Assembly: GCA_031292555.1 (NCBI GenBank) | Contig: JARLGV010000022.1 | Location: 1-64,000 of the forward strand | Length of the DNA stretch: 64,000 nucleotides | Direction of reading: 5' to 3' | From: Fimbriimonas sp. | Lineage (GTDB): Bacteria; Armatimonadota; Fimbriimonadia; Fimbriimonadales; Fimbriimonadaceae | Shown here: in pieces, positions 1-64,000 of the stretch | Layout: every line of letters starts with the position of its first letter | Position numbering within the stretch: position 1 is the first letter of the stretch | Position numbers and translations under genes: made by a program | The notes under the pieces: generated by a model | What the model saw: the letters and a program-made list of their open reading frames with translations, nothing else | The model's database searches: none | What the model was told of the DNA's origin: nothing

Positions 1-2
1 CC

Positions 3-1232
3 CTTAAGTACGGCGTCGACCAATGCGTCGGCGACACGCTGAGCCCGGGCGGGATCATGTACGCCCAGCGAGGGATTCCGGCGCTTTTGGGGTTCTGCAA
101 GGACATCCGCGAGGTCGCGGATCCAAATTGCGTCTTCCTCAACTACTCGAATCCGATGGCCATGCTGACATGGGCCTGCAACAAGTACGGAGGGGTCAAG
201 ACGATCGGTTTGTGCCACGGAGTTCAGGGCGGACACTGGCAGATCGCATCCTGCATCGAGGGATGGGCGCGCAAGCACGGGCATATCGGTCCCGAAGACA
301 AGGTGGTCAAGAAGGAAGTCGACATCGTCTGCGCCGGCATCAACCATCAAACATGGTACGTCCAGGTCCGCTGGCGGGGGATGGACATGATTCCCCATTT
401 GCTCGAAGCTTTCGAGATGCATCCCGAATTCAGCCATACCGAGAAGGTCCGCATCGACATGCTGCGCCGCTTCGGTTACTATTCGACCGAATCGAACGGC
501 CACTTGAGCGAGTATGTGCCGTGGTATCGCAAGCGTCCGAGTGAGATCATGGATTGGATCGACCTGGGGGTTTGGATCAACGGCGAAACCGGCGGGTATC
601 TGCGGGTCTGCAAGGAGGGCAGGAGCTGGTTCGAGCACGACTTCCCGAACTGGATGGAGGCGGCGCCGAATGAGTTCAGCCCCGAGAAGCGGGGCGAGGA
701 GCACGGCAGCTATATCATCGAGTCGCTGGAGACTGGCCGGGTCTACCGGGGCCACTTCAACGTGGTGAACAACGGGATCATCACGAACCTGCCCAACGAC
801 GCGATCATCGAGGCCCCGGGCTATGTGGATCGCAACGGCATCTCGATGCCGGTCGTCGGAGACCTGCCGCTGGGCTGTGCGGCAGTGTGCAACGCGTCGA
901 TCTCGGTTCAGCGCTTGGGCGTCGAGGCCGCCGTGCACGGCGATCCGGAACTGCTCAAACAGGCGATGATGATGGACCCGCTGACCGGCGCCGTCTGCAA
1001 CCCTCCCGAGATCTGGCAGATGACCGACGAGATGCTCGTCGCCGGCGAGGAGTGGCTTCCCCAATACGGAGCTGCGATCGCGAAGGCCAAACAAACTCTC
1101 GCCGAGGGCCCCCTGGTTCCCACCCAGGAATACGCAGGAGCCGCCCGCCTGCCGGTGAAGACGGTCGAGGAAATGCAAGCCAAAGCCGACGAAAACCGCA
1201 AACGAGCCAACGAGTCCGACAAGGCGAAGTGA
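3..1232 (+). CDS. Family GH4 alpha-glycosidase (alpha-glucosidase/galactosidase-like), 5' truncated
   Basis: Hydrolyses alpha-glycosides by the NAD+/Mn2+-dependent redox-elimination mechanism of glycoside hydrolase family 4, in the cytoplasm. The reading frame is open to the window edge, so the N-terminal Rossmann glycine motif is missing. About 409 residues remain. Visible family blocks are GDTLSPGGI, NYSNPMAML (substrate/NAD region), GLCHGVQGG, where the Cys-His pair belongs to the metal site, and CAGINHQTWYV. These match the alpha-glucosidase/alpha-galactosidase/galacturonidase branch (AglA/MelA/LplD) better than the 6-phospho-beta-glucosidases. The C-terminus is Lys/Glu rich. The next gene, an SDR oxidoreductase, starts 54 bp later on the same strand, so co-transcription is possible. 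The exact sugar cannot be read from the sequence. Confidence 0.85.
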   Translation, partial: LKYGVDQCVGDTLSPGGIMYAQRGIPALLGFCKDIREVADPNCVFLNYSNPMAMLTWACNKYGGVKTIGLCHGVQGGHWQIASCIEGWARKHGHIGPEDKVVKKEVDIVCAGINHQTWYVQVRWRGMDMIPHLLEAFEMHPEFSHTEKVRIDMLRRFGYYSTESNGHLSEYVPWYRKRPSEIMDWIDLGVWINGETGGYLRVCKEGRSWFEHDFPNWMEAAPNEFSPEKRGEEHGSYIIESLETGRVYRGHFNVVNNGIITNLPNDAIIEAPGYVDRNGISMPVVGDLPLGCAAVCNASISVQRLGVEAAVHGDPELLKQAMMMDPLTGAVCNPPEIWQMTDEMLVAGEEWLPQYGAAIAKAKQTLAEGPLVPTQEYAGAARLPVKTVEEMQAKADENRKRANESDKAK

Positions 1233-1286
1233 AGGAGGCGTCGCGGCGACTGCGACGGTCACCAACCCGTATCTTGAGGTGGACAC

Positions 1287-2033
1287 ATGAACAAAGGGCA
1301 GAACTTAACGAGACGAGTCGCCTTGGTCACCGGCGCCAACAAGGGGATCGGATTCGAGGTGGCTCGCCAGCTAGCGCAACGTGGAATGACGGTCTTCCTA
1401 GGTGCGCGCGATGCGGCTCGTGGCGGGGCGGCGGCCAAAGCTCTCGCGGCGGGGGACCTCGACGTGCGTCCGCTGATCCTGGATCTTGCTCGGCCCGAAA
1501 CGATGCAGGTGGCTGCCGAAGCGATCGACGGCGAATTTCAGCGTCTCGATATCCTTGTGAACAACGCGGGGGTAAACGACCCTGAGGACGGTTCTCCGGG
1601 TACGGTCGACCTCGATGCCGTCCGACGGGTGTTCGAGACGAACTTCTTCGGGACGGTCTTGGTGACTCAGATCATGCTCCCGCTGATTCGAAAATCGGCA
1701 TCGGGAAGGATCGTCAACGTTTCGAGCGGCCTCGGATCGCTTTCCTCGATGTCCGCCGCAGAAGGCATATCGTCCGACTTTGCTCAACTCCTCGGCTACA
1801 GCTCTTCGAAGGCCGCTCTAAACATGTTCACCATCCACCTGGCTCGTGAACTGAAGGGAACAGGGATCTTGGTCAACGCCGCTGCCCCGGGTTTCACGGC
1901 GACGGATATGAACAACTTTCGAGGACATCAGACGGTCGAAGAAGGAGCAAGGGTTCCGGTCCAACTCGCGCTGCTTCCAAACGACGGTCCAACCGGTGGT
2001 TACTTCGACAAGAACGGCCCTAAGACCTTGTAG
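1287..2033 (+). CDS. Short-chain dehydrogenase/reductase (carbonyl-reductase-like)
   Basis: Classical SDR of 248 residues, the usual length for the family. It has the cofactor motif TGANKGIG at residues 15-22, NNAG at 92-95, the catalytic serine in NVSSG near 147, and YSSSK at 171-175, which supplies the Tyr and Lys of the active site. An Arg at 41 right after beta-strand 2 (LGARD) suggests NADPH preference. The TGANKGIG variant and the run GGYFDKNG near the C-terminus resemble plant and bacterial carbonyl-reductase-like SDRs. The substrate is unknown. It follows the GH4 gene by 54 bp, which could reflect sugar metabolism, but SDRs are too common for that to be strong evidence. Confidence 0.85.
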   Translation: MNKGQNLTRRVALVTGANKGIGFEVARQLAQRGMTVFLGARDAARGGAAAKALAAGDLDVRPLILDLARPETMQVAAEAIDGEFQRLDILVNNAGVNDPEDGSPGTVDLDAVRRVFETNFFGTVLVTQIMLPLIRKSASGRIVNVSSGLGSLSSMSAAEGISSDFAQLLGYSSSKAALNMFTIHLARELKGTGILVNAAAPGFTATDMNNFRGHQTVEEGARVPVQLALLPNDGPTGGYFDKNGPKTL

Positions 2034-2085
2034 CAAAACGTCGGGCAAGCCGACGCCTACGCGCTGCGTCGCACTTTGCTCCGCG

Positions 2086-2118
2086 CAATACTCCATCACT
2101 CCGCTACTCCAGTTCCTC
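2086..2118 (-). repeat. Degenerate GGAGT-type octamer repeat
   Basis: Read on the minus strand this stretch is GGAGTAGC, GGAGTGAT, GGAGTATTG in a row. The same 8-9 bp unit family recurs in two other intergenic gaps, at 6543-6558 and 53043-53121. It sits just after the SDR gene and before the operator of the next gene. No coding function is seen. Confidence 0.5.
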
Positions 2119-2127
2119 GGGATTGTG

Positions 2128-2157
2128 ATGAGTATTGTGTACTCATTGAATACTCAT
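2128..2157. promoter_or_regulatory. Three-half-site operator over the start of the RHH gene
   Basis: ATGAGTATT (2128-2136) and AATACTCAT (2149-2157) form a perfect 9-bp inverted repeat. A third half-site TACTCAT lies at 2140-2146, in direct orientation with 2151-2157 and 11 bp apart. Ribbon-helix-helix repressors commonly bind such short half-sites spaced about one helical turn. The last half-site includes the ATG at 2156, so bound protein would block transcription start or early elongation. Autoregulation by the downstream product is an inference. Confidence 0.6.
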
Positions 2158-2485
2158 GGTGACGGACAAGAAAGCCTATACGAAGCGCCAGAACTTCAAT
2201 GTCTCCCCGGAGCAGGAAGCCCAGATCGAATGGTTGAAGGACACGCTCGACGTTTCGTCGGCAAAGGACGCGGTGATCCGGTCGGTGCAAGTTATGTCGA
2301 TGCTCGTCCGCGAGGCGAAGGCAGGCAACACGATGTACTTACAGTCTCAGGCAGGCGACATGAAGCTGGTCGTCATACCCGAACTGACCCAATTCCTGGG
2401 ATGGAGATTTCTGGTCGAGCGCAAGCATTCGTGGCGCAAGCAGCTCTACGTGAAGGGCCGGCGATTGCTGGCCTCTACGATATAG
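2156..2485 (+). CDS. Ribbon-helix-helix / DUF433-like antitoxin-type protein, N-terminal part (ends at an in-frame amber)
   Basis: This 109-residue frame begins with a ribbon-helix-helix-like segment: KRQNFNVSPEQEAQIEWL forms strand then helix, followed by a second helix through residue 60. It continues with NTMYLQSQAGDMKLVVIPEL and RKQLYVKGRRLLAST. The order 'NTMYL...VVIPEL...W+QLY+KGR' is, from memory, that of a larger family common in cyanobacteria and Chloroflexi, whose C-terminal third is a DUF433-like helical segment. Here a TAG at 2483-2485 ends the frame just before that segment, and the missing piece follows in the same frame (next entry). Likely a DNA-binding regulator or antitoxin. 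No toxin gene is next to it. The operator at 2128-2157 covers its start. Confidence 0.6.
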   Translation: MVTDKKAYTKRQNFNVSPEQEAQIEWLKDTLDVSSAKDAVIRSVQVMSMLVREAKAGNTMYLQSQAGDMKLVVIPELTQFLGWRFLVERKHSWRKQLYVKGRRLLASTI

Positions 2486-2668
2486 CGGGGTATGACCGCG
2501 AACGGAATGACCGAAGAGGAGGCTGCCGACAACTGGGAGTTGCCGCTGGAGGCGATTCGTGAGGCTATCGCGTACTGCGACCACAACAAGGAGCTGATTG
2601 CGATGGAGGCCGACGAGGAGCGCGCCCAGTTACAGTCGATGGGAGTCGATCTTGCCCTCCGAGACTAG
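2486..2668 (+). pseudogene. C-terminal DUF433-like part of the same gene, cut off by amber codon 2483-2485
   Basis: Directly after TAG 2483-2485 and in the same frame as 2156, codons read RGMTANGMTEEEAADNWELP and then an Ile/Ala/Glu-rich helix to a stop at 2666-2668. An ATG at 2492 could give a free 58-residue peptide, but no Shine-Dalgarno sequence precedes it. In the remembered family alignment, the stretch 'KGR-x(4-9)-M-x-ANGMTxEEAA' is continuous and the interrupted position is often Trp or Val, so TGG to TAG is the simplest lesion. The stop overlaps the stop of the convergent GH78 gene: both use the shared CTAG at 2665-2668. Alternatives are a sequencing error, readthrough, or two separate products. 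Confidence 0.6.
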
Positions 2669-5505
2669 GACCGAGTCAGGGTTACGGTTGGGCCCGGAAC
2701 TAGGATGACGCCTTTGGGCGCGATTGCCTTGGCGGAGATGCCCTGCTCGGACCGGACCCATTGCACGTGAATCGGTCCCAAGCGGTGCGGAAGGGTCCCC
2801 TCGACGCGGTCATGACGCGAATCGACAGGATCGAGCAGATAGGTGTCCGGTTCGCCGGGTTTGGCCAGTCGCAGGCCAAGGACATACTCTGTCGCGTAGA
2901 TCGACGGAGCACCGCTCCAACTGTGGCAGCAACTGCCGCTGCCGTTGTCGGCGTTCTTGAACGTCTCGGGAAGCGTCGGATGTTCCAAGCGCATGATGAA
3001 TCCGTAATGCTCGTCGATGAGCAAGTCGGCCAAGTCCTCACGCCCATGCATGGCAAGTGCCGGCAGTAGGAAGAAAAAGAAGAACAGCTCGAGGTAACTC
3101 TCCGTATTCGAGGAGGACAATCCCTTCTTCAGATTTTCACGCAGAATGGGCTCGACGTAGGCAAGGATCCGGTTCGGGTCCCCAACGCCAAACCTCAAGG
3201 CCAGGACGTTGGCGTGAATGGCAGCCGTGTGGGCGCCAATGCTCGCGTCGAATCGGCCCTCGCGATCATTCCAGACATGGGACATCAACGCGGACTCAAG
3301 ATTCGAGGCTTCCTCGAAAAAGCGAGCGGCTTCGGTTGGATGGCCCAGTCCGGCAGCAAGTTCGGCAGCCGCACGAAGAGCCCCGAACCGGAGGCTGTTG
3401 AGCGCCGCATTGCCTGTCCCGTGTCGTTCGGCCTCGCTCAAGCCCCAGTCGAGAAAGATACCGGGCGAATCCCACAGACCGTCGGCCCCGATCGTCCATG
3501 CGGGACTATCTAGGATTCCTTTGATCAACGCCCATTGACGACCGGCAAATACCAAGTCACCGGTATGGGCCCAAATGTCGCGAACGCCCAGAATCCAGTA
3601 GAGTGAGAAGTCGAACGATGGTCCCATGCCCCAGGACGGCGCACAGCCAGGAAGCAAGCCGTTCGGCTGTTTCGCCAACCCAAACGTATGAAACACGCGT
3701 CGGGCGGTTCGTGTATCGGCAGTGAGAAGCCGGTTGAGGTTGTAATCCACCAGACAATCACCGATGTAGCTTCCGCGTTCACGCCAAGGGCAATCGGAAA
3801 AAGCCTCGTCGGTGGAGGCCTGTAGAGTGCGGACTCCCGCCCGCCATGCCCAATCGAGCACGGCATCGCCTGATTTGAACGCCCCCTCGACTTTGTTGTA
3901 TACCGTTCGCCTTCGTATCCCGACGTCGTGGACGGCAAGCGTAGCCGGCTCCGCTCCGGCGGGAGCGCGGAGAACCAGCTCGAGATAGATGCCACCCCGG
4001 GGGTTTAGCACGTCGATTCGCTGTCGGCCGCCTTGGAGCACGAAACGGTCGGCAGCGTCGGTGAAAGGATTCGAGTGGAACAGGTTCACGCATCCGTCGG
4101 CGCGCTTCCAGTCATCGTAGGCGATATCGAGGATGCTGCCAGCCGGCGCCTCGACGTCGACAAACGGTTGTCCGTAAAACTCGTCCTCAAAATCGAAGGA
4201 CCAGATCGCGGCCGATGACGTTCGAAATCGAATCCTGGCCAAGTCGCCTAGCGGACGGTCCCGTACGACTTCGGCTGGGTTGGGAGTGTCCCAAGCTATC
4301 CGCTTTGCGGGGGTAATTCTGCTCAAGTCCGAGGATTCGAGCTTCCAGCCGTCGGGAAGAACATATGCACCCAGATTCGCGGGCCTATCAGGCGTCCTTC
4401 GTTCTGGGAGTGGTCCGGAGAACCCGAACGTCTCCCGGCACTCCAGATTGGGAAGCGCGTGAAGGGTCGCACCGGAATCCACTGGGAGCCCGAGGACGAA
4501 CGGCCACTGGTCGAGCAGAATCTCGTAGTTGCCGCCCAAGAAGTTCCAGCCCTCTTTGAGCGTGACATGGCTGACGCCGTGATTCCCAAGAAGCCCTGGG
4601 TAAGTGATCTCGACCGGATCGCCGTTCAGCTTCGATTCCGTCCAGAAGATCTCCATCTCGACCGCCTGCTCTCTGGGCGAGTGAATCCAGGTGACGAACG
4701 AAAGAAACTCCTTGCCTGCCGATAGAGGGAGCGAGCGATGCAGTTGAACTCCCCAACGCCGGCTATCTGCTGTTGGGCCCGTCGCGATGATCGTTGGCGG
4801 ACGCACAATGACGTAGTCCGGATAGGGCGCCGTGCGCGGCAGTGGTAGGTTCCAAGGCGTGGATTCTGGGGGGAGCGCAACCACCGGATGACTGGCGAGC
4901 TTGGCGAGTTCGTCGGCCAGTATCCGCGTATCGCAGATCTCGCATGGGTTCTGTGCAAAGCTGAAATAGGGCGCCTGAGGATCCCACGCTTCGTGGATTG
5001 TCGCCAACCATTCGCCAGGCGTTGCAAAGTCGATGATTCCGTCGCCGATTCCACCGGCGGCGATAAAGCCGGGCGACCCGTCCGGCATGGACTGATAGGA
5101 CGAGCACCCGTAATAGTTCACTTCGACTCGGACTGTGTTCTCTCCGCGTCGCAGGTGGGGCTCCAATTCGTGAGTGTCGTATTCAGGATGCGCCGTCACG
5201 AACCTTCCAGGACCGTATGCGACGAATGCTCCGTTCACGAAGAGTCTGTAGCGTGTGTCGGCGAACAAGTGCAGTTGTGCCTGCTCAACCTCGACGAGAG
5301 CGAACCGCCTTTCAAATGACACGAATTGGTTTCGAGAAGGAGGCAGGTCGCGCGCCCAAGAAAAGGTTGACTTCGAAAAGTCGGAGTCGGTTCGATCGAG
5401 CGGCTTCGCCATGAGTTCAGTTCTGTCCGAACTCACCTTACCAGCGAATTCGCCCTTCACAACGGAGTCCGGTCTGATGGCGTTCCTCTCGACGGTTTGA
5501 ACCAT
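2665..5505 (-). CDS. Alpha-L-rhamnosidase-like glycoside hydrolase (GH78)
   Basis: A 946-residue protein with the GH78 layout. An N-terminal beta-sandwich (about 40-300) carries LFADTRYRLFVNG and VEVNYYG, typical of the Bac_rhamnosid_N domain. A second beta-sandwich follows around 370-540. An (alpha/alpha)6 barrel then begins near SDCPWRERGSYIGD (about residue 600); in the family this loop holds acidic catalytic residues. A C-terminal beta domain ends the protein. Its reaction would be release of terminal alpha-L-rhamnose from pectin side chains or glycosides. No convincing signal peptide is seen. An internal Met at 5412 is an alternative start that would remove a poorly conserved leader. The gene is divergent from the GNAT gene, and its stop overlaps that of the upstream convergent gene. 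Confidence 0.8.
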   Translation of the reverse strand: MVQTVERNAIRPDSVVKGEFAGKVSSDRTELMAKPLDRTDSDFSKSTFSWARDLPPSRNQFVSFERRFALVEVEQAQLHLFADTRYRLFVNGAFVAYGPGRFVTAHPEYDTHELEPHLRRGENTVRVEVNYYGCSSYQSMPDGSPGFIAAGGIGDGIIDFATPGEWLATIHEAWDPQAPYFSFAQNPCEICDTRILADELAKLASHPVVALPPESTPWNLPLPRTAPYPDYVIVRPPTIIATGPTADSRRWGVQLHRSLPLSAGKEFLSFVTWIHSPREQAVEMEIFWTESKLNGDPVEITYPGLLGNHGVSHVTLKEGWNFLGGNYEILLDQWPFVLGLPVDSGATLHALPNLECRETFGFSGPLPERRTPDRPANLGAYVLPDGWKLESSDLSRITPAKRIAWDTPNPAEVVRDRPLGDLARIRFRTSSAAIWSFDFEDEFYGQPFVDVEAPAGSILDIAYDDWKRADGCVNLFHSNPFTDAADRFVLQGGRQRIDVLNPRGGIYLELVLRAPAGAEPATLAVHDVGIRRRTVYNKVEGAFKSGDAVLDWAWRAGVRTLQASTDEAFSDCPWRERGSYIGDCLVDYNLNRLLTADTRTARRVFHTFGLAKQPNGLLPGCAPSWGMGPSFDFSLYWILGVRDIWAHTGDLVFAGRQWALIKGILDSPAWTIGADGLWDSPGIFLDWGLSEAERHGTGNAALNSLRFGALRAAAELAAGLGHPTEAARFFEEASNLESALMSHVWNDREGRFDASIGAHTAAIHANVLALRFGVGDPNRILAYVEPILRENLKKGLSSSNTESYLELFFFFFLLPALAMHGREDLADLLIDEHYGFIMRLEHPTLPETFKNADNGSGSCCHSWSGAPSIYATEYVLGLRLAKPGEPDTYLLDPVDSRHDRVEGTLPHRLGPIHVQWVRSEQGISAKAIAPKGVILVPGPTVTLTRS

Positions 5506-5527
5506 ATGGCGGAACGCGCAACTCCAT

Positions 5528-5557
5528 CAAGGTTCTTCGAACCTTGCCGACTATGCT
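5528..5557 (+). promoter_or_regulatory. GNAT promoter: operator palindrome plus -10 box
   Basis: CAAGGTTC (5528-5535), a 3-nt centre, and GAACCTTG (5539-5546) form a perfect palindrome. TATGCT at 5552-5557 is a likely -10 box 7 nt before ATG 5565. The palindrome covers the -35/spacer zone, as expected for a repressor site. On the opposite strand the same 59-bp gap serves the GH78 gene, with CATAGT at 5555-5550 as a possible -10. Confidence 0.5.
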
Positions 5558-5564
5558 AGGGGAC

Positions 5565-6044
5565 ATGACCATACGACTGGCGACAGAAACCGATATCGAC
5601 GGCCTCAATCGCCTCTTTTTCGAAGCGGATTCCTTGCACCACGGCGGCGAGCCGAGGGTGTTTGGAGGGCAAGAACATTGGGGTCGAAGCCGAGAGTTTC
5701 TTGGTCAAATCCTGGCGGATCCCAACCAGGTCATTCTGATTGCGGTCGAAGGCGAGAATGTAACGGGCCTTGTCCACGCCGTTAGCCAGATTCGACCCGA
5801 ATTGGGGGTGCTTAACGAACGGCGTGTACTGGTGGTGGACGCTCTGATCGTCGGGGAGGAGTTCCAGCGCAGAGGAATCGGTACGAGGCTAGCGGAAGCC
5901 GTCTACAAGTGGGGCACGGCTCGTGGTCTATCGATCGTCGAATTGACCGTGTGGTCATTCAACGAAAGCGCGATCCGGTTCTATGAACGAATGGGCTTCT
6001 CGGTTGCCAGCTTCCGAATGCGCCGGACCCTCGTCCAGCCTTAA
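5565..6044 (+). CDS. GNAT family N-acetyltransferase
   Basis: Transfers an acetyl group from acetyl-CoA to an unknown amine; cytoplasmic. The protein is 159 residues from ATG 5565 and starts MTIRLATETDIDGL, the usual first strand and helix of GNAT proteins. VDALIVGEEFQRRGIGTRL contains the acetyl-CoA pyrophosphate loop (Q/RxxGxG/A), and ELTVWSFNESAIRFYERMGF is motif B. I chose ATG 5565 over TTG 5544 and ATG 5553 because a -10 hexamer ends 8 bases upstream, giving a leaderless transcript, and because the extra residues add nothing conserved. It stands alone between a divergent GH78 gene and a convergent small secreted protein gene. Confidence 0.85.
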   Translation: MTIRLATETDIDGLNRLFFEADSLHHGGEPRVFGGQEHWGRSREFLGQILADPNQVILIAVEGENVTGLVHAVSQIRPELGVLNERRVLVVDALIVGEEFQRRGIGTRLAEAVYKWGTARGLSIVELTVWSFNESAIRFYERMGFSVASFRMRRTLVQP

Positions 6045-6091
6045 GCAGCCACAGAGAATAGGCTGCATCCCGGTCCGTTGCCGGTTCGCCA

Positions 6092-6475
6092 CTATAGGAG
6101 GTTGGCTCCGCCCCAGATGAAGATGTTGTCGGCATCTACGTCGGGATGGGCCTTGATGTACGACTGGCGCAGTGAGCGAATGTACTTGCGATACGTGGAT
6201 TTCTGAACCGGTGACATCGCGCCCATGAAGTCGTGGGTGTACTTCTCGTTGAGGGCGTCGCGTTTGATGAGGTAGTCCGCCGGGTGATCGTGGCGAAGCT
6301 TCGTCAACTGAGATCCGAACTTGGCGTCGATCTTGTGCATGGCCTCGGCAACCGACTTGGTGGCATGAAGCGGCTTGTAGACGTCCTCTGTCGTGCGCAT
6401 GACCTCATTGGCATCCTCCGCGAGCGCCAGAACAAACGAACCGACGAGGACGAGACATAGGGCCAACCTTCGCAT
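6092..6475 (-). CDS. Small secreted protein of unknown function
   Basis: About 127 residues from the Met at 6475: MRRLALCLVLVGSFVLALAE is a clear Sec signal peptide (Arg pair, hydrophobic core, ALA before the cut). The mature part is helical and rich in Lys, His and Asp, with KYTHDFMGAMSPVQKSTYRK near its end, and shows no cysteine or known domain. The open frame runs upstream to 6676, but that section is Pro/Ser rich and would bury the signal peptide, so it was excluded. TAATTT at 6488-6483 lies 7 nt before the ATG and may be a leaderless -10. Function unrecognised. Confidence 0.65.
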   Translation of the reverse strand: MRRLALCLVLVGSFVLALAEDANEVMRTTEDVYKPLHATKSVAEAMHKIDAKFGSQLTKLRHDHPADYLIKRDALNEKYTHDFMGAMSPVQKSTYRKYIRSLRQSYIKAHPDVDADNIFIWGGANLL

Positions 6476-6542
6476 GGACTTGAAATTACCTGAGAGGCGG
6501 GGAGCGGGGGGTGGGTCGCGGGTGGTGGAGAAGTGTAGGAAC

Positions 6543-6558
6543 GGAGTATTGGAGTATT
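6543..6558 (+). repeat. GGAGTATT tandem pair
   Basis: Two exact copies of GGAGTATT in the 216-bp gap between the secreted protein gene and the GH10 gene. Same octamer family as at 2086-2118 and 53043-53121. The rest of the gap is G-rich and holds no gene that I can support. Confidence 0.5.
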
Positions 6559-6691
6559 GCCGGAACCGAATGGTTTGCTGCGGGCAAACGCTGCTTGGCG
6601 TGGGCGGGAAGATCTCGGACACGGAAGTGACGGATAGAGGCGGGGAGCTATAGGGACGCTTTGGGCCGCTTCGCACTATCGAACCGCACCC

Positions 6692-8473
6692 TTACTTCAG
6701 AAGCACGCGATAGCGGTCTACGCCGGCGGCCAAAGACACGGTTCCGGACGACGAAGCGGAGGTTAGGCGATAGTCGCCTAGGAAGCCTCGGAAGTTGACC
6801 CGGCCGAGATCGTCGGTGGCCAAGACGAGGTCGGTGGTCCAGTAGGGAACCCCGGCTAGGTTCCAGTTTTTGACTCCGGTCATCTGCTGCCAAATCATTC
6901 CGGTCGGCGTGATGTTCCAGTTCGCGTCATACATCGCGGCGTCGTTGACCCACATCATCTGCGACCAGAAGCCCCAGCAGTTGAATGTCGTGGCCTCGGG
7001 GAAGCCGAACATCATCCACAGCGCGTCTTGGAGCACTTGGGGCGCCTGGCTGGTGAACCCACCCCCGATGCCGAACTCGGTGAGCGAGATAGGAAGCTGG
7101 AGAGTTCCAAGGTTGGCGAGGGTCTGATAGATCCGCACCGGGTCGTGGTCGATCCCACCGATGTTGTAATACTGCACCCCGACGCCCAGCATCGGCTGAT
7201 TCGAGGTTGGCACCCCGTTGTTCAAGACCGAATGGATGAAGTCGAGATACCAGCCGCCGTACATATCCGAGTTGGAGTTGAAGACGGAAAACTCGTTGAA
7301 ATACACATGCGCGGAACTTCCAGAGGCACGGGCCGCTTCGATACAGGCGTTATAGATAGCCGCGATCCCGGCATAGCCGTAGATGTTTAGAAACACCGGC
7401 TGGTGTCCGGCCGAGGCTTCGTTAATGCCGTCAACTTCCTGAAACTTTCGCGACCGCTGCCGAACCACATAGCCGATTCGGTAGAGGATCTCGTCCCATA
7501 GGGTCGTCTTGGCCTGGGATGCGGCAACCGGATCCGAACCGAGCGCCGAGTTCTCCAGATTGACCGCCCAGTCTGGTTGCTGAGCGCCCCACAGCACGTT
7601 GTGATGGCGGACCCGCATGTCGTGGCGCTGGGCAAAATCCAGGATGGCGTCGACATAGCGCATCGTGGGATGCCACCGGGTCGGCTCGGTATAAGCCCAC
7701 TTCCCGGCGTTCTCCTCCTCGATCAGGTTGAAATTCTCGAGGATCTTGGCTTGAAAGATGAACCAGACGCCTTGTTCGTAGGGATTCGGCCACATCGCGT
7801 CCCAGTAGCCGCCAACCCCGGGCACCGCGGTCCCGAAGTTGAAGGCATGGCGTGCCAGATGCACATGAACGGACTGCCCTTTACCGAATGGTCTCCCGGA
7901 TGGGTTCAGTACTGTGATAAACGCGTCTTGCTTGCGGTCGTTCTCGATCGTCGTGTCGGCTGCTGCGAACACCGTTTGCTTGAGGTCGGACGAATTCGTG
8001 GGATTGACAAGGCGAACCGCCGCATCGGGCGACCCGGAAACCGTCAGACTCCTGAGAAGCAGGTTCCGGTCCTGGCTCGTCGTCGAATCGTACGCGTCGT
8101 TCAGGAACTCGATGCGTACCAGCGTCGTGCCGGCCGGAACCGTCATCCGCGCCGTATAGGTCTTGAACGCTGCCCCGACTACGTTAAACTCAGATCGGTT
8201 CTTGCCGATGTGGATGCCCATCCTGGGCCACATGCCGAACGCCGGTTGGCCGGCCGCTTGAACCTTGAGAGTTACGGTCGAGGTGCGTTGGGAGACCACG
8301 AACGTCCCGATATAGCCGTATCCCCACAGGTTGTAGTCGGCGCCTACCTGCGCGCCGGTGCTCTTGAAGACGAACTGGGAAGCGGGAATCGACGTTTGGG
8401 CCCCCATCGCGAGGGAGCATCCCATCAGACATGCGGCGAATGTCGCGCGCATGGGGAAACCCGTCGTTTCCAT
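6692..8473 (-). CDS. Secreted GH10 endo-1,4-beta-xylanase with N-terminal carbohydrate-binding-like domain
   Basis: 593 residues. The N-terminus has a signal peptide (MRATFAACLMGCSLAMGA from an internal Met at 8452; METTGFP precedes it if 8473 is used). Residues about 25-170 form a beta-rich region with the look of a CBM, ending near SLTVSG. The GH10 barrel follows from about 180: HNVLWGAQQPDW, the acid/base Glu in VDGINEASAG, YFNEFSVFN, and the nucleophile Glu in ISLTEFGIGGG near residue 465. GH10 enzymes cut the xylan backbone with retention. The protein would be exported. It is the first of several plant-polysaccharide enzymes scattered in the window, none clustered in a PUL. It is transcribed away from the carboxyltransferase gene start but lies on the same strand, 91 bp downstream. 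Confidence 0.87.
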   Translation of the reverse strand: METTGFPMRATFAACLMGCSLAMGAQTSIPASQFVFKSTGAQVGADYNLWGYGYIGTFVVSQRTSTVTLKVQAAGQPAFGMWPRMGIHIGKNRSEFNVVGAAFKTYTARMTVPAGTTLVRIEFLNDAYDSTTSQDRNLLLRSLTVSGSPDAAVRLVNPTNSSDLKQTVFAAADTTIENDRKQDAFITVLNPSGRPFGKGQSVHVHLARHAFNFGTAVPGVGGYWDAMWPNPYEQGVWFIFQAKILENFNLIEEENAGKWAYTEPTRWHPTMRYVDAILDFAQRHDMRVRHHNVLWGAQQPDWAVNLENSALGSDPVAASQAKTTLWDEILYRIGYVVRQRSRKFQEVDGINEASAGHQPVFLNIYGYAGIAAIYNACIEAARASGSSAHVYFNEFSVFNSNSDMYGGWYLDFIHSVLNNGVPTSNQPMLGVGVQYYNIGGIDHDPVRIYQTLANLGTLQLPISLTEFGIGGGFTSQAPQVLQDALWMMFGFPEATTFNCWGFWSQMMWVNDAAMYDANWNITPTGMIWQQMTGVKNWNLAGVPYWTTDLVLATDDLGRVNFRGFLGDYRLTSASSSGTVSLAAGVDRYRVLLK

Positions 8474-8564
8474 GCCCAGAGCTTATCCCCGGCCAGCAGT
8501 CATGAAGCCAATTGGTTGACGATGTAATGCAGGGAATGTCGAACTTATCGCACAACAGCGCCGG

Positions 8565-10187
8565 TTACATACGGAACAGACTGAATCCGGGCGGCTCTTG
8601 CCGCGAATACGCGGCCGCCTCGATGCCCAGCGCCAGGACGCGCCGGGTGTCGACAGGGTCGATGATGCCATCGTCCCAGATTCGCGCGGTGCTGTAGTAG
8701 GCGCTCGATTCCTCGGCGTACTTCTTGAGCGTTGGCGCCTTGAACGCCTCCTGGTCATCTGGACCCATCGTCTGCCCCTTGGCAGCCATTTGGTCCATCT
8801 TAACGGTCAGAAGCACGTTCGCCGCCTGCTCGCCTCCCATCACGCTGATGCGGGCATTCGGCCACATCCAAAGCTGGCGTGGCCCAAAAGCGCGGCCACA
8901 CATCCCATAGTTACCCGCGCCGAAGCTTCCGCCGACGATCACCGTAAACTTTGGCACGTTCGCGGTGCTGACGGCGGTTACGAGCTTGGCCCCGTTCTTG
9001 GCGATCCCTTCATTCTCGTACTTACGGCCCACCATGAAACCGGTGATGTTTTGAAGGAAGACGAGTGGGATCCCCCGCTGGCAGCACAACTCGATAAAGT
9101 GGGCGCCCTTGAGGGCTGACTCTGAGAACAGGATGCCATCGTTGGCTAGCACGCCCGCCAGGTGACCGTGGAACCGGGCAAATCCGCAGATCAGCGTCGT
9201 TCCGTAGCGAGGCTTGAACTCGTGGAACCGGCTGCCGTCGACGACCCGGGCGAGAACATCGCGCATCTTCATCGGATGCCGGCTATCGGATGGGACGAGC
9301 GAGTAGAGGTCTTCGACCGGATAGAGCGGGTCCTCCGGATCGGCCGGCGGGATACGGTGCCGACGTTCTGTCAGGTAGGCCGAGCCTTTGGTCGCTTCGA
9401 CGATGTTCCGAACGATGTCCAGCGCGTGCCGATCGTCATCCGCCATATGGTCGGCAACTCCGCTGATACGCGTGTGAACGTCGGCGCCGCCAAGGTCCTC
9501 GGCGGAGACCTCCTCGCCGGTCGCCGCCTTCACGAGTGGTGGACCGCCCAGGAAGATCGTGCCTTGCCCCTTCACGATGACCGTCTCGTCGCTCATCGCC
9601 GGCACATAGGCGCCGCCTGCGGTGCACGAGCCCATCACAGCTGCGATCTGAGGGATGCTCCGGGCCGACATCTGGGCCTGGTTGTAGAAGATGCGACCAA
9701 AATGCTCCCGATCAGGGAACACCTCGCTTTGTAAGGGCAGAAAGGCCCCTCCCGAATCGACCAGGTAGATGCAGGGAAGCCGGTTCTCGATAGCGATTTC
9801 CTGGGCGCGCAAGTGTTTTTTGACGGTGGCTGGGAAGTAGGTGCCGCCCTTTACCGTCGCATCGTTGGCGACAATTACGCACTCTCGGCCCTCGACGCGA
9901 CCGATGCCGGTGACGATTCCCGCGCAGGGCGCATCGTCTCCGTACATGCCGTTCGCGGCGAGAGTGCTGAACTCGAGAAACGGCGAGCCGGGGTCGACAA
10001 GAAAGTCGATGCGTTCCCTCGCGAGGAGCTTTCCACGCCCTTTGTGCTTGGCGATCGCTTCGTCGCCGCCACCGGCGAGAGCACGTTGCATCCGGTCGCG
10101 AAAGTCGGACATGACGGCTTCCATCGCCGTCCGGTTCGTCCGATGCTCGTCAACGTCGACATTGACCTGCGAGATCAGTGGGTTCAT
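8565..10187 (-). CDS. Acyl-CoA carboxylase carboxyltransferase subunit (methylcrotonyl-CoA-type)
   Basis: 540 residues, the length of MccB/PccB beta subunits. It transfers CO2 from carboxybiotin to an acyl-CoA, probably 3-methylcrotonyl-CoA (leucine breakdown). Diagnostic blocks: [14 protein letters not shown] near residue 48, [14 protein letters not shown] (oxyanion loop), [30 protein letters not shown], and [16 protein letters not shown] with [15 protein letters not shown] at the C-terminal half. The GAFLPLQ and [10 protein letters not shown] versions point to methylcrotonyl- rather than propionyl-CoA carboxylase. The biotin carboxylase/BCCP partner is not in this window. It lies 12 bp behind a ROK kinase gene and is likely co-transcribed with it, though no functional link is obvious. 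Confidence 0.87.
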
Positions 10188-10199
10188 GAATCGAAGAGT

Positions 10200-11090
10200 C
10201 TACCGGGTCAGCATCGCGGCGCCGAAGACGCCGGCGCTGTCGCCGAGTTTCGGCGGGACGATCTTCGTTCGCATCTGGGTATTGAACACAAAGCGCCCTG
10301 CCGACTCGACGCCGCGCGTGTAAAGGGCCTTTACATTTCCGACCCCACCTCCGAGCACGATTACTTCGGGGTCGAGGATGTTGATGACAACGGCGATTCC
10401 CTTGCCGAAATTCTCGATCAGGCGTTCCATCGTCTGCTTCGCCGCATCGTCTTCACTCTCGAGCGCCACGATGTCTTCCAGCTTGCGCTTCACGCCGGAT
10501 AGGGACTGGTAGTAGTTCTGGAGGCCGGTGCCCGACAGCACCGTTTCGACGCACCCTCGCTTCCCGCAGTAGCAAGCGACCCCGTCCGGAATCAAGACGT
10601 TATGCCCCCACTCGCCGCCGATGCCTTGGGCGCCGTTGTGGACGCGTCCGTTTATCACGATCCCTCCGCCGACGCCGGTTCCCATGATCACGCCGAAGAC
10701 GGAGGCGGCTCCGACTGCCGCACCGAGAACCGCCTCTGCCAGCGCAAAGCAGTTCGCGTCGTTCGCGACGATCGCTCGGCGTGCGGAGACCCGCTCCAGG
10801 TCAGCCGGTAGCGGCTGACCATTCAGGCATGTCGTGTTGCAATTCTTCATGAGTCCGGTTGCGGGCTCCATCGCGCCCGGCGTGCCGTATCCGATCACAT
10901 CCGGCCGGTCTATCCCCGACTCCGTCTCGAGTTCGGAGAGGAGGAGCCCGACTCGCTCAACGATGTGCGCATACCCCTGATCCGCCTCCGTGTCGATCCG
11001 ATGCCGGCAAATCGGCTTGTCGGAGCCGTGTGGCATCACCACCCCTTCGATCTTCGTTCCGCCCAAATCGATGCCCCAATACGTTTCCAT
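10200..11090 (-). CDS. ROK family sugar kinase (glucokinase-like)
   Basis: 296 residues. ATP-binding motif GIDLGGTKIEG at residues 6-16, a second glycine-rich motif GVIMGTGVGGGIVINGR near 133, and the ROK zinc motif CYCGKRGCVET around 178 (three Cys). IGGEWGHN supplies the catalytic and substrate region, where the usual EhGH His and Glu are visible. Probably phosphorylates glucose or an amino sugar. Kinase-length with no N-terminal helix-turn-helix, so an enzyme rather than a NagC/XylR repressor. TAAAGT at 11105-11100 sits 9 nt before the ATG and is a possible -10. It heads a two-gene unit with the carboxyltransferase gene. Confidence 0.85.
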   Translation of the reverse strand: METYWGIDLGGTKIEGVVMPHGSDKPICRHRIDTEADQGYAHIVERVGLLLSELETESGIDRPDVIGYGTPGAMEPATGLMKNCNTTCLNGQPLPADLERVSARRAIVANDANCFALAEAVLGAAVGAASVFGVIMGTGVGGGIVINGRVHNGAQGIGGEWGHNVLIPDGVACYCGKRGCVETVLSGTGLQNYYQSLSGVKRKLEDIVALESEDDAAKQTMERLIENFGKGIAVVINILDPEVIVLGGGVGNVKALYTRGVESAGRFVFNTQMRTKIVPPKLGDSAGVFGAAMLTR

Positions 11091-11117
11091 CCAATCGTGA
11101 CTTTACACCAGAGCGCT

Positions 11118-11139
11118 TCGCGCTAGGCGATGAGGCGGA
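11118..11139 (+). repeat. Short direct repeat flanking the peroxiredoxin gene (second copy 11820-11841)
   Basis: TCGCGCTAGGCGA occurs at 11118-11130 and again at 11820-11832, with similarity continuing for about 9 more bases (19 of 22 identical overall). The copies lie either side of the peroxiredoxin gene, about 700 bp apart. They could mark an inserted gene cassette or be a dispersed motif. The rest of the 247-bp gap before the gene shows nothing else convincing. Confidence 0.4.
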
Positions 11140-11337
11140 AGCCAACGTTGCCTTCGGTGAGTTCGTGCCGGCGTTTCGCTCGAAACTGCCCCTATCCTTG
11201 GAGACCGGAGATGTGACGTATGAACGGAGAATCCAAGAACTCGAAACCGCCGCAATTCGACACGCGACCCGCTCCCCTGGGCCCCGCGACCCTCGAAAAT
11301 GCTGGCACAATCGCTGGCTGGGCAGGTAAAACGTGCC

Positions 11338-11814
11338 ATGCCTCTATCAGTTGGTACCCCGGCTCCCGATTTCACCTTGAAAACCAAGACCGATGCGGGT
11401 CTGCAGGACGTAACGCTCAGCAGTCACCTCGGCAAGGATAACGTCGTCCTCCTCTTCTATCCGGCCGCGTTCACCGGCGTCTGCACCAAAGAGATGTGCG
11501 ACGTCACTTCCGGATTGAGCCAATTCAAGGCTGCCAGCGCCCAGGTTTACGGCATCAGCGGCGACACGCCGTTCGCCCTCGAGGAGTGGAGCAAGAAGCT
11601 GCAGATTGGCTTCCCCCTCCTTGCCGATTACCAGCGAACCGTGACCAAGTCGTACGACGTGGTCTGGCCCGATTTCGCCGGTCTCGGCGAGGGCGTCGCC
11701 CGAGCCGCATTCGTAATCGACAAGTCCGGCATCATCCGATACGCCGAGCAAACGCCAACCCTGGCCGATCTCCCCAACTTCGAAGCCATCCAAGCGACGC
11801 TCGCTTCGCTGTAG
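11338..11814 (+). CDS. Peroxiredoxin (BCP/AhpE-like thiol peroxidase)
   Basis: 158 residues. Reduces H2O2 and organic peroxides in the cytoplasm. The active-site loop FYPAAFTGVCTKEMC places the peroxidatic Cys at residue 49 and a second Cys at 54; a five-residue spacing is also seen in bacterioferritin-comigratory-protein types that form an intrahelical disulfide. The start MPLSVGTPAPDFTL is the normal first strand of the AhpC-TSA fold. The upstream Met at 11299 would add an unrelated leader. TAAAAC at 11327-11332 lies 5 nt before the ATG, in the leaderless pattern. A terminator-like hairpin follows 90 bp downstream. Confidence 0.88.
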   Translation: MPLSVGTPAPDFTLKTKTDAGLQDVTLSSHLGKDNVVLLFYPAAFTGVCTKEMCDVTSGLSQFKAASAQVYGISGDTPFALEEWSKKLQIGFPLLADYQRTVTKSYDVVWPDFAGLGEGVARAAFVIDKSGIIRYAEQTPTLADLPNFEAIQATLASL

Positions 11815-11903
11815 GCGAATCGCGCTAGGCGACGAGACGAACAGGCGGGGCCCGACGTCGAGTGAAGCTCTAGCCCGCAAGTTCGTTGAGGACGAATGTG
11901 GCG

Positions 11904-11943
11904 CTCCCTCTCCTTCCTTCCGAGGAGGGTGAGGGAGGTTTTT
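11904..11943 (+). terminator. Rho-independent terminator-like hairpin after the peroxiredoxin gene
   Basis: CTCCCTCTCCTTCC (11904-11917) pairs with GGAGGGTGAGGGAG (11924-11937) with one mismatch and one G-T pair, a 6-nt loop, then a T5 tract at 11939-11943. The surrounding 332-bp gap (11815-12146) otherwise holds only the repeat copy at 11820 and a CATAAT at 12110-12115 that may be the -10 of the next gene. Confidence 0.55.
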
Positions 11944-12146
11944 CGGAAGCGCGCCCTTGGCTCATTTGGTGTTCATCCCAGACGCTTGATGTTTGGTGCA
12001 CGCTAGCAAGCTCCGCGAGCAACACGCCGGAAAGGCCGATGCCTGCCTGGCTTCGCCGGAACTGAATCCGAGGCGCTCCCCTCGCCCCGCAACCCGTGAG
12101 ACGATTGCGCCATAATCGGGACAACGCGAGGTTGCGGAGGAAGCAG

Positions 12147-13130
12147 ATGAAGATTGGAATCTTTACGGCGTTGTTCGGGGATAAGAGCCTCACCGAAACG
12201 CTTGATATCGTCAAGGCTGAAGGGATTCAGGCCGTGGAGTTCGGGACCGGCGGATACGCCAACACGACCCACTTGCCGGTGGACAAGATGCTCGAGAGCA
12301 AGGCCGAGCGCGACCGGATCGTTCACGAGGTCGAAAGCCGCGGGCTGATGATTTCGGCACTATCGTGCCACGGCAACCCGATCCATCCGGTCAAGAAGAT
12401 CGCGGAAGTCCACCATGCCGGTTTCCAGAAGACCGTCAAACTCGCCAGCCTGATGGGCATCGAGTGCGTTAACGGCTTCAGTGGCTGCCCGGGCGACGGT
12501 CCCGATGCGATCAACCCGAATTGGGTCACCTGCGCATGGCCGGACGAGTACCGGGACATTCTGGATTACCAGTGGAACAAGGTCGTGATCCCTTACTGGA
12601 CCGAACAGGCAGCGTTCCTAAAGGAGCACAACGTCAAGTTCTGCATTGAAATGCACCCTGGCTTCGTGTGCTACTCCAACGACACGCTGCTCAAGCTGCG
12701 CAACGCGGTCGGCGCAAACGGCGACCGAATCGGAGCGAACTTTGACCCATCCCACCTCTGGTGGCAAGGCATCGACCCGATCGCAGCCGTCCGACAACTC
12801 GGCATGGAAGGAGCGCTCTATCACGTGCATGCGAAGGACACGAAGATCGACCCTTACAACTCCGCCCTCAACGGGAACCTCGACGCCAAATCCTACGGCG
12901 AGATCCTCAAGCGATCATGGGTATTCCGCTCCGTCGGATACGGCCACGGCCTGAGTTGGTGGAAGGACTTCTGCTCGAACCTGCGGATGGTCGGATACGA
13001 TCACGTCCTGAGCATCGAGCACGAGGACGGCCTGATGTCCTCGATGGAAGGCCTGCGCAAGGCGCTGAGCGTCCTCAAGGAAGCCGTCATATCCGAAGAC
13101 GCCGGCCCGATGTTCTGGGCGAAGGACTAG
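12147..13130 (+). CDS. Sugar phosphate isomerase/epimerase (AP endonuclease 2-type TIM barrel)
   Basis: 327 residues. TIM-barrel protein of the xylose-isomerase-like superfamily: MKIGIFTALFGDKSLTETL then GIQAVEFGTGGY, ALSCHGNPIHP, KFCIEMHPGF (metal-ligand Glu), GANFDPSHLWWQG (Asp and His ligands), YHVHAKDTKID (His ligands) and VLSIEHEDGLM (last Glu ligand). All metal-ligand positions look intact. The family interconverts ketoses or inositol derivatives; the exact substrate is unknown. ATG 12147 is preferred over 12096 because GGAGGAA at 12136-12142 is a good Shine-Dalgarno site and the leader adds only Arg-rich residues. A single gene, with SecDF 120 bp downstream. Confidence 0.85.
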   Translation: MKIGIFTALFGDKSLTETLDIVKAEGIQAVEFGTGGYANTTHLPVDKMLESKAERDRIVHEVESRGLMISALSCHGNPIHPVKKIAEVHHAGFQKTVKLASLMGIECVNGFSGCPGDGPDAINPNWVTCAWPDEYRDILDYQWNKVVIPYWTEQAAFLKEHNVKFCIEMHPGFVCYSNDTLLKLRNAVGANGDRIGANFDPSHLWWQGIDPIAAVRQLGMEGALYHVHAKDTKIDPYNSALNGNLDAKSYGEILKRSWVFRSVGYGHGLSWWKDFCSNLRMVGYDHVLSIEHEDGLMSSMEGLRKALSVLKEAVISEDAGPMFWAKD

Positions 13131-13250
13131 GTCGAAGGGGCAGGTGAATTCGGAACTTGCCGAGTTCACTTGCATCCCAATGGAACCTGTGGGAGTATCC
13201 ACTCGGTATACTCTCCACCTACTGTTCATGCGCCAGGAGGCGTAACCGAC

Positions 13251-15770
13251 TTGCGGTCTAAAAGCTATTTATTTCTTCTTCTCGTTCTTGGATTAGGCAT
13301 TCTGTCTGGCTTCCTGTTTACACGAACACAGCCAAGCTACGGATTGGACGTCAAAGGCGGCATCCGGCTGACCTATCAGATGATGCTCAAGCCGGAGCAG
13401 TTGCCCAAGATCGACGAAATTCGTCAGCGACTCATCCAGATTCTCGGCGTGCGCGCCGGAGGCGATTTGGGTGTGGCGGAAGCTCCGATCAGTTCCAAGG
13501 GCGCCGACGAGATCGTCGTCGAACTGCCCGGCCAGACTGACCTTGCCAAGGCAGAAGGCATCATCGGCACCAGCGCCAAGATCCAGTTCTACTGGGCCAA
13601 GAATGTCGTCACCGAGAAGGCCGACTACCGCAAGTACCGGCCGATCGAGAGCAAGACCGATAGCGACCCCTCCGTCAGCTTTGAAGACAAATTCATGCCG
13701 GCCGGCTCGCCCCCAATCAAGCCCGGTTCGCCCGAATACAAGGCGATTATCAATGGCTGGGACTTGATTCTCGAAGGCGAAGAGCTTCAATCGGCCAGCA
13801 ACCAGGTGAATGGCACGCGCGAAGAGCCGATGATGACGTTCTCGGCGCAAGGCGCGGAGAAGATGCGCTCGTGGTGCCAGAAGCATGAGAATCAGCGCGA
13901 GAACCTCGCCGCTGTACTTGACGGCAAAGTGTTAAGCATCGCATTTGTCAAGGACGGGCAGATCCTCAGCGACAACGCCGTTATCGAAGGCAACTTCACC
14001 CACGATTACGTGCAGACGCTCTGCAACCTGCTAAATGGTGGCGCGCTTCCTGTCGAGATGAAAATGCTCGGCGCCGAGAAGATCGACCCCACGATCGGCG
14101 CCTCATCGTTGACCAAGATGACGTCGGCCGGCGAGATCGCCTTTGGGTTGATCGCAGCGTTCCTGCTCCTCTACTACGCTTTCCCTGGCGTCGTCGCCTT
14201 GATCGCGCTCCTCCTCTACGTCCTGTTCACCCTCACCGTCCTAAAGTTGACCGGAGCGACGTTCTCGCTAGCCGGTATTGCCGGCTTCATCTTGTCGGTC
14301 GGTATGGCAGTTGACGCGAATATCCTCGTCTTTGAACGTGTCAAGGAAGAGATCAAGTCGGGCAAGATGCTCAACGCGGCGATCGAACTTGGGTTCCGTC
14401 GCGCATTACCGGCGATTATCGACTCGAACGCTTGTACGATCTTGACGTCTTTGGTGCTCTTGAATCTGGGCACTGGACCGGTGAAGGGCTTTGCAACGAC
14501 CCTGATCATCGGCGTTATGATCTCGTTGTTCACCGCCGTGACCGTAACCCGGTCGCTGTTGGTCTTCTTCGTGGGATCTGGCATCGGCGATCACCCGTCT
14601 TGGTACGCGGTGAACCGAAACTGGTTCGGCCAGAAATTCGATCCGATCACTGCCGAGCCGCTTCAGGTCGTCCAAAAGGCGAATCGATGGTTCGCCATCT
14701 CGCTGGCTACGATCCTTATTAGCATCCCGTTCTTCTTCATGGGCGGCTTCAAGCTAAACGTCGAGTTCCGCGGAGGCTACGAAGCGGGCTTCTCGATGAA
14801 GAACGCTCTTGACACGAACCAGCTGGTCGCCAACCTCGAAAAGGCTGGCTTTAAGGGCGGCAACGTCAAAGTCGGTGAAGGCAAGGACGAGAAGCTCGTT
14901 TACTTGACGGTGCCGAGCGAAGAGGTCCTTCGAAACGCCAAGACCGATGTCGATCGTCAGACGCTCATCGCAAAGGCGGCTGAGCTTCCGAGCGACGCAC
15001 AACCGAGAAGCTTCTCGTTTGTCGGCCCTGAAGTACAGAAGGAGACGCTGCAGAATGCGATCGAAGGCGTGACGCTCAGTTCACTCTTGATCGTGATCTA
15101 TCTTGCTATCCGGTTCGGAACCGGTTTCGGCGGCTTCAAGCCGGGTTTGCGGTTCGGCGCATCTGCCATCGGCGCCTTGATCCACGATATCTTTGTCGTC
15201 ATCGGCACCGCTGCTATCGTCGGTTTCGTGTTCAAATGGGAGGTAAGCGCCCTATTCTTGACCGCGATGCTGACGATCATCGGTTTCTCCGTTCACGACA
15301 CGATCGTCATCTTCGACCGAATTCGTGAGAACCTCCGTCGGCCAAAGCAGGGCGAGGATTTCGGCCACCTGATGAACCGGTCGATCACGCAGTCGTTTGC
15401 TCGATCGATCAACACGTCGGCTACGGTTATCGTGACGCTCCTGATCTTGGTGCTCTTCGGTACGCCGACTCCCGACCTCAAGTTCTTCGTGCTGTCGATG
15501 ATGATCGGAATCATCTCCGGTACCTACTCCTCGATCTACAACGCTTCGCCGATCCTTTACCTCTGGGACAAGGCGGTGGAGAAGAAGCAGGGTCACGAGC
15601 ACACGCTGGTCGGGATGTCGACTGCCGAATTGCATCGGCATCAAGTCATCACGACGAAGATCTCGGAGCCGGAAGTCGTTTCTCAGAGTGGACGCACCTA
15701 CGGGCAGGTTCGCCGCCGCGCGAATCAGCAGAAGCAGGGCCACATCGAGATCGAAGACGACGACGTATAG
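13251..15770 (+). CDS. secDF: Fused protein translocase subunit SecDF
   Basis: SecD and SecF in one chain (839 residues from TTG 13251). They use the proton motive force to complete Sec-dependent export. The SecD part has TM1 right at the start (YLFLLLVLGLGILSGFLF), GLDVKGGIRL, a periplasmic P1 domain, and TM4-6 with DANILVFERVKEEIKSG. The SecF part begins near residue 475 with its own TM1, NVEFRGGYEAGF, GFSVHDTIVIFDRIREN and NRSITQSFARSINTS. The C-terminal tail is Lys/Arg/Asp rich and cytoplasmic. TTG 13251 is chosen because AGGAGG lies at 13235-13240 and TM1 follows at once. The open frame extends to 13170 but that leader lacks sense. Ends at a strong bidirectional terminator. Confidence 0.93.
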   Translation: MRSKSYLFLLLVLGLGILSGFLFTRTQPSYGLDVKGGIRLTYQMMLKPEQLPKIDEIRQRLIQILGVRAGGDLGVAEAPISSKGADEIVVELPGQTDLAKAEGIIGTSAKIQFYWAKNVVTEKADYRKYRPIESKTDSDPSVSFEDKFMPAGSPPIKPGSPEYKAIINGWDLILEGEELQSASNQVNGTREEPMMTFSAQGAEKMRSWCQKHENQRENLAAVLDGKVLSIAFVKDGQILSDNAVIEGNFTHDYVQTLCNLLNGGALPVEMKMLGAEKIDPTIGASSLTKMTSAGEIAFGLIAAFLLLYYAFPGVVALIALLLYVLFTLTVLKLTGATFSLAGIAGFILSVGMAVDANILVFERVKEEIKSGKMLNAAIELGFRRALPAIIDSNACTILTSLVLLNLGTGPVKGFATTLIIGVMISLFTAVTVTRSLLVFFVGSGIGDHPSWYAVNRNWFGQKFDPITAEPLQVVQKANRWFAISLATILISIPFFFMGGFKLNVEFRGGYEAGFSMKNALDTNQLVANLEKAGFKGGNVKVGEGKDEKLVYLTVPSEEVLRNAKTDVDRQTLIAKAAELPSDAQPRSFSFVGPEVQKETLQNAIEGVTLSSLLIVIYLAIRFGTGFGGFKPGLRFGASAIGALIHDIFVVIGTAAIVGFVFKWEVSALFLTAMLTIIGFSVHDTIVIFDRIRENLRRPKQGEDFGHLMNRSITQSFARSINTSATVIVTLLILVLFGTPTPDLKFFVLSMMIGIISGTYSSIYNASPILYLWDKAVEKKQGHEHTLVGMSTAELHRHQVITTKISEPEVVSQSGRTYGQVRRRANQQKQGHIEIEDDDV

Positions 15771-15783
15771 AGATCGGTAAAGG

Positions 15784-15830
15784 ACAAATAGAAGAGGGCG
15801 GCCCGAATGGTGCCGCCCTTTTCTATTTGT
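15784..15830. terminator. Bidirectional terminator between secDF and GH5 genes
   Basis: The arm 15784-15802 pairs with 15812-15830 along 19 positions with a single G-T pair and a 9-nt loop; the core is AGGGCGGC/GCCGCCCT. A-rich and T-rich flanks (AAATAGAA, TTCTATTT) give a T-rich tail in both directions, matching the convergent arrangement of the two genes. Confidence 0.85.
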
Positions 15831-15851
15831 GTCTTGCGTGTTTTGCCGAAG

Positions 15852-17057
15852 CTACCGCCGAATCGAATCGACGAGACCAGGCACCACTTCGAAGTTCTCG
15901 GTTCGCTCGTCCCTCATTTTGGCGATCATCAGCGCTTCAGAGTCGCGGTAGGGATCGATCGCCGTAGGCTTGTGGGTTCGGCGGTAAAGCCCCCACTGGC
16001 CCATCGCACCGTCCTTGGCGTCCGTCTTGTAGGTCCACATTGCCCACGACCAGCCGTTACTCTCCATCTCGAGCGTGACGTCGTGCATGGCTTGAGGAGT
16101 GCCTTGAGGCTCGAGATTCCATTCGCCAATATAGAGCGGAGTCTGCCGGTATTCCTGAAGCTCCTTGTCCTTCTTGTCGTGGGACTTCAACGCCGAAAGG
16201 TGATCACCCGGTGTCTTGGCGTCGAAATTGTAGATGTGCAGGGAATAGGCGACGTTGGTCCAGCCCGCCAGATTGGGATGGACGGTCGTGTCGAACCCCT
16301 TGTAGCCGTCTTCAATGAGCAGAACCTTCTTTGGCGCCGTCTTTCGTACGGCGCGATAGACACGGTCATACACAATCGCCAGCATTGCGGGGTTGGGAGC
16401 ACCCATCGGTTCGTTCATCAAGTCGAAAGCAGCCACGTTCGAGTCGCTGCCGAACTCCCGGCCGAGTGTCGCCCACAACTCCTCGAGTTTAGTGATATTC
16501 CCGACGTCGAACCAGAGCCGGTTTCGGTTCGCTTGACCGGTATGATGCTCGCCGCTTTGGCCGCCGGGGGCGCCGTGCAAATCGAGGATCGAGTAGAGCC
16601 CGTGCTTTGCCGCGTCGCCTACCGCCCGGTGGAGTCGGGCCATGCCGCCCGGTTCGGCGAGGAGCGTGTCGAGGAAGGGTATCCGGACGTGGTTGAATCC
16701 ATCCGCTCGAATTCGCGCGAAGTCGGAGTCGGTGATCCAGTTGTCGCGCCAGGCCTCGCGGACCCGGACCATGGCTTCCTGGCCCAGGCGTTTCTCAACC
16801 ACGCCCCAGAGGCTCACATGGTCTTCGATCTTGGGCAGGGCGCTCCTTGCCGGGGGGACGTCCTGCCAGGGGGTCATCCAGATCTCCTCCACCAACCATC
16901 CGCCGAGGTTTACCCCTCGCAGCAGAATCGGTTGCCCATCGGGAGTAACGAGATCGGTTCCATGGACCTGAAGGGCCGGCAAAGGACCGGCAGCACACGA
17001 CGCGAGAGAGGCGAAAGACAACAATGTCGGGATCATCTTGGTATCCCCATTATTCAT
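15852..17057 (-). CDS. GH5 glycoside hydrolase lipoprotein (glucanase-like)
   Basis: 401 residues. The N-terminus MNNGDTKMIPTLLSFASLASC ends in a lipobox (L-A-S-C, Cys at residue 21), so an outer-membrane or periplasmic lipoprotein is likely. The (beta/alpha)8 barrel shows the GH5 signature set: LRGVNLGGWLV near residue 47, HVRIPFLD, DLHGAPGGQSG, the acid/base Glu in DLMNEPMGAPN, and the nucleophile Glu in YIGEWNLEPQG. The GVNLGGWL entry resembles exo-beta-1,3-glucanase/GH5_9-type enzymes more than classic endocellulases. The substrate is inferred only. A second Met (17036) would lose the Lys of the n-region, so 17057 is preferred. It lies 30 bp after the ZipA-like gene on the same strand. 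Confidence 0.85.
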   Translation of the reverse strand: MNNGDTKMIPTLLSFASLASCAAGPLPALQVHGTDLVTPDGQPILLRGVNLGGWLVEEIWMTPWQDVPPARSALPKIEDHVSLWGVVEKRLGQEAMVRVREAWRDNWITDSDFARIRADGFNHVRIPFLDTLLAEPGGMARLHRAVGDAAKHGLYSILDLHGAPGGQSGEHHTGQANRNRLWFDVGNITKLEELWATLGREFGSDSNVAAFDLMNEPMGAPNPAMLAIVYDRVYRAVRKTAPKKVLLIEDGYKGFDTTVHPNLAGWTNVAYSLHIYNFDAKTPGDHLSALKSHDKKDKELQEYRQTPLYIGEWNLEPQGTPQAMHDVTLEMESNGWSWAMWTYKTDAKDGAMGQWGLYRRTHKPTAIDPYRDSEALMIAKMRDERTENFEVVPGLVDSIRR

Positions 17058-17087
17058 GGTTTATCGTTTAATCCATACCTCGCGCCA

Positions 17088-18014
17088 TCATCTCCCGAAC
17101 AGGGCCATGGTTTCGGAGGAGCCGGTGGTCATGCCTACTTTCGCGAAGAGGCTGATTGCTTCGCGGAGGTTGGCTAGGAGCTGGTTCTTGATGAGGTCGG
17201 ACAGTTCGCGGTTGCTGTCGTCCAAGATCCGTCCGTCGAGTTCTCGGGCGATGTGCTCAGCCGCGTAGAAGGCACCCTCGGCGGCCTGGGTTGGAGCGGG
17301 ACAGAGCGGAACGCTGAAGCCGACGGTCACGCCGACGTGGGTGGCGCCACGTTGGACGTTGGCAAGAGAAAACGCATCGGTCTGGCCAATGGGCGTAACG
17401 CTGAACAGCGGGGAAGGGTGGGAGGGGACCCGCCAGTCGAACGAACCGGTCGGCGAGAAGGAAAGACCCAGTCGGGCGCACTCGACCCACAGGTCTTTCT
17501 CAGCGAACGACGCCTGGCTCGAAAGGACGGAGATCTCGAATCCAATGTCGAGGCTCTCCTGAGTTTGCTTCAGCACGCGCACGTAGGCGTCGATCTCTCG
17601 GGGAACCGGCATCGCCATCGCCCGGCGCTGGATGTAGGGTCCGAACCGCTCCGCAAGTTCGAGCAAGTGCTTGGCGGAGGTGTGGTTAATGGCGCCCTGA
17701 GGGCCGAGCAGGGGCCAAGACATCGCAAGCGAGTCGTACGAACCGTCGATCGCCGGCGTCAGCCGTTGCCACTGAAGGTCGGCGGGCCGCATCGCGAAGA
17801 CCAAGGGGTGTCCGAGCGCCTGGTACCAATCGGGGGCGAGCAACTGGGCCGCCGCTCCGGCGAGAACCGATCGCTGCCCGACAAACTCGATGACGTACTG
17901 AATCTTGTGCAGCGGACCGGCCTTGAGGGGCAGGTCCAACTCGAACGGCTGGAGGGCGATCTCGGGATCAGCTTCGAGAAGCTGTCCGAAAAAGTCCGGA
18001 ACCCCCGGTGTCAA
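17088..18014 (-). CDS. Soluble protein with ZipA C-terminal-like (FtsZ-binding) domain
   Basis: 308 residues, no membrane anchor or signal. The second half reads like the ZipA C-terminal domain: LFSVTPIGQTDAFSLANVQ, then HVGVTVGFSVPLCPAP, AFYAAEHIARELDGRILDDS and NRELSDLIKNQLLANLREAI. This matches the E. coli-type order 'LFSLAN...G-T-hydrophobic strand...A-hA-xLGG-hLDDxR-xLT...hRxxIxxF'. The N-terminal half is unrecognised. ZipA proper has an N-terminal transmembrane helix and Pro/Gln linker, both absent here. A TTG start is required: TTGA (18014-18011) overlaps the era stop, so translation is coupled to Era. The role could be cell division, but binding to FtsZ is inference from remote similarity. 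Confidence 0.6.
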   Translation of the reverse strand: MTPGVPDFFGQLLEADPEIALQPFELDLPLKAGPLHKIQYVIEFVGQRSVLAGAAAQLLAPDWYQALGHPLVFAMRPADLQWQRLTPAIDGSYDSLAMSWPLLGPQGAINHTSAKHLLELAERFGPYIQRRAMAMPVPREIDAYVRVLKQTQESLDIGFEISVLSSQASFAEKDLWVECARLGLSFSPTGSFDWRVPSHPSPLFSVTPIGQTDAFSLANVQRGATHVGVTVGFSVPLCPAPTQAAEGAFYAAEHIARELDGRILDDSNRELSDLIKNQLLANLREAISLFAKVGMTTGSSETMALFGR

Positions 18015-18922
18015 TCGCTGTACTCCAGTTCGTGAAGAATACGTGGGCTCATTCGCCAGTCCTCGCTCACCCTGACGTGAAGCTGGAGGTAGGCGCGTTT
18101 GCCAGTGAATTTCTCGATCTCAAGCCGCGCCTCAGTACCGATCTTTTTGAGGAACTGACCCTGTTTTCCAATCAGAATGGCGCGCTGGCTCACCTTTTCA
18201 ACGAGAATGGATGCCGATATTCTGTTGAGATCTCCCTCTTCTTCCCACTCGTCGATCATCACGGCGACGGCATGAGGAATCTCCTGCCGAGAGGCGATCA
18301 AGATTTGCTCGCGAATTAGTTCGGCGGCCAGAAATCGGCTGCTCTGATCGGTGAATTCGTCATCTGGGTAAAGCGGTGCTTGCTCGGGCAGCTTGCTCAC
18401 GATGATTTCGAGCAATCGATCCACGTTGTAGCCTCTAGTCGCGGTCGTCAGCATGAAATCGTCGTCGGTCATCTGAAGCAATTCCCGATAGGCGTCCAAA
18501 TTGCGCTGGACGTCCTCCGCTTTCAGCAGATCCATCTTGTTCATGCAGAGTACGACAGGGATGGTGCTTTCGCGCTTGAGGAGCTTTGAGACCTCTCGAT
18601 CGAGTTCGCCCGGATGGTGGGAGCCATCTGCTACGAAGACGATCACGTTGGCATCGCCCATCGACATTCGAGCCTGCTCGATCATCGACTTGGCGAGTTG
18701 GGTATGCGGCTCGTGAATGCCGGGCGTGTCGATAAAAGCGATCTGGTACGTTGGCGTGGTTGAGATACCGACGACCCGTCGTCGAGTCGTCTGCGGCTTA
18801 TTGCTGACGATGGAGACCTTCTGCCCAACGATGTAGTTGAGCAGAGTGCTTTTGCCGACGTTCGGCTTGCCGAGAAGGGCGACGTATCCGGATCGGTATG
18901 GAGGATTCGATCGATCGGTCAT
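18011..18922 (-). CDS. era: GTPase Era
   Basis: 303 residues, the standard Era length. A ras-like GTPase needed for 16S rRNA 3'-end maturation and 30S assembly. G1 GKPNVGKST near residue 18, G2 QTTRRR, G3 DTPGIHEP near 65, G4 NKMD near 127, and a C-terminal KH domain with the expected basic helix (AILIGKQGQFLKKIGTEAR) near 240-260 that binds the anti-SD region. Its ATG is 6 bp after the stop of the large TIM-barrel gene, and its stop overlaps the next start by TTGA. It is therefore the third cistron of a tight operon, unlike the common rnc-era or ybeY-dgk-era order. Confidence 0.95.
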   Translation of the reverse strand: MTDRSNPPYRSGYVALLGKPNVGKSTLLNYIVGQKVSIVSNKPQTTRRRVVGISTTPTYQIAFIDTPGIHEPHTQLAKSMIEQARMSMGDANVIVFVADGSHHPGELDREVSKLLKRESTIPVVLCMNKMDLLKAEDVQRNLDAYRELLQMTDDDFMLTTATRGYNVDRLLEIIVSKLPEQAPLYPDDEFTDQSSRFLAAELIREQILIASRQEIPHAVAVMIDEWEEEGDLNRISASILVEKVSQRAILIGKQGQFLKKIGTEARLEIEKFTGKRAYLQLHVRVSEDWRMSPRILHELEYSD

Positions 18923-18928
18923 AACGCG

Positions 18929-21900
18929 CTATTCCCGCTTGCGAAACATCACGTTCATGCCGAGGTCGCCAAGGACGGAGTCGGCGGGGCTGCCCGAGGG
19001 CTCTCGTCTTGGGTTCGACGTCTCCTCGGATCCACCGCGATCGGAACCGCGTCCTCGGCGTCGGCGTCGGCGTCGGCCGATTTTCTCGGTCCCTTCGTCT
19101 TCGACTTCCGGCTCTTCGATGATCTGCTGGGGCCTCAGGAACCAATCTTCCGATGCCTCCTCGCTATCGCCGCCTTCCATCCACTCGTCGAGTTTCATGA
19201 TTGGGACGTCGAAATTCGAGATGTCTCCGAGGATATTCGACTCGCGCGCCGGCAGCTTATCGATGCGTAGCGCCGATGCGGGGTCGGTTTCGAGCATGTG
19301 CTCCAGTTCTTCCTTTGGCCCGACCAAGAAGACGTGCGTCGAACCGTCGGTGGCTGTGAAGCGCAGGTTCGTCGCATCGACTGCCACCCACTCGTCGGTG
19401 AGGAGGTTGAATGCGGAGAACTTGTTGGGCAACGTGATCGTGCGAGGTCCTGCCCCGGAGCAGTGAATCGTGCAGAACGGCGCACGGACGTGAACCACGT
19501 CCTCATGGAAATTCCACACGTGGGCGCCTGCCATTTGCGCTAAGGCACGGATCAGGGCCGCGTTCACCACCGGTTCGCCTAGGAAGACGCTCTTCCAATG
19601 AGCTTCCGCCGGACCCTCGTCGAACTCGCGAACGACGAAGCTCGGGAGTCCCGTCTGGGAGTATTCGCCCAGCACGGTTGCACCTTCCGGAATCGCAAAG
19701 TAACTCGGTTCGAGCTTCGTGCTGCCAATCAGGCTCTTGTCGGGGAACGCCTCGCTCAGCGGGTGACGCCGATTGAGAATCGTCGTGCCCGATTTGCTGT
19801 AGAAGGGTTGCGGCTTGAGCGCGATGCCGGTGATCTCTCTTGCTCGCTCAAGCGAATCGCGTCCGGCGTCGAAGAGGCCGGCGGAGTAGAGCCAGAAGAG
19901 GATCTTGTCGTTGCACTGCAGACGCGATTTGATCGCCGCTCGCAGTTCTGGGCGAACGTCCCACGCGTTGAGGAATAGATACAGTTTGCTGTCCGGAAAC
20001 TTCTCTCGGTGGGCCAGATCGCTCAAGAGGTAGAACGCGGCGCTGACGCCGGCGCGAAGCACCGACTCGCGTACGTTCTGAACAAGCAGTTCGAACGCAT
20101 GAGAGTCGACGAGATAGGCCAGCGCGCGTTCGTCGATGAAGATCGCGACCTCGGGATCGCCAAGCGGGGTCTGCATTCGGTCGACCATTGCCGCCCGGAC
20201 GCGAGAGGCTCTCGCCCAAACCGAATTCGTTTTGAGCCAGCCATTCCCCCACAAGTCCATCCAGGCGACGCCGGTGGAATGGGCCAACGCCACGCCGGCG
20301 CCTCGCCAATGGGCGCTCTCCAATGCCTGAGGCGTCTTGAGCGTCGGGTTGAAGTCGTCCGGCTCGTGGCCGGTGCTGAGCGACGTCTTGAAGTCCTCTT
20401 CGCTGATGTATAGCTTGCTGTTCAGAGCGAAGCTGTCGATCGGGCAAGGAAACGCGGCGCTTCCTCCCGGATCACGTTCGCGATAGCTGGGTGGGCCGGC
20501 GATAAAGTCGATCTCTGGCGTGCGCAGCAACTTACCGAGGGAAAGGTGACCGCTGGATGGGTGAGACCACTCAAACGTGTAGCCGTAGCTTGCGCCGAGC
20601 AAGAAGTAACCGTCGCTGGCCGCCTTGGCAGTGTAGGCCAGGTCTCCGATGCGGTGCACCGTTGCGTCGCTTAGGAACAGGTGGTAGTCGACATAGCGGC
20701 GATGCTTGCGCGACGACCGGATGAACTTCTCGTCATCGGTTCCAGACTGCCGGTACTCGGGAATCTGAATGTTGTCGAACCTTGCGGAGCCGTCGAACCA
20801 CGACGCCCGCAGTGTGACCTCGTCGTTGTTGTAACGTGTACGGGCCCAATCCCGGAACTTCGCCTGAGCTGCCTTCGAGTTGTCGTAGCCAAGGCCCTCC
20901 GAAAAGAACCACTCGCCCCGCTCTAGATGCAGACCCATGATGTTCTCATGAAGGGGCAAGAGCCGCATCTGCTTGACGAAGCGCTCAAGACATGCCTTTG
21001 CGACGTCCCAGAACTCGTCGTCGCAGACGCTCGGTTCGGCGACCGTGCCATCGGCGTGACGATAGCGCGCGTTCATATAGCGATCCTGCCAACCGCGTGG
21101 CGCCTGGAACGTGACCCGGAAAATGACCTGTGCCTCGGGATCGATTTCGACCGCCTTGGCAAGCATGTATGCCGCAAACGCCGTTGTATGGTCCATCTGC
21201 TCCAGGTCGACTTCGAAATCGATCAGGAACGAGTGGAGGTGAATGCCGGCCTCGGCCGCCATTCGTAGTTCGTCGAGCACAGTGTTCGCCCGCCTCTCGT
21301 CGGATGCGCTGCCAAAGAACATCAGTGGGGGATAGACGCGATGATTGCGCACGAGCGTAGGAGTGCCGTCGCGCAAGACCACCTGAGGCGCGTTATCCGG
21401 GATTTCGATTGCCGGTTTCACTGGAGGCTTCGGCGCCGCCGGGCCACGGAACGTCGGTCTCGGCAGATCGGCCTCGGCTACCGGTTTGACCGGCTCAGTA
21501 GCTGTCGTCGTTTCGGGTCGCGGTGTTTCGGCCTCGGCCGGTTTGCGCGGTTTTCGACTCCGATTGTTGCGTCGTTCTGGCTGCGGTGCGCGGTCGCCTT
21601 TCTCCGCGTCTGTGGCAGCGGTAGCCGTCTCTTCTTTGGCTGCATCGACCAGCGCCGGCGCCGGCGCCGGCACGGGAGCGGACGATCTTCCGGTGGACTG
21701 TCTCTGCCTTGGTCGCCAATTTGGAATCGGCAAGTCTTCGTCACCCAACAGAAGGTGATCGTCGACTGAGAACACGGGAACATTTACAGGCGTAAAAGAG
21801 GAAGCCGCGGCTGAAGCCGGCGCTGACTTCTTGCCCGATCGGCTCGAACGACCTTTCTTGGCTTCGGCAGGAGCCTTGACAGCCACGACCTCAACGACTG

Positions 21901-22285
21901 GCTCTTCTACGGCGGCGACTGGAATCGCGACCTTCTCAGCCGGCTTCCGCCTTCGGCTGCTCTTCTTGGGTTGGGCATTCTCTGCGCTGGTTGCATCTGG
22001 CATCTCCGGCTCAACAACAACGACGGGCGCCGTCGGAGTCGGTTCGGACGTGGCCTTCTTATGGTGAGAACGCGCTGTCTTTTTGACAGTTTCTTTAGGC
22101 GCAGTCGCAATGGCCACCGGCGCTTCCTCGATGGATAGCGCGATTTCGGGCGCAGCCTGGACCTTTGCGGTTGCGGGCTGTGCTCGTTTCGTTCGTTTGG
22201 GTGATTTTTGTGGGGCGGCGGCTTCGGTTGGCGGGGTCGGAGTTTCGGTTAAATCGGTGTTTGTGGCTAGCTTCTTTCGGGGCAT
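18929..22285 (-). CDS. Large glycosidase-like TIM-barrel protein with basic disordered tails, era operon
   Basis: 1118 residues from MPRKKLAT (22285); a 10-residue extension to 22315 is possible. Residues 1 to about 300 are low-complexity Ala/Pro/Lys/Thr/Glu sequence with several basic clusters (SSRRRKPAEK, RRNNRSRKPRKP). From about 315 a beta/alpha fold starts, YPPLMFFGSASDERRANTVL and HLHSFLIDFEVD, with MGLHLERGEWFF near 450, resembling GH42/GH35-type beta-galactosidase barrels, followed by beta-rich regions to about 1040. The tail carries GRRRRRRRGRGSD, an RNase E/G- or RGG-like basic patch. No signal peptide, so cytoplasmic. The arginine tail and the neighbour era suggest contact with RNA or the ribosome rather than a secreted glycosidase. 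That is inference; catalytic activity is unproven. Confidence 0.6.
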   Translation of the reverse strand: MPRKKLATNTDLTETPTPPTEAAAPQKSPKRTKRAQPATAKVQAAPEIALSIEEAPVAIATAPKETVKKTARSHHKKATSEPTPTAPVVVVEPEMPDATSAENAQPKKSSRRRKPAEKVAIPVAAVEEPVVEVVAVKAPAEAKKGRSSRSGKKSAPASAAASSFTPVNVPVFSVDDHLLLGDEDLPIPNWRPRQRQSTGRSSAPVPAPAPALVDAAKEETATAATDAEKGDRAPQPERRNNRSRKPRKPAEAETPRPETTTATEPVKPVAEADLPRPTFRGPAAPKPPVKPAIEIPDNAPQVVLRDGTPTLVRNHRVYPPLMFFGSASDERRANTVLDELRMAAEAGIHLHSFLIDFEVDLEQMDHTTAFAAYMLAKAVEIDPEAQVIFRVTFQAPRGWQDRYMNARYRHADGTVAEPSVCDDEFWDVAKACLERFVKQMRLLPLHENIMGLHLERGEWFFSEGLGYDNSKAAQAKFRDWARTRYNNDEVTLRASWFDGSARFDNIQIPEYRQSGTDDEKFIRSSRKHRRYVDYHLFLSDATVHRIGDLAYTAKAASDGYFLLGASYGYTFEWSHPSSGHLSLGKLLRTPEIDFIAGPPSYRERDPGGSAAFPCPIDSFALNSKLYISEEDFKTSLSTGHEPDDFNPTLKTPQALESAHWRGAGVALAHSTGVAWMDLWGNGWLKTNSVWARASRVRAAMVDRMQTPLGDPEVAIFIDERALAYLVDSHAFELLVQNVRESVLRAGVSAAFYLLSDLAHREKFPDSKLYLFLNAWDVRPELRAAIKSRLQCNDKILFWLYSAGLFDAGRDSLERAREITGIALKPQPFYSKSGTTILNRRHPLSEAFPDKSLIGSTKLEPSYFAIPEGATVLGEYSQTGLPSFVVREFDEGPAEAHWKSVFLGEPVVNAALIRALAQMAGAHVWNFHEDVVHVRAPFCTIHCSGAGPRTITLPNKFSAFNLLTDEWVAVDATNLRFTATDGSTHVFLVGPKEELEHMLETDPASALRIDKLPARESNILGDISNFDVPIMKLDEWMEGGDSEEASEDWFLRPQQIIEEPEVEDEGTEKIGRRRRRRRGRGSDRGGSEETSNPRREPSGSPADSVLGDLGMNVMFRKRE

Positions 22286-22587
22286 GGCGTTTGTAAATTG
22301 GTGGACTCGGCCCATTGCGAACCGTTGAAGCTGATCTGGACGAGTTTGTCGGCAGACAGCGTTACGGCGCTAGGCGTGCGTGCGGATTGATGCGCTGCAC
22401 AAGTTTGGACGAGGATATCGTCGGTTTCGCAGCGAGATGGAAAGGGCTCAATAAGACGTTTGCTGAGGGATCCGTCGTGAGCGGTTTTGCCGCTGCTTCT
22501 TCGAGACGTAGTGGCGCTGTCCCCGAGCATCCTGTTCGCGTGGAACGGAGCTGTTTTGGTTGGCGACAGCAAAAGCCCCTCAGGCAT
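22267..22587 (-). CDS. Possible small protein at the head of the era operon
   Basis: 106 codons, MPEGLLLSPTKTAPF to a stop at 22267, overlapping the start of the large TIM-barrel gene by 19 bp in another frame. The support is positional: TATACT at 22600-22595 stands exactly 7 nt before the ATG, the same spacing as several firm genes here. Composition is Ser/Thr rich with three Cys and no recognised domain. If it is not translated, the stretch is a 300-nt 5' leader of the era operon. An ORF on the plus strand over the same bases has no comparable support. Confidence 0.35.
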   Translation of the reverse strand: MPEGLLLSPTKTAPFHANRMLGDSATTSRRSSGKTAHDGSLSKRLIEPFPSRCETDDILVQTCAAHQSARTPSAVTLSADKLVQISFNGSQWAESTNLQTPCPERS

Positions 22588-22594
22588 TGTAGCG

Positions 22595-22600
22595 AGTATA
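22595..22600 (-). promoter_or_regulatory. -10 box for the era operon
   Basis: TATACT on the minus strand, 7 nt before ATG 22587. It is the only good -10 between the operon and the divergent ridA gene. A -35 match is not evident. Confidence 0.45.
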
Positions 22601-22649
22601 ACAGAACGCCGCCCGTTCACGCCCGAATTCGGAGGGTAACCTGCGCCTC

Positions 22650-23030
22650 ATGACACGTGAGACCATTGCGACGAAGAACGCACCGGGCGCGATCGGACCG
22701 TACAGCCAGGCGATTCGTGCCGAGGGCCGGTTCCTTTTTCTCAGCGGACAGATTCCTTTGACCTCCACCGGTGAGTTGCTTCAGGGCGATGTGAAGGATC
22801 AGGCCAAGCAATCGATGGAGAATCTGAGCGCGGTGTTGGCCGAGGCCGGCTTGACGTTTGCAAACGTGGTAAAGACCACAATATTCTTGAGCGGCATGGA
22901 GCACTTTGCCGCAGTAAATGAAGTCTATGGCGCCTGCTTCAGCGCAGATCCTCCTGCTCGATCTACGGTTGCCGTCGCCGGCTTGCCTCGTGGCGTCGAT
23001 GTGGAAATCGAGATGATCGCGGTTTACTAA
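22650..23030 (+). CDS. ridA: RidA family enamine/imine deaminase
   Basis: 126 residues, the normal RidA length. Hydrolyses reactive 2-aminoacrylate and related enamines released by PLP enzymes; forms a trimer in the cytoplasm. Diagnostic residues are present: GPYSQAIRAEG, FLSGQIPL, the conserved Arg in PARSTVAVAGLPRG, and the closing VEIEMIAVY with the conserved Glu. Divergent from the era operon. GGAGGG at 22631-22636 is a weak, distant Shine-Dalgarno site. The next genes on the strand begin 149 bp later and need not be linked. Confidence 0.9.
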   Translation: MTRETIATKNAPGAIGPYSQAIRAEGRFLFLSGQIPLTSTGELLQGDVKDQAKQSMENLSAVLAEAGLTFANVVKTTIFLSGMEHFAAVNEVYGACFSADPPARSTVAVAGLPRGVDVEIEMIAVY

Positions 23031-23179
23031 TCCGGCTCGATTAGGTCAGTCGCTCAAAGAACAATCTGGCGCCTCGGCGCCGTGCGTTTCGGGTTTTGCG
23101 CCTTTGATGAGGGATTCGCCCCGATGCCCATCGGATGGTCTACAATCGCCGTTAATCCAACCAGACTCGCCCAACTACC

Positions 23180-24088
23180 ATGAAGCACGTCGTCTCGATC
23201 AGTCTAGGCACCAGCAAGCGCGATAAGCGCGATGAAGTCGATATCTTGGGTGAGACGTTTCTTTTGGAACGGATCGGCACCGATGGAGACATGAAGAAGT
23301 TTGGTCAGATGTTCACTGATCTGGACGGAAAAGTCGATGCGATCGGCGTCGGCGGGGCCGACATCAACGTCGTCATCGAGGACAAGAAGTATGCGTTTCG
23401 CGAGATACTGAACCTCATCAAGGGCGCTACCAAGACGCCGGTGGTGGACGGCGGTGGCCTCAAGCACACGCTTGAGCGCAACACGATTCGCACCCTTCAG
23501 CGTGACGGAACGGTGGACTTCAAGAAGGAGAAAGTGCTTCTCGTCTCGGCAGTCGACCGATTCGGCATGGCCCAGGCGTTGGTTGAGGCGGGTTCGGACG
23601 TGATCTTCGGCGACTTTCTCTTTGGCTTGGGCATCCCGATCAAGCTGACCAAGTACAGCCAGGTCAAGACGTTCGGGAGTCTCCTTTTGCCGATCGCCAC
23701 GAAACTTCCATTCAAGTGGTTCTATCCGACCGGCGAAAAGCAGGAACAGCGGACGCCGAAGTATCCCAAGATCTTCGCTGAATGCACGGTCGTCTGCGGA
23801 GACTGGCATTACATTAGGCGCTATATGCCGGAGGACATGGCGGGGAAGACGGTCATCACCCAAACGCTGCGTAAGGCCGATTTGGACTTACTCAAACAAT
23901 TCAACACGCGCCGTGCGATTACAACTACGCCGGTGATCGGGGGAGAGACGTTCGCCACGAACGTGATGGAAGGCGTGATCGTCGCTCTACTGGGTAAGAA
24001 ACCGTCCGAGATCAGTGAGCAGGATTACTTGGATACCTTGGCTCGTTTGGGCTGGAAGCCCAATGTGATCGAGATTGCCGGCGTCTGA
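23180..24088 (+). CDS. Protein of the family annotated as 'quinate 5-dehydrogenase'
   Basis: 302 residues. Opens with MKHVVSISLGTSKRDKR, then GETFLLERIGTDGDMKKF, DAIGVGGADIN, VVDGGGLKHTLER and SAVDRFGMAQAL. This is the pattern of a conserved family in Deinococcus, Chloroflexi and Armatimonadota that databases label quinate 5-dehydrogenase. I know of no firm experimental basis for that label, and the chain does not show a classic Rossmann GxGxxG at its N-terminus. It is followed 123 bp later by an acyl-ACP-reductase-like gene on the same strand, and the pair may act together. TACAAT at 23141-23146 is a candidate -10 with a roughly 30-nt leader. Confidence 0.65.
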   Translation: MKHVVSISLGTSKRDKRDEVDILGETFLLERIGTDGDMKKFGQMFTDLDGKVDAIGVGGADINVVIEDKKYAFREILNLIKGATKTPVVDGGGLKHTLERNTIRTLQRDGTVDFKKEKVLLVSAVDRFGMAQALVEAGSDVIFGDFLFGLGIPIKLTKYSQVKTFGSLLLPIATKLPFKWFYPTGEKQEQRTPKYPKIFAECTVVCGDWHYIRRYMPEDMAGKTVITQTLRKADLDLLKQFNTRRAITTTPVIGGETFATNVMEGVIVALLGKKPSEISEQDYLDTLARLGWKPNVIEIAGV

Positions 24089-24148
24089 TGGCCGTAACAT
24101 GCGGTCCATGCGGCAGTGCGTGGACTTCAGGAAACCGGTGTTCGTAGA

Positions 24149-24154
24149 TATAAT
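24149..24154 (+). promoter_or_regulatory. Candidate -10 box upstream of the acyl-ACP-reductase-like gene
   Basis: TATAAT at 24149-24154 with a second TATACT at 24166-24171; start codon at 24212. Perfect -10 hexamer but no clear -35. Suggests the gene can be transcribed separately from its upstream neighbour. Confidence 0.4.
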
Positions 24155-24211
24155 CGTCTCAACTGTATACTGACTCCAAGGTTTTGGACCCCGGTCGCTC
24201 TGCACATCCCT

Positions 24212-25300
24212 ATGATCCGATTTGGCTTCGTCATCCATCCGCTCTATCCGAAGGACTTATCCCGGCGCTATCGGATCGCCAAGTACCTGCCTGACCGGGT
24301 TATCGAGGAGTTCCTCAAGCGGAAGAAGCCGGTCGTAGCCAGTCAGATCACCGGAATAAAATCGAAAACCGGGGTCGAGACGGAAGGTTGGTTCATCGGG
24401 TTGCCACTGGTTCCGAGGCAAATGGTCGAGAGCCTGCCCATCGAGTTCGTCTACGACCGGATCGCCCAATGCGCAGAATTGGCGGCTGACCAAGGCGCTT
24501 CATTGATTGGGCTCGGCGCTTTTTCGAGTGTTGTTGGGGACGGTGGTGTGTCCGTCTCCAAGCGGACCAAGATCGGCGTCACCACCGGAAACAGCTACAC
24601 CGTCGCCACCGCAATCAAGGGAACGCTTCGAGCGCTGGAGATGCTTGAAACCGATACGCACCAGTCGACCCTGGCCGTGGTCGGTGCGACCGGATCGATC
24701 GGCAAGACCTGCGCAAAAGTGCTCGGTCGCGAGTTTGGACGCCTCATCGTGATTGGGCGCGATCTTGAGCGGACTCAGATGGTTGCCGCCGAGCTTCCCA
24801 ATGCTGAGGCAAGCACCGACCTTGCAGTAATCAAGGTCGCGGACGCGATCGTCACCGTCAGTTCGGCGGGAAAGGAACTCATCATGCCTGAGCACCTCAA
24901 GCCGGGATGCGTGGTGTGCGACGTGGCCCGTCCGCGAGACGTTTCGGTTCGGGTTGCAAAGGAACGACCGGACGTTCTGGTGATTGAGGGCGGCGTGGTA
25001 AGCGTGCCCGGCGATGTGAAGTTCAACTTCAATTTCGGCTTCCCGCCAAGAACCGCCTACGCTTGCATGAGCGAGACGATGATCCTGGCCCTTGAAGGCG
25101 ATCCGTCCCTTTTCAACTTCACGTTAGGTAAGGACGTCACGGTGGAACAGGTCGACAAGATCTCGGAACTTGCCGAAAAACACGGATTCGAATTGGCCGG
25201 ATTCCGTTCGTTCGAGAAGGCAGTCGGCGACGAGGCAATCGCACGGGCTAAGAAGGCTCGAATCATGGCTCCCACCGTTCCGCGCCTCGTCCACCCGTAG
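24212..25300 (+). CDS. Long-chain acyl-ACP reductase-like protein (fatty aldehyde-forming family)
   Basis: 362 residues from ATG 24212. Order of blocks matches cyanobacterial acyl-ACP reductase: an N-terminal domain with IGLGAFSSVV and TTGNSYTVATAI, the NADPH motif VVGATGSIGKTCAKVLG, IVIGRDLER, DAIVTVSSAGKELI, CDVARPRDV, IEGGVVSVPGDV, then AYACMSETMILALEG. The Cys in that last block (residue 285) aligns with the nucleophile in the ACFAEAM segment of the cyanobacterial enzyme. It would reduce fatty acyl-ACP or acyl-CoA to an aldehyde. Genome pipelines may label it shikimate dehydrogenase because of the shared fold. No aldehyde-deformylating oxygenase is in the window. ATG 24116 would add an unrelated 32-residue leader. 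Confidence 0.7.
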   Translation: MIRFGFVIHPLYPKDLSRRYRIAKYLPDRVIEEFLKRKKPVVASQITGIKSKTGVETEGWFIGLPLVPRQMVESLPIEFVYDRIAQCAELAADQGASLIGLGAFSSVVGDGGVSVSKRTKIGVTTGNSYTVATAIKGTLRALEMLETDTHQSTLAVVGATGSIGKTCAKVLGREFGRLIVIGRDLERTQMVAAELPNAEASTDLAVIKVADAIVTVSSAGKELIMPEHLKPGCVVCDVARPRDVSVRVAKERPDVLVIEGGVVSVPGDVKFNFNFGFPPRTAYACMSETMILALEGDPSLFNFTLGKDVTVEQVDKISELAEKHGFELAGFRSFEKAVGDEAIARAKKARIMAPTVPRLVHP

Positions 25301-25368
25301 ACATTCAGGCTTTCTTTTTAGGCAAGAACCCTTTGCGGCCGAATCCGTCATAAAGTAATCAGACGGCT

Positions 25369-25947
25369 ATGGCTACTATCGATACGATTCAGGCACCCAC
25401 CCATGGGCCTTTGTTCGATGAGCAGAAGTCCACGGAACTCGCCGCACACATGGTGTTGCGGTGCGCCAGAAGAGTGCAAGTCTGGCGGCTGATGGCCGCG
25501 CTATACATACTTGATCGGCGGAGTATCGACGCGCATGGTCATGCCATTACTGAGGACGACTACATTGCGCTGCCCGGCGTTGCAGCGGTTCCTCACGGCT
25601 TAACTGTTCATGCCCTCAACCCTAGCTATGAAACGATGTGGCACCACCACCTCGAACTTGTTGGGCGCGACATCCAGTACCTTGCGACTCCCGATAGGCC
25701 CATGATGCCGAGGGAGATCTACAAGATCGCCGAGAGGATCGTTTCGGACTACGCGCATCTCGATGACCGCCAATTCAAACTGCAGTACTTTTCCGAAGCG
25801 CCGGAGGCCTTTGTCACCGAGCAACGCCTGTTCACCCAGGAACACGTAATGATTGCGCTCGGCCGCGATCCCGAGGAAGCGAAGTCGATTTACGAGGAGT
25901 GGAACGCCGAACGCCGTGCGCGACACGTCCGTCCGCACAACATGTAG
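25369..25947 (+). CDS. Panacea (DUF4065/SocA-like) domain protein
   Basis: 192 residues. The segment LMAALYILDRRSIDAHGHAI followed by TEDDYIALPGVAAVP has the Panacea order: helix with an aromatic-Asp pair, 'G-x-xI-T-x-D-x-Y', then a Pro-bearing turn. It usually continues into GPVP, here degenerate (GVAAVPHGL). The remaining helices, including QRLFTQEHVMIALGRDPEE, fit a helical domain. Panacea proteins are antitoxins for many unrelated toxins, or proteolytic adaptors like SocA. No toxin-like ORF lies next to it: upstream is a metabolic gene 68 bp away, downstream oligopeptidase B. So it is either an orphan or a repurposed family member. No cysteine-based or metal motif seen. Confidence 0.5.
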   Translation: MATIDTIQAPTHGPLFDEQKSTELAAHMVLRCARRVQVWRLMAALYILDRRSIDAHGHAITEDDYIALPGVAAVPHGLTVHALNPSYETMWHHHLELVGRDIQYLATPDRPMMPREIYKIAERIVSDYAHLDDRQFKLQYFSEAPEAFVTEQRLFTQEHVMIALGRDPEEAKSIYEEWNAERRARHVRPHNM

Positions 25948-26022
25948 GTTCGGCTGCCGCCAACATCATAATAAGGCCCTGGGATCGACTGGCTCTCACA
26001 GGCATCGAACCAGGAGAGAACT

Positions 26023-28098
26023 ATGAATCAGCCGCTCCCGCATCTCGATACGGACGTGTCTCCCGCGCCGGTCGCCACTCAGATACCCGTTCAAACCGTG
26101 CTCCACGGGGAAACCCTCGTCGACGAGTTCGCGTGGCTTCGCGGCAAAGAGAAGCCCGAGGTTATCGACTACCTGAACGCGGAAAACGCCTATCAAGAAG
26201 CGATGTTGCTGCCGACCAAGGACCTTCAAACAAGCATCTACAACGAAATCCTGGGACGGCTCAAGGAGGACGACCAGACGGCGCCCGTCATCAAGGGAGG
26301 CTGGCTCTACTACAGCCGTACCGAGGCGGGCAAGAGCTATCCGATTCGGTGCCGAAAGCGGCCGCGGGGCAAAGAAGTCGTGCTGCTCGATCAAAACCGG
26401 CTTGCGGAAGGGAAGGCTTTCCTATCGGTCGGTATATTCGAAGTCAGCCCCGACGGGAACCAGCTCGCGTATTCGACCGACGAGACCGGCTACCGTCAGT
26501 ACAAACTCCATGTCAAGAACCTTCGTACGGGCGAGTTGCGAGAGAACCTAGTCGAGCGGATCGACTCGATGGAATGGGCCTCGGACAGCCGCACGATCTT
26601 CTATGTCCAAGAGGATCCGGTTACGAAACGTTCTTGTCAGCTCTTTCGCATGAGCCTCAAGGCAATGGAGCCGACGCTCGTGTTGCAGGAAGACGATGGC
26701 CTATTCGATATCTACCTGTACAAGACCCAGGACAAGAGTCTCTTCGTGTTCGGAAGCGTCAGCAAGGAGGAGAACGACGTGTTTGTGGTTCCCTCGGATC
26801 ATCCGGACAGGGCTCCGACTTCGGTCTTTCCCAGACGGGCGAAGGAACGATATGGCCTTGACCACAATGGCGGCCGCTACTTCGTCCGCACGGACAAAGA
26901 CGCCAAGAACTTCCGGGTGATTTCTTGTCCGGTCTCCGATCCTTCAAGCTGGACGGACGTCGTGCCCCACGATCCCGAAGTGCGTATCTCGGCGTTCCTC
27001 ACACTCAAAGGGCAATTGGTCGTTAGCGACCGGTCGAACGGCCTTCCCGGCCTTCGGGTCGTCGATCTTGGTACGGGAACGACGAAGCGACTGAGCTTTG
27101 GGGACGCCATATACATGGCAGGGATTCACGAGAACGCCGAGTTCGACACCGACCGGGTCCGTCTTTACTACGCCTCGCCGGTGAAGCCGATGAAGGTTAT
27201 CGACCTGAATCTGTCGACCGGCAAACGACGGGTCGTGAAATCGACGGAAGTGACAGGCTTCGACGGCTCAAAATACACCACCAAACGGGTTTGGGCGACC
27301 GCAAGCGATGGAACGCGAGTCCCCGTCGGACTCGTCTATCGCAGAGACCGGCCTTCCAATCCAAGTCCCACGCTTCTTTACGCCTACGGATCGTACGGCG
27401 CCTCGTCGAGTTTCGGATTCAGCTCGAACGTCGTGAGCCTTCTCGACCGAGGGTTCGTGTACGCCGTCGCTCAGATCCGAGGCGGAGGAGATATGGGCGA
27501 GGAGTGGTACGACGCGGGAAAGATGGCCAACAAGATGAATACGTTCACGGACTTCATCGCTTGCGCCGATCATCTGGTCGAGGCGGGAATTGCCGATCGC
27601 GGCAAGCTTGCGATCATGGGTGGAAGTGCGGGAGGCCTGTTGATGGGCGCCGTCCTCAATCTTCGACCAGACCTATGCAAGGCGGCGCTTGTACTCGTTC
27701 CGTTCGTAGACGTCATTAACACGATGCTGGACGAATCGCTGCCGCTTACAACCAGCGAGTTCAACGAGTGGGGCAATCCCAAGATTGAAGACCAGTACCG
27801 TTGGATCCGCGCCTATAGCCCCTATGAGAACATTCGCTCGGTTCCGTATCCGGCGATTCTCGTGGTGACCAGCCTGAACGACAGCCAGGTCGCATACCAC
27901 GAGCCGGCCAAATATGTGGCGCGCATGCGAGCCAGGAGGTCAGATTCGAACCCGTTGTTGTTCAAATGCCGAATGGACGGCGGACACGGCGGGGCTTCCG
28001 GTCGGTACGACTCGATCAAGGACGTGGCCATGCAGTATGCATTTGTGCTGGCCGCGATGAGCGAAGGTTTAGCCGGCGCCGAGCTTCAGGCGTCTTGA
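26023..28098 (+). CDS. ptrB: Oligopeptidase B (prolyl oligopeptidase family S9A)
   Basis: 691 residues, the family's length. Cuts short peptides after Arg/Lys; cytoplasmic. An N-terminal beta-propeller (about 70-400) includes YYSRTEAGKSYPIRCR. The C-terminal alpha/beta hydrolase carries GGSAGGLLMGAVLN (catalytic Ser), the Asp in TSLNDSQVAYHEPAKY, and the His in DGGHGGASGRYDS; these versions are typical of oligopeptidase B rather than prolyl oligopeptidase. RGGGDMGEEWYDAGKM precedes the nucleophile as usual. AGGAGAG at 26012-26018 is a good Shine-Dalgarno site for ATG 26023. Its last 30 bp overlap the convergent HEAT-repeat gene. Confidence 0.92.
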   Translation: MNQPLPHLDTDVSPAPVATQIPVQTVLHGETLVDEFAWLRGKEKPEVIDYLNAENAYQEAMLLPTKDLQTSIYNEILGRLKEDDQTAPVIKGGWLYYSRTEAGKSYPIRCRKRPRGKEVVLLDQNRLAEGKAFLSVGIFEVSPDGNQLAYSTDETGYRQYKLHVKNLRTGELRENLVERIDSMEWASDSRTIFYVQEDPVTKRSCQLFRMSLKAMEPTLVLQEDDGLFDIYLYKTQDKSLFVFGSVSKEENDVFVVPSDHPDRAPTSVFPRRAKERYGLDHNGGRYFVRTDKDAKNFRVISCPVSDPSSWTDVVPHDPEVRISAFLTLKGQLVVSDRSNGLPGLRVVDLGTGTTKRLSFGDAIYMAGIHENAEFDTDRVRLYYASPVKPMKVIDLNLSTGKRRVVKSTEVTGFDGSKYTTKRVWATASDGTRVPVGLVYRRDRPSNPSPTLLYAYGSYGASSSFGFSSNVVSLLDRGFVYAVAQIRGGGDMGEEWYDAGKMANKMNTFTDFIACADHLVEAGIADRGKLAIMGGSAGGLLMGAVLNLRPDLCKAALVLVPFVDVINTMLDESLPLTTSEFNEWGNPKIEDQYRWIRAYSPYENIRSVPYPAILVVTSLNDSQVAYHEPAKYVARMRARRSDSNPLLFKCRMDGGHGGASGRYDSIKDVAMQYAFVLAAMSEGLAGAELQAS

Positions 28099-29403
28099 GG
28101 CGAGTGCCCCAAGCGCGCCTGCCGATGAGTCGGCGCTCAGCCTTTCGAGCGCCGTACGTCCTTTTGACGTAGTCGTGAGCGATTTCAGGATCGCGTCGAT
28201 CACATCGCCTTGATCATCGGCATTTTTGAGCTTCACCGTGCCAATCAATTGGGACACTAGTTCAGGTCGTCCGGTGCACGACCGGGCCGCTTGGATCGTC
28301 GTCGATGGGTCCGAGAGACCGGACTCAATGATTGAATCGGCGTATTGGGTGCGAATGCCCCCTGCCACGACGAGCATCGTGTGCCTTCTGGACTGATCGG
28401 TGGCCTCGAGGTTATCGCCCTGGTCTGATTCCGGCCCCAATCCGGACATTGCTTTCAGACCAAGGCGAAGCGCGGGATCGCCGGCGAGCTGGAGCGCTGA
28501 GATCGCGCTTTCCCGTATCGTTTGATCGGCATTCTGCGTATATTGCCAGTCGAGGACCTCGGCGCTTTCCGTGCCGATTCGCCCGAGACCAAGGGCGGCT
28601 TGAGCTCGCAAGGGAGTAGGCAGAGAAACATTGCGCAGAACGTCTGACATCAGGGGTTCAGTCGATGGCTCGCCGATGGTTGCAAGCGCCGTGAAGTAAC
28701 TGAGACGCTCCTCCTCCTTGCTTCCATGGTAGAGCGTGAGAAGTTTGGGTACCGCCTGCACGGCTCGCAACTTGCCGAGCGCGTCGACCGCAGCCAGACG
28801 AGTATCCTTGTCCTTCTGGTCCAAGTAGGGCAATGTCGGAGCGATCGCATCGGTGCCGGACGAGACGAGATAGGCGATCGCGTTCGGGCGCGCATCGTTA
28901 ACAGAAAGTTGCTTGTCGACGAGCGGAATTGCCCTCGTTCCTGCTTTACGAAGTGCGGTCGCGATCGCAAGCTGCTGGAAGCTTCCTGGCAGATTGAACT
29001 GGGCCGCAACTGCGTCCGGATGAACCAGCGCGACGCGCGAGAGGGAGTCGGTTAAGGCTTTGCGTGCAACTGGGTCAAAGCTGTCGAGCAGTTTGCCGCA
29101 AAGGGCCGCTAGAGGCGCATCGTCGTAGTGGCCGATGTTCTGGGCCATTTTTAGGCGTCTTTCCGGCCCAAGGTTTTTGAAAAAGGTGGTGATGTCCGGG
29201 CGCTCTGAAGCTCCCTTGAAGAACTCTCGCTGGGAATCGCCCTCCGGGCCGATCGCTACTGCGATGTCTCGGCGAAGCGAGACCGCATTGTATATGGCGA
29301 GGATCACACCGATGGAAACGATGGTGATGAGGCTCCTGATTGTCCTAACCAACCGGCTGGCGTTCTTTGGAGCCTTAGCTTTGCCCTCATCCTTGCGTCG
29401 CAC
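28069..29403 (-). CDS. Membrane-anchored HEAT-repeat protein
   Basis: 444 residues. A short basic N-terminus (MRRKDEGKAKAPK) is followed by one transmembrane helix, SLITIVSIGVILAIYNAVSL, so the bulk probably lies outside the cytoplasm. From about 90 on there are repeated 30-residue helical pairs of the HEAT/PBS-lyase type, e.g. KDTRLAAVDALGKLRAVQAV, LRAQAALGLGRIGTE and TIRESAISALQLAG. A scaffolding or protein-protein role is the usual guess for such proteins; no partner can be named. GTG start; TATTCT at 29418-29413 is a candidate -10 placed 9 nt before it. The 3' end overlaps ptrB by 30 bp tail to tail. Confidence 0.75.
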   Translation of the reverse strand: MRRKDEGKAKAPKNASRLVRTIRSLITIVSIGVILAIYNAVSLRRDIAVAIGPEGDSQREFFKGASERPDITTFFKNLGPERRLKMAQNIGHYDDAPLAALCGKLLDSFDPVARKALTDSLSRVALVHPDAVAAQFNLPGSFQQLAIATALRKAGTRAIPLVDKQLSVNDARPNAIAYLVSSGTDAIAPTLPYLDQKDKDTRLAAVDALGKLRAVQAVPKLLTLYHGSKEEERLSYFTALATIGEPSTEPLMSDVLRNVSLPTPLRAQAALGLGRIGTESAEVLDWQYTQNADQTIRESAISALQLAGDPALRLGLKAMSGLGPESDQGDNLEATDQSRRHTMLVVAGGIRTQYADSIIESGLSDPSTTIQAARSCTGRPELVSQLIGTVKLKNADDQGDVIDAILKSLTTTSKGRTALERLSADSSAGALGALASRRLKLGAG

Positions 29404-29457
29404 GTCAGCTACAGAATAGCATGGCCAGACTCAAAGCCCAAGAGCCCACCAACCGGG

Positions 29458-30012
29458 CTAGTACTCAAGAGACGGAAAGAGGGCGCCAAGGAGCTCGGGC
29501 CGTTCGAAAGCCATCTTCCTCTCGAATCGACACAGGCGTGCCACGATACAACTGGGGAACCTCGACACGCGCTCGTTGTAGTGCTCGATGATCTGGTTGT
29601 AATACTCCCGAGCTACTGCGATCTTCTGTTCAGCGAGCATCACCTGCGAGTGGATCAAGGCAGCCTCGTCGTCCATGTGCAGCAAAGTACACGATTCGGA
29701 TACACGGAATAGATGCAGCAAAGCGCGACTCAGGTGGCTGGATGCCGCCATCCTCTCCTCTTGCGTGGAAGCTGAGATCGCGTGCTTCCGAGCCCGAATC
29801 ACGTGAAGTAGGACCTCACGCTCATTCTCGGCGTACTTGGCAACGGCGAGGAGCAGGTGGGGAAGCAGTTCATGGTGCTTTCCCATCTGCTCATCCATAT
29901 GTCGAAGAGCCATTCGGCTTTGGTGGTGCAACCATGCGAGCCGATAGTATAGAAATCCGCCATATGTGGCCAGACTTGCCGGCACTAGAAGATAAAGTAC
30001 GGATGCCCTCAT
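29458..30012 (-). CDS. lemA: LemA family membrane protein
   Basis: 184 residues. One N-terminal transmembrane helix (VLYLLVPASLATYGGFLYYR), then the LemA helical bundle: ALRHMDEQMGKHHELLPHLL (R/N-x-LD-Q-x+R-xLIPNL in the family), YAENEREVLLHVIRARKHAI, a third helix with LHMDDEAALIHSQVMLAEQKI, and the signature end ARESYNQ-like AREYYNQIIEHYNERVSRFP. The function of LemA proteins is not settled; they span the cytoplasmic membrane with most of the protein outside. It follows the small lipoprotein gene by 24 bp and is likely co-transcribed with it. Confidence 0.85.
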   Translation of the reverse strand: MRASVLYLLVPASLATYGGFLYYRLAWLHHQSRMALRHMDEQMGKHHELLPHLLLAVAKYAENEREVLLHVIRARKHAISASTQEERMAASSHLSRALLHLFRVSESCTLLHMDDEAALIHSQVMLAEQKIAVAREYYNQIIEHYNERVSRFPSCIVARLCRFERKMAFERPELLGALFPSLEY

Positions 30013-30036
30013 CGCGTGGCTCTGGGATCAATCAAA

Positions 30037-30498
30037 CTACGGACGAGAACGGGCGTCGGTTGCGATTCGTATCAATTGGACGGGCGTGGGATCGGGCCCA
30101 TGGGGATCGGTAAATGTGATGGTTCCATCGGCACGTCCGCGAAGTTTCATCGCCGGATACATCTTCTCGAGGCGATCTCGGTCACGATTCAGTGCGCGGT
30201 CGAGGGTCGAGGTGACTTGAAGCGTCGCCTGATTTCCGTCGATCGAAACCTCGCCTGATATCGGCATGCCTCGATAGAGCATGTCAAACCGGTTGTTGGG
30301 CTGAAAGATCACCTTGACTTCGCTCAATGTATTTACAACGTCCGGATTGGCGCCCGGCACGGCATCGATCTTTTGTTGGCCGATCCACTGCCCCTCGAAC
30401 GCGAAACGCGGCTTGTCGGAACATCCGACCAAGTTCAGGACGGCCAAGGCCAGAGTTAGGGCCGTGCCTAAAGCTATAATCGAAGGGATGGCCCTCAT
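30037..30498 (-). CDS. Small lipoprotein of unknown function
   Basis: About 153 residues from ATG 30498. MRAIPSIIALGTALTLALAV leads to the lipobox LVGC (Cys near residue 26), so a lipid-anchored protein. The mature part is beta-rich: FEGQWIGQQKID, VIFQPNNRFDMLYRG, GEVSIDGNQATLQ and GTITFTDP, the rhythm of a lipocalin-like or DUF-type small barrel that reports on a small molecule or covers a surface. An upstream extension to 30558 would hide the signal sequence. Its start codon region overlaps that of purL head to head (30488-30498), which is unusual. Followed by lemA 24 bp later. Confidence 0.7.
   Translation of the reverse strand: MRAIPSIIALGTALTLALAVLNLVGCSDKPRFAFEGQWIGQQKIDAVPGANPDVVNTLSEVKVIFQPNNRFDMLYRGMPISGEVSIDGNQATLQVTSTLDRALNRDRDRLEKMYPAMKLRGRADGTITFTDPHGPDPTPVQLIRIATDARSRP
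30475..30480 (+). promoter_or_regulatory. -10 box of purL (leaderless)
   Basis: A perfect TATAAT, 7 nt before ATG 30488, lying inside the first codons of the divergent lipoprotein gene. A transcript starting about 7 nt downstream would begin at the ATG. No -35 match is evident. Confidence 0.55.
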
Positions 30499-32752
30499 CA
30501 CCCCCGAAGTGTACACGTCGATGGGATTGAACGATGGTGAGTACGACCTCATCCTCAAACTCCTCGAAAGAGAACCCAGCTACACCGAACTTGGCATGTT
30601 CGCCGTTATGTGGAGCGAGCATTGCGGCTACAAATACTCGCGGCCCGTGCTTGCCTACTTCAAGCGCTACAAAGAAGCGATGGAAGGCGAGGGTCTGGAG
30701 AACGCCGGCATCGTCGACATTGGCGACGGCCTTGGCATCACGATGAAAGTGGAGTCCCACAATCATCCGTCTGCGGTCGAGCCCTACGAGGGCGCCGCAA
30801 CCGGAGTGGGCGGAATCATCCGTGACATCCTCACGATGGGTGCTCGCCCAATCGCTGGATTGAACTCGCTCCGCTTCGGGTCGATCACTGGGTCTACGGA
30901 GCCGGCAGACGTGGTGGAGCGTAACCGGTACCTTTTCGAGCACGTTGTGGCCGGTATCGCCGGATACGGCAACTGCGTCGGCGTGCCAACCGTCGCCGGC
31001 GAAGTCGGGTTTCATCGCCGCTACAGCGGAAACCCGCTCGTCAACGCAATGTGCGTGGGCATCTTGAAGCTCGATGAGGTCACAACCGCCGCCGCGTCTG
31101 GCCTTGGAAATCCGGTGATCTACCTGGGCTCCGCGACCGGCAAGGACGGCATTCACGGGGCAACTTTCGCCAGCGACGCCCTGGGAGAGGATAACGACGC
31201 CAAGCGTCCCAACGTCCAGATCGGAGACCCGTTCGCCGAAAAGCTGTTGATCGAGGCGACATTGGAAGCCCTTCAGACCGGAGCGGTCGTAGCTATTCAG
31301 GACATGGGCGCCGCAGGACTCACCTGCTCAACGGTGGAGATGGCCAGCAAGGGCAGTGTCGGCATGACCGTTGACCTTGACCTCGTGCCGATGCGCGAAG
31401 ACGACATGACGGCCTATGAGCTTTTGCTTAGCGAGAGCCAAGAACGCATGCTGGCGGTCGCCGAGAAGGGACGTGAGGGCGAAGTACTCGAGGTCTTTCA
31501 TCGATGGGGGCTCAAAGCCGTCGTCATCGGACATGTGACCGATGACGGAGTGGTCACGATCACTCGTCACGGGGCGGTCGAGGCGTGCGTCGATCCCAAG
31601 CTTTTGACTGACCATTGCCCGGTATATCAGAGCACAACTCAGGTGCCGGACTATTTCCACAAGGCTTCCCACTTCGATCCGTCCACGGTTCCTCAGGCCG
31701 ACTTGAGATCGTCGCTCTTGAAGCTGATGGGTTCGCCGGAAATCGCTAGCAAGCGCTGGATTTACGAGCAATATGACCAGCAGGTTCAAACCCAGACTGC
31801 GCTGATCTGCGGCTATGGAGATGCAGCCGTACTTGCGCCGAGAGGCACTACCAAAGGAATCGCGCTCAAGATCGACGGCAATTCACGCTACTGCTACCAG
31901 CACCCATATCGGGGCGGTCAACACGCGGTTGTCGAAGCGGCTCGTAATGTCGCCTGCACCGGCGCCGAGCCCAAGGCAGTCACCGATGGCCTGAACTTCG
32001 GTAACCCGACCTATCCGCACGTGTACTGGCAGTTCAGCGAAGCGGTCAAAGGGATCGCGGACGCCGCCGAAGTCATGGAAACGCCAGTGATAAGCGGAAA
32101 CGTCAGCTTCTACAATGAAAGCGATCTTGGAGAAGTCCTGCCGACGCCGTTGATCGGTATGGTTGGCGTCATCAAGCGGGCAGATAAGCGGGTAGGGATG
32201 GTCCCGCCGGAGCCATGCCACCTCGTCCTCTTGTCCACCCTGGACACGGGCGGAGAGCACGACGGGATCGGAGCAAGTGCTTATCTCGCCGAGATTCACG
32301 GACGTGAGGACGGCTATCCGGAGGCTCCCAATGTGGAGGCAGAAAAGAAGCTTTGTCAGGCGCTCGTCAAGGGCATCGACAACGGAACGATTCTCGCCGC
32401 TCACGACCTGAGCGACGGAGGTCTCGGAGTGGCCGCCGCCGAGATCGTGGTTGCGGGCGTCGGCGTGCAGATTATTTCCGTGCCACCGATCTATCACCGG
32501 CATGACGCGATGCTGTTCGGAGAGAACCCTGGCCGTGTAATGGTGGCTGTCCGGTCGGTATCGGCGATTCAAGAATTGGTTGACGCATTTGATATCCAGG
32601 CATATCCACTCGGACACATCGGCTACGGCGAGGATCTGACGGTGCACATCGGCGATCACATCGTCACTTGGAGCAAGCAGGAACTTACGGAAGCCTATGA
32701 AGGTTCAATTCCGGCAGCGATGGGGAAGACTGTGTCCCCGAATGTGGCGTAG
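30488..32752 (+). CDS. purL: Phosphoribosylformylglycinamidine synthase subunit PurL
   Basis: 754 residues, the small-PurL type that works with PurQ and PurS. Converts FGAR, ATP and glutamine-derived ammonia to FGAM in purine synthesis. Recognisable blocks: EPSYTELGMFAVMWSEHCGY, KVESHNHPSAVEPYEGAATG, GGIIRDILTMGARPIA, MGAAGLTCSTVEMASKG, SQERMLAV, and in the second half NPYRGGQHAV-like HPYRGGQHAVVEAAR, GNVSFYNES and AAHDLSDGGLGVAAAE. MALITPEVYTSMGLN at 30488 is the proper N-terminus; the frame continues upstream to 30314 only through antisense of the lipoprotein gene. purQ and purS are not in the window. The next gene starts 17 bp later. Confidence 0.93.
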   Translation: MALITPEVYTSMGLNDGEYDLILKLLEREPSYTELGMFAVMWSEHCGYKYSRPVLAYFKRYKEAMEGEGLENAGIVDIGDGLGITMKVESHNHPSAVEPYEGAATGVGGIIRDILTMGARPIAGLNSLRFGSITGSTEPADVVERNRYLFEHVVAGIAGYGNCVGVPTVAGEVGFHRRYSGNPLVNAMCVGILKLDEVTTAAASGLGNPVIYLGSATGKDGIHGATFASDALGEDNDAKRPNVQIGDPFAEKLLIEATLEALQTGAVVAIQDMGAAGLTCSTVEMASKGSVGMTVDLDLVPMREDDMTAYELLLSESQERMLAVAEKGREGEVLEVFHRWGLKAVVIGHVTDDGVVTITRHGAVEACVDPKLLTDHCPVYQSTTQVPDYFHKASHFDPSTVPQADLRSSLLKLMGSPEIASKRWIYEQYDQQVQTQTALICGYGDAAVLAPRGTTKGIALKIDGNSRYCYQHPYRGGQHAVVEAARNVACTGAEPKAVTDGLNFGNPTYPHVYWQFSEAVKGIADAAEVMETPVISGNVSFYNESDLGEVLPTPLIGMVGVIKRADKRVGMVPPEPCHLVLLSTLDTGGEHDGIGASAYLAEIHGREDGYPEAPNVEAEKKLCQALVKGIDNGTILAAHDLSDGGLGVAAAEIVVAGVGVQIISVPPIYHRHDAMLFGENPGRVMVAVRSVSAIQELVDAFDIQAYPLGHIGYGEDLTVHIGDHIVTWSKQELTEAYEGSIPAAMGKTVSPNVA

Positions 32753-32769
32753 GAATCTAAGAATTGACG

Positions 32770-34218
32770 ATGTCGACTATGAGGTTTTTTTCCATTGCCG
32801 GCATGGCCGCCCTGGCGTTGATCGCCAGTGGCCAAGCTCCTGACGAGGCCGCATTTGTGAAGCGCGTGAAGGACGCGGCAGAGCTCTACCGGCAAGGTAA
32901 GCAAACGGAGGCGCGAGTTGAATTCGAGGCACTGCACAAGCTAAATCCGCGAAGCTCGGACGTGGATGGCTGGCTCGGTTTTCTCTATCTCCGGGAGAAC
33001 AAGGCTGCGCTCGCCATTCCTCTGTTGCAGGACGCGGAGCTTCAGAAGCCACGGGACTTGGAAATCCAGATCGACCTGGGCAACGCGTATATGGCGAACG
33101 GCGATCTCGATAAGGCCATCGAAAAGTACCACACCGCTTCACGCATGAGCCCCACGATGTTCGAGCCGTACTATAACTGCGGCACAATCTATATTCGGCA
33201 GAAGTCGTTCGGTAAGGCGGTGCAGGCACTGTTGATCGCAAGCCGAATGAAACCCGGCGACGCTTACGTGCATAACAACTTGGGTGTGGCTTATGAGGGC
33301 CTTCACGAAGAGTCCAACGCGGCCAGAGCCTTCAAAAAGGCAGCCGATTTGAAGCCGGACGATCCGACTTTTACGCACAATGCGGGCCTTGCCCTTGCCA
33401 AGATCCGAAGCGCAGATGCATTGTCGTACCTGGAAAAGAGCCTTGGTGACGGTACCGACCCTGCTGTAGCTTTAGCTCTCGGCGAAGCCTATTCCCGTGC
33501 CGGTCGCACGGCCGACGCGCTTAAATACTACGAGGGGCTGCGAACGGCAGAGGCTCGAAACCCGACATTCTGGTTCAACCTCGGCGTTCTGCGCTCTCAG
33601 AATCACGATTCACAAGGGGCGGAGCAGGCGTACCGTCGGGTCCTTGACTTGAACCCGAACGACCTGGATGCGTTAAACAACCTGGGGCTGATGCTGTTTC
33701 GGCGCGGTGAGTTCGCGGAGGCAGCCACCCTGTTCGACAAGCTGACGGGTCTCAATCCAAGTTCCATAGCAGCCAAGCTGAACCTCGGTGCGGCCGCCGC
33801 AAAGTCCGGAGACCTGAAACGAGCAATAGCGGCTTGGAAGGAAGTCATCCGAATCGAACCGACTCAAGCCGGTGTACGCATGGACTTGGCCAACGCGCTC
33901 TGGGAGACTGGAGACGTCGAGAACGCCAAGTTGCACTATCTTCAAGTCCTAGGATCCGATAAGAACAACGCGGAAGCTCTTAACGGAGTTGGCCTTTGCC
34001 ATCTCAAAGCCGGTAAGTATGTTCAGGCCGAAGCGGCGTTTCGCTCGGCGATCGATGCCGACCCAAAGATGGTGGGCGCTTACAATAACCTTGCAGTGAC
34101 GCTGCAGAAGAGGAACCAAGCGGCGGATGCGATTAAGATTTTGGAAAAGGGACTCAAGATCGCTCCCAATAACGAGGAGTTACAGCGTAACCTTGCGAAA
34201 ATGCGAGGCGAAGGCTAG
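32770..34218 (+). CDS. Secreted TPR-repeat protein
   Basis: 482 residues from ATG 32770 (TTG 32764 and ATG 32782 are alternatives). Signal peptide MRFFSIAGMAALALIASGQA. The rest is about a dozen 34-residue tetratricopeptide repeats, each with the usual W/L-G-Y/A/F-A/E pattern: LNPRSSDVDGWLGFLYL, PDDPTFTHNAGLALAKI, DLDALNNLGLMLFRRG, NEEALNG-type KNNAEALNGVGLCHLKAG and PKMVGAYNNLAVTLQKR. An assembly or scaffold role in the periplasm or at the outer membrane is typical; the partner is unknown. Its stop codon TAG (34216-34218) is immediately followed by the TTG start of nadK, so the genes are one transcription unit. Confidence 0.82.
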   Translation: MSTMRFFSIAGMAALALIASGQAPDEAAFVKRVKDAAELYRQGKQTEARVEFEALHKLNPRSSDVDGWLGFLYLRENKAALAIPLLQDAELQKPRDLEIQIDLGNAYMANGDLDKAIEKYHTASRMSPTMFEPYYNCGTIYIRQKSFGKAVQALLIASRMKPGDAYVHNNLGVAYEGLHEESNAARAFKKAADLKPDDPTFTHNAGLALAKIRSADALSYLEKSLGDGTDPAVALALGEAYSRAGRTADALKYYEGLRTAEARNPTFWFNLGVLRSQNHDSQGAEQAYRRVLDLNPNDLDALNNLGLMLFRRGEFAEAATLFDKLTGLNPSSIAAKLNLGAAAAKSGDLKRAIAAWKEVIRIEPTQAGVRMDLANALWETGDVENAKLHYLQVLGSDKNNAEALNGVGLCHLKAGKYVQAEAAFRSAIDADPKMVGAYNNLAVTLQKRNQAADAIKILEKGLKIAPNNEELQRNLAKMRGEG

Positions 34219-35079
34219 TTGCGGGTTCATTTCGTTGGTAATGCGTACCGAGAGGACGCCCTCGCGGCGGTCGTCGACACCGCGCACTGGCTAAAGTCGA
34301 AAGGGATCGCTGCTGCCGTTGACACTGAAACGGGTCGTCACGTAAAACTTCCTGTCGTTTCTTCGGTCGAGTTCGGAGACGCCGACCTTGCCGTCGCCTT
34401 CGGCGGGGACGGGACCCTTATTCGAGCGGCTCATCTGTGCGCGGTATCGGGGACGCCCATTCTTGGCGTCTACTTTGGCCGTTTCGGCTTCGTGACTCAG
34501 TGCACCGGTGAGAACGTTCGTAGTTGCATTCAGTCGTATTTGGACGGCGCGGCGATCATTGAGGACCGGATGATGCTCCAGGCATTCCTTAGCCGAGCCG
34601 ACCAGGAAATTGCCGAGATTCACGCCCTTAACGAAATCGTACTTCAGCGCGACGTGACCGCACGCATGATGACTTTCGAAGTGGCCGTCGATGGCCATAA
34701 CCTGACTCGCTACCCGGCTGACGGTGTGCTGATTTCAACGCCGACCGGTTCGACGGGATACAACCTTTCTGCGGGTGGGCCGATTATCGATCCGACGGTT
34801 GAAGCGCTCGTGCTCACCGCCGTCGCTCCCCACACCCTATCCGCCCGAACGATGATCCTTCGATCCGATTCGACGATTCACCTGACGGTCGGGAGCCGGG
34901 GTGACGCCGTACTATCTGCCGACGGCCAGACCAGACTCCATATTCTAAGCGGCGACCAGATCCGTGTGACCCGATCGCCACGTGTAACCCGTTTGGTGAA
35001 AATTGACAAATATGACTTCCTGATCAAGTTGGGTCAACGCCTCTTTGCTGGTCAGGGAATGTTGGGAGACACGAATTGA
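34219..35079 (+). CDS. nadK: NAD kinase
   Basis: 286 residues. Phosphorylates NAD+ to NADP+. Motifs: FGGDGTLIRAAH (GGDGT active-site loop) near residue 58, GRFGFVTQ, HALNEIVLQRD (NE/D motif) near 137, DGVLISTPTGSTGYNLSAGG near 172-192, and SADGQ near the end. The start is TTG at 34219 with no gap after the TPR gene, which implies translational coupling. The end overlaps the next gene as TTGA. Confidence is high because all three catalytic motifs are intact. Confidence 0.93.
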   Translation: MRVHFVGNAYREDALAAVVDTAHWLKSKGIAAAVDTETGRHVKLPVVSSVEFGDADLAVAFGGDGTLIRAAHLCAVSGTPILGVYFGRFGFVTQCTGENVRSCIQSYLDGAAIIEDRMMLQAFLSRADQEIAEIHALNEIVLQRDVTARMMTFEVAVDGHNLTRYPADGVLISTPTGSTGYNLSAGGPIIDPTVEALVLTAVAPHTLSARTMILRSDSTIHLTVGSRGDAVLSADGQTRLHILSGDQIRVTRSPRVTRLVKIDKYDFLIKLGQRLFAGQGMLGDTN

Positions 35080-35996
35080 CTTCTGACTTGTTGCAGGTCT
35101 CGGACGCCCAAGTGGAGTTTCACGTCGCGGGCGGAGTCGTCCGGGCGCTTGACGGCGTGTCCATTCGAGTAACCCCTGGGGAGACGGTTGCCGTTGTTGG
35201 CGAATCGGGATGCGGCAAGACCACTTTAGCCCGTGCGGTTCTTGGGCTCCAACCACTGTCGAACGGCAAAATCACCCTCACCGGCGAAGAGGTCAGGGGC
35301 ACGCCTCGCCGGCTGGCGGAGCGGGTCGGCATGGTATGGCAGGATCCGTATGCGAGCCTGAACCCCAAGTGGAGAGTCGGTCGCTCGGTGCTCGAACCGC
35401 TCTACTTGAGTGGTCGAAAGGGCAGCCCAGAGAAGATCTTCGAGGAAGTCGGGCTCGACCCGAGATTCGTGGATCGGTATCCTCACCAGTTGAGCGGTGG
35501 GCAAAGGCAGCGTGTAGCCATTGGTCGCGCTCTCGCTTTGAAGCCCCCGTTGGTCATCTGTGACGAACCGACGGCTGCTCTCGATCTCAGCATCCGGGCA
35601 CAGATTCTAAATCTGCTTAAGGACATCCAGAAAAGCAATGGTTGTTCGTTCCTGTACATCTCGCACGACCTCACAACCGTTCGGTTTCTTGCCGATCGCG
35701 TCGCCGTCATGTACTTGGGGCGGGTCGTGGAAGAAGGGCCGACCGAGCAGATATTCACCGATCCTAGACACCCGTACACGGCCGCACTTTTGGAGTCCGC
35801 TCCCAGCCTGGAGAAACTGATGCACCTGCCCGAACCTCCGGTGGGCGAGGTCCCGGACCCGAAGACTCGATTTATCGGGTGTCGGTTTGCCGGCCGATGC
35901 CCAAATGCGGCGGACCAATGTATCGGGGAAGATCCTCCGAGGACGGTCGAAGCAGATCGCTCATATTTCTGCCATCTTCCGGTAAAGACTTCTTAA
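35076..35996 (+). CDS. Oligopeptide/dipeptide ABC transporter ATP-binding protein (DppF/OppF-like)
   Basis: 306 residues. Walker A GESGCGKTTLARAVLG near 44, Q-loop MVWQDPYASLNPKW, signature LSGGQRQRVAIGRAL near 140, Walker B LVICDEPTAALDLSIRAQ, H-loop SHDLTTVRFLADRV. The C-terminal oligopeptide-specific tail is present, RHPYTAALLESAPS and RCPNAADQCIGEDPPRT, with three cysteines that fit the 4Fe-4S or metal motif of OppD/OppF tails. Permeases and a binding protein are not in this window, so it is an orphan subunit here. TTG start in TTGA overlap with nadK. Confidence 0.87.
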   Translation: MTSDLLQVSDAQVEFHVAGGVVRALDGVSIRVTPGETVAVVGESGCGKTTLARAVLGLQPLSNGKITLTGEEVRGTPRRLAERVGMVWQDPYASLNPKWRVGRSVLEPLYLSGRKGSPEKIFEEVGLDPRFVDRYPHQLSGGQRQRVAIGRALALKPPLVICDEPTAALDLSIRAQILNLLKDIQKSNGCSFLYISHDLTTVRFLADRVAVMYLGRVVEEGPTEQIFTDPRHPYTAALLESAPSLEKLMHLPEPPVGEVPDPKTRFIGCRFAGRCPNAADQCIGEDPPRTVEADRSYFCHLPVKTS

Positions 35997-36047
35997 CAAT
36001 CGATACCCCGAATGGAATCGGAGGCCGTAAGATGTCCGTCGTAAGTC

Positions 36048-36743
36048 ATGGTGGAATCTCCCAGCTACGCACGGCAAGCCTATTACGATGAGATCCGGGA
36101 ACTCGAACACGATGTTCTGGATATGGGCAGTCGGGCCGAGCAAATGGTCGGTCAGGCCGTCGATGCCATTTGCTCGCTAGACGTTCAACTTGCCATGCAC
36201 GTTATCCTGAAGGATGACGAAATCGATGAGCGCGACCTCCAAATTGAAACGCGCTGCCTACGCCTCCTTGCGCTTCAACAGCCGATGGCGAGCGACCTGA
36301 GAGTCGTCGGCACGGCGATGAAGATGATCACCGACATCGAACGCGTGGGTGACCTCGCCGTCGATATCGCCAAGATCGCATTAAAAATCGAGAAGGAGTT
36401 CGGCGAGACAAACTTCATCGATATTCCCAAGATGGCCAAGGAGGCACGATCGATGCTTCATGAGGCGCTTGAGGCGTACGTCCAACGGGACTTGAATCGG
36501 GTTCAAGAGGTCTGCGACAAGGACGAGATTGTCGACGCCCTCTATCGTGAGTTGAGGACCCAGATCTTTACTGACATGCAAACCAACCCGGAACAGGTCG
36601 TGGCCGACGGTTGGCTCTTGCTGGCCATCCATCACGTAGAGCGGATCGCCGACCATGCGGTCAACATTGCCGAGCGCGTGAATTTCATGGTGACCGGCGA
36701 GCTTCGATCCTTCACCAAGAAGGATCCTAGCCAACAGACTTGA
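36048..36743 (+). CDS. phoU: Phosphate transport regulator PhoU
   Basis: 231 residues, the normal PhoU length. Two three-helix bundles with the metal-binding repeats: KMITDIERVGDLAVDIA near 92 and HHVERIADHAVNIAER near 205, each holding the conserved E/D-R-x-G/A-D. PhoU dampens the PhoR/PhoB response with the Pst transporter. Here it stands without pst or pho genes, between an ABC ATPase and the convergent thrB gene (20-bp gap). Start MVESPSY at 36048; TAAGAT at 36031-36036 may be part of its promoter. Confidence 0.9.
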   Translation: MVESPSYARQAYYDEIRELEHDVLDMGSRAEQMVGQAVDAICSLDVQLAMHVILKDDEIDERDLQIETRCLRLLALQQPMASDLRVVGTAMKMITDIERVGDLAVDIAKIALKIEKEFGETNFIDIPKMAKEARSMLHEALEAYVQRDLNRVQEVCDKDEIVDALYRELRTQIFTDMQTNPEQVVADGWLLLAIHHVERIADHAVNIAERVNFMVTGELRSFTKKDPSQQT

Positions 36744-36763
36744 GTGGGATTCGCAAGCTGTCG

Positions 36764-37693
36764 CTATACCGGCAATCGTCCGATGTGAGCGCCCTGGTCG
36801 GTCGCATCCAGAATCCAATAGCGTGCCACCAAACCGGCATCCGCGAAGGCCTGCTTCATTGCTCGCCCGATCCTGTCGTAACCCTCACGAGCGAAGGCGA
36901 TTACGCCCGGCCCAGCTCCGCTCAACCCCACACAGATCGCGCCCTCTTGCGAAGCGCGTTTGCGCGCATCGGAGGCGCCTGGTATAGCGGGAAAACGATA
37001 TGGTTCGTGGATTCGGTCGTTCATCGCTCTTGCCATAAGGTCGTCGTCGCCCATCCGGAGCGCTTCGGCCACGAGCATCGCGCGACCGATGTTGAAGATG
37101 GCGTCCGCCTTGCTGTACGACTGGGGAAGCGCGGCACGCGCATCGGTCGTCAGGTAGCAAAAGTCAGGTACGCACACGACCGTCTTTACGGGGACGTGGG
37201 GAATGCGCTGAGTTAGCACGCCAGAGGCATCCGGGACTACGATGACGAATCCGCCAAGAAGCGCGGGAGCGACGTTGTCTCCGTGACCCTCGATTGCGAC
37301 GGCTCTCGCAAGGACCGCGTTCCGGTCGATCTCGGCTGGATCCTTGCCTACCGCATGAAGCGAGAACGCTTCGGCAAAGGTTAGGCCGGCAAGGGTCGCG
37401 GTCGAACTGGATCCCAATCCGCTAGCGCAGGGGATCGTGTTATGGCACACGATGCGGAATCGTTCGGGCGCCTCAAGGCCGCGTGCACGGACTTCGTCGA
37501 GGAACACGGCTGCTGTCAGGTTCGTCGCGTCGCGAGGCAGATCGGCTGAGCCTTCTCCATGCGATTCAACCTCGACGCCTTCTCCAGCGCCGACGTGCAG
37601 TTCGAAGCTGTTCCAGAGGTCCAATGCCAGGCCCATGCAATCGAATCCGGGACCCAGATTGGCAGTGGTGGCGGGAATGCGAACTCGGATCAT
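36764..37693 (-). CDS. thrB: Homoserine kinase
   Basis: 309 residues, GHMP kinase family. Phosphorylates L-homoserine in threonine synthesis. Opens VRIPATTANLGPGFDCMGLA, the homoserine kinase N-terminus; the ATP motif PCASGLGSSSTATLAG lies near 90-105, and the C-terminal GLSGAGPGVIAFA motif 3 near 260. Its ATG overlaps the thrC stop as ATGA (37693-37690), so it is the second cistron of a thrC-thrB operon. The homoserine dehydrogenase gene is not present here. Confidence 0.94.
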   Translation of the reverse strand: MIRVRIPATTANLGPGFDCMGLALDLWNSFELHVGAGEGVEVESHGEGSADLPRDATNLTAAVFLDEVRARGLEAPERFRIVCHNTIPCASGLGSSSTATLAGLTFAEAFSLHAVGKDPAEIDRNAVLARAVAIEGHGDNVAPALLGGFVIVVPDASGVLTQRIPHVPVKTVVCVPDFCYLTTDARAALPQSYSKADAIFNIGRAMLVAEALRMGDDDLMARAMNDRIHEPYRFPAIPGASDARKRASQEGAICVGLSGAGPGVIAFAREGYDRIGRAMKQAFADAGLVARYWILDATDQGAHIGRLPV

Positions 37694-38736
37694 ACTCCCA
37701 ACACCTCAAGGAAGGCAGCGGTAGTCGGAGCAATGCTGATGGGACGTTCTGCGCCGTCGACGGCCGAATCGGGGTCTTTCAGCCCGTGACCGGTCAAGAC
37801 ACAAACGAATCTCTTTCCCTCGGGGTTGACTTTGCCGGACGCGACCGACTTGATCAGTCCGGCAACGCCCGCCGCCGAGGAAGGCTCGCAGAAGATGCCT
37901 TCCAACCTGGCAGTCATGTGATACGCGGCGAAGATCTCATCGTCCGTCACGGAAAGTACGTGTCCGTTCGAGCGTTCGAGGGCGGAGACCGCCTCTTGCC
38001 ACCGGGCCGGGTTGCCGATACGTATCGCGGTCGCCCGCGTTTCGGGGTTTTTGATCTGCTTCCCCTGGATCAGCGGGGCAGCGCCGGCGGCCTGGGCGCC
38101 GAGTAGGCGGGGAAGGCCCTTTTCGTCTTCGCAAAACCCGAGCCAATAGGCGGTGATGTTGCCTGCGTTTCCGATTGGAAGGCAGAGCCAGTCGGGCGCT
38201 TGGCCAAGTTGTTCGGTGACCTCCCACGCCGCCGTCTTCTGGCCCTGCAACCTTGCCGGATTGACTGAATTCACGAGGGCCACCGGAGCCCGCTCCGAAG
38301 CTTCGCGGACCATGCGCAGCCCGTCGTCGAAGGAGCCTTTGACTGCGATTACCCGTGCCCCATACGCCACTGCCCCCGCGAGCTTACCGAGGGCGATCTT
38401 TCCATCCGGAATCAGAACAATGCACTTGAGGCCGGCTCGTGCCGCGTAGGCCGCGGCCGAGGCTGCCGTGTTTCCGGTGCTTGCGCACACGACGGACCGA
38501 GCTCCATCTGCCACCGCTTGCGTGATCGCGGTCGTCATTCCGCGGTCCTTAAATGAGCCGGTCGGGTTTAGCCCCTCGTACTTGAGGAACAGCTGTCCGC
38601 CCGGAACAACGGCATCGCCAAGCCGTGGAGCAGGAATCAGCGGCGTATCGCCTTCGTACAACGTAACTGGTTCAACCGATTGCGAAATCGCAAGGCGAGC
38701 CCCATATCTGGCGATCAAGCCGCCCCACTTTCTCAT
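37690..38736 (-). CDS. thrC: Threonine synthase
   Basis: 348 residues, the short bacterial class of fold-type II PLP enzymes. Converts O-phosphohomoserine to threonine. LKYEGLNPTGSFKDRGM holds the PLP lysine near residue 58; CASTGNTAASAAAYAARAG binds the PLP phosphate ring environment; GNAGNITAYWLGF is the glycine-rich phosphate loop near 185; CVLTGHGLKDPDS near 320 closes the active site. Start MRKWGGLI at 38736 is supported by CATAAT 5 nt upstream. First gene of the thrC-thrB unit, with a perfect palindrome upstream as a possible regulatory site. Confidence 0.94.
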   Translation of the reverse strand: MRKWGGLIARYGARLAISQSVEPVTLYEGDTPLIPAPRLGDAVVPGGQLFLKYEGLNPTGSFKDRGMTTAITQAVADGARSVVCASTGNTAASAAAYAARAGLKCIVLIPDGKIALGKLAGAVAYGARVIAVKGSFDDGLRMVREASERAPVALVNSVNPARLQGQKTAAWEVTEQLGQAPDWLCLPIGNAGNITAYWLGFCEDEKGLPRLLGAQAAGAAPLIQGKQIKNPETRATAIRIGNPARWQEAVSALERSNGHVLSVTDDEIFAAYHMTARLEGIFCEPSSAAGVAGLIKSVASGKVNPEGKRFVCVLTGHGLKDPDSAVDGAERPISIAPTTAAFLEVLGV

Positions 38737-38741
38737 TTCCC

Positions 38742-38788
38742 ATTATGGCTGCTTGTCTCATAGATGCCGTGTCTGATCGGGCGATCAG
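38742..38788 (-). promoter_or_regulatory. thrC promoter: -10 box plus palindromic site
   Basis: CATAAT on the minus strand (38747-38742) is 5 nt before ATG 38736. Further upstream CTGATCG (38773-38779), GG, CGATCAG (38782-38788) is a perfect palindrome centred about 44 bp before the predicted start, a usual distance for an activator or repressor site in the -35 region. Confidence 0.5.
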
Positions 38789-39180
38789 TGAATTCGATCT
38801 GGACTTATGACGTTGTCGTTACATTTTGTTGGAAGCCGGCGATGTGGGGGGGCGCCGAAGTGGCCCGTCTAAACGGCCGATTGGCGAGCCGCTGACTCGG
38901 CTTGGCACACGTCCACACCTATTCCCTCCGAGGCGAAGATGTCGCACCCCGACACGGCAGGGGGATAATCCGCGTTACGCCAGATGTCCATTTGTCCGGA
39001 AATTCCGTTAGCTGAATCAGACTTCTTTAATTTCGTATCAGCCCCCTCTCTGCCTACGGCATCCCTCCTCGGAGGGCGAGAATGGGCCCCTGGCTAATGA
39101 CGGTGGCGCACCCATTTTGCCGCCAAACCTACTCGTATCGAGTCGTTTTTCGGTGCCTGCCGCATGGATCGTGTTCCGAA
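38789..39180. other. 392-bp gap without a supported gene
   Basis: Between thrC and the ribokinase gene. It holds a pyrimidine/purine hairpin-like motif, CCCTCTCTGCC to GGAGGGCGAG (about 39049-39081), similar in style to the terminator at 11904-11943, and a weak stem ACTCG/CGAGT followed by CGTTTTT near 39130-39150. The ORFs crossing it lack starts, motifs and neighbours that would support them. Confidence 0.4.
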
Positions 39181-40086
39181 CTACGCGCGGGCAAGGACTT
39201 CGGCCAGGGAGGGCATGGATGCTTGTGCGCCCATTTTGGTGACACAGAGGGCGCCCGTAACGTTGGCAAGGTGAATCGCTCGATCGATGGATTCGCCCTT
39301 AGCGAGGAACCGGGCAAGAGCGCCGTTGAAGGCGTCTCCCGCTGCGGTAGTGTCCACAACGGTAACCGGAATAGAGGGGAAGTGCCGGCCACCCATGCGA
39401 TTTGCCAGGAAGCAGCCACTCGCCCCAAGCGTGATCACAACGTTTCGGACCCCACGATCCAGCAGAACCTGAGCTGCTTGAATGCAAGTCCCGTCATCCG
39501 TTGGCAGGATGCCGGTCAGTATCCTGGTTTCCGTCTCATTCGGAGTCAAATAGTCGATTTTGGACAGCAACTCATCCGGCACTTGCCGCGCAGGCGCCGG
39601 ATTCAGAATGAATGTCCGGCCCGAAGCGAAGTTCGCGGCGGCCATGACTGCGTCGAGCGGCACTTCCAATTGGGCAAGCAGCACGGGGAACTCCACGTTG
39701 CCCAGGGCTGTCGTGACCTCCTCCGCGGAGACGAGAGCGTTGGTTCCCGGGGCGACAACGATCGTATTCTGGCCGGAATCGTCGAGGGTGATCATTGCCA
39801 CACCGGTCGCATGGGCGTCTTCCCTAAGTACGCACTTGCAGTCAACGCCGCTCTCGCGGAGACTGGCGATCAGTTGGTCGCCGAACCCGTCCGTTCCGAC
39901 CTTACCGACTAAGCCGCATTTGCCTCCGAGTTTGGCGACTGCGACGGATTGGTTGGCGCCCTTTCCTCCCGTGAATGTCTGGAAGGTTGAGCCCGGAACG
40001 GTTTCGCCAGGCATCGGAAATCGGGGTGCGCGCACGACCAAGTCCACATTTGCGCTTCCGACCAACATCACTTCGGCATGGTCCAT
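39181..40086 (-). CDS. Ribokinase-like PfkB family carbohydrate kinase
   Basis: 301 residues. Close to ribokinase: MLVGSANVDLVVRAPRFPMP at the start, FTGGKGANQSVAVAKLGG near 38-55 (first PfkB signature), LNPAPARQVPDELL, DYLTPNETETRIL, ITLGASGCF and the second signature VDTTAAGDAFNGALARFL with the catalytic Asp. Likely phosphorylates ribose or a similar pentose. Cytoplasmic. TATCTT (40099-40094) is a -10 box 7 nt before the ATG and is shared, in opposite orientation, with the FKBP gene. No rbs transporter is nearby. Confidence 0.88.
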   Translation of the reverse strand: MDHAEVMLVGSANVDLVVRAPRFPMPGETVPGSTFQTFTGGKGANQSVAVAKLGGKCGLVGKVGTDGFGDQLIASLRESGVDCKCVLREDAHATGVAMITLDDSGQNTIVVAPGTNALVSAEEVTTALGNVEFPVLLAQLEVPLDAVMAAANFASGRTFILNPAPARQVPDELLSKIDYLTPNETETRILTGILPTDDGTCIQAAQVLLDRGVRNVVITLGASGCFLANRMGGRHFPSIPVTVVDTTAAGDAFNGALARFLAKGESIDRAIHLANVTGALCVTKMGAQASMPSLAEVLARA

Positions 40087-40092
40087 CGTCCC

Positions 40093-40099
40093 TAAGATA
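40093..40099. promoter_or_regulatory. Shared bidirectional -10 element (ribokinase / FKBP)
   Basis: The seven bases TAAGATA read as TAAGAT on the plus strand (9 nt before GTG 40108) and TATCTT on the minus strand (7 nt before ATG 40086). Only 21 bp separate the two coding regions, so both transcripts must start from this one symmetric box or from promoters inside the opposite gene. Confidence 0.55.
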
Positions 40100-40107
40100 C
40101 ACCTGCC

Positions 40108-40605
40108 GTGATCCTAGGAACTCTTGTTGCCGTTCTCGCCACTCAAAATGCCTCGATCCAGGCTCCGCAAGCCGATGTCAGGGCGCCTAACGGTGTCGTC
40201 GTATCAGACGATCATATCGGAGGAGGGAAGCTACTTGAGGCAGGCGACAAGATCACGATTCAGTACCGCGTATGGGATTCCTTGAATCGGGAGATTGCGA
40301 ACTCGACCAAGCGCGGCTTGCCCTATACGCTAATCGTGGGCATGAGGAACTCCGATCCGCTCGTTTCGGTTGCTCTTCCTGGAATGCGCGCCGGCGGGAT
40401 TCGAACTGTCTCGGTGCCGGCTGAGTATTTTCCGGACGGAATTGGCGGTATCGTTCCGGCGCGAACTGACCTTCATCTATGGATAAATGTGATTGCCGCG
40501 AAGGCCCAGGGGCCAGCGAAGGTAGAATCCGCCAATGCTGAGCGAACTCAAGGAACTCTGGAAGTTCCGGGAGCTCTTGCTCACAATGGTCCAGCGCGAG
40601 ATTAA
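40108..40605 (+). CDS. FKBP-type peptidyl-prolyl isomerase-like protein
   Basis: 165 residues, GTG start. MILGTLVAVLATQNASIQAP is a probable signal peptide. A single FKBP-like domain follows: GDKITIQYRVWDSLNREIAN, SVALPGMRAGGIRTVSVPAE and ARTDLHLWINVIA, the usual FKBP ending. The canonical active-site residues (Y, D, V-I, W, Y) are only partly kept, e.g. no clear VIxGWE motif, so it may be a folding helper without isomerase activity. After the domain it has about 33 unexplained residues that overlap the first 71 bp of the ABC permease gene. The C-terminal tail is probably constrained by that gene. Confidence 0.68.
   Translation: MILGTLVAVLATQNASIQAPQADVRAPNGVVVSDDHIGGGKLLEAGDKITIQYRVWDSLNREIANSTKRGLPYTLIVGMRNSDPLVSVALPGMRAGGIRTVSVPAEYFPDGIGGIVPARTDLHLWINVIAAKAQGPAKVESANAERTQGTLEVPGALAHNGPARD
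40523..40528 (+). promoter_or_regulatory. -10 box of the ABC permease gene inside the FKBP gene
   Basis: TAGAAT ends 6 nt before ATG 40535 and lies within the FKBP reading frame, giving the transporter genes their own leaderless promoter. Confidence 0.45.
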
Positions 40606-41395
40606 GATCCGCTACAAGAACTCCGCGCTTGGGTTTCTCTGGTCGATGCTTAACCCGCTGATCACCGTCTTGGTGATGAGCTTCATCTTTCAGAACTTCC
40701 TCGGAAACGACCAGGTTCACAGTGCGACCGCTTACATCCTTGCCGCATACCTACCGTTCACGTTCTTCCAGCTTTGCCTGATGGATTCGGCTCAGACGAT
40801 CTTGATCGCGATGCCGCTCATCAAGAAGATCTACCTTCCGCGGGAGATCCTGCCGATCGCATCGGTCATCAGCAACTTCATTCACCTGCTGATGGCGCTG
40901 TTGATGTTCTTCCTGTTCATGACGGTCGTCTATCTGGTGCATCCGGGCGTTTGGCCGTTCCAGTGGACGTCGATCTATCTACCGCTGCTTCTGTTGATCA
41001 ACCTGGCCCTGTCCCTCGGCCTCAGCTTCTATATCAGCGCCTTCAACACGTTCTATGAGGACATCAAGTACCTGGTCGGTGTGTTGACTTACTTGATGTT
41101 CTTCATGTGCCCGATTCTCTACTTCGAGGAGCGGGTGGCCAATAGCACGCTGAACATCCAGTGGGGTGGAAGGCTGTACATGTTGATGAACCTCAACCCG
41201 GTGTTCGCCCTGTCCAATGCCTACCGCAAGTTGCTAATCGCCCCGATCAAGGTGCCGGTCAACGGCCAGATGGTCGACCCGTTGCCGCTCGATTGGCGCT
41301 ATGTCTGGTGGGCGGCATTCGTTTCGGTGGTCATTCTAGTCACTGGCTATTCGACGTTCAACAAGCTCAAGTGGCGATTCGTGGAGCGACCCTAG
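40535..41395 (+). CDS. ABC-2 polysaccharide/polyol phosphate exporter permease (Wzm/TagG-like)
   Basis: 286 residues. Starts LWKFRELLLTMVQREIKIRY, the hallmark N-terminal amphipathic helix of Wzm/TagG permeases; YKNSALGFLWSMLNPLI enters TM1. About six transmembrane helices follow (for example FIHLLMALLMFFLFMTVVYLV split by VHPGVWPFQ). NPVFALSNAYRKLLIAP near the end is the conserved last cytoplasmic loop. It forms a dimer that exports a lipid-linked glycan together with the ATPase encoded 1 bp downstream. No glycosyltransferase genes are close, so the substrate is unknown. Confidence 0.88.
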   Translation: MLSELKELWKFRELLLTMVQREIKIRYKNSALGFLWSMLNPLITVLVMSFIFQNFLGNDQVHSATAYILAAYLPFTFFQLCLMDSAQTILIAMPLIKKIYLPREILPIASVISNFIHLLMALLMFFLFMTVVYLVHPGVWPFQWTSIYLPLLLLINLALSLGLSFYISAFNTFYEDIKYLVGVLTYLMFFMCPILYFEERVANSTLNIQWGGRLYMLMNLNPVFALSNAYRKLLIAPIKVPVNGQMVDPLPLDWRYVWWAAFVSVVILVTGYSTFNKLKWRFVERP

Positions 41396-41396
41396 G

Positions 41397-42146
41397 ATGT
41401 CGAAGCCTGCGATCGTCGTTTCCGAACTCTCCAAGCAGTTCAACGTGAACACCTCCGGCGCCAACTCGCTGAAGACCGCGCTTCTATGGTGGAAGCGGCG
41501 GCAGAGAACCGAGTATAAGGTGTTGAGGGGGATTTCCTTCGACGTTGCCCGTGGGGAGTGCGTCGCCGTAGTTGGTCGTAACGGTGCCGGGAAGAGCACC
41601 TTGCTTTCCTTGCTTGCCCGGGTCTACAAGCCAACGGCTGGTTCGGTGTCGATTCATGGGCGGGTTGCCCCTCTGCTTGAACTTGGCGCCGGCTTCCACC
41701 CGGACCTCACGGGGCTTGAAAACATCTACTTCAACTCGATCATTCTCGGTCTGACCCGGAAGGAGGTTGCAGAGAGGGTAGATCGGATCGTGGAGTTCTC
41801 TGAGTTGAGGGACCATGTGACTGCGCCGACACGCACCTTTTCGAGCGGAATGCTCGCTCGGCTCGGATTTGCGATCGCGATCCACGTCGACGCGGAAATC
41901 CTCTTGGTCGACGAGGTCCTTGCTGTCGGCGATTTCGACTTCGAGCGGAAGTGTTTCGCAAAGATCGATGAATTTCGGGCAAACGGCGGAACGATCCTGT
42001 TCGTTTCACACAACATGCAGGCGGTTCGCCGGGTTGCGGACCGCTGCGTTTGGCTTCATCAGGGCCAGATCAGAATGATAGGCAAGCCAGATGAGGTCAT
42101 TCCGCTCTATGAGTCGACTCCGCTTGACAGGGCAACGCCTGCGTAA
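41397..42146 (+). CDS. ABC transporter ATP-binding protein (Wzt/TagH-like), without carbohydrate-binding domain
   Basis: 249 residues. VSELSKQFNV, Walker A VVGRNGAGKSTLLSLLARVY near 60, LLELGAGFHPDLTGLENIYF (the Wzt/TagH-specific block), signature RTFSSGMLARLGFAIA, Walker B EILLVDEVLAVGDFDFERKC, H-loop SHNMQAVRRVADR. The chain stops right after the nucleotide-binding domain, so the C-terminal glycan-recognition module of Wzt from O-antigen systems is missing. That matches systems that do not need end-modification recognition. It starts 1 bp after the permease stop and is clearly co-transcribed. Confidence 0.88.
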   Translation: MSKPAIVVSELSKQFNVNTSGANSLKTALLWWKRRQRTEYKVLRGISFDVARGECVAVVGRNGAGKSTLLSLLARVYKPTAGSVSIHGRVAPLLELGAGFHPDLTGLENIYFNSIILGLTRKEVAERVDRIVEFSELRDHVTAPTRTFSSGMLARLGFAIAIHVDAEILLVDEVLAVGDFDFERKCFAKIDEFRANGGTILFVSHNMQAVRRVADRCVWLHQGQIRMIGKPDEVIPLYESTPLDRATPA

Positions 42147-42215
42147 GGGGCTCGCCGCCGTTGCGTTCGTTGGGTCAAAAATGCCAGAATGTATGTTCGT
42201 AAAGCAGGCAGCAAG

Positions 42216-42473
42216 ATGAAAGAAGGAATTCACCCAGCGACGTATCCGGTCGTGTTCGTGGACGGCGATCACGAGTGGGTGGGCGTTTCGACCCACCGAA
42301 CAAACAACACCAAGGTGATCGACGGCATTGAGTGCTCAGTCATCCCGGTAGATATCAGCGCTTTCAGCCATCCGTTCTACACCGGCCAGAAGAAGCTGGT
42401 CGACACCGCGGGACGGGTCGAAAAGTTCATGCGCCGATACGGCCAGCAGATGGCCAACCAAGGCAAGAAGTAA
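42216..42473 (+). CDS. rpmE2: 50S ribosomal protein L31, type B
   Basis: 85 residues from MKEGIHP at 42216. MKEGIHPATYPVVFVD, then SHPFYTGQKKLVDTAGRVEK, is the L31 signature; the family Cys-x-x-Cys zinc pair is absent (one Cys only), so this is the zinc-free type B form. The frame also opens at 42189, but that leader does not belong to L31. C-terminal tail RRYGQQMANQGKK is basic. A strong terminator follows at 42497. Zinc-independent L31 is often induced when zinc is short, but no Zur box was recognised. Confidence 0.92.
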   Translation: MKEGIHPATYPVVFVDGDHEWVGVSTHRTNNTKVIDGIECSVIPVDISAFSHPFYTGQKKLVDTAGRVEKFMRRYGQQMANQGKK

Positions 42474-42496
42474 GCCACTTCTTCAGCAAAAGGACT

Positions 42497-42527
42497 CAGG
42501 AACCCGTCTACACGGGTTCCTGTTTTT
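42497..42527 (+). terminator. Rho-independent terminator of the L31 gene
   Basis: CAGGAACCCGT (42497-42507), 4-nt loop, ACGGGTTCCTG (42512-42522), then T5 at 42523-42527. Perfect 11-bp stem. Confidence 0.92.
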
Positions 42528-42582
42528 GTGTTAGTGCGGCTCGGTGACGCCGCCAAACGTCTTCTCTCAGAGTGTCCATCTC

Positions 42583-43482
42583 ATGAATTCAGGCAAGAAG
42601 TCCAAATCTAACAAACTGGCCATTCTGGCGGTTGTAGCGATCGTGCTGGTCGGTGGGTTGTTCTGGCTGAGGAAGGAAGCCGGTGGCATCCACAACGCGC
42701 TCAGCGTCGCATACTGGTACGACCGGTTCTTCGGACTGGAGACCTATAAGCCGGAAGTCGCCTACTTCATGCGGGGGAGCCGCAAGCACCGGGATGTTTG
42801 CTTCACATTCGACGACGGACCCCATGAGAGCAGCGCCGCCGAGATTCTGGACGCTTTGAAGAACGAGGGACTTCATGCAACGTTCTTCGTAGTCGGCATA
42901 CGGGTCAAGCAGCACCCAGAACTCGTCAAGCGGATGATCGACGAGGGAAATGAGGTCGGTAACCATACGCAGGACCACTTGCGGCTCGATACATTGCCGA
43001 TCAAGAACGTGAGGGCCGAGATCGAGAATTGCGCGACCAACATCGAGCGCGCATGCGGCCGCCGGCCCGCCTTGCTTCGTCCGCCCGGAATGCGGTTCAA
43101 GCACGACACTCTGTTGCTTGCAAAGCGGATGGGATACACGACGGTCGGCTGGAACGTCGGGGCCAAGGATTTTGTCCCCAAGGCGTCCGGTCAACTCACT
43201 CCCGAGGAAATCGCGGAGATTCACACGACGCCGGACGAGGTCGCCCAGCGGGTCATCGACAACGTCAAGCCGGGAGAGATCATCCTGCTCCACGACAACC
43301 CTGTCACTGCACGAGCGCTCCCCAAGATGTTCGCTGCCCTGAAAAAGGATGGCTACCAGATCAAGACGGTGACCCAAATGCTTGCCGAGCTAGACCCGCC
43401 CGTCATCATCGACCCCGATCCGGTCTACAAAGGCAAGCTAACGTTCCCCAAATCCTGGCCCAAGTACTCCTCTAAGACGTAG
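42583..43482 (+). CDS. Membrane-anchored polysaccharide deacetylase (NodB domain)
   Basis: 299 residues from ATG 42583 (GTG 42544 would add 13). A Lys-rich n-region MNSGKKSKSNK precedes one TM helix, LAILAVVAIVLVGGLFWL. The NodB deacetylase domain has all five motifs: TFDDGPHESS (catalytic and metal Asp), GNHTQDHL (H-x3-H metal pair), RPPGMRF, TVGWNVGAKDF and ILLHDNPVT. It would remove acetyl groups from GlcNAc or MurNAc in peptidoglycan or from a surface glycan, on the outer face of the membrane. No partner genes nearby. Ends at the start of a long repeat-bearing gap. Confidence 0.85.
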   Translation: MNSGKKSKSNKLAILAVVAIVLVGGLFWLRKEAGGIHNALSVAYWYDRFFGLETYKPEVAYFMRGSRKHRDVCFTFDDGPHESSAAEILDALKNEGLHATFFVVGIRVKQHPELVKRMIDEGNEVGNHTQDHLRLDTLPIKNVRAEIENCATNIERACGRRPALLRPPGMRFKHDTLLLAKRMGYTTVGWNVGAKDFVPKASGQLTPEEIAEIHTTPDEVAQRVIDNVKPGEIILLHDNPVTARALPKMFAALKKDGYQIKTVTQMLAELDPPVIIDPDPVYKGKLTFPKSWPKYSSKT

Positions 43483-43569
43483 CACCGAAGAGGGCGAGTC
43501 CCCGCCAAGGTAGGGCATGAGGCCTGGTTCCTGGTAACCGTCGGCACGGAACGAGGCGATTGACTGTCA

Positions 43570-44001
43570 GCCCCAACGGGGCGAGCCCTTGCCAGCGAAG
43601 GGCGGCAGCCCTGGTGATCGCTATCCGGCCCTGTAAGGGACGGTTCGACGGCATTGGAGTCGGATGCGTACGCCCTTGTCGTTGACCTCGAGCGGCCGTC
43701 GAGACCGTCCCTTCAGGACGGAATTGTAGGCCACCGCCGGCTAACCCCGGGCAAGCGACGGAACGCCAACCCGAGGCTAGCATATGCAATCCGTGCGGGA
43801 TATCCGGAACGAGTTCCGCCCTAAACTCTCGCGGCAAGATCGTAATCTGAACGGTATTTGGCTAGCGCCCTTGCTGGCAGGTGGGTCGCCCCGTTGGGGC
43901 CGCATTACATCGCCGACCACGTTGGGACATCGAATAGTCACGCGGCTACCTGATACCAGGGCGGTCACCCTTCGCTATGTTGCTCTCACCCTTACAGGGC
44001 T
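43570..44001. repeat. Inverted GC-rich repeat block between deacetylase and glyA
   Basis: The 635-bp gap 43483-44117 contains exact inverted copies of several words: GCCCCAACGGGGC at 43570-43582 and its reverse complement GCCCCGTTGGGGC at 43888-43900; AGCGAAGGG at 43594-43602 and CCCTTCGCT at 43968-43976; CCCTGTAAGGG at 43629-43639 and CCCTTACAGGG at 43989-43999. A further hairpin CCGTCC/GGACGG lies at 43705-43721. The words resemble short CG-rich repeats seen in many Planctomycetota, Bacteroidota and Armatimonadota gaps. No gene within was judged real. Confidence 0.6.
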
Positions 44002-44106
44002 GTTTTGTTCCCGTTCCATGCTGATGCCATTCGCTCGTAGGGGCTCGACCCTGCGGGGGCTGACAAGCGACTACCTAGGGGGCGGCGAATGGGATGGGCG
44101 ACGACA

Positions 44107-44112
44107 CATAAT
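44107..44112 (+). promoter_or_regulatory. -10 box of glyA (leaderless)
   Basis: CATAAT, 5 nt before ATG 44118. No Shine-Dalgarno sequence is visible. Confidence 0.5.
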
Positions 44113-44117
44113 AGGGC

Positions 44118-45443
44118 ATGTATTCCTCCTCTGCCGTTGCGGCGCATCGAGTAGCCTTGTCTGAGTCGGATCCTGTGCTGTCGGCTTTGATAGCGAAGGA
44201 AGAGGCGCGCCAGGAGCATAACCTGGAGTTGATCGCCAGCGAGAACATCGCCAGCACGGCGGTTCGGCAGGCGATGATGAGCGTCTTGACCGACAAATAC
44301 GCCGAGGGGTACCCCGGGGCTCGCTACTACGGCGGTTGCGAGGTCGTCGACGAAGTTGAAAATCTCGCTCGGGACCGCGCGAAGGAGCTATTTGGAGCGA
44401 AGTACGTCAACGTCCAGCCTCATTCGGGCAGTCAGGCCAACATGGCGGTGTACTTCACCTTCCTAAAACCGGGCGACACCGTCATGGGGATGGATCTGTC
44501 TCAAGGTGGACATTTGACCCACGGTTCGATGGTCAACTTCTCCGGGCAACTCTATAAATTCATGCCCTATGGAATCGACCCCCAGACCGAGCGAATCGAT
44601 TACGACAAGGTTGCCGAGACGGCCAAACAGGTGCGTCCCAAGATGATCACGGTCGGGGCAAGCGCCTACTCGCGCGAGATCGACTACAAGACGTTCCGAG
44701 AGATTGCAGACTCGGTCGGGGCGTTTCTCTTCGCCGATATTGCTCATCCCGCCGGCCTCATCGCCAAGGGGCTCCTTCCGAGTCCGATCCCGCATGCCCA
44801 TGTGGTGACAACCACGACTCACAAGACCCTTCGCGGGCCGAGGGGAGGAATGATCCTGGTTGGCGAGGACTTCGAGAACCCATTCGGCATCGTCGCTCCC
44901 AAGAGCGGGCGCACCAAGATGATCTCCGAGCTTTTGGATAGTATGGTGATTCCGGGCATTCAGGGCGGACCTTTGATGCACGTCATCGCGGCAAAAGCGG
45001 TTGGCTTCGGCGAGAACCTGACCGACCGATTCTCCGAATATGCCAGGCAGATCATCGCCAACGCCCAGGCATTGTCCGACGCCTTGACGGCAAAAGGCTT
45101 CCACATCATCTCGGGCGGCACCGACAACCACCTGATGCTCATCGACCTCCGCAACAAGGGACTCACCGGAAAGGCTGCCCAACTCGCGCTAGATAAGGCG
45201 AACATCACCTGTAATAAGAACGCTGTGCCATTCGACGACAAGTCCCCTCTGATCACGAGTGGAATCCGACTTGGCACTCCGGCGCTTACGACCAGGGGGA
45301 TGAAGGAACCGGAGATGGCTATCGTCGCTGACCTGATCGCGACTCTATTGGCCGACCTCGAAGTCGAATCGACGATCGCATCTGTCCGCCAAGGCGTGAT
45401 CAATCTTTGCTCTCGCTTCCCGATTCACTGCAGCTCTTCCTAA
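44118..45443 (+). CDS. glyA: Serine hydroxymethyltransferase
   Basis: 441 residues. PLP enzyme that converts serine and tetrahydrofolate to glycine and methylene-THF. [80 protein letters not shown], the PLP-lysine block [25 protein letters not shown]-like [17 protein letters not shown], and [15 protein letters not shown]. All core motifs intact; usual length. The ending FPIHCSSS is slightly different from the common FPL-Y. The peptidase gene starts 1 bp after its stop, so the two are co-transcribed. No glycine riboswitch was recognised upstream. Confidence 0.95.
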
Positions 45444-45444
45444 A

Positions 45445-46413
45445 ATGGACCAACCGACGCCGCCCAGCCACCGAGAATGGGCGAGAAACATCTCGGGACT
45501 GGCCGTCGGTTCGTCTGCCGGCGTCTGGAAGGTCGCCGTCGATGCCTACTATTGGGATCGGCTTGCCGAAGCGTTCGCCTTTGCCACCGAACTTGGTGTG
45601 ACGGCTCCCTTTCATGAGTGGATGTTCCGCCTGATCGAGTCGGAGGCGGTGACCAGGGAGAAAGGCACGATTGCCGAGATTGGGGACCGAATCTCCCTTG
45701 AGATCGTGCCGAACGAGATCGATGACCCAGAAAGAGCGACTTCCGACGTGCTTCAAGCCTGTGCCGAGGTCCGGCAGCGCTTCAATTGGCCGGAAGGAGC
45801 CGATACTCTGGTTTCCGTCCTTGCCGAAGAGACTGATGCACCCTGGACAGTAGGGCGTGCCGGCTACATGATGGATAAGTACCCCTATGACAAGATTTGT
45901 ATTCCGAGGGGTGCGACGGTTCATCCTCCCATGCTGCAGGCGGTAATTCGTCACGAATATGCTCACGTGATGGTGCTGAACCTCTCGCAGGGAAAAGCGA
46001 CGACTTACCTCCATGAGGCGATCACAATGGTGGCCGAGCGCACCGATCGCAGCAGGGACTGGCATCTTTTCGCAGCCGGACAAGCTCCGTGGCAGAATCC
46101 GACCGATCTCGATTCCGCATTCGACGATCGTCACGACCCTGCTCGATTCGCGGCTCGGTCGCTCGCCTATAGCCAATCTGCCGCCATCGGCTACTTTCTT
46201 CGCTCCCGTGGCGGAGAGGCAACCCTGGGCCGCCTTCTCCGGGCCTTCGCCGAGAACTCCAATTGGTCCGAACTCAAACGTACCCTCGCCGGCCGCTCGC
46301 CGGCCGACGAAATGCTGCGACAAGTCTACGGGGTGAGCGAGAAGGATGTGTTCAGTCAGACGCTGCAGGTTCTGACCCAACAGGCAGGGCGGGGGCCTCG
46401 GGGCGCGAGCTGA
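45445..46413 (+). CDS. Peptidase MA-like gluzincin metalloprotease
   Basis: 322 residues, no signal peptide. RHEYAHVMVLNLSQ carries HExxH-type zinc ligands (H-E-Y-A-H) near residue 172, and YLHEAITMVAERTD about 20 residues later offers the third ligand Glu, the spacing of the gluzincin 'peptidase MA' group. Upstream, ISLEIVPNEIDDPERAT and RQRFNWPEGADTLVSVLAEE are typical of the leading beta domain of this family. AAIGYFLRSRGGEATLGRLL near the end fits the helical part. The function in bacteria is mostly unknown. It starts 1 bp after glyA. Confidence 0.75.
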   Translation: MDQPTPPSHREWARNISGLAVGSSAGVWKVAVDAYYWDRLAEAFAFATELGVTAPFHEWMFRLIESEAVTREKGTIAEIGDRISLEIVPNEIDDPERATSDVLQACAEVRQRFNWPEGADTLVSVLAEETDAPWTVGRAGYMMDKYPYDKICIPRGATVHPPMLQAVIRHEYAHVMVLNLSQGKATTYLHEAITMVAERTDRSRDWHLFAAGQAPWQNPTDLDSAFDDRHDPARFAARSLAYSQSAAIGYFLRSRGGEATLGRLLRAFAENSNWSELKRTLAGRSPADEMLRQVYGVSEKDVFSQTLQVLTQQAGRGPRGAS

Positions 46414-46446
46414 TCAGCCATACCGTTCGTCCGAGTCGCAGCGCGC

Positions 46447-47226
46447 CTAGCGCACGACTGCCGTAACCGCGTAATGGTCGGAAGGGAACCTACTAAAGGG
46501 CTTGTCGCGGACGATGGCGGCATCGATCACTTCGACTTCGCCCATTGCGAAGATATAGTCGATCTTCTCGCCATCGTACAGGTCGGCCCATCCGTGGTAG
46601 GTCGCGGATTCGGCGAGATCGGTATAAATCGACCGGTACGTGTCGACGAAGCCTGCTGCGTGCATCATCGCAACCGGTTCGGAAGCTTCGCCTGCATTGA
46701 AATCGCCTGTTACGAGAACGGGTCTGTCAAGGGGTGAGGATGCGACTCGTTGCGCTAGAAGCTCGATGCTCTTTTGCCTGCTCAGTTCGACCTCGTGATC
46801 GATGTGCAGGTTGTATATCTCGAACTCCCGGCCCCCAAATAGGAATGACCCGCGAGTGCAGATCCGGATGTTGATGTTTCCCCAGGTAGACGACCCAGGT
46901 ATTTGCGGAGTGTCGGAGAACCAGAACGTCTCCGAATCGATCAACTCGACCATTCGAGCGTCGTACAGGATCGGGTTGAATTCGCCTTCGGCGGCTCCGT
47001 CGTCGCGTCCAACCCCGATCGAACGCATGTATGGAAGTTCCGAGAGGATCTCATTGAGCTGTCCCGCGAGCACTTCCTGCATGCCGATCACCGCGCAATC
47101 GGAGTCTCGGAGCAACTGCAGGGCCGAGTCACGTCGGAATGCCCAAGAGTTGGGACCGTCTTCGGCGGTCCCATATCGGATATTGAAGGTCATCACCTTC
47201 AGGAGAGCGTGAGGTTCGGCCATCAA
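46447..47226 (-). CDS. Endonuclease/exonuclease/phosphatase family hydrolase
   Basis: 259 residues. Four-layer sandwich EEP fold: KVMTFNIRYG (metal Asn), GMQEVLAGQLNEI (metal Glu), FEIYNLHIDHEVELSRQKSI (catalytic His), VTGDFNAGEASEPV (Asp-Asn), DYIFAMG and PSDHYAVTAVV (terminal Asp-His). All catalytic positions are present. The FNIRYG and GxFNPILYD blocks resemble the bacterial group often fused or linked to sugar metabolism rather than ExoIII or sphingomyelinase proper. Substrate unknown. Its start overlaps the stop of the Gfo/Idh gene as ATGA (47226-47223), so they form one operon. Confidence 0.83.
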   Translation of the reverse strand: MMAEPHALLKVMTFNIRYGTAEDGPNSWAFRRDSALQLLRDSDCAVIGMQEVLAGQLNEILSELPYMRSIGVGRDDGAAEGEFNPILYDARMVELIDSETFWFSDTPQIPGSSTWGNINIRICTRGSFLFGGREFEIYNLHIDHEVELSRQKSIELLAQRVASSPLDRPVLVTGDFNAGEASEPVAMMHAAGFVDTYRSIYTDLAESATYHGWADLYDGEKIDYIFAMGEVEVIDAAIVRDKPFSRFPSDHYAVTAVVR

Positions 47227-48233
47227 GCGTATGCGGGCTTCACCGTGTGACCGGCGATGCTGGATTGTTCGGCGGCTTCGATCATTGCAATGATTCGCCG
47301 TCCCCCTTCGGCCGTGACGACAAGATCTTCGCCCCTCGTCAAGTGGCCGGCGATGTTATCGTAGTAGGCTTGCTGGTTCGTCTTCTTCACCGGCGCCTCG
47401 AACTTGGCGATGTAGCCGTCGTGATCGACCGAGACTTCGATCTTGTCCCAGCTATTCATCACGATTGCGCCCTTGGTGCCGAGAATTCGCCAACGAGCCT
47501 TGCCGGCGGCGGCGAGGCTCGAAATCTCGACGGAGGCCCTTGCTCCGCCTTCGAAGCGCATGATCAACTCGGTGTGGTCCTCATTCGAGTGATCGAACCA
47601 GCGCAGCTTTTGGTAGAAACCGTCCACCCCGATGACCGGCTTGGGCAAATAGTGCAGCGTCCAATCGATGATATGGGCGCCCCAGTCGAAAAGCGCGCCG
47701 CCCGAGATTTTCTTATCGGACCGCCACCAGTCACCTGGCCGGCCCATATGGCCCATCGCTGCCTCGATGTGGAACACGTTGCCGATCATCCCGGTCTCGA
47801 TCAGTTCGCGGATGGTCATGAAATCGCCGTCCCACCTCCGGTTGTGAAAGATCGAAAGCATGACGTTGTTCGCCTTCGCGGCCTCGATCATCGCGTCCGC
47901 TTCTGCCACGCTAATGCACATTGGCTTTTCGACCACCACATGTTTGCCATTTTGCGCCGCCTTGATCGCGGCGGGAGCATGGAGATTATGCGGAAGGATG
48001 ACGACGATTAGATCGACATCTGGGTCTGCGTAAAGCTTCTCCGGATCGGTGTAGGTGCGGATGCCCGGGAAGTCCAGTTCCGCCGTGACCATTCGAGCCG
48101 GATCGAGATCGCACGCGGCGACTGTCTGCATCCCCGCCTTGTTCATCATCTCGCCGTGATACTTGCCCATTGAAAAAGCGCCGCCGTAACCGAGTACAGC
48201 AGCGCGTATCGTGCCATTTGTATTTCCCGCCAT
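47223..48233 (-). CDS. Gfo/Idh/MocA family NAD(P)-dependent oxidoreductase
   Basis: 336 residues. Rossmann entry AVLGYGGAFSMGKYH near residue 12, ACDLDPARM, VVILPHNLHAPAAIKAAQNG, and the family hallmark VVEKPMCISVAEADAMIEAA (EKP near 98-100). The second domain starts HNRRWDGDF and has GGALFDWGAHIIDWTLHYL (the D-x3-H active-site pair). It oxidises or reduces a sugar, inositol or derivative. Translationally coupled (ATGA) to the EEP hydrolase. No promoter was identified with confidence in the 94 bp upstream. Confidence 0.88.
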   Translation of the reverse strand: MAGNTNGTIRAAVLGYGGAFSMGKYHGEMMNKAGMQTVAACDLDPARMVTAELDFPGIRTYTDPEKLYADPDVDLIVVILPHNLHAPAAIKAAQNGKHVVVEKPMCISVAEADAMIEAAKANNVMLSIFHNRRWDGDFMTIRELIETGMIGNVFHIEAAMGHMGRPGDWWRSDKKISGGALFDWGAHIIDWTLHYLPKPVIGVDGFYQKLRWFDHSNEDHTELIMRFEGGARASVEISSLAAAGKARWRILGTKGAIVMNSWDKIEVSVDHDGYIAKFEAPVKKTNQQAYYDNIAGHLTRGEDLVVTAEGGRRIIAMIEAAEQSSIAGHTVKPAYA

Positions 48234-48327
48234 TCGTAATTCCCCTCTCTGGGAGACCGAGTTTACTACCGGGTTCGCCGGGAAGTGCCGTCGAATGGCG
48301 GGAACTTAACGCAGAAGCGGCAAAGGG

Positions 48328-48507
48328 CTATTCTGACTGGTATTTCGTAGGCAGAGCAGGGCATTCCGAGGTCCCTTCGCTCTTTGGGTTCTCCGGCAGG
48401 CCCAGTCGTCGACGGACGACTGGGCACTCTAGGAGCTTCACCACTGCGATGGCTGCGGCAAGTGATCCGATTGCGGCGGCGACGACGATAACGGGGCGGT
48501 TGCTCAC
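48328..48507 (-). CDS. Small single-span membrane protein after the flotillin gene
   Basis: 59 residues, GTG start. MSNRPVIVVAAAIGSLAAAI then AVVKLLECPVVRRRLG gives one transmembrane helix followed by an Arg cluster and a short polar tail. The GTG overlaps the flotillin stop as GTGA (48507-48504), which is strong positional support for translation, together with the clear membrane helix and positive-inside flank. Probably a third component of the NfeD-flotillin membrane unit. No known family was recognised. Confidence 0.6.
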   Translation of the reverse strand: MSNRPVIVVAAAIGSLAAAIAVVKLLECPVVRRRLGLPENPKSEGTSECPALPTKYQSE

Positions 48508-49922
48508 TGTTGCGGATTCTCCTTACGAAGCGGGGGCCGGATTGGCGTTGGCGGAACGATCTTTGGCGAAGCAACGGGGCGCTCGGCGACTGGAGTCGGA
48601 AGAGGAGCATCCGCAGGAGCGGTAGGTATATCCTTGACAGCGCCGTCGGTAGCGCTTCCGGCCTGGGCCGGAAGGGGAGCCGGGATGGGGGCGTCCAGCC
48701 TGAGCGAGCCGTTAACGAGTTGGGCGGCCAATACCGTTTGGATCACGCCAGTGATCTGGTCGGTCGCTCCGCCGGCGGCCGATCTGCCGTCGCTGGAAAT
48801 GTTGACTATTCTTGCTTGGGCCAACGCGCCCGCGATCGCCGGTGCGATCTGAGGGAGCATCTCGAGTTGCCGGAGAGTCAGGTAAGCGTCGCCGCCCTCG
48901 GCAATCGCCGCGTTGACGGCGCGGATGGCGTCAGCTTGAGCTTCGGCGACTCGGCGCAACCGAATGGCTTCGGCGTCCGCCATGGCAGCGGCATTGACTT
49001 TCATCTTCTCAGCGTCGGCGATCGCCTGGGCGATCTGAGTCGCCTTTAGCTCGGCGGTTCTCAGCTCAGCGAGCGAGTCCTGCTTCTTCGTCTCGGCTTG
49101 AGCGATGATTGCCGCGTTCTCGGCGCGTCTCTGCTCGAGTTCGCGCTGCTTGTCGTTGACGGCCTGTTCGGCTCCCAATTGGGCTTCTCGGGCTCGTCGC
49201 TCCTGGTCGGCTTGAACGATGTCGGCGTTGGCCTTTGCTTCAACTGCCGACTGCCGGCGTCGCGCATCAGCGACCTCGCTTTGCACTTCCTTAATGTTGA
49301 GCGAGTTGAAAACGAGTCCAAGGTCCTGCAACTCGCGCGAACATGCGCTCTTGATGATGATCGCTAACCGATCATCGTCGTCGGCCGCCAGTACAGCGCT
49401 TGGAAGCGGTTTCACGAGCGGGCTGGGGACTTCGGACGCATCCACTGGATAGCTGGCCTTGGCATTGAACAATTCGTCGTGGTGCAGTAGGTTGATCGCA
49501 CGTCGACCGGTCGATGTTAGGAGGTCGGTGAGGGTTCCAGTCTGCTCGGAGTCCGGCTTGGCGAAGAACCGGTTCGCTGCCGTCTTGATCATTTCGTTGG
49601 CATCTCCAACGCTGACGATCGCGCTTGCCAGAACGCGTACCTTGATTGGACGCGGCTGCCCATTTCGATCCACGTCGGCGGTTTGGTCGGCGATATCGAG
49701 ATCGATGTTGATCGCCTTGGCCGGTATGGTGGTGCCGGTAGTCATGAGCGGAATCTCAATCGACTTACCCGGGCCTTTGTAGATAATGGTGCCGCCCTTG
49801 AGCCAACTCACAAGGCGGATAGTTCCTGCGTCTACCGTCCGCAAGAATCTGCTGATTATTAACGGTATGAGCAGTATTACTACTACAATAACTACGGATG
49901 GAAGTATAAAGGTGTCAGGCAT
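48504..49922 (-). CDS. Flotillin-like SPFH/band 7 protein
   Basis: 472 residues. One N-terminal membrane helix (VVIVVVILLIPLIISRFL), an SPFH domain (TVDAGTIRLVSWLKGG, DIADQTADVDRNGQ, VRVLASAIVSVGDA), then a long coiled coil rich in Ala, Glu, Gln and Arg from about 225 to 345 (RRRQSAVEAKANADIVQADQ, ERRAREAQLGAEQAV). RTAELKATQIAQAIADAEKM continues it. A Pro-rich tail follows the flotillin end region GGDAYLTLRQLEMLPQIAP. Flotillins form membrane scaffold oligomers that organise microdomains. The gene follows the NfeD-like gene by 21 bp, the standard pairing in bacteria. Confidence 0.87.
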   Translation of the reverse strand: MPDTFILPSVVIVVVILLIPLIISRFLRTVDAGTIRLVSWLKGGTIIYKGPGKSIEIPLMTTGTTIPAKAINIDLDIADQTADVDRNGQPRPIKVRVLASAIVSVGDANEMIKTAANRFFAKPDSEQTGTLTDLLTSTGRRAINLLHHDELFNAKASYPVDASEVPSPLVKPLPSAVLAADDDDRLAIIIKSACSRELQDLGLVFNSLNIKEVQSEVADARRRQSAVEAKANADIVQADQERRAREAQLGAEQAVNDKQRELEQRRAENAAIIAQAETKKQDSLAELRTAELKATQIAQAIADAEKMKVNAAAMADAEAIRLRRVAEAQADAIRAVNAAIAEGGDAYLTLRQLEMLPQIAPAIAGALAQARIVNISSDGRSAAGGATDQITGVIQTVLAAQLVNGSLRLDAPIPAPLPAQAGSATDGAVKDIPTAPADAPLPTPVAERPVASPKIVPPTPIRPPLRKENPQQ

Positions 49923-49943
49923 GATTGGTGCGCTCCTGTTTTG

Positions 49944-50642
49944 TCACTCTGCCAATTCGCGCGTGACGCGGCAGGTGTTCTTTAGCGCGTCGACCTCGAT
50001 GACGACCACCTCGTCACCCTTGTTGACTTGGACGCCGCGGTGGAGTTCGGCGTTATCGATTGTTGCGAGAAGCTGAGAAATCTGACCGTCCATCTGAATG
50101 CGGACCAGACCGCGACCGGAGGTGTCGAAATGCGTAACTGCCGTGGCGACGTGAGCAACTTGACCCTCAAGACCTGCGCTTGGGGACGATGAGAATCGAA
50201 GGAGGTTGGCCATCATTGGCTTGACGATTCCGTAATCGAACACGAGCGCTCCAACTACGGCTGCAATGGCCTGAGGGGTACCGCCAAGCATGTGGCGGAA
50301 GGCCAATCCTACCGCGCCCGCACCCACGGCGAAACTAAATACGTCCAAGGGCGAAACCGCCAGGACGCTGAGAAGCAGGCTGCCTTTGGTACTCGATATC
50401 GCCGGCTGTTGGCCCGGTGCGCCCCCTTTGCCAGCGTGACCGGCGGTATGAGCCTGAGCTCCGTGGGCAAGCGCACCATGAGCCGATCCTCCAGTCGCAT
50501 GTACGTGACCGCTTAATGCATGAGAATGTCCCGAAAGGGGGTGACTTCCGGCCCGGGCGCCGCCTCCACCGTGTAGAAAGCCGAGGACCGTCATGGACAC
50601 GAATCCCAGGGACCCAATAAACAGAAGCATTAGGTACACCAC
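49944..50642 (-). CDS. NfeD-like membrane protein with His-rich loop
   Basis: 232 residues, GTG start. TM1 (MLLFIGSLGFVSMTVLGFL), then a Gly/Ala/His loop with ten His in residues 24-69 (GHSHALSGHVHATG is the densest part), two more TM segments (LLLSVLAVSPLDVFSFAVGAG split, then AIAAVVGALVFDYGIV), and a C-terminal OB-fold: GLEGQVAHVATAVTHF, GRGLVRIQMDGQ, VNKGDEVVVIEV, typical of NfeD-short partners of flotillin. The His-rich segment is not part of the family core and could bind metal. Cytoplasmic OB-fold, membrane scaffold role inferred from the operon with flotillin. Imperfect palindrome TTCTCT-N7-AGAGAA lies at 50655-50673. Confidence 0.75.
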   Translation of the reverse strand: MVYLMLLFIGSLGFVSMTVLGFLHGGGGARAGSHPLSGHSHALSGHVHATGGSAHGALAHGAQAHTAGHAGKGGAPGQQPAISSTKGSLLLSVLAVSPLDVFSFAVGAGAVGLAFRHMLGGTPQAIAAVVGALVFDYGIVKPMMANLLRFSSSPSAGLEGQVAHVATAVTHFDTSGRGLVRIQMDGQISQLLATIDNAELHRGVQVNKGDEVVVIEVDALKNTCRVTRELAE

Positions 50643-50748
50643 GGCTTTTCTCTATATTACAGAGAATTATGCCAGCAGGTTACGTTAAGGGCAAAATCCG
50701 ATAGGGAATCGACGCTTCGGGGCAAAGGCAACGAGGGATCAGAGGAGA

Positions 50749-50754
50749 TAAACT
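50749..50754 (+). promoter_or_regulatory. -10 box of the DUF255 gene
   Basis: TAAACT, 5 nt before GTG 50760. A purine-rich AGAGGAG at 50741-50747 could instead act as a Shine-Dalgarno site 12 nt away. Confidence 0.35.
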
Positions 50755-50759
50755 GAGCG

Positions 50760-53003
50760 GTGCCCAATCGACTTGCCTCCGAGACCTCGCCTTACTTGCT
50801 TCAGCATGCCGATAACCCGATCGATTGGTTTCCATGGGGTGACGAAGCATTCGAGGTGGCGCGCGAAACCGATCGCCCGGTGTTCCTGAGCGTCGGTTAC
50901 TCCTCATGCCATTGGTGCCACGTCATGGCGCACGAGTCGTTCGAGGATCCCGAGATCGGCGAGTTGCTGAATCGGGAGTTCGTCTGCATCAAAGTAGACC
51001 GCGAGGAGCGGCCCGACGTCGACGAAGCCTATATGACGGCGGTTCAGTTAATGACCGGCCGTGGAGGCTGGCCCATGAGCCTGTTCCTGACGCCCGATCG
51101 ACGGCCCTTTATTGCCGGCACCTATTGGCCGAAAGAAGACCGAGGCAATCATCCTGGCTTCCGAAGCGTCTGCCGGCAGGTGGCCATGGCATGGCAGGCT
51201 CAGCGGAAAATGGTCGAAGACACCGCGGTGCAGATGACTGACGCCCTGCGTGAAACCTTGGCCAGAACCGTGCCGGAGTCGACGGTGGCCCTTTCGATGG
51301 ACTTTGTGGCTGATGCGATTCGGACTCAACTCGCCGACTTTGACCCGCAGAACGGCGGCTTCGGCAAGGCCCCCAAATTCCCGCCGCATACGGCGATCGA
51401 ACTCCTACTCCGATATGCGACGCTCGAGTCGGCGGATACCGAGACTCAAGAGGCGGCCGTGTCGGCTGCTCTGTTGACGCTTCGAAGTATGGTGTTCGGA
51501 GGCATCCACGACCACGTTGGAGGAGGTTTCCACCGTTATTCGACTGACGAGCGTTGGTTGCTGCCTCACTTCGAGAAGATGCTGTACGACAACGCGCTAA
51601 TGTTGGCGAACCTCGCCTTCGCGGTCGGTATCTGTGCGGAGCTTGAGCCGGAACTGGCCGACACGTTTGCTCGTGCCGCCCAGCGATTGATCGACTGGTT
51701 GTTGAGGGAAATGACCTCGGAGGACGGGTACTTCTTCTCTGCCCAGGATGCCGACAGCGAAGGAGAGGAGGGGAAGTTCTACGTCTGGACCGTCGACGAG
51801 ATCCACGAACTCCTCCGGCACCATGCGCCGGTCTTCCTGGATTCGTACGGCTTTGAGGTGGAGGGGAATTTCGAGGATGAATCCACCGGTCGTCGATCGG
51901 GCGCAAACATTCCTCATTTGAGAGAGGATCGGACGGGCCAGTTCGAGCAAGAACTGGAGATGCTCCGGCTTTATCGCGAGCAACGTGTTCGACCAGGTTT
52001 GGACGACAAGGGCCTGGTGGGTTGGAACGGCTTGATGATCGGTTCGCTCGCCGATGCCGCGCTTTGGCCACTTGCTCAAAATGCGGTCGTCGCGATCATG
52101 ACGGCCGAACGAAAGCATGGAAGGCTGCCTCATCAGGTTGTCGGATCCGTTGCTTCAGGCGATGCTTATCTCGAGGACTACTCCTACCTTGTCTATGGGA
52201 TTATTCGGCTTGCCACATGCCACGACATGCTTGAGGCGCAAGGGGAGCTTCCCGCACAAGCAATTCCTTCCGACGTTCTCTTGGGTGAGGCGCGACGCCT
52301 ATGCGAAGAAATGGTTGAGAAGTTCTACGATCGCGAGAACGGCGGATTCTTTGCGACCTCCGACCGGCATGAGAACCTGTTTGGACGTACCAAACCGGTC
52401 TTTGATCAGCCGATTCCAAGCGCCAACGCGATCGCCATCCGCTGCTTGGCCCATCTTGGAATCGACGAATTGGCACGCGAAAGCCTATTGTCGCTCCTAG
52501 GCTGGATGCAGCGCGTGCCGAATGCGACCGAGTCGCTCTACACGACCGCTCTCATGTTCTTGGATGAGCCTATCCCGGTCGAAGTCGATGATGCACAGGA
52601 CGATCTCGATGTTGCCGTTCAGGAGCCGGAGACTGTCGTTCCCGCAACACTCTTGGTTCAGGTTTCGATCTCGGGAAGGGAACTGGTCGCCGATGCGTCG
52701 GGCACGGGAATCGGCACGGTCACGATAGTGGTCCCGGATGGATTCCACTTGAACTCCTCGAACCCTCCCGCTCGATGGCTGACGCCCACAAAGGTCGCGA
52801 TCCGAGGCGTAGAAAACAGTGTTCAGTACCCGGATGCGACCGACGACCGGTACATGGGAACGATTCAGATTCCCTTCACCGTTCAGATACCTGGCAGAGA
52901 ATCAGGGGCCGAGTTCGAAGTAGTCGTCAGCTTTCAAGCGTGCACGGAGTCGGAGTGCAAGCTACCAGAAGAAAAGACGTTCAACGCCGTGGTCGTTCGG
53001 TAG
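50760..53003 (+). CDS. DUF255/YyaL-type thioredoxin-domain protein fused to a DsbD-alpha-like domain
   Basis: 747 residues, GTG start. N-terminal thioredoxin-like DUF255 domain: [20 protein letters not shown], and the redox pair in SSCHWCHVM (Cys 50 and 53), [14 protein letters not shown]. The middle is an (alpha/alpha) six-hairpin region ([56 protein letters not shown]) as in YyaL and human SPATA20. From about 630 a beta-sandwich resembling the N-terminal DsbD domain is appended ([20 protein letters not shown], with two Cys, as in DsbD-alpha). No signal peptide, although DsbD-alpha domains normally act outside the cytoplasm. Function of the family is uncertain. Confidence 0.82.
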
Positions 53004-53018
53004 CGGGCCGCGTCGCGC

Positions 53019-53121
53019 GGGGCGAGGGGCGAGGGGCGGACCGGAGTGATGGAGTGATGGAGTGATGGAGTGATGGAGTGATGGAAGACTCGCCCGGGGC
53101 AATCTCCACTACTCCATCACC
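53019..53121 (+). repeat. Tandem octamer repeat with inverted half, between convergent genes
   Basis: GGGGCGA repeats at 53019-53039 lead into five exact copies of GGAGTGAT (53043-53082). An inverted counterpart, CTCCACTACTCCATCAC (53104-53120), can pair with them, so a stem-loop can form with 53083-53103 as loop. It lies in the 131-bp gap between the convergent DUF255 and isocitrate dehydrogenase genes and may act as a terminator without a T-tract. Confidence 0.7.
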
Positions 53122-53134
53122 CCCGCTCCTTTCC

Positions 53135-54136
53135 TCAGCCTCGCATTTCGCTGGCGACGGCGTCGGCGAAGCCGCTGGTTGTGGCGGTACCGCCTAGGTC
53201 GTAGGTCTTGATACCTTTGGAGAGGGTTGCTTCCAAGGCGCCTTCGATGTTGACTCGAGCGGCGTGCTCGCCGAGGTGGTCGAGCATGAGGGTGCCGGAC
53301 AAAAGGAGGGCGGTCGGGTTGACCTTGTTCATGCCGGTGTACTTCGGCGCGGAGCCGTGGACTGCTTCGAAGAGCGCGCAGTTCTTGCCATAGTTCGCGC
53401 CGGGAGCCACGCCAAGGCCACCCATCATTCCGGCCGCCAGGTCAGAGACGATGTCGCCATAGAGGTTTGGCATGACAAGCACGTCATACAGCTTCCACTT
53501 GGTCACCAACTGCATACATTGGTTGTCCACGATGTTGTCCCAGCTCTCGATGTCTGGGTACTCGGCGGAGACTCGCTTGAACGTTCGAAGAAATAGACCG
53601 TCGCCGATCTTCATGATGTTGGCCTTGTGGACGCCGACGACCTTCTTGCGGCCGTTGGCTCGGGCATATTCAAAGGCGGCCCGGATGATCTGCTCGCTCG
53701 CTTGCTCGCTGATGATCTTCACCGAGTGGGCGACCGTTTCGGTGGCCATGTACTCGATCTGAGTGTATAGGTCTTCGGTGTTCTCGCGGAAGATCACGAT
53801 GTCCAGCCCGTCGAACGGAGTCTTGATGCCGGGCAGCGAGCGCACCGGGCGCACGCATGCGTAGAGGTCGAGCTTCTTACGCAACGTCACGTTCGGGCTG
53901 ACCGATCCCTTGCCGATCGGCGTGGTCATCGGCGCCTTGAGGCCAACTCCAATCTCCTTGATCTTGGCGACCGTTTCTTCCGGAACGATCGGCTTTCCTG
54001 CTTCCACGCATTTGAGGCCGGCATCGACGTCGATCCAATCGATATCGACCTTGGCGGCCTTGAAAATAACCTCGACGCCGGCGACCAACTCAGGTCCGAC
54101 GCCATCTCCTCGAATTAAACAAACTTTGTGTGCCAT
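53135..54136 (-). CDS. Isocitrate dehydrogenase core (isocitrate/isopropylmalate dehydrogenase family)
   Basis: 333 residues. Oxidises isocitrate to 2-oxoglutarate. Opens CLIRGDGVGPELVAGVEVI; substrate loop SVSPNVTLRKKLDLYACVRP with the Ser and Arg residues of the isocitrate site (the SxNxxLRxxLdlyacvRP order favours isocitrate over isopropylmalate); VIFRENTEDLYTQIEY; HKANIMKIGDGLF with the catalytic Lys; NLYGDIVSDLAAGMMGGLG with metal Asp residues; and FEAVHGSAPKYTGMNKVNPT. It stops at the dimerisation core. The C-terminal extension of the Thermus-type 496-residue enzyme is missing and appears as the separate gene upstream (54229-54531). Cofactor preference is unclear. Confidence 0.87.
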   Translation of the reverse strand: MAHKVCLIRGDGVGPELVAGVEVIFKAAKVDIDWIDVDAGLKCVEAGKPIVPEETVAKIKEIGVGLKAPMTTPIGKGSVSPNVTLRKKLDLYACVRPVRSLPGIKTPFDGLDIVIFRENTEDLYTQIEYMATETVAHSVKIISEQASEQIIRAAFEYARANGRKKVVGVHKANIMKIGDGLFLRTFKRVSAEYPDIESWDNIVDNQCMQLVTKWKLYDVLVMPNLYGDIVSDLAAGMMGGLGVAPGANYGKNCALFEAVHGSAPKYTGMNKVNPTALLLSGTLMLDHLGEHAARVNIEGALEATLSKGIKTYDLGGTATTSGFADAVASEMRG

Positions 54137-54228
54137 GTGTAAGGGGTCCTAAAGTGGGGATGCGAATAGGAATCGTCGGTAACCGTTAACCTGGGGCGAT
54201 CCTGGGCATCGGTGACGGTTAGCGTTCG

Positions 54229-54531
54229 CTAGTACGGTTGGCTGAAGGCGTTGTCCCCGTCGATCTTGAAGAGTTTCTGGCACTTGGTCCACTGCCAGCC
54301 AAGGCCGGAAAGGTGTTGTACTAGCTCGTCGATCTGCGAGTCGGAAACGACTTCGTTGCTCAGGAAGCGGCATTGTTGCCAGTCGCTGAGTTCCATGGCA
54401 GGAGCAGGAGGCGGATAGACGCGGCTGCCTCGGTTCGATATAAGGATCAGCTCAAATGGACCGTGGTTCTTCGGTAGGTCTGGAATTTCAGGGGTACGAA
54501 TGAATACGTCAACCCCATGCAGAGTCATCAT
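54229..54531 (-). CDS. Stand-alone isocitrate dehydrogenase C-terminal domain protein
   Basis: 100 residues. MTLHGVDVFIRTPEIPDLP, FELILISNRGSRVYPPPAP, WQQCRFLSNEVVS, then GWQWTKCQKLFKIDGDNAFS. From memory this parallels the last ~100 residues of Thermus thermophilus isocitrate dehydrogenase (GVDVFVETNLLPEAL, FRLKMISNRGTQVYPP, HYRCRFLYTGEGEAKD, RWMHLEKLQEFDGEPGFT), the domain added only to long IDHs. Here it is a separate gene, 92 bp upstream of an IDH that lacks it. Likely binds the IDH core in trans and aids assembly or regulation. CATAAT at 54581-54576 may be its -10. Confidence 0.75.
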   Translation of the reverse strand: MMTLHGVDVFIRTPEIPDLPKNHGPFELILISNRGSRVYPPPAPAMELSDWQQCRFLSNEVVSDSQIDELVQHLSGLGWQWTKCQKLFKIDGDNAFSQPY

Positions 54532-54617
54532 GTGTAATTTTCCTTGGGAGTGGGATTCGAGAAGGTGCGATTTCGATTATGAGAAAGGTATAGCAGGGAA
54601 GTCAAACCGGAACTACG

Positions 54618-54623
54618 TATACT
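54618..54623 (+). promoter_or_regulatory. -10 box of the beta-CASP gene (leaderless)
   Basis: TATACT, 7 nt before ATG 54631; no Shine-Dalgarno sequence. Confidence 0.55.
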
Positions 54624-54630
54624 GCAAAAC

Positions 54631-56016
54631 ATGGCACAAAGCATCGGCTTCTATGGGGCAGCCGAAACCGTTACCGGCTCCCGCCACCTCATCTCCATCG
54701 ACAACAAGAAAGTGCTCGTCGACTGCGGCATGTTTCAGGGAAGCCGCGAGTTGCGCGACCGAAACTGGGAGGAGTTGCCGGTGCCGCCGAGCAATTTGGA
54801 CGCGGTCATCATCACTCATGCACATCTGGACCACATCGGGTGGATTCCGCGTTTGGTCGCCGAGGGGTATGAGGGGCCGATCTACGCCACAAAAGCCACG
54901 ATCGAGCTATGCAAGATCTCTCTGCCGGATAGTGGCCGGCTGCAGGAGGAAGATGCCCACTTCTCGAATAAACACGGTACCGGAAATCACCACTCCACGG
55001 TCCCGCTTTACACCGAGAAGGACGCATATCAGTGCCTGAAGTGGTTCAAGCACGTTGAGTACAACCATTGGCACGAGTTGCCCGGACGCGCCCAATTCCG
55101 GTTCCATACTGCCGGACACATTTTGGGTTCGGCTTTCGCAGAGATCGTCTTTCAGGACGGCACGAATCTGCTGATGTCAGGCGATCTCGGGCGATACAAC
55201 ACGCCGATAATCAAGGATCCGACCGCGATCGAGTTTGCAGACTATCTTGTCATCGAGAGCACCTACGGGGATCGACTGCACTCCCATGAGGATCCGCTTC
55301 AGAAGATTGCCTCCATTATCCATGACACGATGGAGAGCGGTGGTGCCCTGATCATCCCTTCGTTTGCGATCGGCCGAACGCAGGAGCTTCTTTACTACTT
55401 CCGAGTCCTTCAGGACCAGGGAAGGATTCCTCGCATTCCGATCTACATCGATTCGCCGATGGCCGTTTCGGTAACCCATGTTTATGAAGCGGCAAAAGAA
55501 GAGCTTGATGAAGAGATGGTCAAGTCGGTCGAGGCGGGTCGGAGCGAACTCGAGCCTGAGGGCATCAACTTCGTTCGGGATCGCGAGACCAGTAAAGCCC
55601 TGAATTCTCAGCGTGGACCCATAGTTATCGTTAGCGGAAGCGGTATGGCCAACGGCGGGCGCGTGACCCATCATCTTCTACATCGGCTGCCGAATCCGAA
55701 CACCATTGTGCTGTTTACCGGCTATCAGGCGGAGGGGACCTTGGGTAGACGACTGATCGAAGGCGCCAAAGAGGTTCATCTTCATGGGGAGGTTGTGGAT
55801 GTGCGAGCGAGAATCGAAAAGGTTAACGCTCTTTCCGCCCACGCCGATCAAGGCGAAATCCTCAAATGGCTCGGGAACTTCAAGAAGCCGCCGAAGGACA
55901 CATTCATCGTCCACGGTGAGCCGGTAGCGCAAGAGGCACTCCAGTCAAAGATCGTAAAGGACTTCGGTTGGAAGACGACAATCCCCAAGCAAGCCGATGA
56001 GTTCGACCTAGCCTGA
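54631..56016 (+). CDS. Metallo-beta-lactamase/beta-CASP ribonuclease-like protein
   Basis: 461 residues. MBL motif 2 ITHAHLDHIGWIPRL near residue 60, motif 3 His in HTAGHILGSAF near 170, motif 4 MSGDLGRYN, then the beta-CASP block: ESTYGDRLH, PSFAIGRTQELLYYF (motif A/B), YIDSPMAVSVTHVY, VIVSGSGMANGGRVTHHL (motif B/C) and LSAHADQGEILKW. The C-terminus has RMM-RNA metabolizing sequence VHGEPVAQEALQSKI. Members include KH-less bacterial RNases of the YsgA/TTHA0252 type. It likely processes RNA as a dimer with two zinc ions. Leaderless promoter as above; the next gene is convergent. Confidence 0.88.
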   Translation: MAQSIGFYGAAETVTGSRHLISIDNKKVLVDCGMFQGSRELRDRNWEELPVPPSNLDAVIITHAHLDHIGWIPRLVAEGYEGPIYATKATIELCKISLPDSGRLQEEDAHFSNKHGTGNHHSTVPLYTEKDAYQCLKWFKHVEYNHWHELPGRAQFRFHTAGHILGSAFAEIVFQDGTNLLMSGDLGRYNTPIIKDPTAIEFADYLVIESTYGDRLHSHEDPLQKIASIIHDTMESGGALIIPSFAIGRTQELLYYFRVLQDQGRIPRIPIYIDSPMAVSVTHVYEAAKEELDEEMVKSVEAGRSELEPEGINFVRDRETSKALNSQRGPIVIVSGSGMANGGRVTHHLLHRLPNPNTIVLFTGYQAEGTLGRRLIEGAKEVHLHGEVVDVRARIEKVNALSAHADQGEILKWLGNFKKPPKDTFIVHGEPVAQEALQSKIVKDFGWKTTIPKQADEFDLA

Positions 56017-56045
56017 TTGCCTTTCCTGTTCCTCGCCTGCCCTTG

Positions 56046-56729
56046 TCAGAGCTTGGTCGCCCAGGCTGCTTGAAGCTGGTCGTAGGCGAGGGACTTCACA
56101 TGGAAGTCGCCGAATAGGCAGTTGTAGCGGTACCCGTGCAGCAGGTTGATGACGGTATCGAAATCGTCGTTCGGTTGAAGGCCCCGTCCGTCTCCATGCC
56201 AATGACCGGCGCCGTCGAACATGACGTTCGTCGACGCAGGCAACTCGAACGACGAGTCGGTATAGGCGCGAAATGCGATCTCGGTGCGGAAGAAGTAACT
56301 TGAGCCGTAAGTTCTGAACATCGTCGGCGACGAAACGAACGAATCCGGAAAATGGCTATCCAGCACGACGGTTCCCGAGTCCGAAGGACAGTGGAACAGG
56401 TCGTAGCTCTTTATATAGGGCTGCAGCACATCGGTCAGAAACGGCATTGTTGGAATCTGCGATTGGTAATCAGGGAATTGTGCCCAAATCTGGGGGTCGA
56501 ACTTGTCGGACGCATCGAGCGCGTGGGGGAAGATTCCATCGGAATCGTCCATATATAGAACGATGCCGTTTCCGATCTGGCGCAGGTTGCTAAGGCATTG
56601 AGTCTTCTTCGCCGACTCCTTTGCCCGGGCAAATGCAGGGAACAGTATCGCGGCCAAGATTGCGATGATCGCGATCACAGTAAGGAGCTCTATCAGGGTA
56701 AAGGCTCGAAGGACTTTCATTTTGGACAT
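56046..56729 (-). CDS. Prepilin-type secreted protein (DUF1559-like pseudopilin)
   Basis: 227 residues. [20 protein letters not shown] holds the type IV prepilin cleavage site (A-FTLIELL) followed by a long hydrophobic helix to about residue 30. The globular part contains [20 protein letters not shown] and ends with [12 protein letters not shown], the H-x9-DG-style tail seen in the large Planctomycetota/Verrucomicrobiota/Armatimonadota prepilin family. CPSD supplies a conserved Cys. Such proteins are cleaved by a prepilin peptidase and assembled or surface-anchored; the role is unknown. Upstream gap is small, and no other pilin genes are close. Confidence 0.87.
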
Positions 56730-56868
56730 AGTGGAGGGCTCCGGCGCCTACGATTTCTATCTTACGACAACCTTCGATGGTTTATGCGTTGGCATTTTGT
56801 GGAAAACAGACCGGTGAGCCTGCCATACTATAAGGCCGCGTCCATCCTATGACGCCCGAGGAGCCCCG

Positions 56869-58686
56869 TTGGCCAAACCAATCGCAATTAAGCCAGAAGA
56901 AGAGTTCGCGCGGTCATATGTCGATCGCCTCATATTGGAAAAACTGACTGAAATGGAGTCGGCTGTCAAGCTAGGTGAGCTTGCCGACAAACTTTCAGGT
57001 GAAGGCATTGGCCTAGCTACCGTTCGTTCACTGCTCGCATCCAACCCAGACAGATTCGCTTATTATGAGCGGAAGTGGATTCCCGCCGCCCGACTGCAAG
57101 GGCAGGGTAGGCCATTTGCTGAGGCAATGGCAATCGTTCTTTACCGCTTCGGCGGTCCGGTCTCAATGGAGATCCTATCCACCGAAGTCGCACGAATGCG
57201 AAGAACGACGGCCGACAAAGTCGAGCCGATGATTCGAAGGATCGTCGACGGCGACAAGATGTTCGTGTTGACCTCAAAAGACGAGATCGCCTTGACCAGT
57301 TGGGGCTTTATGGCCCTTGACGAACTGCCTGCTCGGGCGCTCGCATTGAACGGCGTCACTCATGAAGAGTTGGAAGTCGCCCGAGCTAAGCTTGAGAGCA
57401 TCGACTGGCGTGCAGACGGCGCGGTGGAAGAAGCGGTTCGCAAAGCGGCGCCGATTCGCACCAAAGTTCTTGGCGCAGTTGCTTTTACATCGGTCAACTC
57501 GGCGGATCCCAAAACAGTTCTTATCTTTGATGCCCGGGACTTTTTCTCGAAGACCCTATCGGTTCCCGGTTACGTATATGCCGCGGACGGAGTTATTCAC
57601 CCCGAAGCCGATACGCGGAGATGGATTTCCACCGCGATCAAGCTGGCCGACCGCTTGGCGCCTAGCGTCGAACTGGATGACGCCGCTCCAATCGACGTTA
57701 AGCCGGAAGATATTGAGAGAATCGTGGACAAGATCCTGCGGAGCGAGAATTCCTCGACTGCGACGCGGATACTCGAAGAGAACTACGAGATCACGATTGG
57801 CAACAAGACGTTCCCAGACGACCTGATCAATATCCTGGTTGCGCTCAAGAGTAGCCCGAGCATCCAATGGGTCGGCGGAGACCGGTTCCGAAAACTCGGC
57901 GACTATCCGGAGTACATTGCGGATGTCCCTGAGCCGTTCCAGTTCACTCCCTCTCTCATCACCGACGAGGAAGGTGAGTTGATCGACATCGAGTTGACTG
58001 ACGACGGCCTGAGCTCCTCGCTTCGTAAGCTCTTGAGCCACCCGCTTGCCACGGACGTTCTCGACGAGGACATCCAGCCGGCGCCAAAGACAATGCCTGA
58101 AGGTGTTCGGTTGGTACTCAAATCGATCCATCGCGAATTGGGAACCTTCCCGATGTGCCAGCTGCCGACAGATTGGGTCGACCCCAAGCCGGGAATCCAA
58201 GAGTTCATTCTCTCCGATCCGAACGGACGGGAGCTGCAGGTTTGGCTGAACCACGACGTTAGGCTGCTTTATGGCTTTATCGACTGGTGGTACGAGCAAC
58301 CCGTTGAGAGCGGTGCGGTCTTCACCCTGACGAAGACTAATCGGCCGAACGTACTGGAATTCGCTTGGCTTGATCAGCCGGATCCGGTGGTGTTTATTTC
58401 TGCCCAGCGAATGGAGGAACTGCGCCAATTGGGAGCCGACGGCGCCGAAAAGAGCACCCTCGATCTCCTGATCGACGTAATGGGGCATTGGCCCAAGGGC
58501 GCGGACTATCTGACCTTGTTGGCGGAAATCAACGTCTGCCGACGGTCTAGCCGCCGGTTGGTCGCCTCGCTCCTCTCGAGCTATCAATGCTTCTACCAAA
58601 GGTCGGGATCGCCGGTCTGGCATTTCGACAGTAAGAAGGTGGAACTCGGCTTCGACAAGACGAAGAGGAAGTTCGTCCGGAAGTAG
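56869..58686 (+). CDS. Unrecognised 605-residue protein with winged-helix-like repeats
   Basis: TTG start, preceded by GAGGAG at 56858-56863 (5-nt spacer). Residues 8-70 and 85-150 each look like a winged-helix unit: EKLTEMESAVKLGELADKLS then LATVRSLLASNPDRFAYYER, and AEAMAIVLYRFGGPVSMEIL then RMRRTTADKVEPMIRRIVDG. The middle has hydrophobic and acidic stretches (DEEGELIDIELTDDGLSSS). Near the end IDVMGHWPKGADYLTLLAEI and CRRSSRRLVASLLSSYQCFY suggest another helical DNA-binding-like unit, followed by a basic end, KKVELGFDKTKRKFVRK. No catalytic motif, signal peptide or TM segment. Possibly an Armatimonadota-specific nucleic-acid-associated protein. Function unknown. Confidence 0.7.
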   Translation: MAKPIAIKPEEEFARSYVDRLILEKLTEMESAVKLGELADKLSGEGIGLATVRSLLASNPDRFAYYERKWIPAARLQGQGRPFAEAMAIVLYRFGGPVSMEILSTEVARMRRTTADKVEPMIRRIVDGDKMFVLTSKDEIALTSWGFMALDELPARALALNGVTHEELEVARAKLESIDWRADGAVEEAVRKAAPIRTKVLGAVAFTSVNSADPKTVLIFDARDFFSKTLSVPGYVYAADGVIHPEADTRRWISTAIKLADRLAPSVELDDAAPIDVKPEDIERIVDKILRSENSSTATRILEENYEITIGNKTFPDDLINILVALKSSPSIQWVGGDRFRKLGDYPEYIADVPEPFQFTPSLITDEEGELIDIELTDDGLSSSLRKLLSHPLATDVLDEDIQPAPKTMPEGVRLVLKSIHRELGTFPMCQLPTDWVDPKPGIQEFILSDPNGRELQVWLNHDVRLLYGFIDWWYEQPVESGAVFTLTKTNRPNVLEFAWLDQPDPVVFISAQRMEELRQLGADGAEKSTLDLLIDVMGHWPKGADYLTLLAEINVCRRSSRRLVASLLSSYQCFYQRSGSPVWHFDSKKVELGFDKTKRKFVRK

Positions 58687-58694
58687 CCCAAAAG

Positions 58695-58730
58695 CCCGAT
58701 TTGGCTCCTTGGAGCCTAATCGGGTACAAT
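58695..58730 (+). promoter_or_regulatory. Inverted repeat and -10 box upstream of rpsT
   Basis: CCCGATT (58695-58701), GGCTCC (58703-58708), GGAGCC (58711-58716), AATCGGG (58718-58724) form a 13-pair interrupted palindrome that ends exactly where the -10 TACAAT (58725-58730) begins, so it covers the -35 and spacer. It could be an operator for rpsT, a terminator for the upstream gene, or both. Start codon 58748. Confidence 0.5.
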
Positions 58731-58747
58731 ATCGAACTCAGTAGATC

Positions 58748-59017
58748 ATGGCAAACACGAAATCAAGCAAGAAGGACATGCGCCGAACCGCTAAGAAGCG
58801 AGTTCGTAACGTTAGCGTTAAGAGCGCGCTCAAGACCTATGTGAAGAAGGTCCGAACCGTTGCCGCAACCGGCGAAGTCGAAGCGACCAAAGCTGCTTTG
58901 GTATCAGCGGTTAGCGCACTGGACAAGGCTGCCCAGCGAGGCATCATCCACAAGAATCAGGCCGCGCGGCGCAAGTCTCGCATCGCCAAAGCTGCAAACA
59001 AAGCCGCCGCCAAGTAA
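58748..59017 (+). CDS. rpsT: 30S ribosomal protein S20
   Basis: 89 residues, the standard length. MANTKSSKKDMRRTAKKRVR opens the protein as in most S20, with VKKVRTVAATGEVEATKAAL and KAAQRGIIHKNQAARRKSRI completing the three-helix bundle that binds the 16S rRNA 5' domain. Monocistronic: its own promoter region upstream, a strong terminator downstream. Confidence 0.96.
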   Translation: MANTKSSKKDMRRTAKKRVRNVSVKSALKTYVKKVRTVAATGEVEATKAALVSAVSALDKAAQRGIIHKNQAARRKSRIAKAANKAAAK

Positions 59018-59048
59018 CCGCGGCTATCGCGTTTGCTGGAGCAGAAAT

Positions 59049-59097
59049 AAAGCGTTCAAGGGTTTCCGTACATCGGACCTTGAACGCTTTGCTTTTT
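59049..59097. terminator. Bidirectional terminator between rpsT and FKBP genes
   Basis: AAAGCGTTCAAGG (59049-59061) pairs perfectly with CCTTGAACGCTTT (59078-59090), 16-nt loop, followed by T5 at 59093-59097. The A/T ends suit both directions of the convergent pair. Confidence 0.85.
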
Positions 59098-59400
59098 CTA
59101 CTTAATCTTGAGGATCTCAAGTTCGAAGACGAGGGTCGTGTTGCCCGGAATCGGACCGGCGCCCCTTGCTCCGTAGCCCAACTCAGGTGGAACGGTAATG
59201 CGCCGCTTACCGCCGACCTTCATACCGGTCACACCAAGATCGAAACCCTGAATGACCTGACCGGATCCGATAGCGAACGAGAACCGACCGCTGTCGAAGA
59301 CACGGCCATCTGTGAAGGTCCCTTTGTAGTTCAAATCGACGGTATTTCCCGCCTTTGCCGTTTCACCGGCGCCGTCTGCTAGTTCTTCAATTGTGATCAT
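59098..59400 (-). CDS. FKBP-type peptidyl-prolyl cis-trans isomerase, single domain
   Basis: 100 residues, a minimal FKBP12-like protein. VDLNYKGTFTDGRVFDSGRF, then FAIGSGQVIQGFDLGVTGMK, VGGKRRITVPPELGYGARGA and GNTTLVFELEILKIK. The drug/proline pocket residues (Y, F, D, V-I, F in place of W, Y) are kept. No signal peptide, so cytoplasmic. Start overlaps the stop of the two-domain FKBP gene as ATGA (59400-59397). Confidence 0.92.
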   Translation of the reverse strand: MITIEELADGAGETAKAGNTVDLNYKGTFTDGRVFDSGRFSFAIGSGQVIQGFDLGVTGMKVGGKRRITVPPELGYGARGAGPIPGNTTLVFELEILKIK

Positions 59401-60089
59401 GGGAGAATCTTTACTAACTCGAGATCGAAAACGAGGGTTGAGTTTGCGGGGATCGGGCCGACCTTTTGCGCGCCGTATCCGAGGTCCGGCGGAATTGTTA
59501 CCGTTCGCTTTTCGCCCACTTTCATGCCGATAAGGCCCTGCGTGAATCCGGGAATGAGCCCGCGACGCCCAACCGTGACCGCCAATGGTTCGTGCCGGTC
59601 GTAGCTGCTGTCAAATTTCTTGCCATCAATGAACTTGCCGAGATAGTGGACTTGCACGGAACTGCCGAACTTGACCTCGGGCCCCGAGCCAGGTTTGGTG
59701 ACTTCGGTTTTGACCCTTAGGATCTTGCGCAACTGAACGTCGAACACGAGGGTGGAGTTGGCAGGCAGGTCCGGCCCCATGGATTGGTCGCCGTATCCCA
59801 GCGAGGGTGGAATGATCAGGTGGCGGTGACCACCTACCTTCATTCCGTCGATCCCTTTGTCCCATCCCTTGATGACTTCACCGGCGCCAAGCATAAACTG
59901 GAAAGGCTGTCCTCCGTGCTTAGTAGTGCTGTCGAACACTTTGCCGTTGGTCAACTTGCCCGTGTAGTCCATCACCAGGATGTCACCCGGGTGCGCTGCC
60001 GGGCCATGCCCAGCGGTCAAATCGGTGATTTGCAGCTTCCCTCCGGTCTGGAGCAGCATCACCGGCAATAGAAGGCTTGTGATTTGCAT
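59397..60089 (-). CDS. Secreted two-domain FKBP-type peptidyl-prolyl isomerase
   Basis: 230 residues with two FKBP domains in tandem. A short N-terminal hydrophobic stretch (MQITSLLLPVMLLQTG) may be a signal peptide. Domain 1: GDILVMDYTGKLTNGKVFDS, GAGEVIKGWDKGIDGMKVGG, PANSTLVFDVQLRKI. Domain 2: VQVHYLGKFIDGKKFDSSYD, GLIPGFTQGLIGMKVGEKRT, PANSTLVFDLELVKIL. Domain 1 has the canonical Trp of the proline pocket (VIKGWD); domain 2 has Phe there. Likely catalyses proline isomerisation in exported proteins. Translationally coupled to the single-domain FKBP, so three FKBP domains are made together. Confidence 0.9.
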   Translation of the reverse strand: MQITSLLLPVMLLQTGGKLQITDLTAGHGPAAHPGDILVMDYTGKLTNGKVFDSTTKHGGQPFQFMLGAGEVIKGWDKGIDGMKVGGHRHLIIPPSLGYGDQSMGPDLPANSTLVFDVQLRKILRVKTEVTKPGSGPEVKFGSSVQVHYLGKFIDGKKFDSSYDRHEPLAVTVGRRGLIPGFTQGLIGMKVGEKRTVTIPPDLGYGAQKVGPIPANSTLVFDLELVKILP

Positions 60090-60145
60090 CGCAAAAGGGT
60101 ACCCCGCGGCCCTCCGTTCCGCCGCCTGAAGTCCTCGTCAGAGCT

Positions 60146-62089
60146 CTAGCGCATGGCGAACTGCCGCCGGTCGTAGACGAGGTCGGACGCAATCCGCCAG
60201 ACATCTGGATCGATCTGGTTCGCCGGCTTGATTTTGCTGAAGTGAACAATCGCACTCGTTAGGCCGGCTTCCTGGCTGAAATGAAGGAATGCGGAGTTCA
60301 ATACCTGGCGCGCGGAGGGCTTGAGACCAAAGCTGACGTTGGAGACGCCGAGAATAGTGTTTACGCGTGGATGTAGCTTTCGGACGGTGCTGATCGCTTC
60401 AATTGTCGCTTCGGCGGAGGCGCGAAACTCCTCGTCGCCGGATCCGAGCGTGAACGTCAGGCAATCGAGAAACACATCGTGATCGGGTAGGCCAAAGGTT
60501 CGCGTCTTGGCAAGGATGCGCTCTGCGATGGCCACTTTCTCGTCCACTGTCTTCGCCATGCCCTTCTCATCGATGGTCAGCGCTACGACTGCCGCGCCAT
60601 ATTTGCGGCAGAGGCCCAGAACTCGGTCGGTACGCGCCTCTCCGTCCTCGAAGTTGATGCTGTTGACGATCGGTTTGCCGGCAACGCACTGGAGCGCCCC
60701 TTCGACAACTGGCCACTCAGTCGAGTCGACCATAAGCGGAACCGTGACGTGCCGGTTATAGTGGCTTAGGAGCGTCTTCATGTCCCGGAGTTCGTTCCTG
60801 CCAACATAAGCGGTGCAGACATCGAGCACGTGAGAACCTTCAGACTCAAGCTCCCGGGCCAACTCGGTGAGGCCCTCCCAGTTTTCGACCGACAGCATCT
60901 CTCGAAAGGCCTTTGAGCCGTTGGCGTTGGTCTTCTCGCCTACGATCAAGATTGAACTGTCTTGCTTGTACGGCTGAAACTGGTAGAGGCTTGAGCATCC
61001 GACAAGCGAAAGCGCTTCCGACTGCTCATCCGTTTTCATCTCGAAATCGAAGCCAGGGAATAGATGGCGGACCCTTTGCCAGTGCGCGTTGTTGCCGTGC
61101 GCCCTCCCGCCGACCGCGGTCGCCACGGCTCGAATATGCGCCGGCGTGGTACCGCAGCATCCTCCAACCATCGCAACGCCATGGTCCCGCACAAACCTGT
61201 CGTGGTGGGAGGCCAATTCGTCGGGAGTCAACTTGTACTTGGCTTTTCCTCCCTCCATCACAGGCAGTCCGGCATTTGGCTGAACTGCCAACGGACGCGT
61301 CGAGTTTTGGCCAAGGAATCGAACGTGGGGAGCCATCTCGACCGGACCAGTCGCGCAATTCAGCCCAATCGCTTTGACGGAGGGAAAAGACTCGATCATA
61401 TTGAGGGCTGCACCGATCTCGGAGCCGAGGAGCATCGTGCCCGTTTGCTCCATCGTCACTTGAACGAAAAGCGGAACCGCTCGACCTGTATCGGCCATCG
61501 CCCGTTCCGCTGCGACGATTCCTGCCTTGACCATCAGTAGGTCTTGTAGGGTCTCCAGGAGCAACGCGTCTGCGCCTCCTTCGAGAAGGCCGCGAAAGGA
61601 CTCTGAGTAAGTCGCCTCCAATTCAGCCCAGGACGTCTGACCAAGCGATACTAACTTCGTTCCGGGACCCAGTGCGCCCACAACAAACCGGGGCTTTGCC
61701 GGGGTCGAGTGCCTCACTGCCGCTCGCTTTGCGATTCTTGCCGCCTGCAACGACACGTCATACACGAGATCTTGAATGTCGTACTCGGCGAGGACGATTG
61801 ACGTGGATCCAAATGTGTTGGTCTCTACGAGATCGGCGCCTGCGTCGAAATATGCGCTATGGATCGCTTCGACCGATTCTGGCCGCGTAAAGACCAGCAC
61901 TTCATTGCAGCCGTCCAGAAGCTTGCCGCCTAGCCTTTCGGCTGCCAAATTGACGACGTCGCTGTGTCGTGGATCGGCTCGAAGCACAAAGTCGGCATCG
62001 GAGAGAGTAGCCGCCTGAATCTGGGTGCCCATCGCGCCGTCGTAGACGAGAACGTGTTCGGCAAGCGCTTCAAGCAGTTGAGATTGCAT
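60146..62089 (-). CDS. Methionine synthase homocysteine- and folate-binding half (MetH without B12 domain)
   Basis: 647 residues. Homocysteine S-methyltransferase barrel: VYDGAMGTQIQA, LVETNTFGSTSIVL, and zinc cysteines in GLNCATGPVEMAPHVRFL and MVGGCCGTTPAHIRAVA. The pterin-binding barrel follows: VGEKTNANGSKAFREML, DVCTAYVGRNELRDMKTLL, PLMVDSTEWPVVEGAL, NSINFEDGEARTDRVL, LGVSNVSFGLKPSARQVLNS. It ends DLVYDRRQFAMR, exactly where full MetH goes on to the cobalamin cap and B12 domain; neither those nor the AdoMet reactivation domain are present, and no continuation is found in any frame downstream. A separate B12 protein elsewhere, or a truncation, is implied. Confidence 0.85.
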   Translation of the reverse strand: MQSQLLEALAEHVLVYDGAMGTQIQAATLSDADFVLRADPRHSDVVNLAAERLGGKLLDGCNEVLVFTRPESVEAIHSAYFDAGADLVETNTFGSTSIVLAEYDIQDLVYDVSLQAARIAKRAAVRHSTPAKPRFVVGALGPGTKLVSLGQTSWAELEATYSESFRGLLEGGADALLLETLQDLLMVKAGIVAAERAMADTGRAVPLFVQVTMEQTGTMLLGSEIGAALNMIESFPSVKAIGLNCATGPVEMAPHVRFLGQNSTRPLAVQPNAGLPVMEGGKAKYKLTPDELASHHDRFVRDHGVAMVGGCCGTTPAHIRAVATAVGGRAHGNNAHWQRVRHLFPGFDFEMKTDEQSEALSLVGCSSLYQFQPYKQDSSILIVGEKTNANGSKAFREMLSVENWEGLTELARELESEGSHVLDVCTAYVGRNELRDMKTLLSHYNRHVTVPLMVDSTEWPVVEGALQCVAGKPIVNSINFEDGEARTDRVLGLCRKYGAAVVALTIDEKGMAKTVDEKVAIAERILAKTRTFGLPDHDVFLDCLTFTLGSGDEEFRASAEATIEAISTVRKLHPRVNTILGVSNVSFGLKPSARQVLNSAFLHFSQEAGLTSAIVHFSKIKPANQIDPDVWRIASDLVYDRRQFAMR

Positions 62090-62270
62090 CGAGTGACATT
62101 ATGGAGCTTCTGATAGGGGAAGGGAGACCTCAAAGCATGCCGCCCAAATGATCGAAGCATTAGGGGCGTGGCCCCGAAACATCCTTAGCGGTTCGAATGG
62201 AATGGCGGGCCCGGTTCGATTTGGGGCATTGCCGGCCCAAATCGTGATTCACCGATTCGTTGCATCACGG

Positions 62271-62276
62271 TATCTT
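62271..62276 (+). promoter_or_regulatory. -10 box of the ABC exporter gene
   Basis: TATCTT, 5 nt before GTG 62282. The 178-bp divergent gap with metH otherwise shows only a small hairpin GGGGCGTGGCCCC near 62163; metH itself has CATAAT at 62103-62098, 8 nt before its ATG. Confidence 0.4.
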
Positions 62277-62281
62277 AAGCA

Positions 62282-64000
62282 GTGCGATCGTTTCGCCGCA
62301 CCCTGGGTTTCCTGCGCCCGTATCGAGGACGTGTATTGCTTGCGGTGGTGATGACGCTGGTTGTCACGCTCCTGCAGATTTTGCCGCCTCGTCTCTATCA
62401 GGTTGCCATCGACGGATCGATCCGCCCTGCGATTTCGGCCAAAGCCGAACTCGGCAAACTGGCCAAGCAAAAACCCACTCCTGCCGTCGAAGCTCGCACT
62501 AGAGCGCTTCATAAAGTTGCAGATCAGAGTGCGCCCAGAATTCTCCTCTTTGCATCGGTCGCACTCGTGCTTGTGGTTGCGCTTAGAAACCTCTTCAGCT
62601 ATGCGAACTCCTACACGGTGACGTGGATTGGACACCGTTTCGTGTTCGACCTGCGATTCGCGACTTGGCGGCATCTACAGCGTCTGAGCCTTGCCTTCCA
62701 TAACCAGACCCAAACCGGCAAGATAATGGCGCGCGTCACCGCCGATATCGAACTCATTCAGGGCTTGATTCAGGGCCAACTTGTGACGTTCATCAGCGAC
62801 GTGGTCACATTGGTCGCCGTTCTCGCAATGCTGTTTTTCCTGGAATGGCGACTCGCGACGATCATTCTCGTGTTGACGCCTTTCTACGTCGTCAGTTACC
62901 TTCTGTTTCTCAAGAAGATTCGAGAAACCAGCAACGAACAGCGCCGTTTGTACGATGAGATGCTTGGCACGCTCGCGGAGAAGATCGCCGGCATTGCGGT
63001 CGTCAAGGCATTTGTCCGAGAGAATCATGAGAGGTCGACTTTCATGGGCCAGGTCCGCGCGAAATTCGCGGTAGACATGACCCAGGTCCATCTCAACCGC
63101 CGATTGGGACTTGTCTCTGCAATAGTCAGCGCATTGGGCACTGGCGCGATCTACGCATACGGCGGGTGGCTCGTGCAACATGACCAGATGACGACTGGAA
63201 AGCTCGTCGCCATGACGTTCTACATCGGCTTTGTTTTCAACCCGGCCGTGCGCGTCGCCGACTTCAACACGGCTATGCAATGGGCGGTATCAGCTATGGA
63301 CCGCGTTTTCGAAACCCTTGATACTCGGCCAGAGATCGAAGACAAGACAAACGCCTTGCCTCTTCCCTCGATCAAAGGTCGCGTCCAATTTGACAACGTT
63401 ACGTTTGGCTATATCGACGGGCAACCAATCATAAAGTCGGTCAACTTGGATATCAAGGCAGGCGAAGTGATCGCCCTGGTTGGTCATAGCGGAGCAGGGA
63501 AGACCACGATCATGAACCTGCTGATGCGATTTTACGATCCGACCGCGGGACGAGTCCTTGTCGACGGTTTCGACCTTCGCGACGTACGACTGGAAACCCT
63601 GCGCAGGCAAGTGAGCATGGTGGCTCAGGAGAACGTCCTTTTCAGCGTCACCCTGATGGAGAACATCAAGTACGGCAACCGCGACGCGACCGACCACCAG
63701 GCGATAGCATCAGCCAAGGCGGCCGACCTTCACGAGTTCGTAATGAGCCTGCCGGACGGTTATCAGACGATGATCGGCGAGGACGGTATCAAGCTAAGCG
63801 GAGGGCAGAAGCAGCGGTTGGCGCTGGCGCGCGCCCTCGTGACCGACCCCAAGATCCTGATTCTGGACGATGTGACGAGCGCCTTGGACGGCGAGACAGA
63901 GGCTCGGGTGCAAGACGCGCTAGATGAGGTGATGAAGGGGCGTACGACGTTTGTTATCGCGCACCGGCTTTCCTCAGTCGTTCATGCCGATCGAATCGTT
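62282..64000 (+). CDS. ABC exporter half-transporter (MsbA/multidrug-like), 3' end beyond the window
   Basis: At least 573 codons, GTG start, open to the window end. An N-terminal six-helix membrane domain (VLLAVVMTLVVTLLQILPPR, ILLFASVALVLVVALRNLFS, FVFDLRFATWRHLQRLSLAF, then NQTQTGKIMARVTADIELIQ) has an extra ~40-residue charged loop between TM1 and TM2 (AKAELGKLAKQKPT and ARTRALHKV). The nucleotide-binding domain has VGHSGAGKTTIMNLLMRFYD (Walker A), Q-loop MVAQENVLFSVTLMENI, signature KLSGGQKQRLALARAL, Walker B ILILDDVTSALDGETEAR and the H-loop IAHRLSSVVHADRIV. Exports a lipid or hydrophobic compound. Confidence 0.9.
   Translation, partial: MRSFRRTLGFLRPYRGRVLLAVVMTLVVTLLQILPPRLYQVAIDGSIRPAISAKAELGKLAKQKPTPAVEARTRALHKVADQSAPRILLFASVALVLVVALRNLFSYANSYTVTWIGHRFVFDLRFATWRHLQRLSLAFHNQTQTGKIMARVTADIELIQGLIQGQLVTFISDVVTLVAVLAMLFFLEWRLATIILVLTPFYVVSYLLFLKKIRETSNEQRRLYDEMLGTLAEKIAGIAVVKAFVRENHERSTFMGQVRAKFAVDMTQVHLNRRLGLVSAIVSALGTGAIYAYGGWLVQHDQMTTGKLVAMTFYIGFVFNPAVRVADFNTAMQWAVSAMDRVFETLDTRPEIEDKTNALPLPSIKGRVQFDNVTFGYIDGQPIIKSVNLDIKAGEVIALVGHSGAGKTTIMNLLMRFYDPTAGRVLVDGFDLRDVRLETLRRQVSMVAQENVLFSVTLMENIKYGNRDATDHQAIASAKAADLHEFVMSLPDGYQTMIGEDGIKLSGGQKQRLALARALVTDPKILILDDVTSALDGETEARVQDALDEVMKGRTTFVIAHRLSSVVHADRIV

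Follow-up and report, generated by a model that had tools for sequence, protein, structure and literature searches.

Pairs of DUF433 and PIN genes have been predicted to be toxin-antitoxin systems (Makarova et al. 2009, PMC2701414). For one such pair, vapBC10 of Synechocystis (ssr2962/slr1767), experiment has established that the COG2442 antitoxin neutralises the PIN toxin, that the two genes form an operon and that the antitoxin binds its own promoter at an inverted repeat (PMC3834315). In the Rv2018–Rv2019 pair of Mycobacterium tuberculosis (5af3) the DUF433 domain is fused to an N-terminal DNA-binding domain, a winged HTH, and adjoins a PIN gene (PMC2701414). Antitoxins are also found on their own: a survey of Klebsiella reported orphan antitoxins to be common (PMC7192599).

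Here we describe a locus at positions 2156–2668 of the window, that is, of the whole 64,000-nucleotide stretch of Fimbriimonas DNA that was analysed. Like the DUF433/COG2442 antitoxins that accompany PIN toxins (PMC2701414), the family to which it belongs has a DUF433 fold (2ga1, Z 8.8) and its intact members pair with a PIN-like DUF5615 gene; unlike them, it carries an additional fused N-terminal head resembling a DNA-binding domain (probably ribbon-helix-helix, RHH), and the window copy itself is broken and toxin-less. With vapBC10 the intact relatives share a COG2442 antitoxin next to a PIN toxin gene, known here from sequence; the Synechocystis antitoxin, however, is described without mention of a fused head, activates its own operon and has a different operator sequence (PMC3834315). 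The architecture of Rv2018 is similar (fold match Z 5.8), although it has a winged HTH where the present family has the RHH-like head. As in orphan antitoxins (PMC7192599), the antitoxin gene remains without its toxin, but in the window it also has a nonsense codon.

The interrupted frame and its relatives

Translation of 2156–2668 (forward strand) reveals a single internal stop, TAG at 2483–2485, preceded by 109 codons and followed by 60 codons and a terminal TAG (2666–2668). The first part (2156–2485) encodes the probable RHH head (approximately residues 10–55), a beta hairpin and the first part of DUF433; the remainder of DUF433 and the C-terminal tail follow in an undamaged frame (2486–2668). 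Both flanks of the internal TAG lie in one frame and align to the same relatives, ungapped at the site, which bears out the initial annotation of a lone in-frame TAG dividing one member of the family; a readthrough product would comprise 170 residues, not the 169 then given. On base composition alone, 60 open codons have a chance of ∼12%, but the tail is about 35–60% identical to relatives and matches DUF433, and is thus not an accidental open frame. A new start at ATG 2492 is improbable by sequence comparison, since this codon aligns with an internal Met of most relatives. A search of the organism's own genome (an assembly of 6.46 Mb in 140 contigs with an estimated contamination of 2.64%) found only the window copy.

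A profile built from three sequences was searched against 291 Armatimonadota genomes and returned eight intact full-length relatives besides the window copy (L043 and L045–L051); the named relatives (GTDB records) are mostly metagenome assemblies from this phylum. At the column occupied by the TAG all eight have Trp, encoded by TGG. A ninth full-length relative, on the mobilizable cyanobacterial plasmid pGLO7428.03 (Gloeocapsa), is 50% identical to the window frame and also has Trp at this column. The matching full-length relatives are single unbroken genes of about 156–173 amino acids, the closest being only about 43–52% identical to the window copy. The window copy breaks two of 18 invariant positions in the head and one of eight in the tail, which a leave-one-out comparison places within the range of the intact relatives. 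With no excess damage on either side the stop looks recent, as had been suggested from the sequence.

Genes normally split at the TAG were considered and rejected: stand-alone DUF433 relatives exist (L004, L005, L053 and L093, the last on a Chondrocystis plasmid), but they start near residue 75–80, at the domain boundary of the fused protein and ∼30 residues before the TAG (residue 110). On the Chondrocystis plasmid (L093, 960–1810) each of the three parts has a gene to itself, the RHH-like head (66 amino acids) preceding DUF433 and DUF5615 being the third, possibly an ancestral or split version of the fused antitoxin. A DUF433-like frame from another family of the phylum also contains an in-frame TAG (L055, 1079–1351) and is probably a second decaying copy. 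No relatives were found in viral contigs and phages, PADLOC gave no match for the locus, and a PDB sequence search returned nothing useful.

The Pfam DUF433 profile (PF04255) matches the window copy with E 2.6e-4 and 21.2 bits, under the cut-off of 23.6, and gives equally weak matches to the relatives or misses them. When the intact relative L079 was modelled with AlphaFold2 (mean pLDDT 77.7), residues 82–152 matched the DUF433 structure 2ga1 with an rmsd of 2.1 over 68 residues, and the second-best match of this domain was the DUF433 part of Rv2018; by this model the C-terminal half belongs to DUF433/COG2442. In the model the Trp that corresponds to the TAG has number 108 and lies within a helix (104–113), the first of the three that make up the DUF433 bundle. 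A separate model of the head shows helices at 14–26 and 32–51 behind a conserved KRQNFNV segment, and its fold matches are weak (Z ≤4.1), RHH antitoxins (TacA1, ParD, AtaR2, MazE, VapB12) being mixed with HU and TCP domains. The DUF433 portion of the original RHH/DUF433-like label is upheld by the modelled fold; an RHH head is plausible from the model, though Pfam finds no RHH match there.

Toxin gene, promoter and operator

In five relatives (L043, L045, L046, L050 and L051) a complete DUF5615-like (PIN-like) open reading frame overlaps the antitoxin stop by 4–23 bases, and a Pfam check of two of these frames for DUF5615 gave E 3.5e-16 and 6.3e-18. The presence of this intact gene directly after the antitoxin points to a family of VapBC-type antitoxins, with toxicity and neutralisation predicted. 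Elsewhere the antitoxin is intact and the toxin is not: ∼24 toxin codons are left in L047, L048 has lost the middle and keeps a C-terminal piece in a different frame, only the first codons survive on the Gloeocapsa plasmid, and in L049 the toxin is absent. The truncated or internally deleted toxins beside intact antitoxins lie at 1701–1775 (L047), 2019–2277 (L048) and 600–690 (L092); counting L049 and the window, the toxin is lost in half of ten full-length family members.

In the window neither the toxin gene nor a remnant of it was found. The place taken in relatives by the DUF5615 gene is occupied by a convergent glycoside hydrolase-like gene (2665–5505, reverse strand; of alpha-L-rhamnosidase type by inspection). 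When the flanking genes were searched in the genus, the hydrolase had distant matches only and the best match of the upstream SDR gene was 60% identical. By inspection, a cluster of carbohydrate-active enzymes (GH4-like, rhamnosidase-like and GH10-like) surrounds the remnant (window 1–8500), and DUF5615 genes elsewhere in the same genome (L008–L011) adjoin other open reading frames, some of them short and DUF433-like. Two genomes of the genus share an SDR gene that is 89% identical (L004, 128–929; L003, 686–1986): beside it one has a full antitoxin-toxin pair, the other an 89-amino-acid DUF433 piece without head, toxin or operator.

Upstream of the gene, all eight relatives have an extended −10 box, TGNTATAYT, which in most of them sits within a palindrome close to GAGTAT-NNN-ATACTC; the family palindrome, GAGTATGGTATACTC, is a candidate operator. 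The corresponding core in the window, GAGTATTGTGTACTC (2130–2144, forward strand), aligns to GAGTATGRTATACTC of the relatives, which contains the extended −10 box, and carries two substitutions at columns invariant in the other eight: G to T at 2136 (the G of the TG motif) and A to G at 2139 (position 2 of the −10 hexamer). Opening of sigma-70 promoters depends more on that second position than on any other base. A change there suggests that transcription is weaker or lost; a consensus promoter scan found no sigma-70 site in 1900–2900. Of 12 promoter-core columns that are otherwise invariant, the window copy breaks two and the others 0–2; since L043 also departs at two columns and yet has an intact antitoxin-toxin pair, the promoter evidence is supportive, not decisive. 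The downstream half-site, ATACTCAT (2150–2157, forward strand), is perfect and overlaps the start ATG with a spacing identical to that in L045. The operator had been called intact from the sequence: this holds for the outer half-sites, the one at the start included, but not for the core.

Preservation of the start codon, half-sites and head invites the idea that the 109-residue head has been kept as a small operator-binding autorepressor for which the toxin-binding tail is dispensable, and orphan antitoxins, common in other bacteria, may be reused (PMC7192599). We consider this very improbable. Operator sites of the GAGTATTGTGTACTC kind occur once in the genome, so that the head would have no target but its own gene; the cut falls inside a DUF433 helix, not at a domain boundary; and the tail, which would be free of selection, is undamaged.

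Decay as the preferred reading

Our preferred reading, to which we assign a probability of roughly 0.83, is that the locus is a recently inactivated orphan antitoxin of a VapBC-like operon, the toxin having been lost and the promoter and antitoxin damaged afterwards. The remnant would derive from a type II operon that pairs a DUF433/COG2442 antitoxin with a DUF5615 (PIN-like) toxin. Where the relatives are intact, the antitoxin is likely to bind the palindromic operator, which overlaps the extended −10 box, and would thereby regulate itself; from its family it is expected to neutralise the PIN-like nuclease, whose gene comes next and overlaps its own. Loss of the toxin gene would have removed selection on the antitoxin, leaving it free to decay, and substitutions in the promoter core and a nonsense codon in place of the invariant Trp would have followed; the order of events, the loss of expression and the functionless state of the 109-residue fragment are all inferred. 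Relatives show the earlier steps, with the toxin truncated (L047, L048 and the Gloeocapsa plasmid) or absent (L049) and the antitoxin intact. Against decay stand the outer operator half-sites, which are retained, and the undamaged protein after the stop, which would also be expected had readthrough kept the function.

Programmed readthrough or amber suppression yielding the full protein is suggested by the frame and conserved residues, which continue beyond the stop, and a bypassed stop had been raised along with a recent one when the sequence was first read. We regard it as so improbable as to be nearly negligible. None of the 45 tRNA genes found in the genome has a CUA anticodon, so the suppressor proposed at that time did not come to light; TAG is a normal stop, ending ordinary genes that include both neighbours, the SDR gene on the upstream side and the hydrolase on the downstream side; that column holds no stop in any full-length relative; the promoter core is altered; and no adjoining toxin is left to neutralise. 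A recoded TAG was likewise rejected: by a crude count TAG terminates 23 of the 49 long open reading frames in the window, and the long open runs after some of these stops resemble either the next gene, lying in frame with the first, or frames on the wrong strand. With the toxin gone and the promoter altered, retained function is unlikely. Only a slim chance remains that the stop is tolerated or used, whether by the head as a stand-alone autorepressor or through low-level readthrough that yields small amounts of the full antitoxin against a horizontally arriving toxin (anti-addiction).

The main alternative to a pseudogene is a sequencing error. If the consensus base were wrong or strains were mixed, the organism would carry an intact gene and the TAG would be a product of assembly or a minority variant. 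This would need only one base (TAG versus TGG) in an otherwise undamaged frame, and the fragmentation and estimated contamination of the assembly lend it some weight; it is nevertheless unlikely, because the loss of the toxin and the changes in the promoter core point to decay independently and are left unexplained by one wrong base.

Ordinary gene decay is thus the most economical reading, and the locus a real but ordinary pseudogene with no bearing on genetic-code recoding. Its relatives delineate a clade of head-fused DUF433 antitoxins that have an operator in common and mostly escape Pfam and NCBIfam. On the preferred reading the locus would be a clean case of toxin-antitoxin decay, the toxin going first and the promoter and antitoxin afterwards, and the window copy beside its relatives would form a graded decay series.

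Follow-up and report, generated by a model that had tools for sequence, protein, structure and literature searches.

The stretch of Fimbriimonas sp. DNA analysed here (64,000 nucleotides, in the following called the window) carries on its minus strand, at 18929..22285, a single open reading frame for a protein of 1118 residues. It starts with MPRKKLATNTD at 22285 (residue 1); a second ATG is present upstream, at 22315, but the start at 22285 is favoured because many orthologues open with MPRRKK, MARRKK or MPRKKK. On the same strand, the protein is laid out as a basic, Ala/Pro/Lys/Arg-rich head (residues 1-292, 21410..22285), whose character is kept and whose sequence is poorly conserved, a GH42-fold core (residues 293-1005, 19271..21409) and a C-terminal tail beginning at about residue 1006 (residues 1006-1118, 18932..19270), as judged by composition and orthologue comparison. 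In the core, a (beta/alpha)8 barrel is followed by further GH42-type domains according to the model and the fold matches. The stop codon is separated by 6 bp from the ATG of era (18011..18922, minus strand; NCBIfam 342.7 bits), and era overlaps by 4 bp the gene of a tandem ZipA_C-fold protein (17088..18014, minus strand). Farther downstream, at 15852-17057 on the minus strand, lies a gene for a protein of the GH5 cellulase family whose start resembles a signal peptide. On the plus strand, at 23180-24088, lies the gene of a 302-residue protein without a Pfam match, which in several close relatives adjoins a RidA-family gene and the gene next to it. The layout given by the original prediction, namely a basic head of about 300 residues, a poly-arginine tail with GRRRRRRRGRG, a position 6 bp upstream of era and no signal peptide, was confirmed: the low-complexity head measures about 290 residues, and no hydrophobic N-terminal signal is visible in the 1118-residue protein, as expected for a cytoplasmic location.

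The kinship to glycoside hydrolases was assessed with an AF2 model of the core, built from 77 orthologues (pLDDT 93.0, pTM 0.93). Foldseek returned GH42 beta-galactosidases and a related glucosyltransferase as top matches, with E-values down to 4e-24, and GH164 next. VIA-align gave the highest Z to GH35 and other barrels over about 385 residues, and aligned GH42 enzymes over about 600 of the 713 core residues (Z about 23, rmsd 3.4-3.8). Model and both searches support the GH42/GH35-like barrel that had been proposed from the sequence. With GH42 beta-galactosidases (e.g. PDB 3tts, 4uzs, 5xb7 and 1kwg) the protein has in common the whole-length architecture, as seen in the AF2 model and the fold alignments, and the FreWl..rY segment past strand 4. 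However, identity to these enzymes is just 10-14%, the Pfam PF02449 (GH42) score of the 1118-residue protein (13.8 bits) stays below the gathering cut-off of 21, two long arms are added, and some members are without the catalytic pair. The GH164 beta-mannosidase (6t5o, 6t75) and the Ignavibacterium beta-1,2-glucosyltransferase (7vkz) share the overall fold in full-length matches at about 9-12% identity, and the basic arms have no counterpart in these structures. Searches of NCBIfam and of PDB sequences with the single 1118-residue protein gave no match, and neither Pfam nor the fold search recognised an additional nucleic-acid-binding domain in the core. The protein is a member of an undescribed GH42-like family with the clan GH-A fold; our literature search found no paper on this protein.

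Enzymes of clan GH-A carry the acid/base Glu after barrel strand 4 and the nucleophile Glu at strand 7, and the acid/base is habitually preceded directly by Asn. By alignment and model, the corresponding places, judged from strand positions, are taken by E458 (20912..20914, minus strand), just past predicted strand 4, and E629 (20399..20401, minus strand), at the end of predicted strand 7. A comparison with the GH42 active site, as the original prediction had suggested, thus found both glutamates in place, but not the Asn: residue 457 is Gly, unlike in GH42, and paralogues read GEW or EEW/AEW. E458 is kept in 94 of 105 orthologues and E629 in 95 of 105, and both are present in all 20 paralogues compared. 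The pair is intact in 92/105 orthologues (about 88%), the window protein among them, so most lineages probably have a use for catalysis; the window protein is predicted to be, with fair probability, a retaining glycosidase or transglycosidase acting on its ligand. In the pocket region, W399, W459, D533, R604, K624, D631, D677 and W683 are invariant in all orthologues aligned there.

One or both glutamates are gone in 13 of the 105 orthologues, every one of them in family f1 (families bear the anonymous codes f1-f44). On a tree of 99 core sequences, calculated by a quick method with the two Glu columns left out, the pair changed at least four times, on well-supported branches. Where dS was unsaturated, dN/dS in the pair-less lineages was 0.007-0.084, similar to that of intact pairs, although the values are rough because dS is high. 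The pair-less orthologues retain the arms and the C-terminal motif. Hence, purifying selection persists after loss of the predicted catalytic pair, and catalysis seems to be dispensable in some lineages.

The arms are conserved in character. Lys and Arg make up about 16% of the head, Ala and Pro about 33%. The head is basic in patches, and abundant Glu keeps its net charge at only about +12; the tail has a poly-Arg core, but over its full length its net charge is negative. At least six K/R in 12 residues occur in 103 of 105 orthologue heads (core median 5), and at least seven in 93 of 104 orthologue tails. In the window protein, GRRRRRRRGRG occupies 19046-19078, with its seven consecutive Arg at 19055..19075 (minus strand). 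Among 33 orthologues from beyond the own order, 22 have a tail of the type R4 plus GG[RK], as in RRRRRRGGRGRGRR. Only two of the 47 greedy open reading frames in the window have at least seven K/R in 12 residues near the C-terminus, the GH42-like gene and a probably spurious frame that overlaps the ZipA-like gene in antisense. The Arg runs of the orthologues mix CGC, CGA, CGG, CGT, AGA and AGG codons, and therefore the tails are kept at the protein level; an origin of poly-Arg by DNA repeat expansion is ruled out by these mixed codons in relatives, although the run of the window copy is itself a CGC-CGA repeat. From composition and poor alignment, the arms are expected to be disordered.

In these respects the arms resemble the non-catalytic tails of RNase E, which are likewise of disordered type, basic, partly Arg-rich and equipped with short docking-type motifs. 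They differ in that the carrier domain is a glycosidase fold and not a nuclease, and that the docking partner is putative. RNase E/G in the readable genomes is without a C-terminal basic tail; in family f1 (L329, L330, L332) it has a basic N-terminal head instead.

The gene is single and nearly universal among close relatives. An orthologue was detected in 59 of 61 genomes (the own one and 60 relatives) and in 52 of 52 good ones, with one gene per genome; a second place in G040 resembles the remaining part of a gene divided over two contigs. In a phylum sample, about 90 of 201 Armatimonadota genomes contain an orthologue scoring above 330 bits, a count taken from the table, and below a gap the next matches start at about 260 bits and are mostly paralogues. 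The orthologue is thus widespread, yet not universal, in Armatimonadota. Three gene-bearing loci (L077, L098 and L099) were missed by tblastn and all recovered by ORF-based HMMER searches; the scan of all genomes used patterns taken from the query and reaches close relatives only. A plasmid collection yielded no relative. The contig JADZEW010000005.1 (L038), titled Methanoregulaceae archaeon, carries the Armatimonadota gene beside era and is apparently mis-binned or mislabelled. The GH42-like paralogues of Armatimonadota, about 24-33% identical, share both predicted glutamates and the shared invariants. They differ in being often present in several copies per genome and in having no poly-Arg tail (0 of 20 sampled), and several of these 20 have signal-peptide-like starts. 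What is conserved is the combination of barrel and arms, and in many Armatimonadota this fold with basic arms at both ends has been kept over long evolutionary time.

The linkage to era is strong, yet narrower than the range of the tails. Among 65 loci having era, it lies downstream on the same strand in 64, with a median gap of 3 bp, as counted by an ORF-based method in which some loci represent one genome from two collections. In the one remaining locus (L012), which lies on a short contig, era points the other way. No recognisable era was found in the fetched stretch of any of 36 loci from f2, f4 and other families, nor was another conserved neighbour found in these lineages with a simple ORF caller that may miss small genes. 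The coupling is real but limited to the three related families f1, f3 and f5, where the gene order anticipated upstream of era is indeed conserved. The ribosome-assembly operon proposed originally is confined to these three families, in which the coupling is tight. Another family of the own order and further families of the phylum have tailed orthologues with no era nearby, so the tails cannot be accounted for by era.

Within the own order, both arms also contain short aromatic-Arg motifs. The final residues of the protein form a conserved peptide, MNVMFRKRE in the window (18932..18958, minus strand), and the pattern [VILMF]-x-[FW]-R is found there in 50 of 51 orthologues of f1, in 12 of 12 of f2 and in most others of the own order. 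In the head, motif searches revealed the docking-type motif LPIPNWR (21713..21733, minus strand) in the context DEDLPIPNWRPRQ, and a second motif, LPRPTFR (21446..21466, minus strand), was read from the sequence. Across the f1 heads, [VILMP]-x-[FW]-R occurs 98 times, often as DLPIPxWRPR, compared with 7.8 times in shuffled heads; as the shuffled controls ignore the kinship of the genomes, such counts establish the motif as genuine and maintained but say nothing on the number of its origins. Elsewhere in the genomes searched, the C-terminal pattern has few matches, mostly tiny or implausible frames. Other proteins with the C-terminal peptide or LPxPxWR were considered and rejected, being mostly short or out-of-context frames.

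Our preferred reading of this computational evidence, which we hold tentatively, is that the protein derives from GH42, is tethered within the cytoplasm and has a conserved function that does not depend on catalysis in every lineage. It probably serves above all as an anchor or scaffold and not for digesting polysaccharide, because several lineages lost the predicted catalytic residues under strong selection. The role outside polysaccharide degradation that had been suggested is thereby supported, and the window protein, with both glutamates intact, may still be an active enzyme. The barrel would bind a cytosolic sugar-containing ligand, on which the protein could probably act as retaining glycosidase or transglycosidase in lineages with E458 and E629 intact, while pair-less lineages would keep the binding and scaffolding part only. 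Through its basic arms the protein may be fixed to an anionic polymer, for which RNA or an RNA-protein assembly is the likeliest candidate, and members of the own order may in addition attach to a protein partner by means of the recurring aromatic-Arg motifs and the conserved peptide at the C-terminus. In the three families with era next to the gene, the coupling would adjust production of the protein to that of a ribosome-assembly factor. RNA appears to be the most economical anionic partner owing to the poly-Arg/RGG-like tails and the era coupling, and we also count in favour of tethering that RNase E/G of the readable genomes has no C-terminal basic tail. Against it count the lack of era linkage in f2, f4 and elsewhere, and the ability of polybasic segments to bind DNA, polyphosphate or acidic membranes as well.

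Two other readings appear unlikely to us. In one, the protein would be a cytoplasmic hub whose basic, multivalent arms, together with aromatic-Arg docking peptides, tie a glycosidase-fold protein to an RNA-protein or division complex, with Era-coupled translation and a sugar pocket that serves as a sensor or, in pair-less lineages, has lost catalysis. In the other, it would be an ordinary cytosolic glycosidase, acting for example on imported oligosaccharides or a storage glycan, with tails that only aid solubility or weak self-association. The GH42 fold across all domains of the core, the pair intact in most orthologues including the window copy and the pocket-region invariants agree with such an enzyme. 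Against it, the tails have been retained in many families and are written in mixed codons, the pair changed repeatedly under purifying selection, and the gene occurs once per genome in nearly all members of the order, which would not be expected of a dispensable gene for sugar use.

That the arms bind another anionic partner, such as nucleoid DNA, polyphosphate or the inner membrane face, is somewhat more doubtful still. The Ala/Pro/Lys/Arg composition of the head is that of generic polyanion-binding tails and the core is without a recognised extra nucleic-acid-binding domain; only the era coupling and the RGG-like tails lean, weakly, to RNA, and no other result discriminates.

A link to the divisome is improbable. 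Here, the head motifs (D-L-P-I-P-x-W-R) would mimic the FtsZ C-terminal peptide, and a receptor of FtsZ tails, for instance the ZipA-fold protein, would bind them. FtsZ tails in the examined genomes read DLDIPAFIREHR and DLDIPTFLRRQ; families f1, f3 and f5 have two FtsZ proteins, with tails DLDIPAFIREHR and DLDIPTFLRRQK, and f2 and f4 a single one (loci G000:C53:6637-7596 (L191), G000:C93:28923-29867 (L230) and relatives). Common to these peptides and the head motifs is an acidic-L-[DP]-[IV]-P-x-[FW] core followed by Arg, and the relaxed pattern [DE].{0,2}L[DP][IVLM]P.[FW] is found 17 times, distributed over 16 of 51 heads, compared with 0.02 by shuffling. The ZipA-fold protein, encoded two genes downstream of the GH42-like gene, has a Pfam ZipA_C match, about 308 residues, a soluble-looking sequence and two tandem ZipA_C-like lobes (model pLDDT 92.8), and its sole significant PDB fold matches are to ZipA (TM to target up to 0.84); such a tandem protein occurs here outside Gammaproteobacteria. 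However, the head motifs are internal and their aromatic residue is followed directly by Arg, with no I/L in between, the strict form D[IVL]PxF[IL]R or [DE]-[IVL]-P-x-F-[IL]-R was absent from all 43 heads searched, and the C-terminal copy has no Pro. Moreover, tails occur in families without any of these features. The ZipA-like protein was detected in 19 of 61 genomes, with a further marginal hit; so patchy a presence rules it out as an obligatory partner, and its gene does not always adjoin era, lying apart from it in f5.

An RNA-degradosome scaffold, whose poly-Arg and aromatic-Arg segments would dock PNPase as the nonapeptide RRRRRRSSA of cyanobacterial RNase E and the GWW motif of Caulobacter RNase E do (PMC12489471), is the least probable reading: the missing C-terminal basic tail of RNase E/G in the readable genomes would suit it, but the likeness is short and low-complexity only and conserved linkage to RNA-decay genes was not seen.

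The usual view of glycoside hydrolases is that of enzymes for processing food. Here, a cytoplasmic protein of this fold is encoded by one gene per genome, is nearly universal in its order, has conserved polybasic arms, is tightly coupled to a ribosome-assembly GTPase of essential type and has repeatedly lost its predicted catalytic pair while purifying selection went on. This combination suggests a housekeeping role in Armatimonadota, a phylum with few cultured species, and annotation by fold alone would miss such a role. Since orthologues with and without the pair occur naturally, the question of catalysis versus tethering is directly testable.
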